From Salinisphaera sp. Q1T1-3 (GTDB lineage Bacteria > Pseudomonadota > Gammaproteobacteria > Nevskiales > Salinisphaeraceae): a DNA stretch of 47,818 bases. The translations under genes and the position numbers were made by a program. Of this stretch, positions 1 through 47,818 are shown piece after piece. The first letter of the stretch is position 1; the number at the start of each line of letters is the position of its first letter. The stretch spans positions 1 to 47,818 of the forward strand of contig NZ_QZWD01000023.1 of NCBI RefSeq assembly GCF_003602005.1. The letters are read 5' to 3'. Below the pieces are notes generated by a model. It saw nothing but the letters and a program-made list of their open reading frames with translations, was not told the origin of the DNA and ran no database searches.

Positions 1-22
1 CGCCTGCGCGCAGAACAAAGCG

Positions 23-51
23 TTGCAGCCAGCGTAAACAGGCCCTAGTGT
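23..51 (+). promoter_or_regulatory. Candidate sigma70 promoter of trkA
   Basis: TTGCAG (23-28) and TAGTGT (46-51) are separated by exactly 17 bp. The -10 ends 7 nt before the trkA ATG and no Shine-Dalgarno is present, so transcription would start at or next to the start codon and give a leaderless mRNA. This is inferred from sequence alone. Confidence 0.5.
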
Positions 52-58
52 CCCGCGC

Positions 59-1438
59 ATGAAGATCATCATCCTGGGGGCCGGCGAGGTCGGCGCCACG
101 CTCGCCGAGACGCTGGCGCACGAGTCCAACGACGTGACCGTGGTCGATACCAACGAGGCCCTGCTGCGCCCGCTGCAGGACCGTCTGGATATCCGGGCGG
201 TGCACGGCTACGCCGCGCATCCGGCCGTGCTGCGCGATGCCGGGGCCAACGACGCCGACATGATCATCGCCGTCACCGCGGTCGATGAAATCAACATGGT
301 GGCCTGCCAGATCGCCTACACGCTGTTTCATACACCAACCAAGATCGCGCGTATTCGTTCCTCGGAATATCTGGTCGAGGATCGACTGTTCCACCAGGAC
401 GCGATCCCGATCGATATGTCGATCAGCCCGGAACAGCTGGTCACCGACTACATCAAGCGGCTGATCCAGTATCCCGGCGCGCTGCAGGTGGTCGATTTCG
501 CGGACGGCCGCGTGCAGGTGGTGGGTGTCAAGGCCTATTACGGCGGCCCGTTGGTCGGCAACGAGCTGCGTGCGCTGCGCGAGCACATCCCGAACGTGGA
601 TACGCGGGTCGTGGCGATCTATCGCCGCGGCAAGCCCTTGATTCCGGAAGGAGACACGCTCATCGAGGCCGACGACGAGGTCTTTTTCGTCGCCGCGCGA
701 CGTGATATCAAGCAGGTGATCGGGGAGCTGCGCAAGATCGATCGCCCGGTCAAGCGGGTGATGCTCGCCGGCGGCGGCAACATCGGTACCCGTCTCGCCC
801 TGGCGCTGGAGAATCAGTGCCAGGTCAAGGTCATCGAACACAATCCGGAGCGCGCGAGCTGGCTGTCCGAGCGCGTGAACCGCTCGATCGTGCTCAAGGG
901 CGATGCCGCTAACGAGGCGCTGCTGCGCGAGGAGAACATCGAATCGGTGGATGTGTTCTGCTCGATCACCGACGACGACGAGGCCAACATCCTGTCCGCG
1001 ATGCTGGCCAAGCGCCTGGGCGCGCGCAAGGCGATGTCTCTGATCAATCGCCTGGCCTATGTCGATCTGATCGAGTCGTCCGGAACACAGATCGATATCG
1101 CGATCTCACCGAAACAGTCGACCATCTCGGCGCTGCTTGCCCATGTCCGGCGCGGCGACGTGGTGCGGGCCCACACGCTGCGCCGGGGTGCCGCCGAGGC
1201 GATCGAGGCGATCGCCCACGGCGAGCGCGGCAATTCGCGCGTCGTGGGCCGACGCATCGACGAGATCAAACTGCCGCCAGGCGCCACCATCGGCGCGCTC
1301 GCCCGGGACGAGGAAGTGCTGATCGCGCATCACGACACCGTGATCGAGTCCGGCGATCATGTGATGATCTTCATCATCGACAAACGCTATACCACGGAAG
1401 TCGAGCAGTTGTTCCAGGTCGGCGTGTCCTACGTCTAG
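59..1438 (+). CDS. trkA: Trk system K+ uptake regulatory protein TrkA
   Basis: Cytoplasmic NAD(H)-binding gating subunit of the Trk potassium transporter. The 459-residue length is normal for a TrkA with two RCK halves. The first Rossmann glycine motif is at G7-G9-G12 and the second at about residues 238-243 (GGGNIG); each half is followed by a TrkA-C domain, and the protein ends in a short hydrophobic strand. trkH follows after 7 nt, so the regulator and channel subunits are co-transcribed. The start is the first ATG and has no Shine-Dalgarno but a promoter placed for leaderless transcription. K+ uptake is the first response to osmotic upshift, which fits a salt-adapted organism. In Escherichia coli trkA lies next to rsmB; here a block of about 7.5 kb separates them. 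Confidence 0.96.
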
Positions 1439-1445
1439 TGCCGCG

Positions 1446-2918
1446 ATGATCAACGGCCGACTCAATTATCGATTCGCCGGCGTGCAACGCGTGCTCGGCG
1501 TGCTGCTGATGATCTTCTCGGCGTCCATGCTGGTGCCGGCCGGCGTCGGGCTGGGCTACGGCGATGGCGAGGTGCCGGCGTTTCTGATCGGCTTCGCGGT
1601 CACGCTGTTCACCGGTCTGGCCGTCTGGCTGCCCACCCGGCGTGTGGTCAGCGAACTCAAGATCCGCGACGGCTTTCTGGTGGTCGTGCTGTTCTGGATG
1701 GTGCTGTCGTTGTTCGGCGCGATTCCGCTCTGGGCAGCGACGCGTCCGGACATGAGCTTCACCGACGCTGCTTTCGAGTCGGTCTCGGGACTGACCACCA
1801 CGGGCGCAACCGTGCTGACCGGCCTGGATACCCTGCCCCACGCAATCCTGTTCTGGCGGGTGCTGCTGCACTGGATGGGCGGCATGGGCATCATCGTGCT
1901 GGCTGTGGCTGTACTGCCGATGCTCGGCGTCGGCGGCATGCAGCTCTATCGCGCGGAAACGCCCGGGCCGATCAAGGATTCCAAGCTCACGCCGCGTATC
2001 CGCGAAACCGCGAAGGCACTGTGGTATCTGTATCTGTCGCTGACCGCATTTTCCGCGCTGCTGTTCTGGCTGGCCGGCAATCCCCCCTTCGATGCGATCT
2101 CGAACGCCTTCTCGGCGATCGCGACCGGCGGATTCGCCAACCATGATCTATCGATCGGTTATTACGACAGCGACTGGGTCTATCTGGCCGCCTGTGTCTC
2201 GATGGTGCTCGGCGCGGTCAGCTTCGGCATGCATTACGTGGCCTGGCGCAGCGCGAACCCGCTGACCTACTGGCGGGATTCGGAGACACGTACGTTTCTC
2301 GTGATGATGCTCATCGCGACGCTGGTGACGACCATCACGCTGCTGGTCGCGGGCACCTATGTCGACCTGCCCGATGCCTCGCTCAAGGCCTGGTTTCAGG
2401 TATTGTCGATCGGCACCACGACCGGGTTCACCACCGGCGATTATTCGGTCTGGCCGCGCTTCGTGCCGGTCTTTCTGCTCCTGGGCAGTTTCATCGGCGG
2501 CTGTGCCGGCTCGACCACCGGCGGCATGAAGGTCGTACGATTCATTCTGCTCGCCAAACAGGGCACGCGCGAAATCAACCGCCTGGTGCATCCCAACGCC
2601 GAAATCCCGATCAAGATGGGCAGCAAGGTCATTCCCGATCGGGTCGTGCACGCCGTCTGGGGCTTCTTTTCGGTCTACGTGACCATGTATGCCCTGATGT
2701 TTCTCGTACTGCTGGCCACGGGTCTCAACGAGCTGACCTCGTTCTCGGCCGTCGCGGCGACGATCAACAACGTCGGCCCGGGGCTGGGCTCGGTCTCGTC
2801 CAACATGGCCGGACTGCCCACGCTCGCGAAATGGGTGCTGTGTCTGTCGATGCTGCTCGGCCGCCTGGAGGTCTTCACCCTGCTGGTGATCCTGACACCG
2901 GCGTTCTGGCGACGCTGA
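1446..2918 (+). CDS. trkH: Trk K+ transporter membrane subunit TrkH
   Basis: Inner-membrane K+-translocating subunit that works with TrkA. The 490-residue protein is very hydrophobic and has the four pore-loop repeats of the SKT superfamily, each with a selectivity-filter glycine: VSGLTTTGATV, AIATGGFAN, IGTTTGFTTGD and INNVGPGLGSV. The family-typical segment SFIGGCAGSTTGGMK precedes the last repeat, and the C-terminus (LGRLEVFTLLVILTPAFWR) is characteristic of TrkH/TrkG. It lies immediately downstream of trkA and has no separate promoter that I can see. No intrinsic terminator follows, and the next gene has its own -10-like element about 60 bp further on. Confidence 0.96.
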   Translation: MINGRLNYRFAGVQRVLGVLLMIFSASMLVPAGVGLGYGDGEVPAFLIGFAVTLFTGLAVWLPTRRVVSELKIRDGFLVVVLFWMVLSLFGAIPLWAATRPDMSFTDAAFESVSGLTTTGATVLTGLDTLPHAILFWRVLLHWMGGMGIIVLAVAVLPMLGVGGMQLYRAETPGPIKDSKLTPRIRETAKALWYLYLSLTAFSALLFWLAGNPPFDAISNAFSAIATGGFANHDLSIGYYDSDWVYLAACVSMVLGAVSFGMHYVAWRSANPLTYWRDSETRTFLVMMLIATLVTTITLLVAGTYVDLPDASLKAWFQVLSIGTTTGFTTGDYSVWPRFVPVFLLLGSFIGGCAGSTTGGMKVVRFILLAKQGTREINRLVHPNAEIPIKMGSKVIPDRVVHAVWGFFSVYVTMYALMFLVLLATGLNELTSFSAVAATINNVGPGLGSVSSNMAGLPTLAKWVLCLSMLLGRLEVFTLLVILTPAFWRR

Positions 2919-2976
2919 GCGTACCGGCTGTCGTGGCGGTCGAGCGATTCGGCTCGTATCCGCTTGGAACAGGCCC

Positions 2977-2982
2977 TAAACT
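2977..2982 (+). promoter_or_regulatory. Candidate -10 element of the TPR gene
   Basis: TAAACT lies 7 nt before the ATG at 2990, the same geometry as at trkA. The hexamer 17 bp upstream (TCGTAT) is a poor -35. The overlapping 11-mer AACAGGCCCTA (2968-2978) also occurs at 37-47 over the trkA -10 and at the end of the MITE-like repeats described below. Confidence 0.35.
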
Positions 2983-2989
2983 TGTGTTC

Positions 2990-3310
2990 ATGACGATGCG
3001 AGACCAACTTCAAGCCATGATCGATGCGGGACGCGACACGCCGTTGGCGCGCTTCACGCTCGGTGAACTGTTGCACCGCGAAGGCGACCATGACGCCGCC
3101 ATCGCCCATCTGGCCCAGGCCGTGGCCCAGGACGGTCAGTACTCGGCCGCCTGGAAGCTCTACGGACGCGCCCTGCTCGATGCCGGACGCCTCGACGAGG
3201 CCGACGACATCCTGGCGCGCGGTATCGCGGTCGCGCGTGACAACGGCGACAATCAGGCGGCACGCGAGATGGAAGTCTTCGCCCGTCGTGTCGCCAAGCA
3301 GCGCGGCTGA
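2990..3310 (+). CDS. Small tetratricopeptide-repeat protein
   Basis: Cytoplasmic protein of 106 residues made of about two and a half TPR-like helical hairpins. The repeat signature is visible as ALFTLGELL-like (here ARFTLGELLHREGDHDAAIAHL) and AAWKLYGRALLDAGRLDEADD, with the conserved small residues and helix-breaking positions. It has no signal peptide and no enzymatic motif. The stop codon overlaps the thrB start (TGATG), so the two genes are translationally coupled. Starts at 2990 and 2996 are both possible; neither has a Shine-Dalgarno, and 2990 fits leaderless initiation. A role as a protein-interaction module is inferred; its partner is unknown. Confidence 0.8.
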   Translation: MTMRDQLQAMIDAGRDTPLARFTLGELLHREGDHDAAIAHLAQAVAQDGQYSAAWKLYGRALLDAGRLDEADDILARGIAVARDNGDNQAAREMEVFARRVAKQRG

Positions 3311-4260
3311 TGTCGGTATACACGCGTCTTGACGCCACGCAACTGCAGGACCTGCTCACCGATTACGCGATCGGCGAGCTGGAGGATTTCACCGGCATCT
3401 CGGCCGGCGTGACCAACACCAATTATTTTGTCGACACGACACTCGGCCGCTGGGTGCTCACTCTGTTCGAGCAATCCGAGCCCGACGAGCTGCCGTTCTT
3501 CATGCAGTTGATGGATCATCTCGCGGCCCACGGCGTGCCGGGCGCCCATCCGGTCGCCCGCAATGACGGCGGCTTCCTGTCGCACGTCGGCGGCCGGCCG
3601 GCGGCGCTGGTCTATCGACTCGACGGCGCCAGTACCGATACCCCGAGCCCGGCCCAGTGTGGCGCGCTGGGCGGCGTCGTGGCCGAGATGCATCGGGCGG
3701 TCAACGGTTTCGCGCCCCGCCAGCGCAACCCGCGCGACCTGTCCTGGATCGAAGAGGCGGCCGGGCGACTGCGCGAGGTGCTGGCCGCCCCCGAACGCCG
3801 TTTTCTCGACGAAGAACTCGGCTTCCAGCGCGACGTGGCATGCCGCCAGTTCCGAGATCTACCGCGAGCCGTGATCCACGCGGATCTGTTCCGGGACAAC
3901 GTACTGTTTCGCGACAACCGTGTGGCCGGCGTGATCGATTTCTATTACGCCTGTCACGAATGCCTGCTGTTCGATCTCGCCGCGATCTGCTGCGACTGGG
4001 CGTATTCCGATGCCACGTTCCTGGCGGCGCACTGGGAAGCGTTCATTGCCGCCTACGCCCGGCGACGGGCGCCGACCGAGGCCGAGCACGCCGCCTGGCC
4101 GGCGATGCTGCGCGCGGTGGCCCTGCGTTTCTGGGTCTCGCGTCTCGTGGATCTGCATTTTCCGATGCGCGGCCATGACGTCCAGGTGCACGATCCGGCG
4201 CCGTTCGCGCGCCTGCTCGAGCGCTTTCGCCAGGCGCCGCCGGCACTGGGCCCGGCGTGA
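3310..4260 (+). CDS. thrB: Homoserine kinase type II (choline-kinase-like fold)
   Basis: Probable ATP-dependent phosphorylation of L-homoserine to O-phosphohomoserine in threonine synthesis. The 316-residue protein belongs to the APH/choline-kinase-like phosphotransferases used as homoserine kinase in Pseudomonas and Xanthomonas relatives, not to the GHMP-type ThrB of E. coli. Supporting motifs are the nucleotide-binding start (GISAGVTNTNYFVDT), the catalytic loop IHADLFRDNVLF with Asp and Asn, and the metal-binding Asp in GVIDFYYA. It overlaps the TPR gene by 1 nt and dtd by 4 nt. No thrA or thrC is nearby. The substrate is inferred from family resemblance; another small-molecule kinase activity is possible. 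Confidence 0.85.
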   Translation: MSVYTRLDATQLQDLLTDYAIGELEDFTGISAGVTNTNYFVDTTLGRWVLTLFEQSEPDELPFFMQLMDHLAAHGVPGAHPVARNDGGFLSHVGGRPAALVYRLDGASTDTPSPAQCGALGGVVAEMHRAVNGFAPRQRNPRDLSWIEEAAGRLREVLAAPERRFLDEELGFQRDVACRQFRDLPRAVIHADLFRDNVLFRDNRVAGVIDFYYACHECLLFDLAAICCDWAYSDATFLAAHWEAFIAAYARRRAPTEAEHAAWPAMLRAVALRFWVSRLVDLHFPMRGHDVQVHDPAPFARLLERFRQAPPALGPA

Positions 4261-4697
4261 TCGCCCTCATCCAGCGCGTGCGCGAAGCACACGTGACGAT
4301 CGATTCGGTGCGCGTCGGCCGGATCGGCCCCGGTCTGGTCGCGCTGGTCGCCGCGGTGCCCGACGACACCGAACAGACGGCACAGCGTCTGGCCGAGCGC
4401 GTTCTGGCCTATCGTATCTTCGCCGATGAACAGGGCCGCATGAATCATGGCGCGATCGCCGTCGGCGCGGGCGTGCTGGCAGTACCACAGTTCACGCTCG
4501 CCGCCGATACCCGCCGCGGCAACCGGCCCGGATTCTCTCGTGCCTGCCCACCCGATCGAGCCGCGCCATTGTTCGATACGTTCGTCGCAGAGCTGCAGCA
4601 ACGGCACGCACCGATCGAGACCGGGCGTTTCGGCGCCGACATGCAGGTCGGCCTCGTCAACGATGGGCCGGTGACATTCTGGCTCGAGAGCTATTAA
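4257..4697 (+). CDS. dtd: D-aminoacyl-tRNA deacylase
   Basis: Hydrolyses D-amino acids, and glycine mischarged on tRNA-Ala, from tRNA, keeping translation stereospecific. The 146-residue length matches the family. The start is GTG inside the overlap GTGA with thrB. The N-terminus (MIALIQRVREAHVTID) and the Gly-cisPro motif NDGPVTFWLE near the C-terminus are typical. One residue is unusual: the SQFTL motif of canonical Dtd reads PQFTL, with Pro at residue 77 in place of the usual Ser. An intrinsic terminator follows directly, making this the end of the TPR-thrB-dtd transcription unit. Confidence 0.93.
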   Translation: MIALIQRVREAHVTIDSVRVGRIGPGLVALVAAVPDDTEQTAQRLAERVLAYRIFADEQGRMNHGAIAVGAGVLAVPQFTLAADTRRGNRPGFSRACPPDRAAPLFDTFVAELQQRHAPIETGRFGADMQVGLVNDGPVTFWLESY

Positions 4698-4707
4698 TCC
4701 GGCACCC

Positions 4708-4733
4708 AAACAGCTGACGACCTCAGCTGTTTT
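4708..4733 (+). terminator. Intrinsic terminator after dtd
   Basis: A perfect 10-bp stem (AAACAGCTGA / TCAGCTGTTT) with a 5-nt loop ends in a short T run, 11 nt after the dtd stop codon. It closes the TPR-thrB-dtd unit. Confidence 0.8.
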
Positions 4734-5044
4734 CAACGCCATCGAAAGAAATGCCGGCACTTGTCCGTCGTTTTATTTTCAATGGCTTCACGGCCGTTGG
4801 CCGTGGCGCGCGTGCTGTCGCACACGCGCGTCATCAACCCGAAAAATCATCTATTTTCAGGCCGGGTTAATAAAGCCCCGGCCCGGCCGGCACGCGCCGG
4901 GTACGATGCAGCGCGCGGCGGCGACCACCCCGGGCCGTGCCGACGGCATTTCCGGTGCCGGTATTCGTTGCCGCGACAGGACTCGCCTCGGCGCGACCAA
5001 GCGCGTATGATCGACCGTCCGCAGGGGTCAACCAGTTAGCGTCC
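4734..5044 (+). other. Non-coding hisB leader with two stem-loops and a -10
   Basis: No convincing gene here. Two adjacent hairpins can be drawn: 4789-4805 (7-bp arms CACGGCC/GGCCGTG) and 4807-4830 (8-bp arms CGCGCGTG/CACGCGCG). A third GC-rich inverted element (CCGGG...CCCGG) lies around 4862-4884. TATGAT at 5006-5011 is a good -10 but has a weak -35; it would give a leader of about 27 nt for hisB. I see no His-rich leader peptide, so classical his attenuation is not supported. Confidence 0.4.
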
Positions 5045-5638
5045 ATGACATCGCGTTGCGCGACCGTCGAACGCCGCACGGCCGAAACCGCCATCCATCT
5101 GAGCCTGGATCTCGACGGCTCGGGCGCGTTTTCCGCCAAAACCGGCGTCGGTTTCTTCGAACACATGCTCCACCAGGTCGCCCGCCATGGCCTGATCGAT
5201 ATCGATGTCAGCGCCGAGGGCGATTTACACATCGACGATCATCATACGGTCGAGGACATCGGGATCACGCTCGGCAACGCCCTGCGTGAAGCATTGGGCG
5301 ACAAGCGCGGCATCATGCGCTATGGCCATGCCTATGTGCCGCTCGACGAAGCGCTGTCGCGCGTGGTCATCGATTTCTCGGGCCGACCGGGGCTGCATTT
5401 CCGGGCTGATTTCACCGCCGAGAAGATCGGCACCTTCGATACCGAACTGGTCCGTGAGTTCTTTGGCGGCGTTGCGGCCGGTGCTGCGATGACGCTACAT
5501 ATGGACAATCTCGCCGGTGGTAACGCGCACCATATTGCCGAGACGCTGTTCAAGGCCTTCGGGCGTGCGCTGCGCAGCGCCGTCGCACGCGATCCGCGTG
5601 CTGCCGAAGCCCTGCCTTCCACTAAAGAAAGCCTCTAG
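5045..5638 (+). CDS. hisB: Imidazoleglycerol-phosphate dehydratase
   Basis: Dehydrates imidazole glycerol phosphate to imidazole acetol phosphate in histidine synthesis. At 197 residues it is the monofunctional enzyme, without the N-terminal histidinol-phosphatase of the E. coli fusion. The Mn-binding His clusters are present: [13 protein letters not shown] and [10 protein letters not shown]. The frame stays open upstream to 4937, but homology starts at [15 protein letters not shown], so the ATG at 5045 is chosen; its Shine-Dalgarno is weak. It is the first gene of hisB-hisH-hisA-hisF. Confidence 0.95.
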
Positions 5639-5650
5639 TTCCAAACCGTT

Positions 5651-6298
5651 ATGGCCACCGTCGGAATCATCGATTACGGAATGGGCAATCTGCACTCGAT
5701 TGCCAAGGCTCTGCGCTATGTCGCCTCCGACGAGCAGATCGAAGTCAGCTTCGACCCGGATGTGCTCTCGCGCATGGACCGGCTGGTGCTGCCCGGCGTA
5801 GGGGCGATCGGCCATTGCATGGACGAGCTGCACCGTCTCGAACTCGATGCGATGCTGGCCGAGGTGCTCGGGCAGAAACCGTTGATGGGCGTCTGTCTCG
5901 GCATCGAAGCACTGATGACCCATTCCGAGGAATCGGGGGGCGTGGATACGCTGGGGGCCTTCCCCGGCAAAACGGTCAGGTTCGCCGAGCCGGATGCCCA
6001 GCCCGACGGGCGACGCCGCAAGATCCCCCACATGGGCTGGAACCAGGTGCGCCAGGAACGCCATCATCCGTTGTGGAAGGACATCGCGCCGTCGTCCTGG
6101 TTCTATTTCGTGCACAGCTACTACGTGGTGCCGGACGAGCCGCGGCATGTCGCCGGCACCACGGAATACGGCGTTCGTTTTGCCTCGGTCATCCTGCGCG
6201 AGAACACGTTCGCAGTGCAGTTTCACCCGGAGAAGAGCCAGTCCGCCGGGCTGCAACTACTCGCGAATTTCCTGGAGTGGGACGGCGCGGCCTACTGA
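5651..6298 (+). CDS. hisH: Imidazole glycerol phosphate synthase, glutaminase subunit HisH
   Basis: Class I glutamine amidotransferase that produces ammonia and channels it to HisF. The 215-residue protein has the nucleophile elbow GVCLGIEAL with the catalytic Cys and the His-Glu pair in FHPEKSQ near the C-terminus. The N-terminal IIDYGMGNLHS and the KIPHMGWNQ segment are diagnostic of HisH. It lies 12 nt after hisB and 63 nt before hisA. No recognisable ribosome-binding site precedes the ATG, so translation may be coupled to hisB. Confidence 0.95.
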   Translation: MATVGIIDYGMGNLHSIAKALRYVASDEQIEVSFDPDVLSRMDRLVLPGVGAIGHCMDELHRLELDAMLAEVLGQKPLMGVCLGIEALMTHSEESGGVDTLGAFPGKTVRFAEPDAQPDGRRRKIPHMGWNQVRQERHHPLWKDIAPSSWFYFVHSYYVVPDEPRHVAGTTEYGVRFASVILRENTFAVQFHPEKSQSAGLQLLANFLEWDGAAY

Positions 6299-6361
6299 GC
6301 CGACCGGCGGTACTCCAGCGATCCTTTCGACTCGAAGCCGTCATCAACGAGGAGTCACGGC

Positions 6362-7117
6362 GTGCTACTCATTCCCGCCATTGATATCAAGAACGGATCC
6401 TGCGTGCGCCTTCGTCAGGGCGACATGGACAACAACGTCACGGTCTTCGACAGCGACCCGGTCGCCGTCGCGCGCCGCTGGGCCGAGGCCGGCGCCGATC
6501 GCGTCCACGTGGTCGATCTCGATGGCGCTAAGGCCGGCCGGCCGGTCAACGACCGGGTGATCGGCGACATCGTCGACGCCGTGGCCGGCATACCGGTCCA
6601 GGTCGGCGGCGGCATCCGCGACGAAGCCGCCATCGAAACCTATCTCGACCGCGGCGTGGAATACGTGATTCTCGGCACGCGCGCAGTTTCCGAGCCGCAC
6701 TTCGTGGCCGATGTCGGGGTGGAGTTTCCCGGACATATCATCGTGGGGCTGGATGCACGGGACGGCATGGTCGCCACCGACGGCTGGTCCAAGCTGTCCA
6801 ACCACACGGTCGCCGATCTGGCACAACAGTTCGAGGCCGATGGCGTGGTCGCCATCATCCATACCGATATCAGCCGCGACGGCATGATGCAGGGGCTGAA
6901 CGTGCAGGCCAGCCGCGAGCTGGCCTCGGCGCTGACGATTCCGGTCATCGCCTCGGGCGGTGTCACCGACATGCGCGATATCGAGGCCCTGCTGGAAGCC
7001 GAGACCGACGGCGTGGCCGGCGCGGTCATCGGACGGGCCATCTATGAGGGCACGCTCGATTTCGCCGCCGCGCGCGAACGCGTCAATGCCCGTCAGCAGA
7101 ACAGCGTGGGGAGCTGA
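6362..7117 (+). CDS. hisA: ProFAR isomerase HisA
   Basis: 1-(5-phosphoribosyl)-5-[(5-phosphoribosylamino)methylideneamino]imidazole-4-carboxamide isomerase, a (beta/alpha)8 barrel. The start is GTG, preceded by GAGGAG at a good distance. Catalytic aspartates lie in AIDIKNG (Asp near residue 8) and VGLDARDG (near residue 130). Phosphate-binding glycine segments VGGGIRD and ASGGVTD are present. At 251 residues the length is usual. Only 3 nt separate it from hisF. Confidence 0.95.
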
Positions 7118-7120
7118 CTC

Positions 7121-7906
7121 GTGTCGCTGGCCAAACGCATCATTCCCTGCCTTGATATCGACAAGGGCCGCGTGGTCAAGGGCGTCAAGTTCCTCGAGAT
7201 CCGCGACGCCGGCGACCCGGTCGAGATCGCCCGTCGCTACGATCAGCAGGGTGCCGACGAACTCGTCTTCCTCGACATCACCGCATCCAACGAGGATCGC
7301 GACACGCTCATGGAGGTGGTTGAGCGAGTCGCCGGCGAAGTCTTCATTCCGTTGACGGTGGGCGGCGGCGTACGCACGTTGCCCGACGTCCGCCGTCTGC
7401 TTTCCGCCGGGGCCGACAAGGTGTCGATCAACACGGCCGCGATCAGCAATCCGGAATTCGTTGCCGAGGCGGCCTACCGCTACGGCAGCCAGTGCATCGT
7501 GGTCGCTCTCGACGTCAAGAACGCGGCGAAGAAGGATGAGGCGCCGCGCTACGAGATCTTCACCCACGGTGGGCGCAAGTCGACCGGCATCGAGGCCATC
7601 GGCTGGGCCAAGAAACTGGTGTCGCTCGGCGCCGGCGAAGTGTTGCTCACGAGCATGGATCGGGACGGCACCAAGTCCGGCTTCGACATCGCCCTGACCC
7701 GAGCCGTGTCCGAGGCGGTCACGGTGCCGGTGATCGCCTCGGGCGGCGTCGGTAGCCTGGATGATCTCTACCACGGGCTGACCGATGGCTGTGCCGATGC
7801 GGTGCTCGCTGCCTCCATCTTCCATTTCGGCACCTACACCATTCAGCAGGCCAAGAACTATCTGGCCAGCCACGGGGTGGCGGTTCGAGACGCAACGCTG
7901 CGCTGA
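7121..7906 (+). CDS. hisF: Imidazole glycerol phosphate synthase, cyclase subunit HisF
   Basis: Uses HisH-derived ammonia to form imidazole glycerol phosphate and AICAR. The 261-residue protein is a (beta/alpha)8 barrel with catalytic Asp in [15 protein letters not shown] and Asp in [10 protein letters not shown], plus [10 protein letters not shown] and [10 protein letters not shown] phosphate-binding loops. The start is GTG. It ends the his cluster; hisI and hisE, which often follow hisF, are not here. An intrinsic terminator lies about 50 nt downstream. Confidence 0.96.
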
Positions 7907-7952
7907 GCACGTATCGAAGCAGGGCTCGTCTCTGCTCGTGCCGTCTCACGAT

Positions 7953-7981
7953 AAAAAAACCCGGGCCGGGCCCGGGTTTTT
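7953..7981. terminator. Bidirectional terminator between hisF and the pfpI-like gene
   Basis: A long G+C stem (CCCGGGCC/GGCCCGGG) is flanked by an A tract on the left and a T tract on the right. It can therefore terminate transcription from either side, as expected between convergent genes. Confidence 0.85.
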
Positions 7982-8004
7982 CGCGTCTGCGACGCGGCTG
8001 ACAA

Positions 8005-8571
8005 TCAGGTGGTCTGATCTTCGTGCTTGCCTTCGGCGAATTCCTCGATCGCTTTCGCGCAGAAGGCATCCAGGTCATCGGGCGTGCGGCTGGTGACCAG
8101 GCCCTCGTCACAGACGACTTCCTGATCCACCCAGGTCGCCCCAGCGTTCTGGATATCGGTCTTGATCGACGGGAAGGACGTCACCGTCCGACCGTCGAGC
8201 ACGCCGGCCTCGATCAACAGGATCGGGGCATGACAGATCGCCGCCACCGGCTTGTGCTGGGCAAAGAAATCGCGGGTGAACTGAACGGCCTTTTCGTTGG
8301 CTCGCAGCGCATCCGGATTGACCACCCCGCCCGGTAGAACCAGACCGTGATAATCCCCGGCCGAGACCTGATCGACCGTCTTGTCGACGGCAAACGTGTC
8401 GGCCTTGTTGATGTCGGCGTTCATGCCCTGGATTTCGCCGGACTTGATCGAGATCAGCTCGACCGTCGCGCCGGCTTTTTTCAGATCGTTCCATGGCCGC
8501 GTCAGCTCGACCTGTTCGAAACCGTCGGCCGCCAGAAACGCGATCTTCTTGCCTTGCAGTTCTTGCGTCAT
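8005..8571 (-). CDS. DJ-1/PfpI family protein
   Basis: Member of the DJ-1/PfpI superfamily (YhbO/PfpI type), a group described as stress-protective with proposed deglycase, protease or glyoxalase-like activities. The 188-residue protein has the nucleophile elbow AAICHAPILLIEAG with the reactive Cys and an early glutamate in DGFEQVE that contacts it in relatives. The ATG at 8571 is chosen because a perfect AAGGAGG stands about 8 nt upstream; the frame is open further upstream without that support. It converges on hisF and shares its terminator. Its exact reaction cannot be told from sequence. Confidence 0.9.
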   Translation of the reverse strand: MTQELQGKKIAFLAADGFEQVELTRPWNDLKKAGATVELISIKSGEIQGMNADINKADTFAVDKTVDQVSAGDYHGLVLPGGVVNPDALRANEKAVQFTRDFFAQHKPVAAICHAPILLIEAGVLDGRTVTSFPSIKTDIQNAGATWVDQEVVCDEGLVTSRTPDDLDAFCAKAIEEFAEGKHEDQTT

Positions 8572-8916
8572 GCCAATGCCTCCTTGGGCTTGGTTTGCAT
8601 ACACGGAGAATGTGCCGCGAAACCCAGGTCTTTCCAATCAGGACAGTTACTTAGGGCATGTCGTCATGGGATAGGCAGCCGCATTTGCCCCCGCGAGTCG
8701 CGTCAAGCAAGGCGCGCAGAGCGGCGTGGCGCGACCGGCCGGGGCACCCGAAGGGCCCGAAGACCACCCGGCGTTATCGCGCGCTCACGTGGCTGGGCCA
8801 CGCCGTGCTCGCGATGCCTTGTCCTGCGCCGATTCGCCGCGGATGCGACGGCCGATCTCGTGACGACGCACCCTGGATTGCGATGCCGGCGGCGTCGACG
8901 GCGCTGACCTGCCGCC
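8572..8916. other. Non-coding gap between the pfpI-like gene and rsmB
   Basis: Both flanking genes are on the minus strand. Besides the Shine-Dalgarno of the downstream gene I see no gene, terminator or strong promoter. Short open frames have no recognisable content. TGTATGCA about 30 nt before the pfpI-like start could be a weak -10. Confidence 0.4.
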
Positions 8917-10218
8917 TCATTCGCGAACGAGCACGGCGTAATAAAACCCGTCCAGGTCATGAGCGCCCGGGGCGATGCGCTGCCCGAACGCGGTCGGCTG
9001 CCCCACGAGCGGCGCCGGGTCGAGCGCGCTGGCATCCGGCGTGGCCGCCACGAAATCCTGCACGATGTCGTCGCCTTCGGCAGCCAGGATCGAACAGGTC
9101 GCATAGACCAGCCGACCGCCGTGTGCCAGCGTCGGCCACAGCGCCTCCAGCAACCGGCGCTGGCGGACCGCAGCCGTGTCGATATCGGTGGCTCGACGCA
9201 GCCATTTGATGTCCGGATGACGCCGGATCACACCCGTGCCGCTGCAGGGGGCGTCGAGCAGTATCCGATCGAACGGCTCGCCGTTCCACCAAGCGGCCGG
9301 TTCTGCTGCATCGCCGACGCGCGTGGTCGCCGACAGACCCAGACGTGCCAGCGTGGCCTCCAGCGTGGCCAGCCGACCGGCATCGATATCCAGCGCCGTG
9401 AGCGCGATATCGGCACGCTCGCACAGATGCGCGCTCTTGTTGCCGGGCGCCGCACAGGCATCCAGCACGCGCTGGCCGTCGTGCGCGGCCAGCAGATCGG
9501 CCGCGATCTGGGCCGCGCCATCCTGAATCGAGACCCGGCCCTCGGCAAAGCCGGGCAGGCGTTCAGCGGCGACCGGTGCAGCGAGCGTGGCGCCGTCCGC
9601 GCAAACCGTCATCGGCGAGGCCGACAGATCGGCTGTCCGCCATTCGGCGAGCATCGCATCGCGCGTCGTGCGTCGTCGGTTCACGCGCAGATGCATCGGT
9701 GCCCGATCATTGCCGGCCGCCAGCACCTCGGTCGCGGCCGCGCCCCAGTCGGCAGCGATGCGCTCGACCAGCCAGTCGGGGTAGCTGTGCATCACCCCGA
9801 CCGCGGCCTCATCGCCAAGCCGGACAGGCTCGCGCTGATGCCCCCGCAGCACGGCATTGACCAGCCCCCGGGCCTTGGACAGTTTCAGGGATTTGGTCGC
9901 CGCGACCGTGGCATGAACCGCGGCATGGGCCGGTACACGCGTCGCCTCGAGCTGGAACAGGCCCACGCGCAACAAGGCATCCAGCACCGGCTGCGGTGTC
10001 TTTTTCAGGCGCGGCGCCAGCAGCGCCCCGAGACGGCGATAGTCGCGCAACGTACCGTAGGCCATCATGCGCGCCAGCGCGAGGTCGGCGCCGGACAGAT
10101 CAGACGGCCATGCCGCGAGTGCAGCATCCAGGCTCTGCCCCTGATCGATCACGCCGGCCACGGCCCGCGCGGCCAGTGCCCGCGGCCGGGCCCCGGCATC
10201 GGCTGTCTCAGCGGCCAA
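8917..10218 (-). CDS. rsmB: 16S rRNA (cytosine-967-C5)-methyltransferase
   Basis: SAM-dependent m5C methyltransferase of 16S rRNA position 967. The 433-residue protein has an N-terminal NusB-like RNA-binding domain (about 1-140) and a C-terminal Rossmann domain. Motif [17 protein letters not shown] and motif [13 protein letters not shown] supply the two functional cysteines. The SAM motif reads [10 protein letters not shown], where most family members have a second Gly instead of Asn. The start appears to be TTG, overlapping the end of fmt by 11 nt; no better start is nearby. It is the last gene of def-fmt-rsmB. Confidence 0.93.
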
Positions 10219-11134
10219 AACGCTGGCCCACCCAGTCGCGGCCGTTGGCGGCCTCGGCCGCCGTCATGCGACGTTTGCCCGGCAGCTGGAGCTCGGTCAC
10301 GCGCAGCAGACCATCGCCAGTGGCGATATCGATGCCGTCACGACCGGCTGCCACGACCTCGCCGGCCGTGCCCTGGCCTTCACGGGCATGCGCCTGCCAG
10401 AACCGTACCGTGGCGCCGTCGAGCGCGGCGTGGGCCACCGGCCACGGCGCGAACGCCCGCACGCGGCGCGCGATCTCCCGGGCCGGTCGATTCCAGTCGT
10501 CGATCATCGCTTCGGCCTTTTCCAGGCGCGCGGCATAAGTCGCCCGGGCATCGTCCTGGGCGACCGGTGACAGGCCGTCCGGCAGCTGATCCAGCACGTT
10601 GACGAGCGCCGCCGCCCCCAGGGCGGCCAGCGCGTCGTGGAGCGTTCCCGCCGTGGTCGTCTCGTCAATCGGCAACGGCCGGACAGCCAGCATGTCGCCG
10701 GTATCCAGGCCACGGGCCATCTGCATGATCGTCACGCCGGTCTCGGCATCACCGGCCTCGATCGCCCGGGCGATCGGCGCGGCACCGCGCCAGCGCGGCA
10801 ACAGCGAGGCATGCACGTTGATCCCGCCATGGGTGGGCACATCGAGCACGCCAGGCGGCAGGATCAGGCCGTAGGCCACCACTACAAGCACGTCCGGCTG
10901 CCAGGCCGCCAGGGCGTCGACGGCGACCGGGTTCTTGCGGAACCGCTCCGGCTGGGCGACCGGCAGGCCGCGTTCCTGGGCCCGGGCCTTGACCGGTGAA
11001 GGCTTGAGTTTTCGTCCACGACCGGCCGGTCGATCCGGCTGGGTGAGAACGCCGACCAGTTCGTGATCGCTGGCGGCGATCGCATCCAGCGTGGGCAACG
11101 CGAATTCCGGCGTGCCGGCAAAGACGATGCGCAT
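10208..11134 (-). CDS. fmt: Methionyl-tRNA formyltransferase
   Basis: Formylates Met-tRNAfMet for initiation. The 308-residue protein begins with the diagnostic [19 protein letters not shown]. It has the 10-formyl-THF site with [17 protein letters not shown] (catalytic Asn-His region) and the GLDTGDML segment; the C-terminal OB-like domain is also present. It overlaps the def stop as ATGA, so translation is coupled with the deformylase that removes the formyl group later. Confidence 0.96.
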
Positions 11135-11643
11135 CAGGCCTCATCCTGTCGCTTGGCGTTCTTGGCCATCTTGCGCCGGATACGCTCGCGTTTCAGGCGC
11201 GACAGCTTGTCGATATAGAGCCCGCCGTCAAGGTGCGCCAGTTCGTGCTGCACGCACTGTGCCAGAAGCCCCTCGACCTCCATTTCGTATTCGCTGCCAT
11301 CACGATCCTGGGCCGCGAACGCCAGACGCGTGGCGCGCGTGACACGGTCGTAGTGTTCCGGCACGGACAGACAGCCCTCGTCGACGACCTCCTCGTCCTC
11401 GGACCACAGGATGCGCGGATTGCACATCACGATCCGCTCGTTCTTGTCCTCCGAACAGTCCATGACGGCCACCCGCCGTATATCGCCAACCTGCGTGGCC
11501 GCCAGGCCCACGCCGGGCGCGTCGTACATCGTCTCGAACATATCATCGATGAAACGCGACAGCGCTTCGTCGAAGACCGTGATCGGCTCGGTGACCTCGC
11601 GTAGTCTCGGGTCGGGAAAATGCAAAATCTCGAGAATCGCCAT
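11134..11643 (-). CDS. def: Peptide deformylase
   Basis: Fe/Zn-dependent removal of the N-formyl group from nascent proteins. All three signature motifs are visible in 169 residues: [17 protein letters not shown] with the metal-binding Cys, and QHELAHLDG with the HExxH metal site. The C-terminus is rich in Lys and Arg. It is the first gene of the minus-strand def-fmt-rsmB operon and is divergent from the LysM lipoprotein gene. Confidence 0.96.
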
Positions 11644-11676
11644 ACGCTATCGGCTAGTAAACGGATAAGTCGGTGC

Positions 11677-11697
11677 CGTTCCCGCGATCCGGGAACG
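11677..11697. repeat. Inverted repeat between def and the LysM gene
   Basis: Perfect 8-bp arms CGTTCCCG / CGGGAACG separated by 5 nt, centred between two divergent genes. It could be an operator or a transcribed stem-loop; there is no T tract on either side. Confidence 0.35.
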
Positions 11698-11719
11698 ACA
11701 AACGCGGGAGTATAACGGT

Positions 11720-12955
11720 TTGGGGAGACGTCAGACGGGCCGTATCTGGGCGACGTGGTCATTCGCGGTCGCGGCATTGGTATCAACCGGCTGTGCACAC
11801 CGCCAGCCGACGACCCACGACGCGGCCGGATCATCGAAATCGACGTTGCCGATGCCGCGCCTCGACGCCGATCCCGGCTATGAATCTGCCCCCGACGATG
11901 GTGAGACGACGCCCGGCCCGTCTGTCCCGACACGCCAGACAACCGATCTGGCCTCGCACATGCGCGACGATGCACCGACGCGCTATATCGTCCAGCAGGG
12001 AGATACGCTCTGGGCCATCGCCAGCTATTATCTGGATGCCCCGTGGCTCTGGCCCCAGCTCTGGCATGCCAATCCGGCGATCGACGACCCGGATCTGATC
12101 TATCCCGGCGACGTACTCGTGCTGGCCCGCGGCATGGACGGCACGCCGCGGCTCATGCGCGACGACGACGAAGACGCCGCTGCTTCCGGAGCGCCCGCGG
12201 GCACAGTGCGCTTGTCGCCGCAGGTGCGCGTGGCCTCGCTCGACGATGCCATTCCCGTGATCCCAGCGGATGCAATCCGCGAATTTCTGGACAGCCCGCG
12301 CCGTGTGGATGCCGGCGTACTGCACGATGCGCCCTATCTCGTCTCGCTCGGCGACGAACAGCTCGTGGCCGGCAATCAGGCCCGCGTCTATGTCCGCGGC
12401 CTGCCGCCTGAGCACGCGGCGCGTTACTCGCTGGTCCGCCCGGCGGATGTGTATCGCGACCCCGAGAACCATCGCAAGCTCGGGCGCGAAGCCGTGCCCG
12501 TGGGCGAAATCACGATCGAGTCAGCCCCGGCCGACAGCGATGTGGCGATCGGAACCCTGACACGCATCCAGCGCGAGGCACGCGCCGGGGATCGCCTGTT
12601 GCCGCTGTCCAATGCCGACCTGGTCCGGGACTTCCATCCGCGCACGCCGGCGGCCGAAGTCGCCACGCACATCGTCTCGGTCTACGGCGGTATCAGCCAG
12701 ATCGGCCAATATGATGTCGTCGCCCTGGCCGACGAGGGCAGTCCGCGCTTGTCGCGCGGCGACGTGCTGGACATCTATCAGGCCGGCCGCACTGTCAACG
12801 ACCCGATCGCCGGCGGCCAGGTTCGTCTGCCGCGCCGCCGCGCCGGCCAGCTCATGGTGTTCAAGAACGACGGCCCGGTCAGCTATGCGCTGGTCATGTA
12901 TGCCACGCGCGCCATACACGTCGGCGACGTCGTGCAATCCCCGGGCGCGTCATGA
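11720..12955 (+). CDS. LysM-domain lipoprotein
   Basis: Predicted envelope lipoprotein of 411 residues. A hydrophobic signal segment ends in the lipobox-like VSTGC, so lipidation near Cys25 is likely. A LysM peptidoglycan-binding domain spans about residues 88-136 (YIVQQGDTLWAIASYYL ... NPAIDDPDLIYPGDVLVL). The rest is Asp- and Pro-rich with beta-rich character and no known catalytic motif. LysM genes at this position before dprA are common in gammaproteobacteria. The start seems to be TTG with GGGAG 9 nt upstream; a TATAAC at 11711-11716 overlaps this region. It overlaps dprA by 4 nt (ATGA). Confidence 0.85.
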   Translation: MGRRQTGRIWATWSFAVAALVSTGCAHRQPTTHDAAGSSKSTLPMPRLDADPGYESAPDDGETTPGPSVPTRQTTDLASHMRDDAPTRYIVQQGDTLWAIASYYLDAPWLWPQLWHANPAIDDPDLIYPGDVLVLARGMDGTPRLMRDDDEDAAASGAPAGTVRLSPQVRVASLDDAIPVIPADAIREFLDSPRRVDAGVLHDAPYLVSLGDEQLVAGNQARVYVRGLPPEHAARYSLVRPADVYRDPENHRKLGREAVPVGEITIESAPADSDVAIGTLTRIQREARAGDRLLPLSNADLVRDFHPRTPAAEVATHIVSVYGGISQIGQYDVVALADEGSPRLSRGDVLDIYQAGRTVNDPIAGGQVRLPRRRAGQLMVFKNDGPVSYALVMYATRAIHVGDVVQSPGAS

Positions 12956-14100
12956 CCCCACGTGATGCCTGGCTGCGTCTGGCCACCACGCCGGGCATCG
13001 GCCCGGTCACAAGCGATCGGCTGCTCGCGCGTTTCGGCGATGCCGCCACCGCCTTGTCCGCCGGCGACCGCGCCTGGCGCGAGGCCGGCGTCACAGCCGC
13101 GGCTCGGGCCGCACTGGCCGACGAGCCGAGCACGCTGACCGCGCGTACCCACGAATGGCTCGACGTCCCGGGGCATCATTTCATCACCCGTGACAGCGCC
13201 GCTTATCCGGACACCCTGGCCGCACTCGATCCGCCGCCGCCCTGGCTCTATGGCATCGGCGATCTCGACCTGCTCGGGCTGCCCGCGATCGCCATCGTGG
13301 GCAGCCGCAATCCCTCGCATGCGGGCGCAGCGGCCGCCGCCGAGTTCGGTGAAGCACTGGCAGCCGCCGGATTCGTCGTCGTCTCGGGCCTGGCCCGCGG
13401 TATCGATGCCGCCGCGCATGAAGGTGCACTCGCGGCCGACGGCATGACTCTCGCCGTCACCGGCACCGGCCTGGACCGGGTCTATCCCGCGGCCAACGAA
13501 GCCCTGGCCCGTCGCATCGCAGAGTCCGGGCTCATGCTTTCCGAGTTCTCGCTCGGCACACAGCCCGCCCGGGGCAATTTCCCGCGTCGCAACCGCGTGA
13601 TCGCCGGCCTGGCGACGGCGACACTCGTGGTCGAGGCCGCCCGCGCTTCCGGCTCGTTGATCACGGCCCGGCTGGCCAGTGCCGCCGGCCGCGAAGTCTT
13701 CGCCATGCCCGGTTCGATCCACAATCCGCTGGCTCGCGGCTGTCATCAGCTGATTCGCGAAGGCGCGAAACTGGTGGAGACGACCGACCACATCATCGAA
13801 GAGATCGCGGCGGTGCTGCCCGGCTATCGCAGCCCCCGCACCGAACCGACGATACGCACCACGGACACCGGCCCGACCGCCTCCTCGGCCCGATCCAGCG
13901 ATGATGTCGCCAGCTCGACCGATACCGACGAAAGTGGCGCCCTGTTCGATGCGATCGGGCATGACCCGGTTCGCATGGATGATCTGATCGCCCGAACCGG
14001 CTGGACCGCCGATGCCGTGTCGTCCTCGCTATTGATTCTGGAACTCGAAGGCCGCATCAAGACACTGCCCGGCGGACGCTACGTACGCGCGACCGACTGA
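12952..14100 (+). CDS. dprA: DNA processing protein DprA
   Basis: Loads RecA on incoming single-stranded DNA during natural transformation. The 382-residue protein has an N-terminal SAM/HhH-like part (about 1-75), the central Rossmann-like DprA domain with GSRNPSHAG and SGLARGIDAAAHEGAL, then GNFPRRNRVIAGL and GSLITARLA, and a C-terminal winged-helix DML1-like domain joined by a Ser/Thr/Asp-rich linker (about 290-325). It is translationally coupled to the LysM gene. Presence alone does not prove competence, because dprA is widely conserved. Confidence 0.95.
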   Translation: MTPRDAWLRLATTPGIGPVTSDRLLARFGDAATALSAGDRAWREAGVTAAARAALADEPSTLTARTHEWLDVPGHHFITRDSAAYPDTLAALDPPPPWLYGIGDLDLLGLPAIAIVGSRNPSHAGAAAAAEFGEALAAAGFVVVSGLARGIDAAAHEGALAADGMTLAVTGTGLDRVYPAANEALARRIAESGLMLSEFSLGTQPARGNFPRRNRVIAGLATATLVVEAARASGSLITARLASAAGREVFAMPGSIHNPLARGCHQLIREGAKLVETTDHIIEEIAAVLPGYRSPRTEPTIRTTDTGPTASSARSSDDVASSTDTDESGALFDAIGHDPVRMDDLIARTGWTADAVSSSLLILELEGRIKTLPGGRYVRATD

Positions 14101-14129
14101 AGCGTGATGCATCGGCGCCGATACCGGGC

Positions 14130-14158
14130 TTGTACCCGACACTCACAGAGCCTAGAGT
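14130..14158 (+). promoter_or_regulatory. Candidate sigma70 promoter of smg
   Basis: TTGTAC (14130-14135), a 17-bp spacer and TAGAGT (14153-14158). The smg ATG begins 7 nt after the hexamer and lacks a Shine-Dalgarno, so the mRNA would be leaderless or nearly so. Confidence 0.55.
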
Positions 14159-14164
14159 CGCGGC

Positions 14165-14638
14165 ATGAACGAGAACGTGCTGGATCTTCTGCTGTATCTG
14201 TTCGAAAACTTCTCGCTACCCGATATCGGTGCCAGTGGCGAAGTGCGCGACGATCTCGGCGAAGCCGGTTTCTTTCCGGAAGAAATAGACGATGCCTTTG
14301 ACTGGCTGGACGCCACGCGGGGCGACGGGCGCGCGCGTTTCGCGGCCCCCGGCTCGGATGCAGTACGCGTCTACGTCGGCCCGGAATTGATGGTGCTGGA
14401 TGCCGAATGCCGCGGTTATATCACGCGGCTCGAGCAGGCCGGCGTTCTCAATGCCGAAAACCGTGAGCTGGTCATCGATCGGCTCATGGCACTGGCCGAG
14501 GACGAATCGGCGACCGCCGAACTCGAACAGGTCAAGTGGGTCGTCATGATGGTACTGTCCCAGGCGCCCGACCAGGATATGGCCTACGCCCGCATGGAAG
14601 CCATGATGCACGCCGATACGCCCGGCGCTGCACACTAG
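14165..14638 (+). CDS. smg: Smg family protein (DUF494)
   Basis: Small cytoplasmic protein of 157 residues with no established biochemical role, conserved beside dprA and topA in gammaproteobacteria. It starts with the typical NENVLDLLLYLFENF and continues with FFPEEIDDAFDWLDA and an acidic helical C-terminal half. There is no signal peptide or membrane segment. The 64-nt gap to dprA holds a complete promoter-like element, so smg probably has its own transcript start. Confidence 0.92.
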   Translation: MNENVLDLLLYLFENFSLPDIGASGEVRDDLGEAGFFPEEIDDAFDWLDATRGDGRARFAAPGSDAVRVYVGPELMVLDAECRGYITRLEQAGVLNAENRELVIDRLMALAEDESATAELEQVKWVVMMVLSQAPDQDMAYARMEAMMHADTPGAAH

Positions 14639-14818
14639 CCGTCCGGCACCGGGCATGATCCCGGCTCGGTACGGACTTCCGTTCGCTTTGATCGCACAAC
14701 GACTTGAAAGCCGCGCGCCGGCCTCACAAGTTGACGCCCCTGTGCAACGCATGCTTCAAAAGGCTGTGCTACGGTTCGCCGCGGCTACGCCTCGACCCAT
14801 CACCAGCAAGATCTTTCC

Positions 14819-17437
14819 ATGAGCCGCAACCTCGTCATCGTGGAGTCTCCGGCCAAGGCCCGGACGATCGAGAAATACCTCGGCAAGGACTATCAGGTCC
14901 TGGCCTCGTACGGCCATGTCCGCGATCTGATCCCCAAGGAGGGGGCGGTCGATACGGCGAACAACTTCGCCATGCACTACGACATCATCGACCGCAACGC
15001 CAAGCAGGTCGACAAGATCGCGAAGTCGTTGAAAAAGGCCGATGCCCTGTTGCTGGCCACTGACCCCGACCGCGAAGGCGAGGCGATCGCCTGGCACCTG
15101 CTCGAGCTGCTGCGCGATCGCGGCCTGCTCGAAGAAAAGCACGTGGCACGCGTGGTCTTTCACGAGATCACCAAGCGCGCCGTGGCCAACGCGGTCGAAA
15201 ACCCGCGCACGATCTCCAACGATCTGGTCAACGCCCAGCAGGCCCGACGGGCCCTCGACTATCTCGTGGGTTTCAATCTCTCGCCCCTGCTCTGGCGCAA
15301 GGTCCAGCGCGGCCTGTCGGCCGGCCGGGTGCAATCGCCGGCATTGCGGCTCATCTGTGAACGCGATGCCGAGATCGAAGCCTTCGTCCCCGAGGAATAC
15401 TGGCGGATCGAGGCACGCGCCGAGGCCGAGGACACGCCTTTTTCGGCGCGCCTGTCACAACTCGACGGCGAACGGGTCGAACAATTCACCGTCAACAACC
15501 AGGGCAGCGCACGCACGGCACTGGACACACTGGCCGGCGCCGCCGGTGCCGCGGTCGAAACCTATGAAGTCGCGGCCGATGACAACAAATCATCGGGCAT
15601 GCGGGCCGCCGGCGGCAGGCTGCGCGTAGCCACGGTCGAGAAGAAACAGCGCAAGCGCAATCCGGCGCCGCCATTCACGACCTCCACGCTACAGCAGGAA
15701 GCGGCACGCAAACTCGGCTTCAACGCGCGGCGCACCATGCGCACCGCCCAAGGGCTGTATGAAGGCGTGAAGCTCGGCGATGGCGAGGAGACCGGCCTGA
15801 TCACCTACATGCGGACCGACTCGGTCAATCTGGCCAACGACGCGTTGGCCGAAATCCGCCAGACCATCGGCGATCGCTACGGCGCCAAGAACCGCCCGGA
15901 CAGTCCGCGCAGTTTCAAGACCAAATCCAAGAACGCCCAGGAGGCACACGAGGCCATCCGCCCGACGGCCAGCGCGCGTATTCCGGACGAGATCAAGCGC
16001 TATCTGACCACCGATCAGTTCCGGCTTTATGAGCTGATCTGGCAACGTACCGTCGCCAGTCAGATGGTCCATGCCCTGTTCGATACGGTCTCGGCCGACC
16101 TGGCCGCGGATGATGCGAACAAGCACCTGTTCCGGGCCACCGGCCGTACGCTGCGCTCGCCGGGCTTTCTGTCGGTCTACAAGGAAGGTCGCGACGACGA
16201 CAAGGGCGACGACGATGCCGACAAGCGCCTGCCCCCGCTCGAGGAAGGCCAGATTCTCGATCTGAACGAGATCGTGCCGACCCAGCACTTCACCGAGCCG
16301 CCGCCGCGCTTCACCGAGGCCGCGCTGGTCAAGACGCTCGAGGAATACGACATCGGGCGGCCGTCGACCTATGCCGCGATCATCTCGACGCTGCAGGACC
16401 GCGAGTACGTCGAAATGGACGGCAAGGCGTTCATGCCGACGCCACTCGGCAAGATCGTCAACAAGTTCCTGACCGACCATTTCACGCGCTACGTGGACTA
16501 CGAGTTCACCGCCAAGCTGGAGGACCGGCTGGACGCCGTCTCGCGCGGCGAGCAGGAATGGCAGCCGTTGCTGGCCGAATTCTGGGATCGTTTCTCGGAT
16601 CAGATCGAGGCCAAGCAGGATCTGTCCCGCGAGGAAGTCGCTCAGGCGCGTGAACTCGGCACCGATCCGGAGACCGGCAAACCGGTGATCGTACGTATCG
16701 GCCGCTATGGCCCGTTTGTGCAGCTCGGTTCCAAAGACGACGAGGAAAAACCCCGTTTCGCCGGCCTGCGCAAGGGCCAGGACATGGACAAGATCACGCT
16801 CGACGAGGCGTTGTATCTGTTCAACCTGCCACGCGATCTGGGCGAGACGCCGGAAGGTGAGGAGATCCAGGTCAACATCGGGCGCTTCGGTCCGTATGTC
16901 CGTTACGGCAAGAAATTCGCCTCGCTCAAGGAAGACGACCCTTACACCATCTCGAAAGAGCGCGCCCTCGACGTCATCGCCGAAAAGAAAGAGGCCGATG
17001 CCAAGAAACTGATCGCTCATTTCGAGGATGCCGGCATCAAGGTCCAGCACGGCCCCTACGGCCCCTACATCACCGACGGCAAGAAGAACGCCAGTGTGCC
17101 GAAGGAGCAGGAGCCGGCCGAACTGACGCTGGAACAGTGCCAGGACATCCTGGCCAAGGCGCCGGAAAAGAAAAAACGCGGTCGCAAGAACGCCAAGACC
17201 GGCGCGTCCAAGGCCTCGTCCTCGAAAAAGACCGCCAGCAGCAAGGCGACAAGCGCCAAGTCCGCCAGCCAGACCAAGAGCGCATCCAAGACAGCGGCCA
17301 AGACCAAGACGTCGAGCAAGAAGACCGCGTCGAAGTCCACATCCAAGAAGACCGGCTCGAAGTCTGCTGCAACGAAGTCCGGATCCCGCAAGACGGCGGC
17401 GAACAAGGGCAGCAACAAGAGCGATAGCGCCAGCTGA
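14819..17437 (+). CDS. topA: DNA topoisomerase I
   Basis: Type IA topoisomerase that relaxes negative supercoils. The Toprim domain is at the N-terminus (VIVESPAKARTIEKYLG and DPDREGEAIAWH). The catalytic Tyr is residue 330 in LITYMRTDS. After the toroid come repeated C-terminal domains of the GRYGPFVQ and GRFGPYVRYG type (about 610-770) instead of the Cys4 zinc ribbons of E. coli TopA. The last 90 residues (about 783-872) are a low-complexity Lys/Ser/Ala/Thr tail, probably disordered and DNA-binding. Length is 872 residues. An extended -10-like TGCTACGGT lies at 14767-14775. Confidence 0.97.
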   Translation: MSRNLVIVESPAKARTIEKYLGKDYQVLASYGHVRDLIPKEGAVDTANNFAMHYDIIDRNAKQVDKIAKSLKKADALLLATDPDREGEAIAWHLLELLRDRGLLEEKHVARVVFHEITKRAVANAVENPRTISNDLVNAQQARRALDYLVGFNLSPLLWRKVQRGLSAGRVQSPALRLICERDAEIEAFVPEEYWRIEARAEAEDTPFSARLSQLDGERVEQFTVNNQGSARTALDTLAGAAGAAVETYEVAADDNKSSGMRAAGGRLRVATVEKKQRKRNPAPPFTTSTLQQEAARKLGFNARRTMRTAQGLYEGVKLGDGEETGLITYMRTDSVNLANDALAEIRQTIGDRYGAKNRPDSPRSFKTKSKNAQEAHEAIRPTASARIPDEIKRYLTTDQFRLYELIWQRTVASQMVHALFDTVSADLAADDANKHLFRATGRTLRSPGFLSVYKEGRDDDKGDDDADKRLPPLEEGQILDLNEIVPTQHFTEPPPRFTEAALVKTLEEYDIGRPSTYAAIISTLQDREYVEMDGKAFMPTPLGKIVNKFLTDHFTRYVDYEFTAKLEDRLDAVSRGEQEWQPLLAEFWDRFSDQIEAKQDLSREEVAQARELGTDPETGKPVIVRIGRYGPFVQLGSKDDEEKPRFAGLRKGQDMDKITLDEALYLFNLPRDLGETPEGEEIQVNIGRFGPYVRYGKKFASLKEDDPYTISKERALDVIAEKKEADAKKLIAHFEDAGIKVQHGPYGPYITDGKKNASVPKEQEPAELTLEQCQDILAKAPEKKKRGRKNAKTGASKASSSKKTASSKATSAKSASQTKSASKTAAKTKTSSKKTASKSTSKKTGSKSAATKSGSRKTAANKGSNKSDSAS

Positions 17438-17546
17438 TCGATCGTTGCATCCGATCGGCCGGCGCGCGGGTATTCTGTTCAAGACAGACCGACCATGTGA
17501 AGCGCCGACGCCGATCGGCCCCGGGGGCAGCGCCGTCATCTCTTGC

Positions 17547-17573
17547 GCCACCGGCCGCCGCGCGGCCGGTGGC
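17547..17573. repeat. Strong GC stem-loop between topA and tsaC
   Basis: Perfect 11-bp arms GCCACCGGCCG / CGGCCGGTGGC with a 5-nt loop. No T tract follows, so it is not a standard terminator. It lies upstream of the tsaC start and may attenuate or protect a topA-tsaC transcript. Confidence 0.4.
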
Positions 17574-17627
17574 CGGGCGACGTGGGCAACATCACGAATC
17601 AGACGATCGCGCCAAGGATCGATCATC

Positions 17628-18197
17628 ATGGAAAGCACATCGATGCAAGCGTTCAGGCTGCGTCGCGCCGCGCACGCACTCGCGGCCGGGGGCGTGATCG
17701 CCCATCCGGCCGACGGCGTCTGGGGACTGGCCGCGGATGCCTATGACGCCGTGGCCGTCGATCGGATCCTGACCCTCAAGCAACGTGATGTCTCGCGCGG
17801 GCTGATCGTGATTGCCGCCGACCCGGCGCACCTCGCTCCGCTGGTCGCACCGGATGCCGGCTCGGCCTGGCAACGTGCGGTTGCATCCTGGCCGGCGGCC
17901 GTCACCTGGCTCCTGCCGGCCCGTGCGAATGCACCGTACTGGCTGACGGGCCGCCACGATCGCATCGCCCTGCGCCAGCCCGCACATGCCTTGACGCGCG
18001 CCCTTTGTGCATCGTTCGGCGGCCCGTTGGTCTCGACCAGCGCCAATGTATCCGGGCGCCCGCCGGTACGCTCGACCTGGACCGCTCGTGCACAGTTCGG
18101 GCCCTACATCGAACAAGTGCTTGCCGGCGCGCCGGACAGCCCCGGCGTGCCCAGTACGATTCGTGATGCCGTGACCAACGAGGTGATCCGTGGCTGA
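17628..18197 (+). CDS. tsaC: Threonylcarbamoyl-AMP synthase (TsaC/Sua5/YrdC)
   Basis: Makes threonylcarbamoyl-AMP from threonine, bicarbonate and ATP for the t6A37 modification of ANN-decoding tRNAs; its partner tsaD is also in this window. The 189-residue size fits the short TsaC form. Recognisable segments are [38 protein letters not shown] and [11 protein letters not shown]. The usual YPTE-type motif is changed to HPADGVWGL. The ATG at 17628 is chosen for AAGGA about 10 nt upstream; 17643 is an alternative. The 3' end overlaps hemF by 8 nt. Confidence 0.9.
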
Positions 18198-19113
18198 AGA
18201 CCAGGCTGTCTCGACCGAAGCCGTGACCGACTATTTCCGTGGGCTGCAGGACCATATCGCCGCCCGCTTCGCGTCGTTCGAGACGAATATCGATTTTCAC
18301 GTCGACGAATGGCAGCGTGACGGCGGCGGCGGTGGCGATACGCGGGTCCTGGCCGATGGCGATGTCTTCGAGCGTGCCGGCGTGAATTTCTCGCATATCG
18401 TGGGCGACTCCCTGCCCGCCTCGGCCTCGGCACGCCGGCCGGAACTGGCCGGTCGGTCGTTCGTGGCTACCGGAGTCTCGGTCGTGGCCCACCCGCGTAA
18501 TCCCTATGCTCCGACCGCCCACGCCAATGTGCGCTTCTTCGTCGCGGAAAAGCCGGGAGAGGCGCCGGTATGGTGGTTCGGCGGCGGTTTCGATCTGACC
18601 CCGCATTACGGCTTCGATGCCGATGCGGTGGCCTGGCATCGCGCCGCCCGCGATGCCTGTGTGCCGTTCGGCGAAACGCTCTATCCGCGCTTCAAGTCCT
18701 GGTGCGACGAGTATTTCTATCTACCGCATCGCGAGGAGACGCGCGGCATCGGCGGCCTGTTCTTCGACGATTTCGACGAACTCGGCTTTGCAGACTCCTT
18801 CGGCTTCGTGCAATCGGTTGGCCAGGCCTTCATCGATGCTTACGCCCCGATCGTGGCGGCCCGTTGCGAAACGCCCTATGGCCAGGCCGAACGCGACTTC
18901 CAGCTGTATCGTCGCGGCCGCTACGTCGAGTTCAATCTGGTCTACGACCGTGGCACGTTGTTCGGCCTCCAGTCCCGCGGGCGGACCGAATCCATTCTGA
19001 TGTCGATGCCGCCGCTGGCGGCATGGCAATATGGCTACACGCCGGCGCCTCACAGCGCCGAAGCCGATCTCTACGAGCGCTTCCTGACGCCGCAGGACTG
19101 GCTGGGCTCGTAG
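18190..19113 (+). CDS. hemF: Oxygen-dependent coproporphyrinogen III oxidase
   Basis: Aerobic oxidative decarboxylation of coproporphyrinogen III to protoporphyrinogen IX in heme synthesis. The 307-residue protein has family signatures such as [42 protein letters not shown] and [10 protein letters not shown], and [17 protein letters not shown] near the end. The start is GTG with GAGGTG upstream, overlapping tsaC. It supplies heme to the Cyo oxidase encoded elsewhere in the window, but the genes are not linked. oxyR follows after 22 nt. Confidence 0.97.
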
Positions 19114-19135
19114 GCCGAGGGGGAGCTCGTCGCCG

Positions 19136-20101
19136 ATGCATATCACGCTGACCGAACTGCGCTACCTGATCGCACTCGATAAAGAGCGCCATTTCGGCCG
19201 CGCCGCCAAACGAGCCTTCGTCAGCCAGCCCACGCTGTCGGTGGCCGTGAAGAAGCTCGAAAGCGAGCTCGGTGTCACCGTGTTCGAGCGCAACCGCGGT
19301 GAAGCACGCGTGACACCGATCGGCCGTCGCATCATCGAACAGGCCTATCGCGTGCTCGGCGAAGTCAGCGCGCTTGAGACAGTTGCCGAACAGGGCCGCG
19401 ACGAGCTCAAGGGCGCGCTTCGTCTCGGCGTGATCTACACCGTCGGCCCGTATCTGCTGCCTCATCTGATACCGCGATTGCGCGAATCATGTCCTGAGAT
19501 GCCGCTGGTCATCGAAGAGAATCTGACCGGCAATCTCACCCAGCAGCTGCGCAACAACGAACTCGACGCCGTCATCGTGGCCATGCCCTACGATGTCTCG
19601 GGCATGGCGCTTTGGCCGATCTATAACGAAGGCTTCGTGGTGGTCATGCCCCAGCAGCACAGCTGGGTGGCGCGTGAGGCAATCGAACCGGACGATCTGG
19701 CCCAGGAGAATCTGCTACTGCTCGGGCCGGGCCACTGCTTTCGCGATCAGGTCCTCAATCTGTGTGCGGAATGTCGCGAATCGGACGAGGCCAGCCGCAC
19801 CCGGTCGGGCTCGTCGCTGGAGACGATCCGTCACATGGTCGCCAGCGGCCTGGGGATCACGGTATTGCCGCGCTCCTCGATTCCGAACCTGTCGGAGGAA
19901 TCACGGCTTCTGGAGACACGACCGTTCGCCGGCGCCACGCCGCAGCGCCAGATTGCGATCGCCTGGCGACGCAGCTTCCCGCGCCCGCGCGCGATCACCG
20001 CGCTGCGCGATGCCGTGATGCAATGTGACCCGGCCGGCGTGGAACTATTGACCGAGGCGCAGGCCCACAACGTGGACGACGGTTTTCAGGACGCATCCTA
20101 G
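19136..20101 (+). CDS. oxyR: Hydrogen peroxide-sensing regulator OxyR (LysR family)
   Basis: LysR-type activator oxidised by H2O2. The N-terminal winged helix-turn-helix (about 1-65: LRYLIALDKERHFGRAAK) is followed by a regulatory domain with the peroxide-sensing site GPGHCFRDQ: Cys201 and Cys210 match E. coli Cys199 and Cys208 in spacing, and an extra Cys213 is present. Length is 321 residues. It follows hemF by 22 nt, probably in one transcript. The TAG stop is the first TAG of a MITE-like repeat that begins at 20098, so the last codons may have been changed when that element inserted. Confidence 0.94.
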   Translation: MHITLTELRYLIALDKERHFGRAAKRAFVSQPTLSVAVKKLESELGVTVFERNRGEARVTPIGRRIIEQAYRVLGEVSALETVAEQGRDELKGALRLGVIYTVGPYLLPHLIPRLRESCPEMPLVIEENLTGNLTQQLRNNELDAVIVAMPYDVSGMALWPIYNEGFVVVMPQQHSWVAREAIEPDDLAQENLLLLGPGHCFRDQVLNLCAECRESDEASRTRSGSSLETIRHMVASGLGITVLPRSSIPNLSEESRLLETRPFAGATPQRQIAIAWRRSFPRPRAITALRDAVMQCDPAGVELLTEAQAHNVDDGFQDAS

Positions 20102-20406
20102 GGCCTGTTGAGGTTTCGTTCGAGCGCCTTTTCGTCGAGAGACCGCCGTGTGTCCGGCAAGGCGCGAGTCGCCGATCGTGGCGTGCCACGATCAAGGCTC
20201 GCAACGCCGCCGGGCGCCCATCGTCGATTTTCATGGGCGGCCCAACCCGAAGGGACAAGTGCCCCAAAATCAAAAACACGACGGCAATCCAGCGTTCTAG
20301 CACGCTGGCGCAGAATAACTGAATAACTGCGCGGCGCCTGCTACGCCTCGTCTTGCCGCACAACAGCGCTTGGCGCGGACTCGCACGAAACCTCAACACG
20401 CCCTAG
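20098..20406 (+). mobile_element. MITE-like repeat, copy A (309 bp)
   Basis: Begins CTAGGGCCTGTTGAGGTTTCG and ends with its near-perfect inverted complement, giving terminal inverted repeats of about 30 bp with CTAG at both ends. The interior holds inverted repeats: GATCGTGGC/GCCACGATC (20174-20193, absent from copy C), CGCCCAT/ATGGGCG (around 20215-20240) and CCAGCG/CGCTGG. No transposase is encoded. Related copies are at 37987 (opposite orientation) and 47381. The left end coincides with the oxyR stop codon. Confidence 0.85.
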
Positions 20407-20487
20407 CCACACAGGCGTTGCGAGCCGACCGACCGGGACGCCACCTGCGTTACACTCGACTCCATTTCATCGTCTGGCCGGTTACTC

Positions 20488-22455
20488 ATGCGCGCGTTAT
20501 TGGTCCTCGGGGCATTGTTTGTCGCCCCACTCGTCGCGACGGCCGCCACGCCGCCGAACGCCGACAGCATCAGCAACTACGACAGCGCGACACGCCGGGA
20601 TTTCATGGATGCCCTGTCGGCGGCTCGACGCGGCAATCTGTCGAGCCACGCCGACGAAGTCGCGCGCCTGCGCGACTATCCGCTGTTCGATTATCTGCGC
20701 GCCGCCGAGTTACGCCACGACCTGTCCGGCAACGCCGATGCCACGCTGGACTCGCGCATCGCTCGTTTCGTCCAGGCCCATCCCGATCTGCCGCCCGCCC
20801 AGCGCCTGAAAAGCCACTGGCTGGATAATCTCGCCGATCGTGGCCAGTGGCAGACGATCGTCGATCAGACCCGCGACGAGGACAGCACCACCGCGACCTG
20901 CCGTCGCGTGGCGGCCCAGATCAAACTCGGCCGCGCCACACTGGGCCAGGCCCGAGCGCTCTACGATGTCGGCGCCAGCCAGCCTTCGGCCTGTGACCCG
21001 GTCTTCGCCTGGCTCGAGAGCACCGGCAATCTGACCTCGGCGCTGGTACGCGATCGCGCACACAAGGCAATTCTGGCGGGCAATACCGGCCTGGCCAGCT
21101 ATCTCTCACGCCAGCTGCCGAGTGCCGACACCGCGACTGTCGATACGTGGCTGTCGGCGCTGAACAATCCGAGCACGCTGGCTCAGGCCGCTCCGGATCT
21201 CGATGACGACATCGTGGTGGCAGCCTTCAAGCGTTTCGCGCTGGCCGATCCGGCGAGCGCGGCCGATGCCCTGCCGGGTATCGTGACACGCTTTGGCCTC
21301 GATGCCGCCGATCAGTATCAGGTCAAACGCTACATCGCCCTGCTGTTCGCCGAGGAACACCGCCCGGAGGCATTGCTCTGGTACGCACGCCTCGACCATG
21401 CGCGCATGGTCGAAGAGGCCGACGACCATGCCCTGGGCTGGGAGATCCGGGCCGCGATCTATCAACGCCGCTGGCCGCTGGTCCTGGATTTCATCAATGC
21501 CCTGCCGGCGAGCATTGCCAAGGACGAGGAATGGCGATACTGGCGAGCCCGTGCACTGGCCGAAACCGGGCACAAGAATCAGGCCAAGACGCTCTACGCG
21601 AGCCTCGCCGCCGAGCGCTCGTATCACGGTTATCTGGCCGCTGATGCACTGGGCATGAAATACCGCTTCAACGAGCGCCCGGTCCCGAACGACCCGGCGG
21701 TACAGGCCCGGCTTCAGAATGACGCCGGCTTTCGGCGCGCACGCGAGCTGTATGCCTTGGGCATGGACAGCTATGCCTATCTGGAATGGAAACAGCTCGC
21801 GGCCACACTGCCCAAGGATCAGCTCATGCAGGCCGCCCGCATGGCCTACCAGTGGCAGTGGTACGCCCGGGCCATCCTCACGTTGGCCGACGCCGACTAC
21901 TGGGACGATCTGGACATCCGCTATCCGACGCCGTTCGCGGCCACGGTGCGCCAGGCTGCCCGGACCAATGATCTCGATCCGGCCTATGTGTATGCCATCA
22001 TTCGGACCGAGTCGCTGTTTCAACCGACCGTCCGCTCCCCGGTCGGCGCCCGCGGCCTGATGCAGCTCATGCCGGGCACCGCCGATCATCTCGCACGTCA
22101 GATGGGCCGATCGGCCCCAAGCGCCAGCGCGTTGAACGATCCGGCGACCAACGTCGGTTTCGGCACGCGCTATCTCGCCGACATGATGGCCGACTGGTCC
22201 AACAACATCGCGCTTGCAACCGCCAGCTACAACGCCGGTCCGCGCAAGATCGCGCAATGGCTGCCTGCGACCGACATGCCCGCCGACATCTGGATCGCCA
22301 ATATTCCGTATACCGAGACACGGAAATACGTTCAGCGAGTCATGTCGCACATGACCGTTTTCCAGCACCGGCTCTCCGAATCCGTCACGCCGCTGGACAA
22401 GCGTCTGGATACGGTGCGTCCGTCGTACCGCACCAGTAACGACACAACATTCTGA
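20488..22455 (+). CDS. slt: Soluble lytic murein transglycosylase
   Basis: Periplasmic exo-lytic transglycosylase that cleaves peptidoglycan with 1,6-anhydromuropeptide formation. The 655-residue protein has a Sec signal peptide (about 1-20, ending ATAA), a long alpha-helical doughnut region, and a C-terminal goose-lysozyme-like domain. The catalytic Glu is residue 508 in AIIRTESLFQPTVRS, followed by ARGLMQLMPGTA and ATASYNAGP. TACACT at 20451-20456 is a candidate -10, just downstream of the MITE-like repeat. cca follows after 61 nt. Confidence 0.96.
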   Translation: MRALLVLGALFVAPLVATAATPPNADSISNYDSATRRDFMDALSAARRGNLSSHADEVARLRDYPLFDYLRAAELRHDLSGNADATLDSRIARFVQAHPDLPPAQRLKSHWLDNLADRGQWQTIVDQTRDEDSTTATCRRVAAQIKLGRATLGQARALYDVGASQPSACDPVFAWLESTGNLTSALVRDRAHKAILAGNTGLASYLSRQLPSADTATVDTWLSALNNPSTLAQAAPDLDDDIVVAAFKRFALADPASAADALPGIVTRFGLDAADQYQVKRYIALLFAEEHRPEALLWYARLDHARMVEEADDHALGWEIRAAIYQRRWPLVLDFINALPASIAKDEEWRYWRARALAETGHKNQAKTLYASLAAERSYHGYLAADALGMKYRFNERPVPNDPAVQARLQNDAGFRRARELYALGMDSYAYLEWKQLAATLPKDQLMQAARMAYQWQWYARAILTLADADYWDDLDIRYPTPFAATVRQAARTNDLDPAYVYAIIRTESLFQPTVRSPVGARGLMQLMPGTADHLARQMGRSAPSASALNDPATNVGFGTRYLADMMADWSNNIALATASYNAGPRKIAQWLPATDMPADIWIANIPYTETRKYVQRVMSHMTVFQHRLSESVTPLDKRLDTVRPSYRTSNDTTF

Positions 22456-22516
22456 GCGGCATGATCGACCGTACGCTGCGCAACGCTGGCGACCGTCACG
22501 CCGAAAGATCGCACCC

Positions 22517-23755
22517 ATGACGCGTTATCTCGTCGGTGGCGCGGTGCGCGATGCACTGCTCGGCCTGCCGGTCGCCGATCGCGACTGGGTGGTGGTCGGC
22601 AGCACGCCCCGGGCCATGACCGAGGCCGGCTACACACCGGTCGGTCGGGACTTCCCGGTCTTTCTTCACCCCGAGACGGCCGAGGAACACGCCCTGGCGC
22701 GCACCGAGCGCAAATCGGGACACGGCTATCACGGATTCGTCTTCCACGCCGGGGCCGATGTCTCCCTCATGGACGATCTCGCCCGGCGGGATCTGACAAT
22801 CAATGCGATCGCCCGGGACGACGACGGCACACTTCACGATCCGTACCACGGCCAGCGGGATCTCGAACGCCGGGTGCTGCGCCACGTGTCGCCGGCCTTC
22901 GTGGAGGACCCCGTGCGCATCCTGCGGCTGGCCCGCTACTACGCGCGATTCGCGCGCCTTGGCTTCCACGTTGCCGAACCGACACGCCAGCTGTGCTGCG
23001 ACATGGTCGCGTCAGGCGAGATCGACCATCTCGTGCCGGAACGTGTCTGGGCCGAGGCCGAAAAGGCGCTCATGGGCGACGAGCCGGCGACATTCTTCTA
23101 TTTCCTGCGCGAGATCGGTGCGCTGGCTCGATTATTCCCCGAGCTGGATGCCCTGTTCGGCGTGCCGCAGCCCACGCACTATCACCCCGAGGTCGACTGC
23201 GGCGTGCATACGCTGCTCGTGCTGGATCGCGCAGCCGCAGCCGGCGCCGGCCTGCCCGCCCGCTACGGCGCGCTGTGCCACGACTACGGCAAGGCGCTTA
23301 CCCCGGCCCGTATCCTGCCCGGGCATCACGGCCACGAAGAGCGCGGCGTCGCACCGGCAGAGGCGGCCAGCCAGCGTCTCGGCGTGCCCAAGAAACTACG
23401 CGACAGCGCGCCCTTGATCGCGCGCTGGCATACCCATGTCCATCGCATTGCCGAACTTCGGCCCGCTACCGTCCTGAGCCTGCTCGAGGGTATCGACGCA
23501 CTGCGTCGCCCGGAACGCCTGGACGATCTCGTCGCTGTCTGCGCAGCCGATGTACGCGGCCGGCTCGGCTACGAGGGCCGGACGTATCCCCAGGCCGAGC
23601 AGGTCCGCCGAGCCCATGCCGCCGCTCTGTCGATCAGCGGCCGCGACATCGCCCGGGATCGGGCCCTGTCCGGCCCGGAGATCGGCAAGGCACTGCGCCA
23701 GGCGCGCATCCGTGCCATTGGGGATGCCCTGTCCGCGACACCGGCGCCATACTGA
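22517..23755 (+). CDS. cca: CCA tRNA nucleotidyltransferase with HD domain
   Basis: Adds or repairs the 3'-CCA of tRNA without a template. The head domain has YLVGGAVRDALLGL and the catalytic aspartates in DRDWVVVGST; the RRDLTINAIA and RILRLARYYARF motifs for nucleotide selection are present. The C-terminal HD domain (LCHDYGKALTP) gives the phosphatase/2',3'-cyclic phosphodiesterase activity known from E. coli Cca, whose 412-residue length is the same. No clear Shine-Dalgarno precedes the ATG. Confidence 0.96.
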   Translation: MTRYLVGGAVRDALLGLPVADRDWVVVGSTPRAMTEAGYTPVGRDFPVFLHPETAEEHALARTERKSGHGYHGFVFHAGADVSLMDDLARRDLTINAIARDDDGTLHDPYHGQRDLERRVLRHVSPAFVEDPVRILRLARYYARFARLGFHVAEPTRQLCCDMVASGEIDHLVPERVWAEAEKALMGDEPATFFYFLREIGALARLFPELDALFGVPQPTHYHPEVDCGVHTLLVLDRAAAAGAGLPARYGALCHDYGKALTPARILPGHHGHEERGVAPAEAASQRLGVPKKLRDSAPLIARWHTHVHRIAELRPATVLSLLEGIDALRRPERLDDLVAVCAADVRGRLGYEGRTYPQAEQVRRAHAAALSISGRDIARDRALSGPEIGKALRQARIRAIGDALSATPAPY

Positions 23756-23783
23756 TCGCATCCATTCCGTTTTCGGATCCGGC

Positions 23784-24512
23784 ATGACACAGACCGAGAC
23801 CGCCCCTGTCGTCGTCACCGGCGCCAACCGACACGTCGGCGCGCATATGGCGCATCGCTTTCTCGATGACGGCTTCGCCGTGATCGCCCAGTACCGCACC
23901 ACGACCGACGAGATCGAACGGCTCACCGAGCGCGGCGCCATCGGCATCCAGGGGGATTTCGCCGATACCGAATCCACGCTTGCTGTCGCCCGTAGCATCG
24001 CCGATCAAGCCGACCGCCTGCGTGCCGTGATCCATAACGCTTCGGCATTCTCGCCGACCGAAGACGACCCCGAAGACGCCGCGGCCCAGTTCCAGGCTTT
24101 TTTCGAGGTCCACATGCGGGCACCGTACCTGCTCAACCGCGTGCTCGGCCCGCAGATCCGCGGCGAGAACGACACGCCGGGCGATATCGTGCACATCACC
24201 GATATCTACGCCGACAACCCCGGCCCGCAGTACGATATCTACTGTGCGACCAAGGCCGGCCTGCAGAACCTGTCGGCGTCGTTCGCCAAGCAACTGGCCC
24301 CCGAGGTCAAGGTCAATGCCATTCAGCCCGGGCCGATCTCCTTCGAGGACTGGGTCGACGAGTCGGCCCGGCAACAGATGCTCGATGCCACGCCGATGGC
24401 CCGCACCGGCCGCCCGGAAAATATCTACCGAGCCGTACGCGCCTTTCTGGATAACGACTATCAGACCGGCGCCGTCGTCGCGGTCGACGGCGGGCGTCGA
24501 CTCGGCGGTTGA
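23784..24512 (+). CDS. folM: Short-chain dehydrogenase, FolM/pteridine-reductase-like
   Basis: NAD(P)H-dependent SDR of 242 residues, probably reducing dihydromonapterin or dihydropteridines. The nucleotide-binding motif reads TGANRHVG in place of TGxxxGxG, as tolerated in pteridine reductases, and the active site YDIYCATKAG holds the Tyr-x3-Lys pair. The ATG at 23784 starts the SDR homology; the frame is open further upstream within cca. It converges on folK and folB, which supports a folate role. Another SDR substrate cannot be excluded. Confidence 0.75.
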   Translation: MTQTETAPVVVTGANRHVGAHMAHRFLDDGFAVIAQYRTTTDEIERLTERGAIGIQGDFADTESTLAVARSIADQADRLRAVIHNASAFSPTEDDPEDAAAQFQAFFEVHMRAPYLLNRVLGPQIRGENDTPGDIVHITDIYADNPGPQYDIYCATKAGLQNLSASFAKQLAPEVKVNAIQPGPISFEDWVDESARQQMLDATPMARTGRPENIYRAVRAFLDNDYQTGAVVAVDGGRRLGG

Positions 24513-24557
24513 GCGGTCTCGCGATGGGCCGGAGGGATCGGCCCGGCCCCGGATTCG

Positions 24558-25055
24558 TCAGCCGTCGAGCTGGACGGCACGCAACGGCTGATCCGCATCG
24601 TCGAATGCCGCCCAGAGGTCGCGATAGCGACGCGTCTTCGTCGGATGAATGCCATTCGGGCGCAGCTCGGCGAGCGGGCCGAGAACAAAGGCATAGGTCA
24701 GGATATCGGCCCGCGGCACGCGGATATCGCCGTCGTCATGGACCGTGGCACCGTAGAGCAGCAGATCGAGATCCATCGTGCGCGAACCATCGCGGGCACG
24801 CTCGTCGCGGCCGAGTTCGGTCTCGATCTCGCGTAGCGCAGCCTGGACAGCGTCGATGCTTTCGGCGGTCTCGAACAACACCACGAGATTGACGAAATCA
24901 TTGCCCGAAAAGCCGACCGCGGGACAGGCATAGGCAGTCGAGACCTCGAGTGCGGCGAAACGCGAACGCAGCGCGGCCAGCGCCGCCGGCACATAGTGCT
25001 CGGGGGCGATGTTCGAGCCCATGCCAACCGCGACTTCCACGGTCTTCACACTCAT
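24558..25055 (-). CDS. folK: 6-hydroxymethyl-7,8-dihydropterin pyrophosphokinase
   Basis: Transfers pyrophosphate from ATP to the pterin in folate synthesis. The 165-residue protein shows the family pattern: N-terminal VGMGSNI, SGNDFVNLVV, and the ATP/Mg segment RDGSRTMDLDLLLYG, then VPRADILTYAFVLGPLAEL. The start overlaps the folB stop (ATGA). It is the last gene of tsaD-folB-folK on the minus strand. Confidence 0.95.
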   Translation of the reverse strand: MSVKTVEVAVGMGSNIAPEHYVPAALAALRSRFAALEVSTAYACPAVGFSGNDFVNLVVLFETAESIDAVQAALREIETELGRDERARDGSRTMDLDLLLYGATVHDDGDIRVPRADILTYAFVLGPLAELRPNGIHPTKTRRYRDLWAAFDDADQPLRAVQLDG

Positions 25056-25408
25056 GCCGAACGCTCCCGCGTGATGCGGATACCCACGCCCTTGGCGCCG
25101 CGCAGCGCACGGGGCTTGTCGAGACGCAACGTCACGCGCGAGACCTCGAACTCGTCCAGCACGAGCGCGGCGATGCGCTCGGCCAGGGTTTCCACGAGAT
25201 CGAATTTCGCGGCCTCGACGAAGGCGATCACACGCTTGGCCACGGCCTTGTAATCCAGCGTGGCCGCCACGTCGTCGCTGGCCGCCGCAGCGCGGATATC
25301 GAAATCCATTTCCAGATCGATGATCACGCGCTGCCGAATGGTCCGCTCCCAGTCATACAGTCCGATGACTGTATCGATGGCGAGCTGTTCGATGAAGATA
25401 GTGTCCAA
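25052..25408 (-). CDS. folB: Dihydroneopterin aldolase
   Basis: Aldol cleavage of dihydroneopterin to 6-hydroxymethyl-dihydropterin and glycolaldehyde. Homology begins DTIFIEQLAIDTVIGLYDWE, as in E. coli FolB, so the TTG at 25408 (118 residues) is the likely start; a GTG at 25486 would add 26 residues without counterpart in the family. Catalytic-region features are the Glu in YDWE and the C-terminal LDKPRAL...KGVGIRI. It overlaps folK by 4 nt and lies 88 nt after tsaD. Confidence 0.9.
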   Translation of the reverse strand: MDTIFIEQLAIDTVIGLYDWERTIRQRVIIDLEMDFDIRAAAASDDVAATLDYKAVAKRVIAFVEAAKFDLVETLAERIAALVLDEFEVSRVTLRLDKPRALRGAKGVGIRITRERSA

Positions 25409-25496
25409 GACGTCGAGCCGAAAACCTGGCGTGGGCCAATGACCGATCAGGATACCGGTTCCCGTCGCTCGACCCCACCGAAGCACGACATCCAGC

Positions 25497-26558
25497 TCAT
25501 GACGCCGCGGCAGATGCCGGCGGCACGAGCGTTTCCAGCGACCAGCGCGGCACGGCCTCGGCAGGCACGATACCGGGCCTCATCTGCGTTCGGCGCAGAT
25601 ACCCGGTCAAGGCGATCATCGCCGCGTTATCGGTGCAGAAGGCCGGGCGCGGGAAATACAGGGCAAAACCGTCGACACGCCCACGCTCGGCCAGCGCGGC
25701 GCGCAGTGAGGCATTCGCCCCGACACCGCCAGCCACGACCAGCCGTTCCATGCCGGCCGCGCGCACGGCACGCGCGCACTTGGCCACAAGTGTTTCCACG
25801 ACCGCCTGCTGAAAGCTCGCCGCGATATCCGCCTGGGCCGCTCGGGTGCGGCCGCCGGACTTGATCGCAAGCATGACCGCCGTCTTGAGGCCGGAGAACG
25901 AGAAATCCAGCCCCGGTCGATTGCACATCGGCCGCGGGAAGGCGTGAGCCGTCGGATCGCCCTCGGCGGCCAGTCGAGACAACGCCGGCCCGCCCGGATA
26001 ACCGAGCCCCAGCATCTTGGCGGCCTTGTCGAACGCCTCGCCGACGGCATCGTCGAGGCTTTCGCCCAGTACCCGATAGCGACCGACGCCCTCGACGGCC
26101 ACCAGCATTGTGTGGCCACCCGAAACGAGCAGCGCCACGTAAGGGAATGCGGGCGGCTCGGCTTCGAGCAGGGGTGAAAGCAGATGGCCTTCCATGTGGT
26201 GCACGCCGAGCACCGGCACCGACAGGCCCATGCCGTAACCGGCCGCCACCGACGCGCCGACCAGCAGGGCACCGACCAGCCCGGGCCCGCGCGTATAGGC
26301 GATCCCGGTGATCGTCGGATGTCCGGCCGTCGCGCACACGTTTTCGATCAGCGGCGCGATCTTGCGGATATGATCCCGCGAGGCCAGCTCCGGCACCACG
26401 CCGCCGTAGTCGGCATGGATCGCGACCTGACTGTGAACAGCGTGCGCGAGCAGGCCGGCCTCGCCGTAGAGGGCGGCCGCGGTCTCGTCGCAGGAACTCT
26501 CGATGCCGAGTATGATTGGCGTTCGTTGCATTGCAGCGTGGCTCGGCGTATTATTCAT
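25497..26558 (-). CDS. tsaD: tRNA N6-threonylcarbamoyltransferase TsaD
   Basis: Transfers the threonylcarbamoyl group to A37 of ANN-decoding tRNAs, downstream of TsaC. It has the ASKHA fold with [12 protein letters not shown] near the N-terminus, the metal-binding [14 protein letters not shown], and [10 protein letters not shown] in the C-terminal half. With the ATG at 26558 it has 353 residues; [11 protein letters not shown] at 26531 is an alternative. The first ATG sits 6 nt after a good -10, so a leaderless start there is plausible. It is divergent from rpsU, as in many gammaproteobacteria. Confidence 0.95.
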
Positions 26559-26564
26559 CGCCCT

Positions 26565-26593
26565 ATTCTAGCCGCAGTGGGCCAACCGGTCAG
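26565..26593 (-). promoter_or_regulatory. Candidate promoter of tsaD
   Basis: Read on the minus strand: CTGACC (26593-26588), a 17-bp spacer, TAGAAT (26570-26565), then 6 nt to the ATG at 26558. There is no Shine-Dalgarno, so this is another potentially leaderless unit. Confidence 0.5.
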
Positions 26594-26638
26594 CAGCGGC
26601 GTCGATAAACCACCGCTATACCCGGAGTGTGATGCTCA

Positions 26639-26854
26639 ATGCCTAGCGTACGCGTAAAAGAGAACGAGCCGTTTGAAGTCGCGCTTCGTCGTTTCAAGCG
26701 CAGTTGCGAAAAAGCCGGCGTCGTGACCGAAGTACGCCGTCGCGAGTTTTTCGAGAAGCCCTGCCAGACACGCAAGCGCAAGCGTGCGGCGGCCGTGAAG
26801 CGGCACGCCAAGCGTCTGCAGCGTGAGCAGCAGCGTTTCACGCGCCAGTATTGA
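26639..26854 (+). CDS. rpsU: 30S ribosomal protein bS21
   Basis: Small-subunit protein of 71 residues that takes part in mRNA base-pairing at initiation. The sequence is a clear bS21: starts [21 protein letters not shown], contains [14 protein letters not shown] and a very basic C-terminal half. GGAG lies about 10 nt before the ATG and TATACC at 26617-26622 is a possible -10. It opens the macromolecular-synthesis operon rpsU-yqeY-dnaG-rpoD, with an intrinsic terminator right after it that would make rpsU more abundant than the downstream genes. Confidence 0.97.
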
Positions 26855-26899
26855 TCGCACGCGATCACTGGCACGTCATCGATCAGGCTTGATCGTTGA

Positions 26900-26928
26900 A
26901 AACAGCGGCCTCGAGCCGCTGTTTTTTT
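26900..26928 (+). terminator. Intrinsic terminator/attenuator after rpsU
   Basis: The stem AACAGCGGC / GCCGCTGTT with a short loop is followed by seven Ts. It sits between rpsU and yqeY, like the partial terminator between rpsU and dnaG in E. coli. Confidence 0.88.
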
Positions 26929-26953
26929 GTCCGTCTCTTCCAGGAGGATCTCC

Positions 26954-27397
26954 TTGAATCTCAAAGAACAGCTGTCGGATGACATGAAGTCCGCAATGCG
27001 GGCGCGCGACAAGGAGCGTCTCGCCGTGATCCGCCAGGCGCAGGCCGCCGTCAAACAGCGCGAGATCGACGAAGGCACGACCCTGGACGATGCCGGGGTG
27101 CTGGCCGTGATCGAGAAGATGATCAAGCAGCGGCGCGATGCCGAAACCCAGTATCGCGACGCCGGCCGGGACGAACTCGCGGATGCCGAAGGCGCCGAGA
27201 TCACCGTTCTCGAGCATTACCTGCCGGCTCGCCTGTCGGATGCCGAGCTCGATGCCGTCATCGACCGCGCGATCGCCGATACCGGCGCCGAATCGATGCG
27301 CGACATGGGCAAGGTGATGGGCCAGTTGAAATCCGAACTCGCCGGCCAGGCCGACATGTCCGACGTCAGCGCCCGACTCAAGACCAAACTGCAATAG
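26954..27397 (+). CDS. yqeY: GatB/YqeY domain-containing protein
   Basis: Cytoplasmic protein of 147 residues related to the tRNA-binding C-terminal part of GatB; its function is not settled. The start is TTG, chosen because AGGAGG lies 6-7 nt upstream and the family begins LKEQLSDDMK. Conserved segments include RDKERLAVIRQAQAAVKQRE and LEHYLPARLSDAEL, with the MGKVMGQLK region before the end. It sits between rpsU and dnaG, a standard insertion in many proteobacteria. Confidence 0.92.
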   Translation: MNLKEQLSDDMKSAMRARDKERLAVIRQAQAAVKQREIDEGTTLDDAGVLAVIEKMIKQRRDAETQYRDAGRDELADAEGAEITVLEHYLPARLSDAELDAVIDRAIADTGAESMRDMGKVMGQLKSELAGQADMSDVSARLKTKLQ

Positions 27398-27466
27398 ACC
27401 GCAGGCCGCCGCGACGCACGCGCCGACTCGTGTGTCGCGACGCGGGCCGGCGGCGATCCGGTGCCC

Positions 27467-29257
27467 ATGGCGCGTATTCCCCAGTCCTTCATCGATCAGC
27501 TGCTGGAGCGGACGGATATCGTCTCGCTGATCGATGCACGCGTCTCGCTCAAGAAAGCCGGGCGTGACTACAGCGCCTGCTGTCCCTTCCACGACGAGAA
27601 CACACCGTCGTTCACGGTCTCCCCGACCAAGCAGTTCTATTACTGTTTCGGGTGCGGCGCGACCGGCACGGCCATCAGCTTCCTGATGGAATACGACCGG
27701 CTCGAATTCCGTGATGCCGTCGATGTCCTGGCCCAGGCGGCCGGCATGACCCTGCCCACCGACGAGACGGACGACAAACCGACCGGCCCGCCGCGTGCGC
27801 CATTGCTCGAAGCCATGCAACGGGCCGATCGCCATTATCGAAAGGCGCTGCGCAACAGTCCGGAGACCATCGCCTATCTGAAAGAACGCGGCGTGACCGG
27901 CGACATGGCACGCTGCTTCGGCCTGGGCTTTGCCGCCGACGCCTGGGACGATCTGACAAGACGCATGCCGGACAAGAAGGCCGCCTCCGAGGCGGGCCTG
28001 CTCATCGAGCGCGATAACGGCGGCTGGTTCGATCGGTTCCGTAATCGCCTGATGTTTCCCATCCGCGATACCCGGGGGCGCACCATCGCCTTCGGCGGAC
28101 GCACGCTCGGCGACGACAAGGCCAAGTACCTCAACTCTCCGGAAACGCCGCTGTTCCACAAGTCGGACCAGATGTACGGCCTCTACGAGGCACGTCAGGC
28201 GATGCGCGATCTGCCCCGCCTGCTCGTCGTCGAAGGCTACATGGACGTGATCGCGCTTGCCCAGCACGGCTTTCCCAATGCCGTGGCCACGCTCGGCACG
28301 GCCACCACAGCGAGCCATCTGACCACGCTGTTTCGTCATACACAGGAAGTGATGTTCTGTTTCGACGGCGATTCGGCCGGTGTGCGGGCGGCCCGCCGCG
28401 CGATGGAGATCAGCCTGCCGGTGATGCGCGGCGCACGTCGGGTGCGTTTCCTGTTTCTGCCCGAAGGCGAGGACCCCGACACGCTCGTACATGGCGAGAA
28501 CGGGCGCGAGGCCATGCAGGCCGCCATCGACGCGGCACGACCGGCCTCGGAAGTTCTGCTCGACTCGCTCACCGACGGGCTCGACCTGAGCCGTGCCGAT
28601 GGCCGCGCCGAATTGATCGAGCGCGCGCGCAAGCCCATCAACACGCTCCCACCGGAAGCATTCCGGGCCGAATTGATCGGCGAGATCGCCACCCTGTCGC
28701 GTCTGCCGGCCGACGATCTGCGTACGTTGTATGCCGACGGCGGCCAGAGTGCGCAGCCGGCGGCGCGCTCGGCGTCGACGAGTACCGGCACGTCGCATAC
28801 CGCGGCGGCCGATGAAGCAGCCCGTGTCTCGCCGATCACACGGGCCCTGGCACTGCTACTCGCCGACACCACGCTCGCCGCCCAGGCGCATCACGCGGTC
28901 GCGGACCTCAACGATCACGACAATCCGGGCGCGCAAATTCTGGCCGAGGCGATTGACTTTTTCGAAAAAAACCCAAATGTCTCCGTTGCACGATGGCTAG
29001 AACGCCATCGGGACAACCGATTCTTTTCGCGACTTCAGACGCTGGCATCACAACAGCCACCGGGTGACACGGAACAGCGGGCCGCCGAATTCAACGATGC
29101 CATCGCCCGGCTGTCGCGCCAGCGTCGCTCGCGACAAACCTTGCGACAACGCTACAACGCGTTGATCGCCAAGCAGGAAAGCGGACCGCTGGATGCAGCG
29201 GCTGCACAGGAGTTGAAGGACGTCTTGAGCCAGCTACAGGGCGACATCGAAACCTGA
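27467..29257 (+). CDS. dnaG: DNA primase
   Basis: Synthesises RNA primers at the replication fork. The N-terminal CHC2 zinc finger (CCPFHDE ... YYCFGCG, about residues 38-62) is followed by the Toprim catalytic core with [11 protein letters not shown] and [13 protein letters not shown], and a C-terminal helicase-interaction domain after a Ser/Thr/Ala-rich linker (about 425-445). The ATG at 27467 gives [13 protein letters not shown] as in relatives (596 residues); a GTG two codons earlier is the alternative. It is third in the operon. Confidence 0.97.
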
Positions 29258-29293
29258 ACCCGCGTCGTTCGCGTCGCCGCCCCCAGGCGCCGA

Positions 29294-29302
29294 TGCTAGA
29301 AT
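29294..29302 (+). promoter_or_regulatory. Extended -10 promoter element before rpoD
   Basis: TGCTAGAAT is a near-consensus extended -10 in the 98-nt gap between dnaG and rpoD. No good -35 is present at 17 bp, which extended -10 promoters tolerate. It would let rpoD be transcribed independently of rpsU, with a leader of about 47 nt. Confidence 0.5.
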
Positions 29303-29355
29303 GGTGGGTTATCGCCGAGTTCGCCCTGCCCCAGATTCAAAACGCAGCGAGTCAC

Positions 29356-31206
29356 ATGAGCAGCAAAGACAAGAAATCCCAGCTTCGGCTGTTGATCGCC
29401 CACGGCAAGCAGAAAGGGTATCTCACCTACGCCGAGGTCAACGATACCTTGCCTGACGATATCGTCGATCCGGAGCAGATCGAAGACATCGTCAACATGA
29501 TCAGCGACATGGGCATCACGGTGCACGAGCAGGCACCGGATGAGGACGATCTGTCGATCGACGGCAATGCCGTCAACGACGATGACGACGACGATGCCGA
29601 GGAAGCCGCCGCCACGCTGGCCGCGCTCGATCCGCAGTTCGGGCGCACCACGGACCCGGTGCGCATGTACATGCGCGAGATGGGCACCGTCGAGTTGCTC
29701 GATCGCCAGGGTGAGATCCGCATCGCCAAGCGCATCGAGGAAGGCCTGTCCGAGATGATGTACTCGCTGGCCTATTTCCCGGCGACCACCGGGCGGCTGC
29801 TCGAGTTGTGGGAACAGGTCGATGCCGGCGACAAGCGTCTGTCGGATCTCATCGTGGGCTTCGTGGACCCGGATACCGGCGATCCGATTGTCGCCAACGA
29901 GGAAGAAGCGGAAGCCGCCGAGGCCCCCGAGGCCGAAGAAGAGGCCGAGGACGAAGACGAGGAAGAGACCAGCTCGGCGGCGCCGAGCAATGACGGTCCT
30001 GATCCGGAAGAGGCCAATGTCCAGTTCGCCGAGCTCAAGCGACTGCATGCCCAGGCCGTGTCCTGTCTCGAGGACAAGGGCCGTGAACATGCGCAGACGG
30101 AAGTGGCGCTGGCTGGCCTGGCCACGCATTTCATGCGCTTCAAGCTCGTACCCAAGACCGCCGACGACCTCACGCTGCAGCTGCGCACGGCGATGATCGA
30201 CATCCGCAGCGCGGAACGCGACATGCTGCGCATCTGCGTCAACGAGGCCGGCATGCCGCGTCGCGACTTCGTGCGACAGCTGCCCGAGAACATCACCAAT
30301 GAGGATTGGCTGGACAAGCTGATCCGTGCCAAACGTCGTTATTCCTCGACGATCGCGAGCCGGCGCGAGGATATCGTGCGGCACATGGGACGGATCCGCG
30401 AAATCGAGACCGAGTCTTCCCTTGACGTCAATCACATCAAGGAAATCAACCGCAAGATGTCGATTGGCGAGGCCAAGGCCCGCCGCGCCAAGAAGGAGAT
30501 GGTCGAGGCGAACCTCCGTCTGGTGATCTCGATCGCGAAGAAATACACCAACCGTGGTCTGCAGTTCCTGGATCTCATTCAGGAAGGCAACATCGGCCTG
30601 ATGAAGGCGGTCGACAAATTCGAATACCGCCGCGGTTACAAGTTCTCGACCTATGCAACGTGGTGGATCCGTCAGGCCATCACGCGTTCGATCGCCGATC
30701 AGGCGCGCACCATTCGTATCCCGGTGCACATGATCGAAACGATCAACAAGCTCAACCGCATCTCGCGGCAGATGCTCCAGGAGATGGGCCGCGAACCCTC
30801 CCCGGAGGAACTGGCCGAGCGCATGGAAATGCCCGAAGAGAAGGTGCGCAAGGTCCTCAAGATCGCCAAGGAGCCGATCTCGATGGAAACGCCGATCGGC
30901 GACGACGAGGATTCGCACCTCGGCGACTTCATCGAGGACATCAATGCCATCGCGCCGGACGACTCCGCGTCGGGCGAATCACTGCGCGAGGCCACGCACA
31001 ACACGCTGGCCAGCCTGACACCGCGTGAGGCCAAGGTCCTGCGCATGCGCTTCGGCATCGACATGAACACCGACCACACCCTCGAAGAAGTCGGCAAGCA
31101 GTTCGATGTCACCCGCGAGCGTATCCGTCAGATAGAGGCCAAGGCGCTGCGCAAGCTGCGCCATCCGTCGCGTGCCACGTTCCTCAAGAGCTTTCTTGAC
31201 GAATAG
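29356..31206 (+). CDS. rpoD: RNA polymerase primary sigma factor RpoD (sigma70)
   Basis: Housekeeping sigma factor of 616 residues. Region 1.1 begins [27 protein letters not shown] non-conserved spacer holds a strongly acidic run at about residues 182-220. Regions 2.1-2.4 are intact ([35 protein letters not shown]), followed by region 3 and region 4.2 ([20 protein letters not shown]). The ATG at 29356 matches the usual start; the open frame extends 21 codons upstream across the promoter. A strong terminator follows. Confidence 0.98.
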
Positions 31207-31233
31207 ACGCACCGACACAACGCTTGTCTGTTC

Positions 31234-31269
31234 AACTGCCCCGCGTCGGACGACGCGGGGCAGTTTTTT
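31234..31269 (+). terminator. Intrinsic terminator after rpoD
   Basis: A perfect 14-bp stem (AACTGCCCCGCGTC / GACGCGGGGCAGTT), a 4-nt loop and a run of Ts end the macromolecular-synthesis operon 27 nt after the rpoD stop codon. Confidence 0.92.
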
Positions 31270-31764
31270 GGGCAGCGCATGCGTCGCAACACCCCGCATC
31301 GCGACGTTTGGCAGGCACGTTGCCCGTGTTTTTGTCGGATCACACCTCGATTGCGCACGCGCAATTGGGATACAGTCAGTTCGTATGCCGAGCTTGTATT
31401 CGGGGGGACGTGTGTTCAAACAAACCACGGCCGTATCCACGGCCCGGGCGCGAGGTTGTAGCCATCATGCGGTCGGCATGCCATCGTCATACGGTCACTG
31501 GACCGTCTCGCCCAGCGATCGCCGGCTGCACATGCGTCTTCGGGCCCACACTCTTGCTTGAACCGCCGTCACCAGTTCCATCAGCCCGACAGCCGCCCGC
31601 GCCACGCATGACGCGCGCTGACACAGCTTGCCAGGCACGAGCCCACATCGCCGCCGCGCCCGGCGCCAATGCGAACGGCCAACCGCACGCGCGATACCTC
31701 GATACCCGCCTGAAAATCCGCACACGGGGCATGCCACGGCGCGTGCCGGATCCAGAACGCTAGC
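31270..31764. other. Non-coding region between rpoD and the EAL gene
   Basis: No open frame here looks like a protein. An inverted repeat ATTGCG-CACG-CGCAAT lies at 31350-31365, followed at once by GATACAGT, a possible -10. This could be an operator-promoter for the phosphodiesterase gene, which would then have a leader of nearly 390 nt. Nothing else is recognised. Confidence 0.35.
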
Positions 31765-34092
31765 ATGCGCCTATTGCGGAACTTCACTCGGCTACGCGCC
31801 CGCATGTTCGTGGCACTGCTGATCTTCGCGCTGATCGCGGAAAGCAGCGTCGCACTCGCGGTACTGCGCCTGAACTACCTGCGCGCCGTGCATCAGGCCG
31901 ACCAGAGCCTGGTGGTCGGCACCCGGGTGATGCGGCAGTTCATGGTCGAACGGGACCGACAGCTCTCGCTCATGGTCGATATCCTCACCTCGAGCCCCGA
32001 CTTCAAGTCCGCGATTAGCCTCGGCGAGCAGCGCACCCTGCACAGCGCATTGCAGCATTTCAACGAGCGCGTGCATGCCGACGTCTCGGTCCTGCTGTCC
32101 CCCGAGGGCCGATTGCGCGATTCCGTCGGCGGCGGCCGATTGCTTCAAGGGCCCAGCGGTACACTCGATCCGCTCATCGATGATGCCCGACGCGCGGGTA
32201 GCAGTAGCGGTCTCGTGATGATTCACAACCGCCCCGCACAGTTCGTCATCGTCCCCATCCGGGACAATCATCTCTTGGCCTGGGCCGGCATGGGATTCGC
32301 AATCGACGGCGAGCTGGCCCGCACGCTGCATATGCTCACCGGCCTGCGCGTGACGTTCATCGCCTCGCACCACGGGCGACCGGTCTTTCGTGTATCCAGC
32401 GACGAACAGGACACCGCACCGAATGAAGACATTCCGCACGTCACACTGCGACGCACACTGCTCGATGCCGGCGACCGTCGACTCGATGTCCGCCTGAGCC
32501 TGCCCAACGGCGAAGTCCTGACCGGCTATTACGCCCTGGCGCGTCGTCTGATATTCATCTTCATCGCGACACTCGCAGCCAGCGGCCTGCTGGCGTTCTG
32601 GCTGTCTCGCCGGCTTTCGGCGCCGCTCGACCAACTCAGCCGGTTCGCACGCACGGTCGCCGACGGCGAATACTCCAACCCGCCGCCCAGTCGTGGCATC
32701 GGCGAGCTCGATCAGCTGGCCACCGCCTTGACCGAGATGCGCGATGCGGTGCGCGAGCGCGAGGCCAGAGTTCGACATCAGGCAAGCCACGATGCCCTTA
32801 CCGGCCTGCCCAATCGCGGGCTCGCCCGCGAGCATCTCGACCGGATGCTGCGCGAGGGCCAGTCCTTCGTCGCCGTCCGGCTCGCGGTACGCGGGTTTCA
32901 ACGCATCAACAGCGCGCTGGGCTATCAACTCGGCGACCGCGCGCTCCAGACCGTATCCGAGCGCCTGCGCGAGGCAACCGACGACGACTCGTTCGTCGCG
33001 CGCACCGAAGGCAACGACTTCCTGATCGCGTGCCCGAACATCGAAACGGAGTCCGGGCTGCACGAACGCTGGCAGCGCGTACGCGAAACGCTCGAACAGC
33101 CGATGCCCCTGGCCGGCACCACGCTACAGCTCGAATTCGCCATTGGCGCCCTGTTCAGTCCTGCGGATGCCGACGACGTGGAGACCGTCTGGCGTCGCTC
33201 GACGATCGCCCTCGGACAGGCCGTCGAACATCGCGGCACGCTCGTGTTCTATCACCCCGGCATGGACGAACAGCAGAACCGCGAGCTGACGATCATCCGA
33301 GACCTGGCCCGCGCCGTGGCCCGCGACGAACTGTCTCTCGTCTATCAACCCAAGCTGAATCTGGCGACCGGCCGGATCGCGCACGTCGAAGCCCTCGTAC
33401 GATGGCAGCACCCGACGCTCGGCTTCGTACCACCGGACGAATTCATCGGCCTGGCCGAGCGCTCCGGTCAGATCGACACCATTACCGGCTGGGTCTGCGA
33501 GGCGGCGGCGAGCCAGCTGAGCGCCTGGCAGGCTGCCGGCATCGACCTCGGCATGGCACTCAATCTCTCGGCCGATGAAATCGCCAACGACGATCTGCCT
33601 CGGATGATCAAACCCGTGCTGCGTACCGCGCGCACGCCGAGCGCGATCACGCTCGAAGTCACGGAAAGCGCCATACTGCGCGAACCTGCTGCCGCACGCG
33701 CCAACCTCGCCCATCTGCAACGATACGGCGCGCGCATCGCCGTCGACGACTTCGGTACCGGCTACTCCTCGTTCTCGCAGCTCGGCCAACTCAGTGCCGA
33801 CGAGCTCAAGATCGACAAGTCACTCGTGCAGACGCTCGAAAGCGCTACCGCCAACCAGCACATCGTCAATGCGATTATCAGCCTGGGACACCGACTCGGA
33901 TTGAGCGTTGTCGCCGAAGGCGTGGAGAACGCCCAGACCCTGCAGTTCCTCGCCGCGCACGACGTCGACGCCATCCAGGGCTTCTTCCTGGCCCGACCCA
34001 TGACGCCCCAGGATCTGACCGAGTGGCTCGCGCAGCCCATACCGGCCGCCGTGCGCGAGGCCATCACCACCGCCGCGCGCCCTGAACTCTGA
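31765..34092 (+). CDS. Membrane c-di-GMP phosphodiesterase with degenerate GGDEF domain
   Basis: Inner-membrane signalling protein of 775 residues. Order: TM1 (about 14-34), a periplasmic sensor domain (about 35-255, Cache-like size), TM2 (about 260-280), HAMP, GGDEF, EAL. The GGDEF signature is degenerate (EGNDF, residues 415-419), so cyclase activity is unlikely. The EAL domain looks catalytically complete: EALVRW with E542, the Asn in ALNLSADE, LEVTES, DDFGTGYS with D661-D662, KIDKS, AEGVEN and QGFFLARP. It probably hydrolyses c-di-GMP in response to an external cue, with the GGDEF part as a possible GTP-sensing module. Confidence 0.88.
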   Translation: MRLLRNFTRLRARMFVALLIFALIAESSVALAVLRLNYLRAVHQADQSLVVGTRVMRQFMVERDRQLSLMVDILTSSPDFKSAISLGEQRTLHSALQHFNERVHADVSVLLSPEGRLRDSVGGGRLLQGPSGTLDPLIDDARRAGSSSGLVMIHNRPAQFVIVPIRDNHLLAWAGMGFAIDGELARTLHMLTGLRVTFIASHHGRPVFRVSSDEQDTAPNEDIPHVTLRRTLLDAGDRRLDVRLSLPNGEVLTGYYALARRLIFIFIATLAASGLLAFWLSRRLSAPLDQLSRFARTVADGEYSNPPPSRGIGELDQLATALTEMRDAVREREARVRHQASHDALTGLPNRGLAREHLDRMLREGQSFVAVRLAVRGFQRINSALGYQLGDRALQTVSERLREATDDDSFVARTEGNDFLIACPNIETESGLHERWQRVRETLEQPMPLAGTTLQLEFAIGALFSPADADDVETVWRRSTIALGQAVEHRGTLVFYHPGMDEQQNRELTIIRDLARAVARDELSLVYQPKLNLATGRIAHVEALVRWQHPTLGFVPPDEFIGLAERSGQIDTITGWVCEAAASQLSAWQAAGIDLGMALNLSADEIANDDLPRMIKPVLRTARTPSAITLEVTESAILREPAAARANLAHLQRYGARIAVDDFGTGYSSFSQLGQLSADELKIDKSLVQTLESATANQHIVNAIISLGHRLGLSVVAEGVENAQTLQFLAAHDVDAIQGFFLARPMTPQDLTEWLAQPIPAAVREAITTAARPEL

Positions 34093-34151
34093 AAAGACAG
34101 GTCGGATCTCGCACCGTCGTCCGACACGCTGGCGTGCAGCACCGATCACGG

Positions 34152-34180
34152 TTGGCCTCGATCGGCGCGCCGCGTATAGT
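34152..34180 (+). promoter_or_regulatory. Promoter of tRNA-Ile2
   Basis: TTGGCC (34152-34157), a 17-bp spacer and TATAGT (34175-34180). The tRNA begins 17 nt downstream of the -10, leaving a 5' leader of about 10 nt to be trimmed by RNase P. Confidence 0.65.
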
Positions 34181-34196
34181 GCCAAACGCTTGCGCA

Positions 34197-34272
<76 letters not shown>

Positions 34273-34787
34273 ATCGGATCAGTGACCTGGGATGAGCGTA
34301 CTGCACGTAAGCGTCTCGACTGAACGCTCGGACTCATCCGTGGGAAACGGCGGCGGCCTGCCACAGGGCAACCGGTCGCGGCAGATCATCGCCGGCCAGG
34401 GGTCGAGCTTGGCGCTACCGAGTCACGAGACCGGGCCCATGGGGGAGTGCGGTTTCTGCCTCGGCTCTGAATAGCCATCCGTGATCGACACGGGCTGACG
34501 ATCTCGCCGGGTCCGATTCTGCGAGAGCATATCGCTTGCGGACTTGCCAGGCGCAATGGGCGCTCTTCCTCAAGACCAGCGCTGTTCAAAAACGCCCTGA
34601 CCATCCCATCACAATGGCGACGGTTCGGGTTATAAAACGCGTCAATGAGAAGATAGCGGCTCTGGCCAGATCACATACCTTGTTCAGGCGCGAGACGCAC
34701 AGCCGCACTCGCGATTTTCATAGTGGGTGCTGGCGATGATCGCGCGGTTTCATGCCTCAGCACGATGGCCGACCGAATCGAGCCGCG
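34273..34787. other. Gene-free stretch downstream of tRNA-Ile2
   Basis: About 515 bp without a recognisable gene, and with locally lower G+C (around 34580-34740) than the neighbours. The 11-mer GACCGGGCCCA of the tRNA 3' end (34259-34269) recurs at 34429-34439. A short frame from 34612 (MATVRVIKRVNEKIAALA...) looks protein-like for about 20 residues and then loses character; it may be a gene remnant. No integrase is seen. Confidence 0.4.
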
Positions 34788-35393
34788 TTACGGCTCACGC
34801 CGATATTGCCAGAGCGTTGCCGGGGGCCAGTTGCGCTGAATGCGCCGCCAGCGCGTGGCGCTGTATCCCCATCGCTCGAGCCGATGTCGGCGTACCGGCG
34901 AGCCCGGGAGATAGGTGATCTGGGTGAAACAGGCGCTCGACGCGGCGTGGGTGAAACAGCCGTCTAGCACGGCCCGCTGGTCCGGTGTATCGAAATTGAG
35001 AATCGGCAGCGTGGACAGGATCGCACCGACGTGCTCGTGTCCGCGGCGGCGGAGCAAACGCGCGATCGTGGGCGCCAGCGCGCGTGCATCAAGGCAGAGC
35101 ATGCCCGCCGGGCCGAAGCGCCGGCACAATCTGGCATGCAGGATGTGATCGGCCTCGACTGCGATCAGGCGATTCCGATCGAGGCCCGCGGCCAACAACG
35201 TTGCCGTGATCGGACCGGTGCCGGCGCCGAGTTCGACGATGAGGCCATCCGGCGCCGCTGTCGCAGCGTCGACGAATGCCGCACCGACGGCGGCACTGCT
35301 CGGTGCCCAGGTCGCGATCTGGCGCGGCTTGGTCAACCAAAGTCGCCAGAGCGTCGTGAAATCGGACAACGAGGGAGCGGTTCGCGTATTCAT
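34788..35393 (-). CDS. PmtA-like SAM-dependent phospholipid/aminolipid N-methyltransferase
   Basis: Class I SAM methyltransferase of 201 residues, closest in appearance to the rhizobial PmtA family that methylates phosphatidylethanolamine. Motif I is VELGAGTGPITATLL (about 53-67), the acidic loop is AVEADHIL, then LDARAL, and the post-I segment ILSTLPILNF resembles the S-x-LP motif of PmtA. There is no signal peptide; a peripheral membrane role is expected. It is divergent from an OlsB-like acyltransferase across a 142-bp gap with Pho-box-like repeats. That context makes ornithine lipid (OlsG-type methylation) an attractive substrate. KsgA-like rRNA methylation is less likely. Confidence 0.65.
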   Translation of the reverse strand: MNTRTAPSLSDFTTLWRLWLTKPRQIATWAPSSAAVGAAFVDAATAAPDGLIVELGAGTGPITATLLAAGLDRNRLIAVEADHILHARLCRRFGPAGMLCLDARALAPTIARLLRRRGHEHVGAILSTLPILNFDTPDQRAVLDGCFTHAASSACFTQITYLPGSPVRRHRLERWGYSATRWRRIQRNWPPATLWQYRREP

Positions 35394-35415
35394 GGCATCA
35401 GCTAACCGCGGCGAC

Positions 35416-35433
35416 GTGACCGGTCGATGACAA
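35416..35433 (-). promoter_or_regulatory. Pho-box-like repeat facing the PmtA-like gene
   Basis: On the minus strand the sequence is TTGTCAT-CGAC-CGGTCAC. It matches the 7-4-7 PhoB box (two CTGTCAY units with a 4-bp spacer) at 12 of 14 unit positions. TTAGCT lies exactly 10 bp further on, where PhoB promoters place the -10, although this hexamer is weak; the ATG follows after 6 nt. Confidence 0.55.
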
Positions 35434-35450
35434 TCGCCGGCATGCGGCAG

Positions 35451-35490
35451 GCGTCATGAACCGTTCACGGCGGCGTCATCGGACCATCAT
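35451..35490 (+). promoter_or_regulatory. Array of four Pho-box-like units facing olsB
   Basis: Four 7-bp units with an exact 11-bp period: GCGTCAT (35451), CGTTCAC (35462), GCGTCAT (35473), CCATCAT (35484). All four contain TCA at the same place, and each matches CTGTCAY at 5 of 7 positions. CACAAT (35501-35506), a 4/6 match to the -10, begins 10 bp after the last unit, the spacing used at PhoB-activated promoters. This indicates likely control by phosphate starvation. Confidence 0.6.
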
Positions 35491-35535
35491 GCGTCCTGAC
35501 CACAATCGGCGGCAGTTCAACCCGCGGAGATCGCC

Positions 35536-36336
35536 ATGTCCGCCGTATTACCGCTACTGGATCGATTGCACCGCACCGGCCGTTTCGCCTACGGCTTCGC
35601 CCAGACCGATGCCGACCTCGAGGACAGTCTCGCCCTGCGGCATCGCGTGTTCGTCTCGGAAATGGGCGCTCAAGCCCACGGCGGGCCGAACCGTGAAACC
35701 GACGCGCTGGATGCGTATTGCCTGCACGTGATCGTGCGCGATGCCCATACCAGGGAAATGGTCGCCAGTACCCGCGTGCTCACGCACGAGGCGGCAATCG
35801 CGGCCGGCGGCTTCTACTCGGCCCACGAGTTCGATATCGATCGGGTACTGGCCTGCCCTGGCCGCTTTCTCGAGATCGGGCGCACGTGCGTCGCCGCCGA
35901 ACATCGCCACGGCGGCGCCATCACGGCGCTGTGGTCGGGCCTTGCCGAGCTGGTGCGCAGCGATCATTACGATCATTTGATCGGCTGCGCGAGTATCGAT
36001 CTCCGGGATGGCCTCGGCCACGCGCATGCGATCTGTCGACGCATCCACGCACAGGCCGCCAGCGATGCCACCCGACGCGTACGACCGTATCGACAGCTGC
36101 CGCCTGCCGCCGAGGCACTGCCGGGCTCTGTTTGCCTGCCGCCTTTGATCAAGGCATATCTGCGTATTGGCGCGCGGGTCGGTGGGCCACCCTGTCACGA
36201 TCCGGATTTCAACGTCGCCGATGTCTTCATGCATCTCGATCTCGGCGCGCTGACGCCCCGCTATGCCCGGCATTTTCTGGGCGCGCCGAAAGACATGGCC
36301 ACGCCCGGTCGGCGGCTGGCGCGCGTTGCGTTATAA
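35536..36336 (+). CDS. olsB: OlsB-like ornithine N-acyltransferase (COG3176, GNAT fold)
   Basis: Probable acyl-ACP-dependent acyltransferase forming lyso-ornithine lipid from ornithine and a 3-hydroxyacyl chain. The 266-residue protein has the family marks: LRHRVFVSEMGA near the N-terminus, HEFDIDRVL, FLEIGRTCV, ALWSGLAELV, LIGCASIDL, LPPLIKAYLRIGARVGGPP and the C-terminal RYARHFLG. CGGAGA precedes the ATG at good spacing. The second acyltransferase OlsA is not in the window. Some COG3176 proteins have other amine acceptors, so the substrate is an inference. uppP follows after 66 nt. Confidence 0.8.
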   Translation: MSAVLPLLDRLHRTGRFAYGFAQTDADLEDSLALRHRVFVSEMGAQAHGGPNRETDALDAYCLHVIVRDAHTREMVASTRVLTHEAAIAAGGFYSAHEFDIDRVLACPGRFLEIGRTCVAAEHRHGGAITALWSGLAELVRSDHYDHLIGCASIDLRDGLGHAHAICRRIHAQAASDATRRVRPYRQLPPAAEALPGSVCLPPLIKAYLRIGARVGGPPCHDPDFNVADVFMHLDLGALTPRYARHFLGAPKDMATPGRRLARVAL

Positions 36337-36402
36337 AGACAGCGGCCGCGGCCTGGCCACGCCCTGTAAGCTGTGCCCTTTTATCAAAGGGCAAAGGACG
36401 AC

Positions 36403-37194
36403 GTGGGCGATCTGATCAACGTGGTGCTGCTGGGCATCATCGAAGGCATTACAGAATTTCTGCCGATCTCAAGTACGGGTCATCTGCTGATCGCTGAGCG
36501 CTGGCTGGGCCAGCGCTCGGATCTGTTCAATATCGTGATCCAGGCCGGCGCCATCCTGGCGGTGTGCCTGATCTATCGGGCGCGGCTGGTACAACTGGCC
36601 ACCGGCTGGCGTGACCCCGGGGTGCGCGATTACCTGGCCAAGCTGGCCACGGCATTTCTGATCACGGCAGTTCTGGGGCTGATCGCGGTCAAGACCGGCT
36701 TCCAGCTGCCCACGGAAATCCACGGCGTGGCCTGGGCATTGATCATCGGCGGCATCTGGATGATCGGCGCCGAACAGATCGCCGCCCGGCGCCCCGAGTC
36801 GGCCCGCGTGACCTGGACGGTCGCTATCCTGGTCGGCCTGGCGCAGATGGTCGCCGGGCTGTTTCCGGGCACCTCACGTTCCGGAGCGACGATCTTCGTC
36901 GCACTACTGGCCGGCACCAATAATCGTAGTGCGGCCACCGAGTTCGCTTTTCTGGTGGGCATCCCGACGATGTTCGCGGCCAGCGGTTACGAGCTGCTCA
37001 AGCAACTGCATGCGCCGCATGCCGCCGCTCATGTGGACTGGACCGCGGTGAGCGTCGGTTTCATCGTCTCGACCATCGTGGCGTTTGTTGCCGTGAAATG
37101 GTTGCTGACGTTCATCCAGAGCCATCGATTCACGGCATTTGCGATCTATCGCATCATCTTCGGTGCGGCACTGTTGCTCTGGCTCGGCGCCTGA
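36403..37194 (+). CDS. uppP: Undecaprenyl-diphosphatase UppP (BacA)
   Basis: Integral-membrane enzyme that dephosphorylates undecaprenyl pyrophosphate to recycle the lipid carrier of cell-wall synthesis; overexpression of the family gives bacitracin resistance. The 263-residue protein has the two signature motifs EGITEFLPISSTGH and PGTSRSGATI and about seven hydrophobic segments. The GTG at 36403 gives the usual N-terminus (GDLINVVLLGIIEG) and follows AAAGGA; a GTG at 36373 is less likely. TGTAAGCT at 36365-36372 may be a -10. It may be co-transcribed with olsB. Confidence 0.95.
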   Translation: MGDLINVVLLGIIEGITEFLPISSTGHLLIAERWLGQRSDLFNIVIQAGAILAVCLIYRARLVQLATGWRDPGVRDYLAKLATAFLITAVLGLIAVKTGFQLPTEIHGVAWALIIGGIWMIGAEQIAARRPESARVTWTVAILVGLAQMVAGLFPGTSRSGATIFVALLAGTNNRSAATEFAFLVGIPTMFAASGYELLKQLHAPHAAAHVDWTAVSVGFIVSTIVAFVAVKWLLTFIQSHRFTAFAIYRIIFGAALLLWLGA

Positions 37195-37203
37195 TGCTCG
37201 ACA

Positions 37204-37252
37204 GAGCCGCCGGCTCGACAGGCGCGTGATTGACCACGGCCGGGCCCGGCCG
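37204..37252. repeat. GC stem-loop and palindrome between uppP and the response regulator
   Basis: GAGCC-GCC-GGCTC (37204-37216) and the perfect 16-bp palindrome CGGCCGGGCCCGGCCG (37237-37252) lie between convergent genes. They lack T tracts; a role in transcript termination or 3'-end protection is possible but unproven. Confidence 0.35.
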
Positions 37253-37286
37253 CGCGACATCAACGATCGTGCGAAGGCTGGGGCTG

Positions 37287-37712
37287 TCAGTCGCCGCTGG
37301 CAGCCACCGGCGAATCGAGCCGACCGGCATGATTCGTCGCGGCGGGCGTCGCCGTCACCAGATCCAGCAGATGCTCCGGATCGAAGGGCTTGCGCAGGAA
37401 CGACATCGCACGCGGCCCCGGTGAGGCGAGTGCTTCAGGGCCGTGCTGGCCGCTCATCAGCACCAGATTGACCAACGGCGTCTCCGCGGCCTGCTGCCGG
37501 CAGAGCGACTCGCCGCTCATGCCCGGCAGAACCCAGTCGATGATCAGGCAATCGAAAGCCGCGCCGGCCGCCGAAGCGCGGAGGAAATCCTCGGCCGAGG
37601 CAAACCGCTCCGCGCCGAATCCGTCCGATGCCAGCAGCGACAGCACGGAGGCTGCAAAGCCGTCGTCGTCCTCGATCACCGCGATCCGTGTCGTCTTTCG
37701 CATCGATGGCAT
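37287..37712 (-). CDS. Single-domain response regulator
   Basis: Stand-alone receiver domain of 141 residues with no output domain. It has the acidic pocket IEDDDG, the phospho-acceptor Asp in CLIIDWVLPGMSG (residue 59 counting from the ATG at 37712, or 56 from the ATG at 37703), the conserved Ser in LVLMSGQ, and Lys in FLRKPFD. A 20-residue tail follows. The frame remains open far upstream through the MITE-like repeat, but the receiver fold begins at RIAVIEDDD. It is divergent from a soluble histidine kinase and is its likely partner; downstream action must be through protein contact or phosphotransfer. Confidence 0.85.
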   Translation of the reverse strand: MPSMRKTTRIAVIEDDDGFAASVLSLLASDGFGAERFASAEDFLRASAAGAAFDCLIIDWVLPGMSGESLCRQQAAETPLVNLVLMSGQHGPEALASPGPRAMSFLRKPFDPEHLLDLVTATPAATNHAGRLDSPVAASGD

Positions 37713-37986
37713 GACCTGGACTGCTCGATTGGAAAAGTGGCCACCCGTGTCTGACATACCGGGCGGTGAACCGCCGGCATCCGGCGTCTCGCAAGGTGCA
37801 ATCCGGACGACCGCGCCCAGCGACGCGCCCCAAGACTGCCGCAATAGACAAATGACTGCACGTGAGCCGCCTTGTCCCGATGCATCCTGACGGAGTTCCC
37901 ACACGACCCGGATACGGGAAAACGCATAGAGCCGGCGCGACGCACCGCCCGGCCTTGGTTGGGCTGTCGAGCCTATGCAATCTCCC

Positions 37987-38232
37987 CTAGGGCGTGTTGA
38001 GGTTTCGTGCGAGTCCGCGCCAAACGCTGTTTTGCGGCAAGACGAGGCATAGCAGGCATAGCGTGTCATTCTGCGCCAGCGTGCTAGAACGCTGGATTGC
38101 CGTCGTATTTTTGATTTTTGGGCGCAACCCGACGGGACGGCGATCATTTTTCCACAATCCGGCGTTGTCGTTCGCGACGCGAGAATGACGGCCGTACGCG
38201 CCCGATGCCTTGTCTTGCGAAAACAGGCCTTA
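37987..38232 (-). mobile_element. MITE-like repeat, copy B (inverted, degenerate distal end)
   Basis: Starts CTAGGGCGTGTTGAGGTTTCG and matches the reverse complement of copy A closely to about 38130, including the CCAGCG...CGCTGG-type core. After that it diverges. A shortened end resembling the terminal repeat (AAACAGGCCTTA, 38221-38232) may mark the other boundary, but this is uncertain. It lies in the intergenic region between the response regulator and the histidine kinase. Confidence 0.7.
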
Positions 38233-38427
38233 ACATGAATACCCGAGACGTCGGCGCGATTGAGGTCGATACGGCGATGCCCGCCGCCCCCGTCCGGCAA
38301 CAACACGCCCGGCGCTGGCCCGCAGGCAGCCGGATTGGCAATATTCACCGCAAGACGGACTTGCCGATCGCCCGTGCCGGGTACGGCTGATTTCGACGCA
38401 TGAACAACCCAGAGGGAGACCACCGGC

Positions 38428-39591
38428 ATGGCATCGGAAACGTTCGAGCCGACAGAGGACGCCGCATACGTCCATCGACAGCTGCAACTTCTGGCCGACA
38501 TCTCCGATCAGGCCGTGGCCTATCTCGATACACGACGCCGGTTCCGGCTCACGAATACCGAGTTCGATCGACGCTTCGGCGAACCGCCGAAAAATCGTCA
38601 TGCCGGGGATTTCTTCGAGGGGGTGTGCTCCCCGGCCGTCGACGAATATCTCAAGCGCGCCGTCGATTCCGGCGAAAGCCTCAAGGCCCAGCTCGATTGC
38701 AGCAGCCCGGAGGGCGGTGGTACCGATCGTCTACGGCTCAAGGCCGTGCCGCATCTCAACGAGGGCACTGTCGTCGGCGTCTTCGTCAGCTTCCACGAAA
38801 CCGAAACGCGGCACTCGAGCGAAACCACGGACGATCACGGCCCTCTCGACCCGGCGGATGCGCTTCGCGATCATCGCGAACGCATGGCCCGGCTCGGCGA
38901 AATGGCCGCGGGGCTCACGCACGAGATTCGACAACCGCTGGCCGCGATCATCAATTATGCGGGCGTGCTCAAACGCCGGCTGCGCAATGACCCCGCGGCG
39001 GAGGCAATCACCGGCCTCGCCGACCATATCGTGAGCCAGGCGCGGCGGGCCGACAACATCGTGGCCAGCGCACGCAGCATGGCCGGCAAGGGCAAGACGC
39101 CTCGCATCGAATTCGACATCATGCGGGTGGTCGAGGATTGCATGGGCCTGGTCGAGCGTCGCGCCCGCAAACTCGATGTCGATATCCGCATCGGCAGTCA
39201 AGCAAAACTGCCGACGCTTCAGGGCAACCCGCATCAGGTCGAACAGATTCTCGTCAACCTGCTCAACAACGCGCTGGATGCCATGAACGATGCCGACAAA
39301 CGCGTGCTGAGCATCGACGTCGACACCGTGGCCAGCACTGACACGGTGCGCGTTCGCGTCAGCGATACCGGCCCGGGCATCGACGCCGACCGAGCTCAGC
39401 GCATCTTCAACAGCATGGAGACCACCAAACACGACGGCATGGGTATGGGGCTGTCAATCTCCCGTGCGCTGGCCGAAAGCCACGACGGCAAACTGTGGCT
39501 TGACACCCAGGCCGCCGAAGGCGCTTGCTTCGTACTCGATCTGCCACTGGCTCTGGCCGAGATCCCCGACACACAGACAGTCTCGGCCTGA
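38428..39591 (+). CDS. Soluble PAS-type sensor histidine kinase
   Basis: Cytoplasmic sensor kinase of 387 residues with no membrane segment. A PAS-like input domain covers about 15-130 (ISDQAVAYLDTRRRFRLTN). The HisKA dimerisation domain has the phospho-acceptor His165 in LTHEIRQPLAAIINYAGVL, the pattern of the FixL/DctB/NtrB-type HPK4 group. The HATPase domain shows the N box QILVNLLNNALDAM, G1 DTGPGID and G2 GMGMGLSISRAL. GAGGGAGA precedes the ATG. The cue is unknown; a cytoplasmic ligand or redox signal is expected. The divergent single receiver is the obvious partner. Confidence 0.88.
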   Translation: MASETFEPTEDAAYVHRQLQLLADISDQAVAYLDTRRRFRLTNTEFDRRFGEPPKNRHAGDFFEGVCSPAVDEYLKRAVDSGESLKAQLDCSSPEGGGTDRLRLKAVPHLNEGTVVGVFVSFHETETRHSSETTDDHGPLDPADALRDHRERMARLGEMAAGLTHEIRQPLAAIINYAGVLKRRLRNDPAAEAITGLADHIVSQARRADNIVASARSMAGKGKTPRIEFDIMRVVEDCMGLVERRARKLDVDIRIGSQAKLPTLQGNPHQVEQILVNLLNNALDAMNDADKRVLSIDVDTVASTDTVRVRVSDTGPGIDADRAQRIFNSMETTKHDGMGMGLSISRALAESHDGKLWLDTQAAEGACFVLDLPLALAEIPDTQTVSA

Positions 39592-39708
39592 CCACCACCC
39601 AACAGGCCAGCCCGTCAACGTTCGTTGCATCGGTCGTACGACCACAGGCACCCGATCACGGTGGATGACCGGCGCGACGCGATCAGGCGGGTGCCAGAGC
39701 TGCCCGCG

Positions 39709-40035
39709 TCATCCCACGAGCACCAGCGCCAACGTCGCAATCCCCAGCAGTATCGTGCCGAGCGTCAGGCTGCCGACCACCCCGGGCGCGGCCAGCGGAG
39801 ACGGCAACGGCCGTTGCACGAGAACCCGTCGACGGCGCCGGCTCATCGTCAGCGTCAACACGAACAACGCGAGCGCCAGGCCCACGGCGATCCCCTGGAG
39901 CCACAGCGGCCCCGTCAGACGATGCTGCATCAGCAGCAGACCGCCGTTGACCGCACAGGAGAGTGCTGTGCGTGACCAGGACAGATCGGTACGCTCGGCC
40001 TGCAGTCCATCCTGGGATACGACCGGATCCGACAT
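39709..40035 (-). CDS. yidG: DUF202 membrane protein, YidG-like
   Basis: Inner-membrane protein of 108 residues with three predicted helices. The N-terminal GLQAERTDLSWSRTALS is the DUF202 signature (family pattern LQPERTSLAWFRT in E. coli YidG). No catalytic residues are evident and its function is unknown. It overlaps the yidH-like gene by one base of the ATGA junction, in the same order as yidH-yidG in E. coli. The pair is divergent from cyoABCD. Confidence 0.85.
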   Translation of the reverse strand: MSDPVVSQDGLQAERTDLSWSRTALSCAVNGGLLLMQHRLTGPLWLQGIAVGLALALFVLTLTMSRRRRRVLVQRPLPSPLAAPGVVGSLTLGTILLGIATLALVLVG

Positions 40036-40403
40036 CACGCGCCGTTGACACCGTATGTCAGCGCAAACGCCATGATCAGCACCCCGACGATGACCACGCC
40101 GCCGGCCAGCAACCACGGCAATAACGTCGAGGGCAGTGGTGCATCACACCGCATGGCCCTCTGGGCCGACCGCCATCGCAGCGCGCTGCCGGCAACCACC
40201 GCCACACTCAATATCGCCAGCATGGCCGCCAGCAGCTCACGGGCATGGGGAATACCGAAATCGGGCACCAGCTGCGTGATGGCCACTGCCCCGGCCAGCA
40301 ACGCCAGCGCGGTCCGGATCCAGGCGAGAAAAGTCCGCTCGTTGGCCAGCGTGAACCGATAATCGGGCTCGTGCTCCTTGGCCGGTTCGTCGGATTCGCT
40401 CAT
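40035..40403 (-). CDS. yidH: DUF202 membrane protein, YidH-like
   Basis: Inner-membrane protein of 122 residues. DYRFTLANERTFLAWIRTALALLAG near the N-terminus is nearly the YidH signature, followed by two more helices and a short loop with AQRAMRCDAPLP. It starts at the ATG at 40403; the frame is open upstream but without homology. An FNR/ANR-like palindrome lies about 45 bp upstream. The function of YidH and YidG is unknown; having two unequal paralogues in one operon suggests a hetero-oligomer. Confidence 0.87.
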   Translation of the reverse strand: MSESDEPAKEHEPDYRFTLANERTFLAWIRTALALLAGAVAITQLVPDFGIPHARELLAAMLAILSVAVVAGSALRWRSAQRAMRCDAPLPSTLLPWLLAGGVVIVGVLIMAFALTYGVNGA

Positions 40404-40801
40404 GCGTTGCTGGAATATCGATATGCCTTGACGCTTAGTATGCGGCCTGATCCGGATCACGCCCAAACGCCACCACAACCAGCCCGACCGCGTCATGCGG
40501 TGCGACGGCTGGATCGCACCGCCCACGACACATCAAGTGATCCCCGCGCCAGGGCTCGCGCACCGGTGCATCGAGGCCGGTGACGCGGTGGCCGACCACC
40601 ATCCGCCAATGGACGACCGGCGCGATCTATAGCACTATGAACACCCGCTGACGCATCCGACTAAGGTCTAACAGCGTAAGCGAGACAGGCGCAAGGAGAA
40701 CGGTTGCGCGACACCGCCGCGATCGGTGGCATCGAAAGCCGTTCGCCCGACGCCCGAGATGCGGTCGCCCGGCGGCCGGCTTCGCTCAACCGTGGAATCG
40801 T
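40404..40801. other. Divergent regulatory region of yidHG and cyoABCD
   Basis: No gene in these 398 bp. CTGATCCGGATCAC at 40447-40460 is a palindrome that matches the FNR/ANR site (TTGAT-N4-ATCAA) at 8 of 10 half-site positions. TATAGC at 40628-40633 could be a -10 for cyoA but lacks a convincing -35; the leader would be about 165 nt. Confidence 0.45.
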
Positions 40802-41842
40802 GTGTCCATGAAAATAGGTAATCTAAGCTCCGGACTCAGGGCCTTTCTGGGGCTGCTGCTGATCGCCGTTCTGGCCGGCTGCAGCAATAGTCCCGTCCAG
40901 GATCCGCTGTGGTTTCTTCATCCCAACGGCCCGATCGCGCGCGCATCGATCTACTATCTCGTCGTCGATGTCCTGCTGCTGCTGATCATCATCGTTCCGG
41001 CCACCGCCCTGGTGATCTGGACGTTCTGGCGCTATCGGCGCGGTGGCGGCGGCGAATATGACCCGACGTACAACCACTCGATTCCGATCGAAGTCATCGT
41101 CTGGGGCATTCCTCTGCTTCTGGTCGCTGTGCTGTCCTACTTCAGCTATCAGGGCGTCAAGGATGTCGAGCCTTATAGTCCGCAGGCGCTCGACTCTGTC
41201 ACGGCCAAGAATGGCGGTCAGAAACCGTTGCATATCGACGTCATCTCGACCGACTGGCAGTGGCTGTTCATCTATCCCGATCAGCACGTCGCCCTGGCCA
41301 ACCGCCTGGTGGTGCCGACCGGACGCAAGATCGAGATGGATCTGACGTCCACGACCGTGACCAACGACTTCTACGTGCTCAAGGTCGTCAACCAGATCTA
41401 CATGATGCCGGGGATGCGCACCAAGCATAATTTCTATGTCGAGCGTCCCGGCACTTACCAGGGCTTCTCGACCGAGTTCTCCGGGCCCGGTTTCTCGTGG
41501 ATGAACTACAAGATGCAGGTCGTCAAGCCGAAGCAGTTCGACCAGTGGGTCCAGCGCGCTCAGGCCTCCGGCAACCGCATGCACTGGCAACAGTTCCTCC
41601 AGTTCGCACAGCCGACGATCAACACCGGCAACGCCTGGAAGATGTACAGCGATGTCGAACCGAATCTGCTGCGCAAGACCATCCACGCGGTCAACACGGG
41701 TCAGCTGAACATCAAGTGGCCGATGCGGTTCTCCGAAGAGATGACGTCGCCGGAATTCGAGCAACGCTTCGGCACGGGTGACGCAGAGTCGAGCCCGGAC
41801 GGCACGACCGCCGACGAGCCCCAGAACACTCCCGATCGATAA
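40802..41842 (+). CDS. cyoA: Cytochrome bo3 ubiquinol oxidase subunit II
   Basis: Subunit II of the heme-copper quinol oxidase. The 346-residue protein has a lipoprotein signal ending in VLAGC (Cys near residue 27), two transmembrane helices (about 47-70 and 90-110), a periplasmic cupredoxin domain (ISTDWQWLFIYPD, MMPGMRTKHNFYVERPG) and a C-terminal COX-ARM helix pair. The cupredoxin lacks CuA cysteine ligands, as expected for a quinol rather than cytochrome c oxidase. The start is GTG at 40802, with ATG at 40808 as the alternative. Confidence 0.95.
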   Translation: MSMKIGNLSSGLRAFLGLLLIAVLAGCSNSPVQDPLWFLHPNGPIARASIYYLVVDVLLLLIIIVPATALVIWTFWRYRRGGGGEYDPTYNHSIPIEVIVWGIPLLLVAVLSYFSYQGVKDVEPYSPQALDSVTAKNGGQKPLHIDVISTDWQWLFIYPDQHVALANRLVVPTGRKIEMDLTSTTVTNDFYVLKVVNQIYMMPGMRTKHNFYVERPGTYQGFSTEFSGPGFSWMNYKMQVVKPKQFDQWVQRAQASGNRMHWQQFLQFAQPTINTGNAWKMYSDVEPNLLRKTIHAVNTGQLNIKWPMRFSEEMTSPEFEQRFGTGDAESSPDGTTADEPQNTPDR

Positions 41843-41856
41843 GGGCGGCAGACACT

Positions 41857-43956
41857 ATGTTTATGGACGTACAAGGACCATCGAACGCGCTGTTCGGGCG
41901 CCTGCCGATGATCCTCGACCTGCACTACAACAATCCGTGGATCATGTTCGCCTTCGCCCTCGTGGTGATCGGTGGCATCGGTACGGTAGCCGCCCTGACC
42001 TACTTCAAGAAGTGGGGCTGGCTCTGGCATGACTGGCTGACGACGGTCGATCACAAGAAGATCGGCATCATGTACATCATCGTCGGCCTGATCATGCTGT
42101 TCCGCGGCTTCTTCGAGGCCGCCATGATCCGGACCCATCAGGCGATGGCCGTCGGCCCGGATTCTCCCGGCTTTCTGGGTGCCGTCCACGGCTATCTGAC
42201 CCCATTCCATATCAGCGAGATTTTCACCGTGCACGGCACGCTGATGATCCTGCTCGCGGTCACGCCGATCCTCGTGGGTTTCATGAACCTGATCGTGCCG
42301 ATCCAGATCGGCGCCCGGGACATGGCCTATCCGTTTCTCAACGCCGTCGGCCTGTGGCTGACCACCGCCGCGGCCGCGCTGTGCATGATCTCACTGTTCG
42401 TCGGCTCGTTCTCGCATGCCGGCTGGGTGGGCCTGACACCCCTGACACAGCTCGATCATTCACCGGGCGTGGGGGTCGACTACTGGATATGGCTGATACA
42501 GATCAGCTCGATCGGCAGTACGTTGGGCGCGCTGAACCTGATCGCCACGATCCTCAAGATGCGCGCCCCGGGCATGTCGTTGATGCGCATGCCGATCTTC
42601 TCCTGGACGACGCTGGCCACCAACATCATCGGCCTGACCTCGTTCCCGTTGCTGACCGTAGCCCTGTTCCTGCTGACCCTGGATCGCTACATCGGCACGC
42701 ATTTCTTCACCGCCGACGGCGGTGGCAACTTCATGATGTACACCAACCTGTTCTGGCTCTGGGGCCACCCGGAGGTGTACTTCGTCGTTCTGCCGGCCTT
42801 CGGCTTTTTGTCGGAAATCATCCCGACGTTCTCGGAAAAGCCGTTGTTCAACCACACCAGCATGATCGCCGCGACCATGGGTATCGCCGGCGTCTCCTGG
42901 CTCGTCTGGCTGCACCATTTCTTCATCATGGGCGCCGGCCCCGAGGTCAATACCTTCTTCTCGGTGGCCACGATGCTGGTCGGCATCCCGACCGGCGTGA
43001 AGGTCTTCAACTGGGCCTTCACCATGTACAAGGGTCGCGTGCGGCTCGAGACCCCGATGCTCTGGGCCCTGGGCGCGGTGCTGCTGCTGATCGGCGGCGG
43101 TATGACCGGCATGATGCTGGCCATCCCGGCGATCAACTATGTCTCGCATAACAGCGTGTTCGTGGTCGCCCATTTCCACAACATGTTCCTGATCATCGCC
43201 TTCGCGATCTTCGGGGCCGTGACGTACTGGTGGCCCAAGGCCTTCGGTTTCCGTCTCGACGAGCGCCTTGGCCACATCTTCTTCTGGTTGTTCTGGGCCG
43301 GCTCAGTGTTCGTCTTCGTGCCGATGTATGCGCTGGGCTTTCTGGGCATGACGCGACGTCTCGACTACATCGCGCATCCGTCCTGGTGGCCGCTGCTGGC
43401 ACTGGAAGTGGTAGGCATTGCGCTCTACATCGCCTCCGTTGCCGCCTTCGTGCTCCAGATCTATGTGTCTTTCCGGGATCGCGAACGCAATAAGGTCACG
43501 ACCTCGGACGCCTGGGAGACTTCGCGTAGCCTCGAGTGGGCCGCACACTGCCCGCCGTCGTTCTACAACTTCGCGGCAACGCCGATCGTCCATTCCAACG
43601 ACGAGTGGGCCTGGCGTCGTGAACACGGCGTGACGAGCGTGGTACCGGAGAAATACACATCGATCCACATGCCGAAGAACTCGATGGTTCCGGTCGTGCT
43701 GGGTGTGCTGTTCATCATCTTCGGCTTTGCCGGCACGTGGCGTATCGGCTGGATGTTCTTCGGCTCGATCATCGCCATCACGGCGGTGTTGATCTTCCGG
43801 ATGTTCCAGAAGGACATCGACTACAACATCCCGGCCGAGGACGTCGAAGCCTACGAGCGCGAGAAGCTCAAGTCCGTGGATCGCGCCGCACAGGACAACG
43901 TCCATCAGACCGGCGAAATGGGCGATGCCGGAACCGACAGCCCGGCCCACGGCTAG
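41857..43956 (+). CDS. cyoB: Cytochrome bo3 ubiquinol oxidase subunit I
   Basis: Catalytic subunit with low-spin heme, heme-CuB centre and proton channels. The 699-residue protein is a little longer than E. coli CyoB (663). Ligands and channel residues are visible: heme His in FTVHGTLMI, CuB His and channel Glu in WGHPEVYF, the His pair in WLHHFFIMG, K-channel Lys in IPTGVKVFNW, D-channel Asp in QIGARDMAYP, and AHFHNMF with the two remaining heme His. It lies 14 nt after cyoA. Confidence 0.98.
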   Translation: MFMDVQGPSNALFGRLPMILDLHYNNPWIMFAFALVVIGGIGTVAALTYFKKWGWLWHDWLTTVDHKKIGIMYIIVGLIMLFRGFFEAAMIRTHQAMAVGPDSPGFLGAVHGYLTPFHISEIFTVHGTLMILLAVTPILVGFMNLIVPIQIGARDMAYPFLNAVGLWLTTAAAALCMISLFVGSFSHAGWVGLTPLTQLDHSPGVGVDYWIWLIQISSIGSTLGALNLIATILKMRAPGMSLMRMPIFSWTTLATNIIGLTSFPLLTVALFLLTLDRYIGTHFFTADGGGNFMMYTNLFWLWGHPEVYFVVLPAFGFLSEIIPTFSEKPLFNHTSMIAATMGIAGVSWLVWLHHFFIMGAGPEVNTFFSVATMLVGIPTGVKVFNWAFTMYKGRVRLETPMLWALGAVLLLIGGGMTGMMLAIPAINYVSHNSVFVVAHFHNMFLIIAFAIFGAVTYWWPKAFGFRLDERLGHIFFWLFWAGSVFVFVPMYALGFLGMTRRLDYIAHPSWWPLLALEVVGIALYIASVAAFVLQIYVSFRDRERNKVTTSDAWETSRSLEWAAHCPPSFYNFAATPIVHSNDEWAWRREHGVTSVVPEKYTSIHMPKNSMVPVVLGVLFIIFGFAGTWRIGWMFFGSIIAITAVLIFRMFQKDIDYNIPAEDVEAYEREKLKSVDRAAQDNVHQTGEMGDAGTDSPAHG

Positions 43957-43973
43957 TCACGGAGTAGCAAGCA

Positions 43974-44606
43974 ATGTCTATTGATCAGAACAAGGTCTCG
44001 GACACCAGCGATATCCAGCTCTATGCCACCGAGCCGGATCATCACGACTCGATCAGTCTGCGCTCGATCGGTTTCTGGCTCTACATGATGAGCGACGCCA
44101 TGATATTCGCCGGGCTGTTCGCAGCCCACGGCGTGTATCTAAACGCCTACGGCACCAGCGACATCACGGCCGGCGACGTCATCGAACCGGTGACAGCGCT
44201 GCTGCCGACCCTCATCCTGATGCTCAGCGTGCTGCTGTTCGGCTTTGCCAGCGTCGCCCTGTCGCGCGAGGACAAGGCCGGCACGCTGCGCTGGATGGGG
44301 GCCTCGCTGGCACTCGGCGTGTTCTTCCTGCTCGACGAGGCCGCGGAATTCGCACGGCTGGCGCTTGACGGCGCCACGCCGCAGGCCAGCGCCTTTCTCT
44401 CGGACTTCTGGACACTGATCTGGGTCCACGGCGCGCATGTCTTCTTCGGCCTCATCTGGATGGCCGCACTGATGATCCAGATCGCGCGTGATGGTTTCAC
44501 CGAAGGCAGCGTCGGGCGTTTCATCAACCTGCGTATCTTCTGGTTCTTCCAGGCCCTGATCTGGGTCTGTGTCTACACCTTCGTCTATCTCATGGGAGTC
44601 AGCTGA
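43974..44606 (+). CDS. cyoC: Cytochrome bo3 ubiquinol oxidase subunit III
   Basis: Five-helix membrane subunit of 210 residues. Typical segments are SIGFWLYMMSDAMIFAGLFA near the N-terminus, the helix with LLDEAAEFARLA, and WVHGAHVFFGLIWM. The C-terminus FFQALIWVCVYTFVYLMG is characteristic of CyoC. It starts 17 nt after cyoB with AGGAG-like sequence (GGAGTAGC) upstream, and its stop overlaps the cyoD ATG. Confidence 0.96.
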   Translation: MSIDQNKVSDTSDIQLYATEPDHHDSISLRSIGFWLYMMSDAMIFAGLFAAHGVYLNAYGTSDITAGDVIEPVTALLPTLILMLSVLLFGFASVALSREDKAGTLRWMGASLALGVFFLLDEAAEFARLALDGATPQASAFLSDFWTLIWVHGAHVFFGLIWMAALMIQIARDGFTEGSVGRFINLRIFWFFQALIWVCVYTFVYLMGVS

Positions 44607-44953
44607 TGGCACACCACGACCAACATCCGCTCGATCATCCCGAGGTTCAGGCCAGCAGCACGCCGAAATACGTCTTCGCCTTCATCCTGGCGATGGGCGT
44701 CATGATCGCGTCGTGTCTGATCACGGTCGTCGGGGACATGAGCCAGCTGGCCACCCTGACCTGGATCGGCGTACTCGCCCTGATCGCCGTCATCGGACAG
44801 CTGTATTTCCTGTTCAAGCTCGATACGTCGAAGGCCATGATCTGGCACACGGTTTCTGCCGCGGCCACGATACCGCTGTTCTTCATCGCGATCGTGCTGA
44901 CCATCTGGATGTTCCATCATCTTGAGATGCGCGTCATGCTCGGCGCCGGTTAG
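44606..44953 (+). CDS. cyoD: Cytochrome bo3 ubiquinol oxidase subunit IV
   Basis: Small three-helix subunit of 115 residues needed for assembly of the CuB centre in E. coli. A His-rich N-terminus (AHHDQHPLDHPEV) precedes the helices, with TPKYVFAFILAMGVMIAS, LYFLFKLDTS and LTIWMFHHLEMRVM as conserved features. It is coupled to cyoC through TGATG. A strong terminator follows, so cyoE (heme O synthase) is not part of this operon. Confidence 0.94.
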   Translation: MAHHDQHPLDHPEVQASSTPKYVFAFILAMGVMIASCLITVVGDMSQLATLTWIGVLALIAVIGQLYFLFKLDTSKAMIWHTVSAAATIPLFFIAIVLTIWMFHHLEMRVMLGAG

Positions 44954-44978
44954 CCTCGCGCGGCCGGTCCGCCGTTTG

Positions 44979-45013
44979 AAAACCCCGCCCGGGTAAACCG
45001 GGCGGGGTTTTTT
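44979..45013 (+). terminator. Intrinsic terminator after cyoD
   Basis: The stem AAACCCCGCCCGG / CCGGGCGGGGTTT with a 5-nt loop is followed by Ts, about 25 nt after the cyoD stop codon. The A run on the left may also let it act on the convergent symporter transcript. Confidence 0.9.
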
Positions 45014-45049
45014 GTGCCCGTGAGGCGCGCACGATCAGACCGATCGACG

Positions 45050-45068
45050 GGCGGACCACCGGTCCGCC
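45050..45068. repeat. Small stem-loop downstream of the symporter gene
   Basis: GGCGGACC-ACC-GGTCCGCC, perfect 8-bp arms, 32 bp beyond the symporter stop codon and without a T tract. Confidence 0.3.
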
Positions 45069-45099
45069 GCTGCCCATACACAATGATGACGCGGCCGGC

Positions 45100-46872
45100 T
45101 CAGTCCGTCTTTAGCTGTCCCGGCGAACGAATCGATTCGACCAGACGCTGTAGTTCGGCGCTCGGCGGCCGTGTCACGGCACAGACACCGAAAGCCACGG
45201 CGAAATTGATGGCCGCACCGATTGCACCGAAGGCCTCCGGCTGAAGGCCGAACCACCAGTACGTTGCCGTGTCCGGGAACAGATTCGTACCGGGTATGAA
45301 AAAGACCCCCTTGAACAAGAAGATATAAGCGATTGTGGTGCCCAGGCCGGCCAGCATGCCACTGATCACCCCCTCTCGATTCATGCGCTTGTAGAAGATA
45401 CCGAGCAGCAGCGCAGGGAATATCGACGAGGCCGCCAGACCAAAGGCCAGCGCCACCACTTCGGCCGCGAACCCCGGTGGATTGATGCCGAGATAACCGG
45501 CCACGAGAATCGCACCGATCATGGCCAGGCGGCCGGCAAGCAACTCGCCTTTCTCACTGATCTGCGGCATGACCATACTCTTGAGCAGATCGTGTGATAT
45601 GGCCGAGGAGATAGCCAGCAACAGACCGGCGGCGGTCGACAGCGCCGCGGCGACACCGCCGGCTGCAACCAGCGCGATCACCCAGGCCGGCAGGTTCGCG
45701 ATCTCCGGGTTGGCCAGCACCATGATGTCGCGGTCGACCGTCGTCAGCTCGTTCCCCGCCCAGCCGTAGCCCGCTGCTTCGTCAGCGAAGGCCGGATTCT
45801 TATCGTTGTAGTACTGGATTCGCCCATCGCCGTTCTTGTCCTCGAACGCCAGAAGCCCGGTGTTCTCCCAGGTCCGGAACCAGTCCGGGCGCGCCGCATA
45901 ATCCAGATTGGCATTGGCCGCGCCGACCGGGGCGCTCTGGACCGTTTGCATGAGATTGAGCCGGGCCATCGCGCCAACCGCCGGTGCGGTCGTATAGAGA
46001 ATAGCGATGAAAACCAGCGCCCAGCCGACGGATTTACGCGCATCGGCAACCCGCCGCACCGTGAAAAACCGGATGATGACGTGCGGCAGACCGGCCGTGC
46101 CAAGCATCAGGGACAGCGTCAGCAGCGCGATATTGAGCGTCGAATGTTCCGGATCGGTGAACCGGTCGAATCCAAGGTCAGTGATGGTCGCGTTGAGCTT
46201 GTCGAGCAGGTAAAGACCGCTGCCATCGGCCAGCCGGGCACCGAGCCCGATCTGTGGCAACGCCACGCCGGTCAGCTGGATGGAGATGAAGATCGCCGGC
46301 ACCGTGAACGCGAAGATCAACACCACGTACTGGGCGATCTGTGTGTACGTGATCCCCTTCATACCACCGAGCACGGAATAGACGAAGACCACAGCCATGC
46401 CGATGAGCACGCCGGTCTCGAATTCCACTTCGAGAAAACGGCCGAAGGCCACACCCACGCCTTTCATCTGGCCGATGACATACGTGATCGAAGCCACGAT
46501 CAGACACAGAATGGCCACCGACCGCGCCACGTTCGAGTCGTAGCGGGCACCGATGAACGCCGGCACGGTGAAACTGCCGAACTTGCGCAGATACGGCGCG
46601 AGCAACAGAGCCAGCAGAACGAATCCACCGGTCCAGCCCATCAGATAAGGCGAAGCGTTGTAACCCAGAAAAGCGATCAGGCCGGCCATGGATATGAACG
46701 AGGCCGCGCTCATCCAGTCCGCAGCCGTTGCCATGCCGTTGGCGACCGGGCCGACGCCGCCGCCGGCAACATAGAAATCGTCGGTGCTGCCGGCTCGCGA
46801 AAGAATCGCAATCACGAAATACAGAACAAAGCTGCCACCGACGGCGAGATAGATCCACGTTTGCGTATCCAT
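45100..46872 (-). CDS. Sodium:solute symporter, VC_2705-type (probable carboxylate uptake)
   Basis: Secondary transporter of the SSS family, 590 residues and 13 or so helices. Conserved segments are ADWMSAASFISMAGLI, GWTGGFVLLALLLAPYLRKFG, GLPHVIIRFFTV and AALSTAAGLLLAISSAISHDLLK. The start at 46872 gives MDTQTWIYLAVGG. It is preceded by a DUF4212 gene only 4 nt upstream, the arrangement of the VC_2705 subfamily, which is distinct from ActP. A large extracytoplasmic loop carries an EF-hand-like DKNGDGRIQYYN (coding 45805-45840). Acetate or another small carboxylate is a likely substrate, and the neighbouring malate synthase fits this. Confidence 0.88.
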   Translation of the reverse strand: MDTQTWIYLAVGGSFVLYFVIAILSRAGSTDDFYVAGGGVGPVANGMATAADWMSAASFISMAGLIAFLGYNASPYLMGWTGGFVLLALLLAPYLRKFGSFTVPAFIGARYDSNVARSVAILCLIVASITYVIGQMKGVGVAFGRFLEVEFETGVLIGMAVVFVYSVLGGMKGITYTQIAQYVVLIFAFTVPAIFISIQLTGVALPQIGLGARLADGSGLYLLDKLNATITDLGFDRFTDPEHSTLNIALLTLSLMLGTAGLPHVIIRFFTVRRVADARKSVGWALVFIAILYTTAPAVGAMARLNLMQTVQSAPVGAANANLDYAARPDWFRTWENTGLLAFEDKNGDGRIQYYNDKNPAFADEAAGYGWAGNELTTVDRDIMVLANPEIANLPAWVIALVAAGGVAAALSTAAGLLLAISSAISHDLLKSMVMPQISEKGELLAGRLAMIGAILVAGYLGINPPGFAAEVVALAFGLAASSIFPALLLGIFYKRMNREGVISGMLAGLGTTIAYIFLFKGVFFIPGTNLFPDTATYWWFGLQPEAFGAIGAAINFAVAFGVCAVTRPPSAELQRLVESIRSPGQLKTD

Positions 46873-46876
46873 CGCC

Positions 46877-47146
46877 CTAGTCCTCTTCCGAGACGCCGAA
46901 GCGGCGATCCAGCGCATTCATGCGCCAGGCATAGAAGAAGATCAGCCCGACAAAGACATAAATCGCGCCCTGCTGCGCGAAGAAATAACCCAGCGGATAA
47001 CCGCCGAGCTGGACCTGGTTGAGCGTGTCCACGAACAGAATGCCGCAGCCATAGGACACGACGAACCATACAATGAGCAGCATCGACAGCAGACGGAGAT
47101 TGGCACGCCAATAGGCCCGTGCCGGGGAGTGTTTCGAATCACGCAC
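46877..47146 (-). CDS. DUF4212 small subunit of the sodium:solute symporter
   Basis: Membrane protein of 89 residues with two helices (about 17-40 and 55-75): YWRANLRLLSMLLIVWF, GGYPLGYFFAQQGAIYVFV, FYAWRMNALDRRFG. DUF4212 proteins accompany VC_2705-type symporters and are thought to be their small subunit. The start is GTG at 47146; the preceding sequence is A-rich (AAGAAAAAAAAGCC) with no clear Shine-Dalgarno. The 230 bp upstream are A+T-rich compared with the rest of the window and should hold the promoter, but I cannot fix one. Confidence 0.87.
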   Translation of the reverse strand: MRDSKHSPARAYWRANLRLLSMLLIVWFVVSYGCGILFVDTLNQVQLGGYPLGYFFAQQGAIYVFVGLIFFYAWRMNALDRRFGVSEED

Positions 47147-47380
47147 GGCTTTTTTTTCTTGTGGATATGGTAATCGCCAATTTCCACGGCACTCGAAGCA
47201 CGCTCAATACGACATTTATCTAGGTTTTATGGTGTATTTTGAAGCTATTTTTCGGGAATCATGAATTATGAAACCGATATCCGATCAGAACTCGCGCAGC
47301 CTCTTATACCGCCTGATCGTGAATGATTCGGAACCGACAAAACCGACGGTCGCGCGGAGCGTGCCGAGAGAAATACAGCC

Positions 47381-47653
47381 CTAGGGCCTGTTGATGTTTC
47401 GTTCGAGCGCCGCGTTGGCGCCACAAATCGTGTCCTGCAAGGCGCGAGTCGCAGGGCGCCCATCGTCGATTTTTCATGGGCGGCCCAACCCGAAGGGACA
47501 AGCGCCTCAAAATCAAAAACACGACGGCAATACAGGGTTCTAGCAGGCTGGCGCAGAATGACACGCTATGCCTGCTATGCCTCGTCTTGCCGCCCATCGT
47601 CAATTTCAGGGCGCACTTGGCGCGGACTCGCACGACACATCAACAGGCCCTGG
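47381..47653 (+). mobile_element. MITE-like repeat, copy C (273 bp)
   Basis: Same orientation as copy A: begins CTAGGGCCTGTTGATGTTTCG and ends with the inverted counterpart (...CGACACATCAACAGGCCCTGG). It shares the internal GCCCAT...ATGGGC arms and the GACGGCAAT core, but lacks the 36 bp or so containing the extra hairpin of copy A. The right CTAG has decayed to CTGG. It sits between the symporter promoter region and the malate synthase terminator, and disrupts no gene. Confidence 0.85.
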
Positions 47654-47687
47654 GCCGATCACGTTTTCAACATCTACGACCGAGCAC

Positions 47688-47714
47688 AAAAAAGCCCGGC
47701 CGAAGCCGGGCTTT
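47688..47714 (-). terminator. Intrinsic terminator of the glcB-like gene
   Basis: On the minus strand: AAAGCCCGGC-TTCG-GCCGGGCTTT followed by Ts, with the stable UUCG tetraloop, 26 nt after the stop codon. Confidence 0.9.
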
Positions 47715-47739
47715 GTCATATCGGGTTCGCGCTGCGCGA

Positions 47740-47818
47740 TCAGCCGCCCGCGCGCTGGGCCTTGTGCTCGCGCCGACGGGCATGCAGCACCGGCTCGGTG
47801 TAGCCCGACGGCTGTTCG
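47740..47818 (-). CDS. glcB: Malate synthase G, C-terminal end (partial)
   Basis: Only the last 25 codons and stop are inside the window. They read EQPSGYTEPVLHARRREHK plus AQRAGG, closely resembling the GYTEPxLHxRRREFK end of malate synthase G, which condenses glyoxylate and acetyl-CoA. The gene continues beyond the right edge. Its position beside a probable carboxylate symporter is consistent with growth on C2 compounds through the glyoxylate bypass. The call rests on a short segment. Confidence 0.72.
   Translation of the reverse strand, partial: EQPSGYTEPVLHARRREHKAQRAGG

Follow-up and report, generated by a model that had tools for sequence, protein, structure and literature searches.

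Why should a PmtA-like N-methyltransferase gene and an OlsB-like acyltransferase gene lie back to back in the genome of a salt-loving Salinisphaera, with apparent phosphate-regulatory sites between them? The window (the whole stretch analysed) comprised 47,818 nt of Salinisphaera sp. Q1T1-3. A preliminary description, made from the sequence alone, had read the two genes as a possible methylated ornithine-lipid module under shared Pho control, in which an OlsG-like enzyme would methylate the ornithine headgroup. Both open reading frames were confirmed. The minus-strand gene (34788–35393) encodes a 201-aa putative lipid N-methyltransferase (here called MT), assigned to the Sinorhizobium-type PmtA family by family models, groove residues, tree and fold, and the plus-strand gene (35536–36336) encodes a 266-aa OlsB-family N-acyltransferase for the first step of ornithine/amino-lipid synthesis. 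Their divergent start sites are separated by a gap of 142 bp (35394–35535). An undecaprenyl-diphosphatase gene (uppP/bacA, 36373–37194) begins 36 bp past olsB, is found downstream of olsB at at least four of the seven loci with the pair, and might use the Pho promoter of olsB. An argument from sigma-70 promoters and terminators was dropped, because the one promoter-like site (34152–34180, outside the gap) and the one terminator-like site were at chance level. The names rnt, argG, opgGH, selO, mscL and pstS-like (L193) were assigned by eye from translations, without a family search.

The acyltransferase matched Acetyltransf_5 (PF13444, 97.5 bits) and two OlsB models (138.5 and 130.1 bits; strict cut-offs of 320 and 350 missed), whose names we take to indicate Brucella- and Rhodobacter-type proteins. 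The match to the OlsB model was near full length (residues 11–247 of 266) and, with PF13444, supports its identity as OlsB at the family level. OlsB proteins of the genus are divergent, the window protein being 56% identical to that of genome G001 and 48% to those of G008 and G012. Such divergence, and scores under the curated cut-offs, would suit an OlsB that loads another amino acid (glutamine or lysine), with either that lipid or an unrelated small amine as the substrate of MT and the pairing being regulatory only. A glutamine lipid has reportedly been found. A lysine lipid is known, according to the available text of PMC11828411. We regard this explanation as improbable, since the OlsBs of the genus branch together in an OlsB tree of 15 rows (94/88, not starred; G006 and G011 left out), match OlsBs across the order that adjoin OlsA, and nothing points to another amino acid. 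A candidate OlsA (L067) was found in the window genome on an unlinked contig (G000:C33). The OlsA models were the top NCBIfam matches of this protein (106.2 and 97.3 bits; cut-off 300 missed), and it is 68–70% identical to the OlsAs that adjoin olsB in G008, G011 and G012, suggesting that it is OlsA.

MT had no Pfam match at 1e-3. It scored 75.6 bits with the PmtA_Agro model (cut-off 250) and 71.7 bits with the OlsG model (cut-off 350), both far under the cut-offs, and the other nine Salinisphaera MTs, also under the cut-offs, scored 78.7–98.8 and 68.8–104.8 bits, respectively. PmtA ranked above OlsG for six of these nine and for the window protein, and OlsG above PmtA for three; HMM scores cannot separate the two assignments for the Salinisphaera MTs. 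The PmtA cut-off belongs to an Agrobacterium-like equivalog, so that missing it bars MT from the equivalog and not from the wider family. The OlsG cut-off was reached by no row scanned, planctomycete OlsG-type rows scoring 226 and 229. Methyltransferases of the wider PmtA/OlsG family are common in the class, where the OlsG model was matched in 200 of 369 genomes, many weakly and none above the cut-off. Weak Erm/KsgA matches in the SAM-binding half (about 17–30 bits; 17–23 bits for the window MT) would fit an rRNA adenine methylase of KsgA/Erm type lying beside olsB by chance. Family scores and fold make this very unlikely: the ten MTs scored 69–105 bits with the PmtA and OlsG models, in most of them across almost their full length, the fold matched Agrobacterium PmtA (E 1.7e-12) better than KsgA (3.5e-7), the lipid groove is conserved and a Pho box lies upstream of MT. 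Two other candidates were rejected. A BtaB-like role was discarded, BtaA (PF11899) being unmatched in all 14 genomes of the genus, as was a viral origin, a relative being encoded by none of the 71 stretches of viral contigs taken as candidates.

The AlphaFold model of MT had a pLDDT of 92. Among the solved structures searched, PmtA of Agrobacterium tumefaciens (AtPmtA, S-type, PDB 9KO3) was the nearest to MT both by sequence and by fold. The two proteins share the fold, the SAM motif, Y161, I159 and a C-terminal PPAxxWxY, and the helix ahead of the AtPmtA domain has a predicted counterpart at residues 9–21 of the MT model. They differ in that only 28% of residues are identical in the fold alignment and A128 of AtPmtA is T128 in MT, whose groove residues are T128, I159 and Y161. 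The SAM motif ELGAGTG (MT residues 54–60), which follows the pattern E/DXGXGXG, is invariant in all ten Salinisphaera MTs. Tyr occupies position 161 in 109 of 118 rows, all MTs and AtPmtA among them; the six OlsG-type rows have Val there and three rows have Phe. In AtPmtA, Y161 is required for full activity, and Ile159 in place of Phe widens the groove and goes with methylation beyond MMPE, as stated in the available text of PMC12139422. Ile159 was seen in MT, AtPmtA and the OlsG-type proteins of L150 and L151, nearly all other Y161 rows from outside the genus having Phe or Tyr, and across these rows it is no clean mark of PmtA. Planctomycete OlsG and MT belong to a common wider methyltransferase family, and MT scores similarly with the OlsG model (71.7 bits), but the OlsG-type rows carry QLTVMP or QITVMP and PPGG, where MT has QITYLP and PPAT, and they lie on a separate branch.

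A maximum-likelihood tree was built from 75 of the 118 rows, with all Salinisphaera, AtPmtA and OlsG-type rows kept and the remainder thinned at 70% identity. L102, L119 and L130 were taken to be OlsG from the motif, the score (L102, L119) and the neighbours (by Pfam for L119, by eye for the others), and the OlsG-type reference rows do not include S. acidiphila OlsG. The ten Salinisphaera MTs formed a single clade (100/96) on a long private branch (0.71), and the six OlsG-type rows formed a separate clade (100/99). A branch with 100/97 support divided an OlsG side of 11 rows from a side of 64 rows with MT and AtPmtA, the latter a fragment on a long branch. A constrained clade of MT and OlsG was 18.3 log units worse, and its rejection is borderline (AU p 0.053). 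The placement on the AtPmtA side, the retained groove Tyr and the missing OlsG motif speak against the OlsG relationship that had been proposed, at the strength of this borderline test. By these comparisons, which show a PmtA-type groove, MT is probably not OlsG by descent, and its position in the tree, the residues of its groove and the closest solved structure together indicate that it probably belongs with the Sinorhizobium-type phospholipid methyltransferases. To 78 relatives outside the genus, MT has no more than 41% identity in the best segment, and its substrate may therefore have changed.

The regulatory sites suspected between the genes escaped a scan with the E. coli Pho consensus (up to three mismatches), which gave four matches in the window against 2.6 expected, not a significant number. 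By contrast, one run of at least three TCAY units with an 11-bp period was found in the window. In 100 shuffled windows the mean number of such runs was 0.03, and that of runs with four or more units was 0.0. The gap holds two such arrays, one on each strand: a four-unit array upstream of olsB (35451–35490, plus strand, GCGTCAT gaac CGTTCAC ggcg GCGTCAT cgga CCATCAT) and a two-unit box upstream of MT (35416–35433, minus strand, TTGTCAT cgac CGGTCAC). Both align across the seven species with the pair. The exact four-unit TCAY pattern occurs once in the 3.87-Mb genome, before olsB (reversed control, 0). Three-unit KTCAY arrays occur at three sites in the genome (reversed control, 0), namely before olsB, before phoB (L226, G000:C11, 2252–2280) and upstream of a Porin_5 gene that precedes pstS (5517–5545 of the same locus). 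The phoB product matched TIGR02154 with 347 bits. As the two other sites serve phosphate genes, they support the motif.

Comparison across the genus shows that both boxes are conserved. The four-unit pattern was found 12 times in 11 of 14 genomes (reversed control, 0): eight times before olsB, three times beside a sqdB-like gene and once before a pstS-like gene (the latter identified by eye). Eight of the 11 olsB-bearing genomes of the genus have it upstream of olsB. At least two units lie 82–99 bp ahead of olsB in 15 of 18 genes from the genus, family and order, against a background, with the true sites counted, of 41 in 2730 windows 250 bp long; the olsB genes of G011, G012 and G031 have a single unit and no array. 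The two-unit MT box, about 70 bp or less from the start, was found in nine of ten Salinisphaera, including all three in which MT is located away from olsB, and differs by one substitution in G006. Only one of 107 outside relatives has a box of this type, the OlsG-type gene of L152. In G011 and G012 MT is boxed and olsB lacks an array, which assigns the box to MT and makes control of MT independent of that of olsB. No Pho box was found upstream of olsA in the window genome. The predicted shared Pho control of MT and olsB is well supported by these comparisons, and PhoB would presumably bind at the sites between them.

Some further arrays were observed. In G001, where no MT was found, olsB has a four-unit Pho array (L053, 8172–8211). 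In G013 (L202, 1501–1540), G009 (L195) and G010 (L197), the neighbour of a four-unit array is a gene resembling UDP-sulfoquinovose synthase (327 bits, cut-off 575). On the far side of the L202 array are GtrA and metallophosphoesterase genes, and the region is perhaps a sulfolipid/PlcP-like remodelling locus. The window genome's own UDP-sulfoquinovose synthase-like copy (L227) has a two-unit box.

MT was detected (E ≤1e-3) in 10 of 41 genomes searched, the window genome included: 10 of 14 in the genus and none of 27 others of the family and order. OlsB was detected in 36 of the 41 and in all ten MT genomes. Genus genomes G003, G009 and G010 (completeness 100, 87 and 81%) lacked both, and G001 had OlsB only. 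MT and olsB are divergent and adjacent in seven of the ten MT-bearing Salinisphaera; in G008, G011 and G012 MT adjoins a selO-like gene. As to neighbourhoods elsewhere, OlsB was found beside none of 78 named outside relatives of MT (4-kb flanks) and none of 29 outside class-level loci (shorter flanks), and among loci L070–L179 only at Salinisphaera L070, L071 and L161. At the order loci L058–L064 olsB adjoins olsA in seven of seven, with rnt nearby in six and opgH-like genes in some. An intact rnt-olsB-olsA order is found in G008, G011 and G012. Comparison with the window genome shows olsB beside MT, and rnt adjoining olsA on another contig from which olsB is absent. These arrangements are read most simply as a move of olsB from the rnt-olsA locus to a place next to MT.

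What MT methylates is a matter of probability. We give about an even chance to a PhoB-controlled membrane-remodelling pair in which MT most likely methylates phosphatidylethanolamine (PE) to phosphatidylcholine (PC). On a drop in phosphate, PhoB would bind the two divergent arrays between MT and olsB. OlsB would be induced and N-acylate ornithine (or another amino acid), and the unlinked OlsA would finish a phosphorus-free aminolipid. The same signal would induce MT, which as a Sinorhizobium-type lipid N-methyltransferase would most likely convert PE already resident in the membrane to methyl-PE and PC, at no phosphate cost. PE methylation would rebalance packing and charge as the aminolipid and sulfolipid build up. 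Methylation of existing PE consumes no phosphate; the preliminary view that a PmtA would be counter-productive at low phosphate was therefore a weak inference, and less speaks for an ornithine-lipid substrate than had been stated. The OlsB family, the PmtA-like MT and the Pho sites of the proposed module stand; its OlsG relationship is not supported, and its phosphate-waste argument does not hold.

Methylation of an ornithine lipid is a rather less probable alternative. MT would methylate the OlsB/OlsA product, or lyso-ornithine lipid, at the delta nitrogen to give ornithine lipid bearing one to three methyl groups; this OlsG-like function would have arisen independently, from a PmtA ancestor. 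It draws on the Pho box before MT, private to the MTs of this genus apart from the OlsG-type L152, on the long private branch of the MT clade, and on the shift of olsB to MT with olsA left at rnt, against the intact order in G008, G011 and G012. MT is confined to olsB-bearing genomes of the genus, and this tracking of olsB in presence (10/10) and position (7/10) fits an aminolipid substrate better than PE. Against it stand the PmtA-type groove motif and the tree joining MT with AtPmtA (AU p 0.053 for the OlsG clade), the position of MT away from olsB in three species, with MT boxed and olsB without an array in G011 and G012, and the PC reported for S. halophila (69.5% GC) in the available text of PMC11165706. 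The MT-bearing G011 and G012 (69.3% GC over 35 and 32 kb) fit S. halophila by GC content alone. The search for other routes to PC covered Pcs and not the Rhodobacter-type Pmt. Besides the enzymes ranked as PgsA or PssA, the genus has 30 CDP-alcohol transferases; judged by eye, none of them, in G011 and G012 or elsewhere, carries the Pcs motif, and no PC synthase was recognised via NCBIfam, which may lack a Pcs model.

Known systems were compared as well. According to the available text of PMC3972451, A. tumefaciens expresses pmtA constitutively and breaks down PE, MMPE and PC on phosphate limitation; a Pho-induced PE methylase, the reading we prefer for MT, would therefore be unusual. The gene for MT differs in its Pho box and in its partner, olsB. 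Planctomycete OlsG sits with OlsH/OlsI and not with OlsB (available text of PMC12493201; also L119), whereas MT sits with OlsB. Acinetobacter resembles the window genome in having a Pho box before olsB and an unlinked olsA without a box, but no methyltransferase partner is named in the available text of PMC11828411, whose authors argue there against ornithine-lipid methylation in Acinetobacter. The olsBA loci of the order (L058–L064) have OlsB and OlsA relatives and, in six of seven, at least two Pho-like units 82–85 bp before olsB; unlike the window genome, those genomes showed no MT, and their olsB and olsA are still adjacent, with rnt nearby in six of seven. The same available text of PMC11828411 states that olsG occurs only in certain planctomycetes. 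We observed an OlsG-type methyltransferase (TVMP, PPGG; 179–184 bits, OlsG cut-off 350) in three gammaproteobacteria at L150, L151 and L152 (G177, G240 and G289), each with a full OlsB match too (312–341 bits; the G177 copy has an internal stop). The Pho box of L152 (CTGTCAC gatg CTGTCAT) is almost perfect, and no such box was found within 200 bp at L150 and L151.

Papers on OlsG, methylated ornithine lipids, PmtA with a Pho box, and OlsB with PmtA were searched in the open-access literature (most subscription papers lie outside it), and among the matches listed no such pairing was recognised, in agreement with the earlier statement that no described pair of this kind was known. The combination seen here, a PmtA-family enzyme under Pho control and paired with olsB, looks new.

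Remodelling of membranes in response to phosphate is already known to involve ornithine lipids, betaine lipids, glycolipids and sulfolipids. In one genus, a PmtA-family enzyme appears to have entered the Pho regulon, co-occurring with olsB. If MT methylates PE under phosphate scarcity, the rationale for making PC would have undergone an unexplained change. If MT acts on ornithine lipid, this would be a second origin of ornithine-lipid methylation: in this gammaproteobacterial genus a PmtA ancestor may possibly, though we think it the less likely outcome, have given rise to an ornithine-lipid N-methyltransferase separately from planctomycete OlsG. Under PhoB, methylated phosphorus-free lipids would then stand in for PC, and olsB would have moved so as to share a two-way Pho promoter region.
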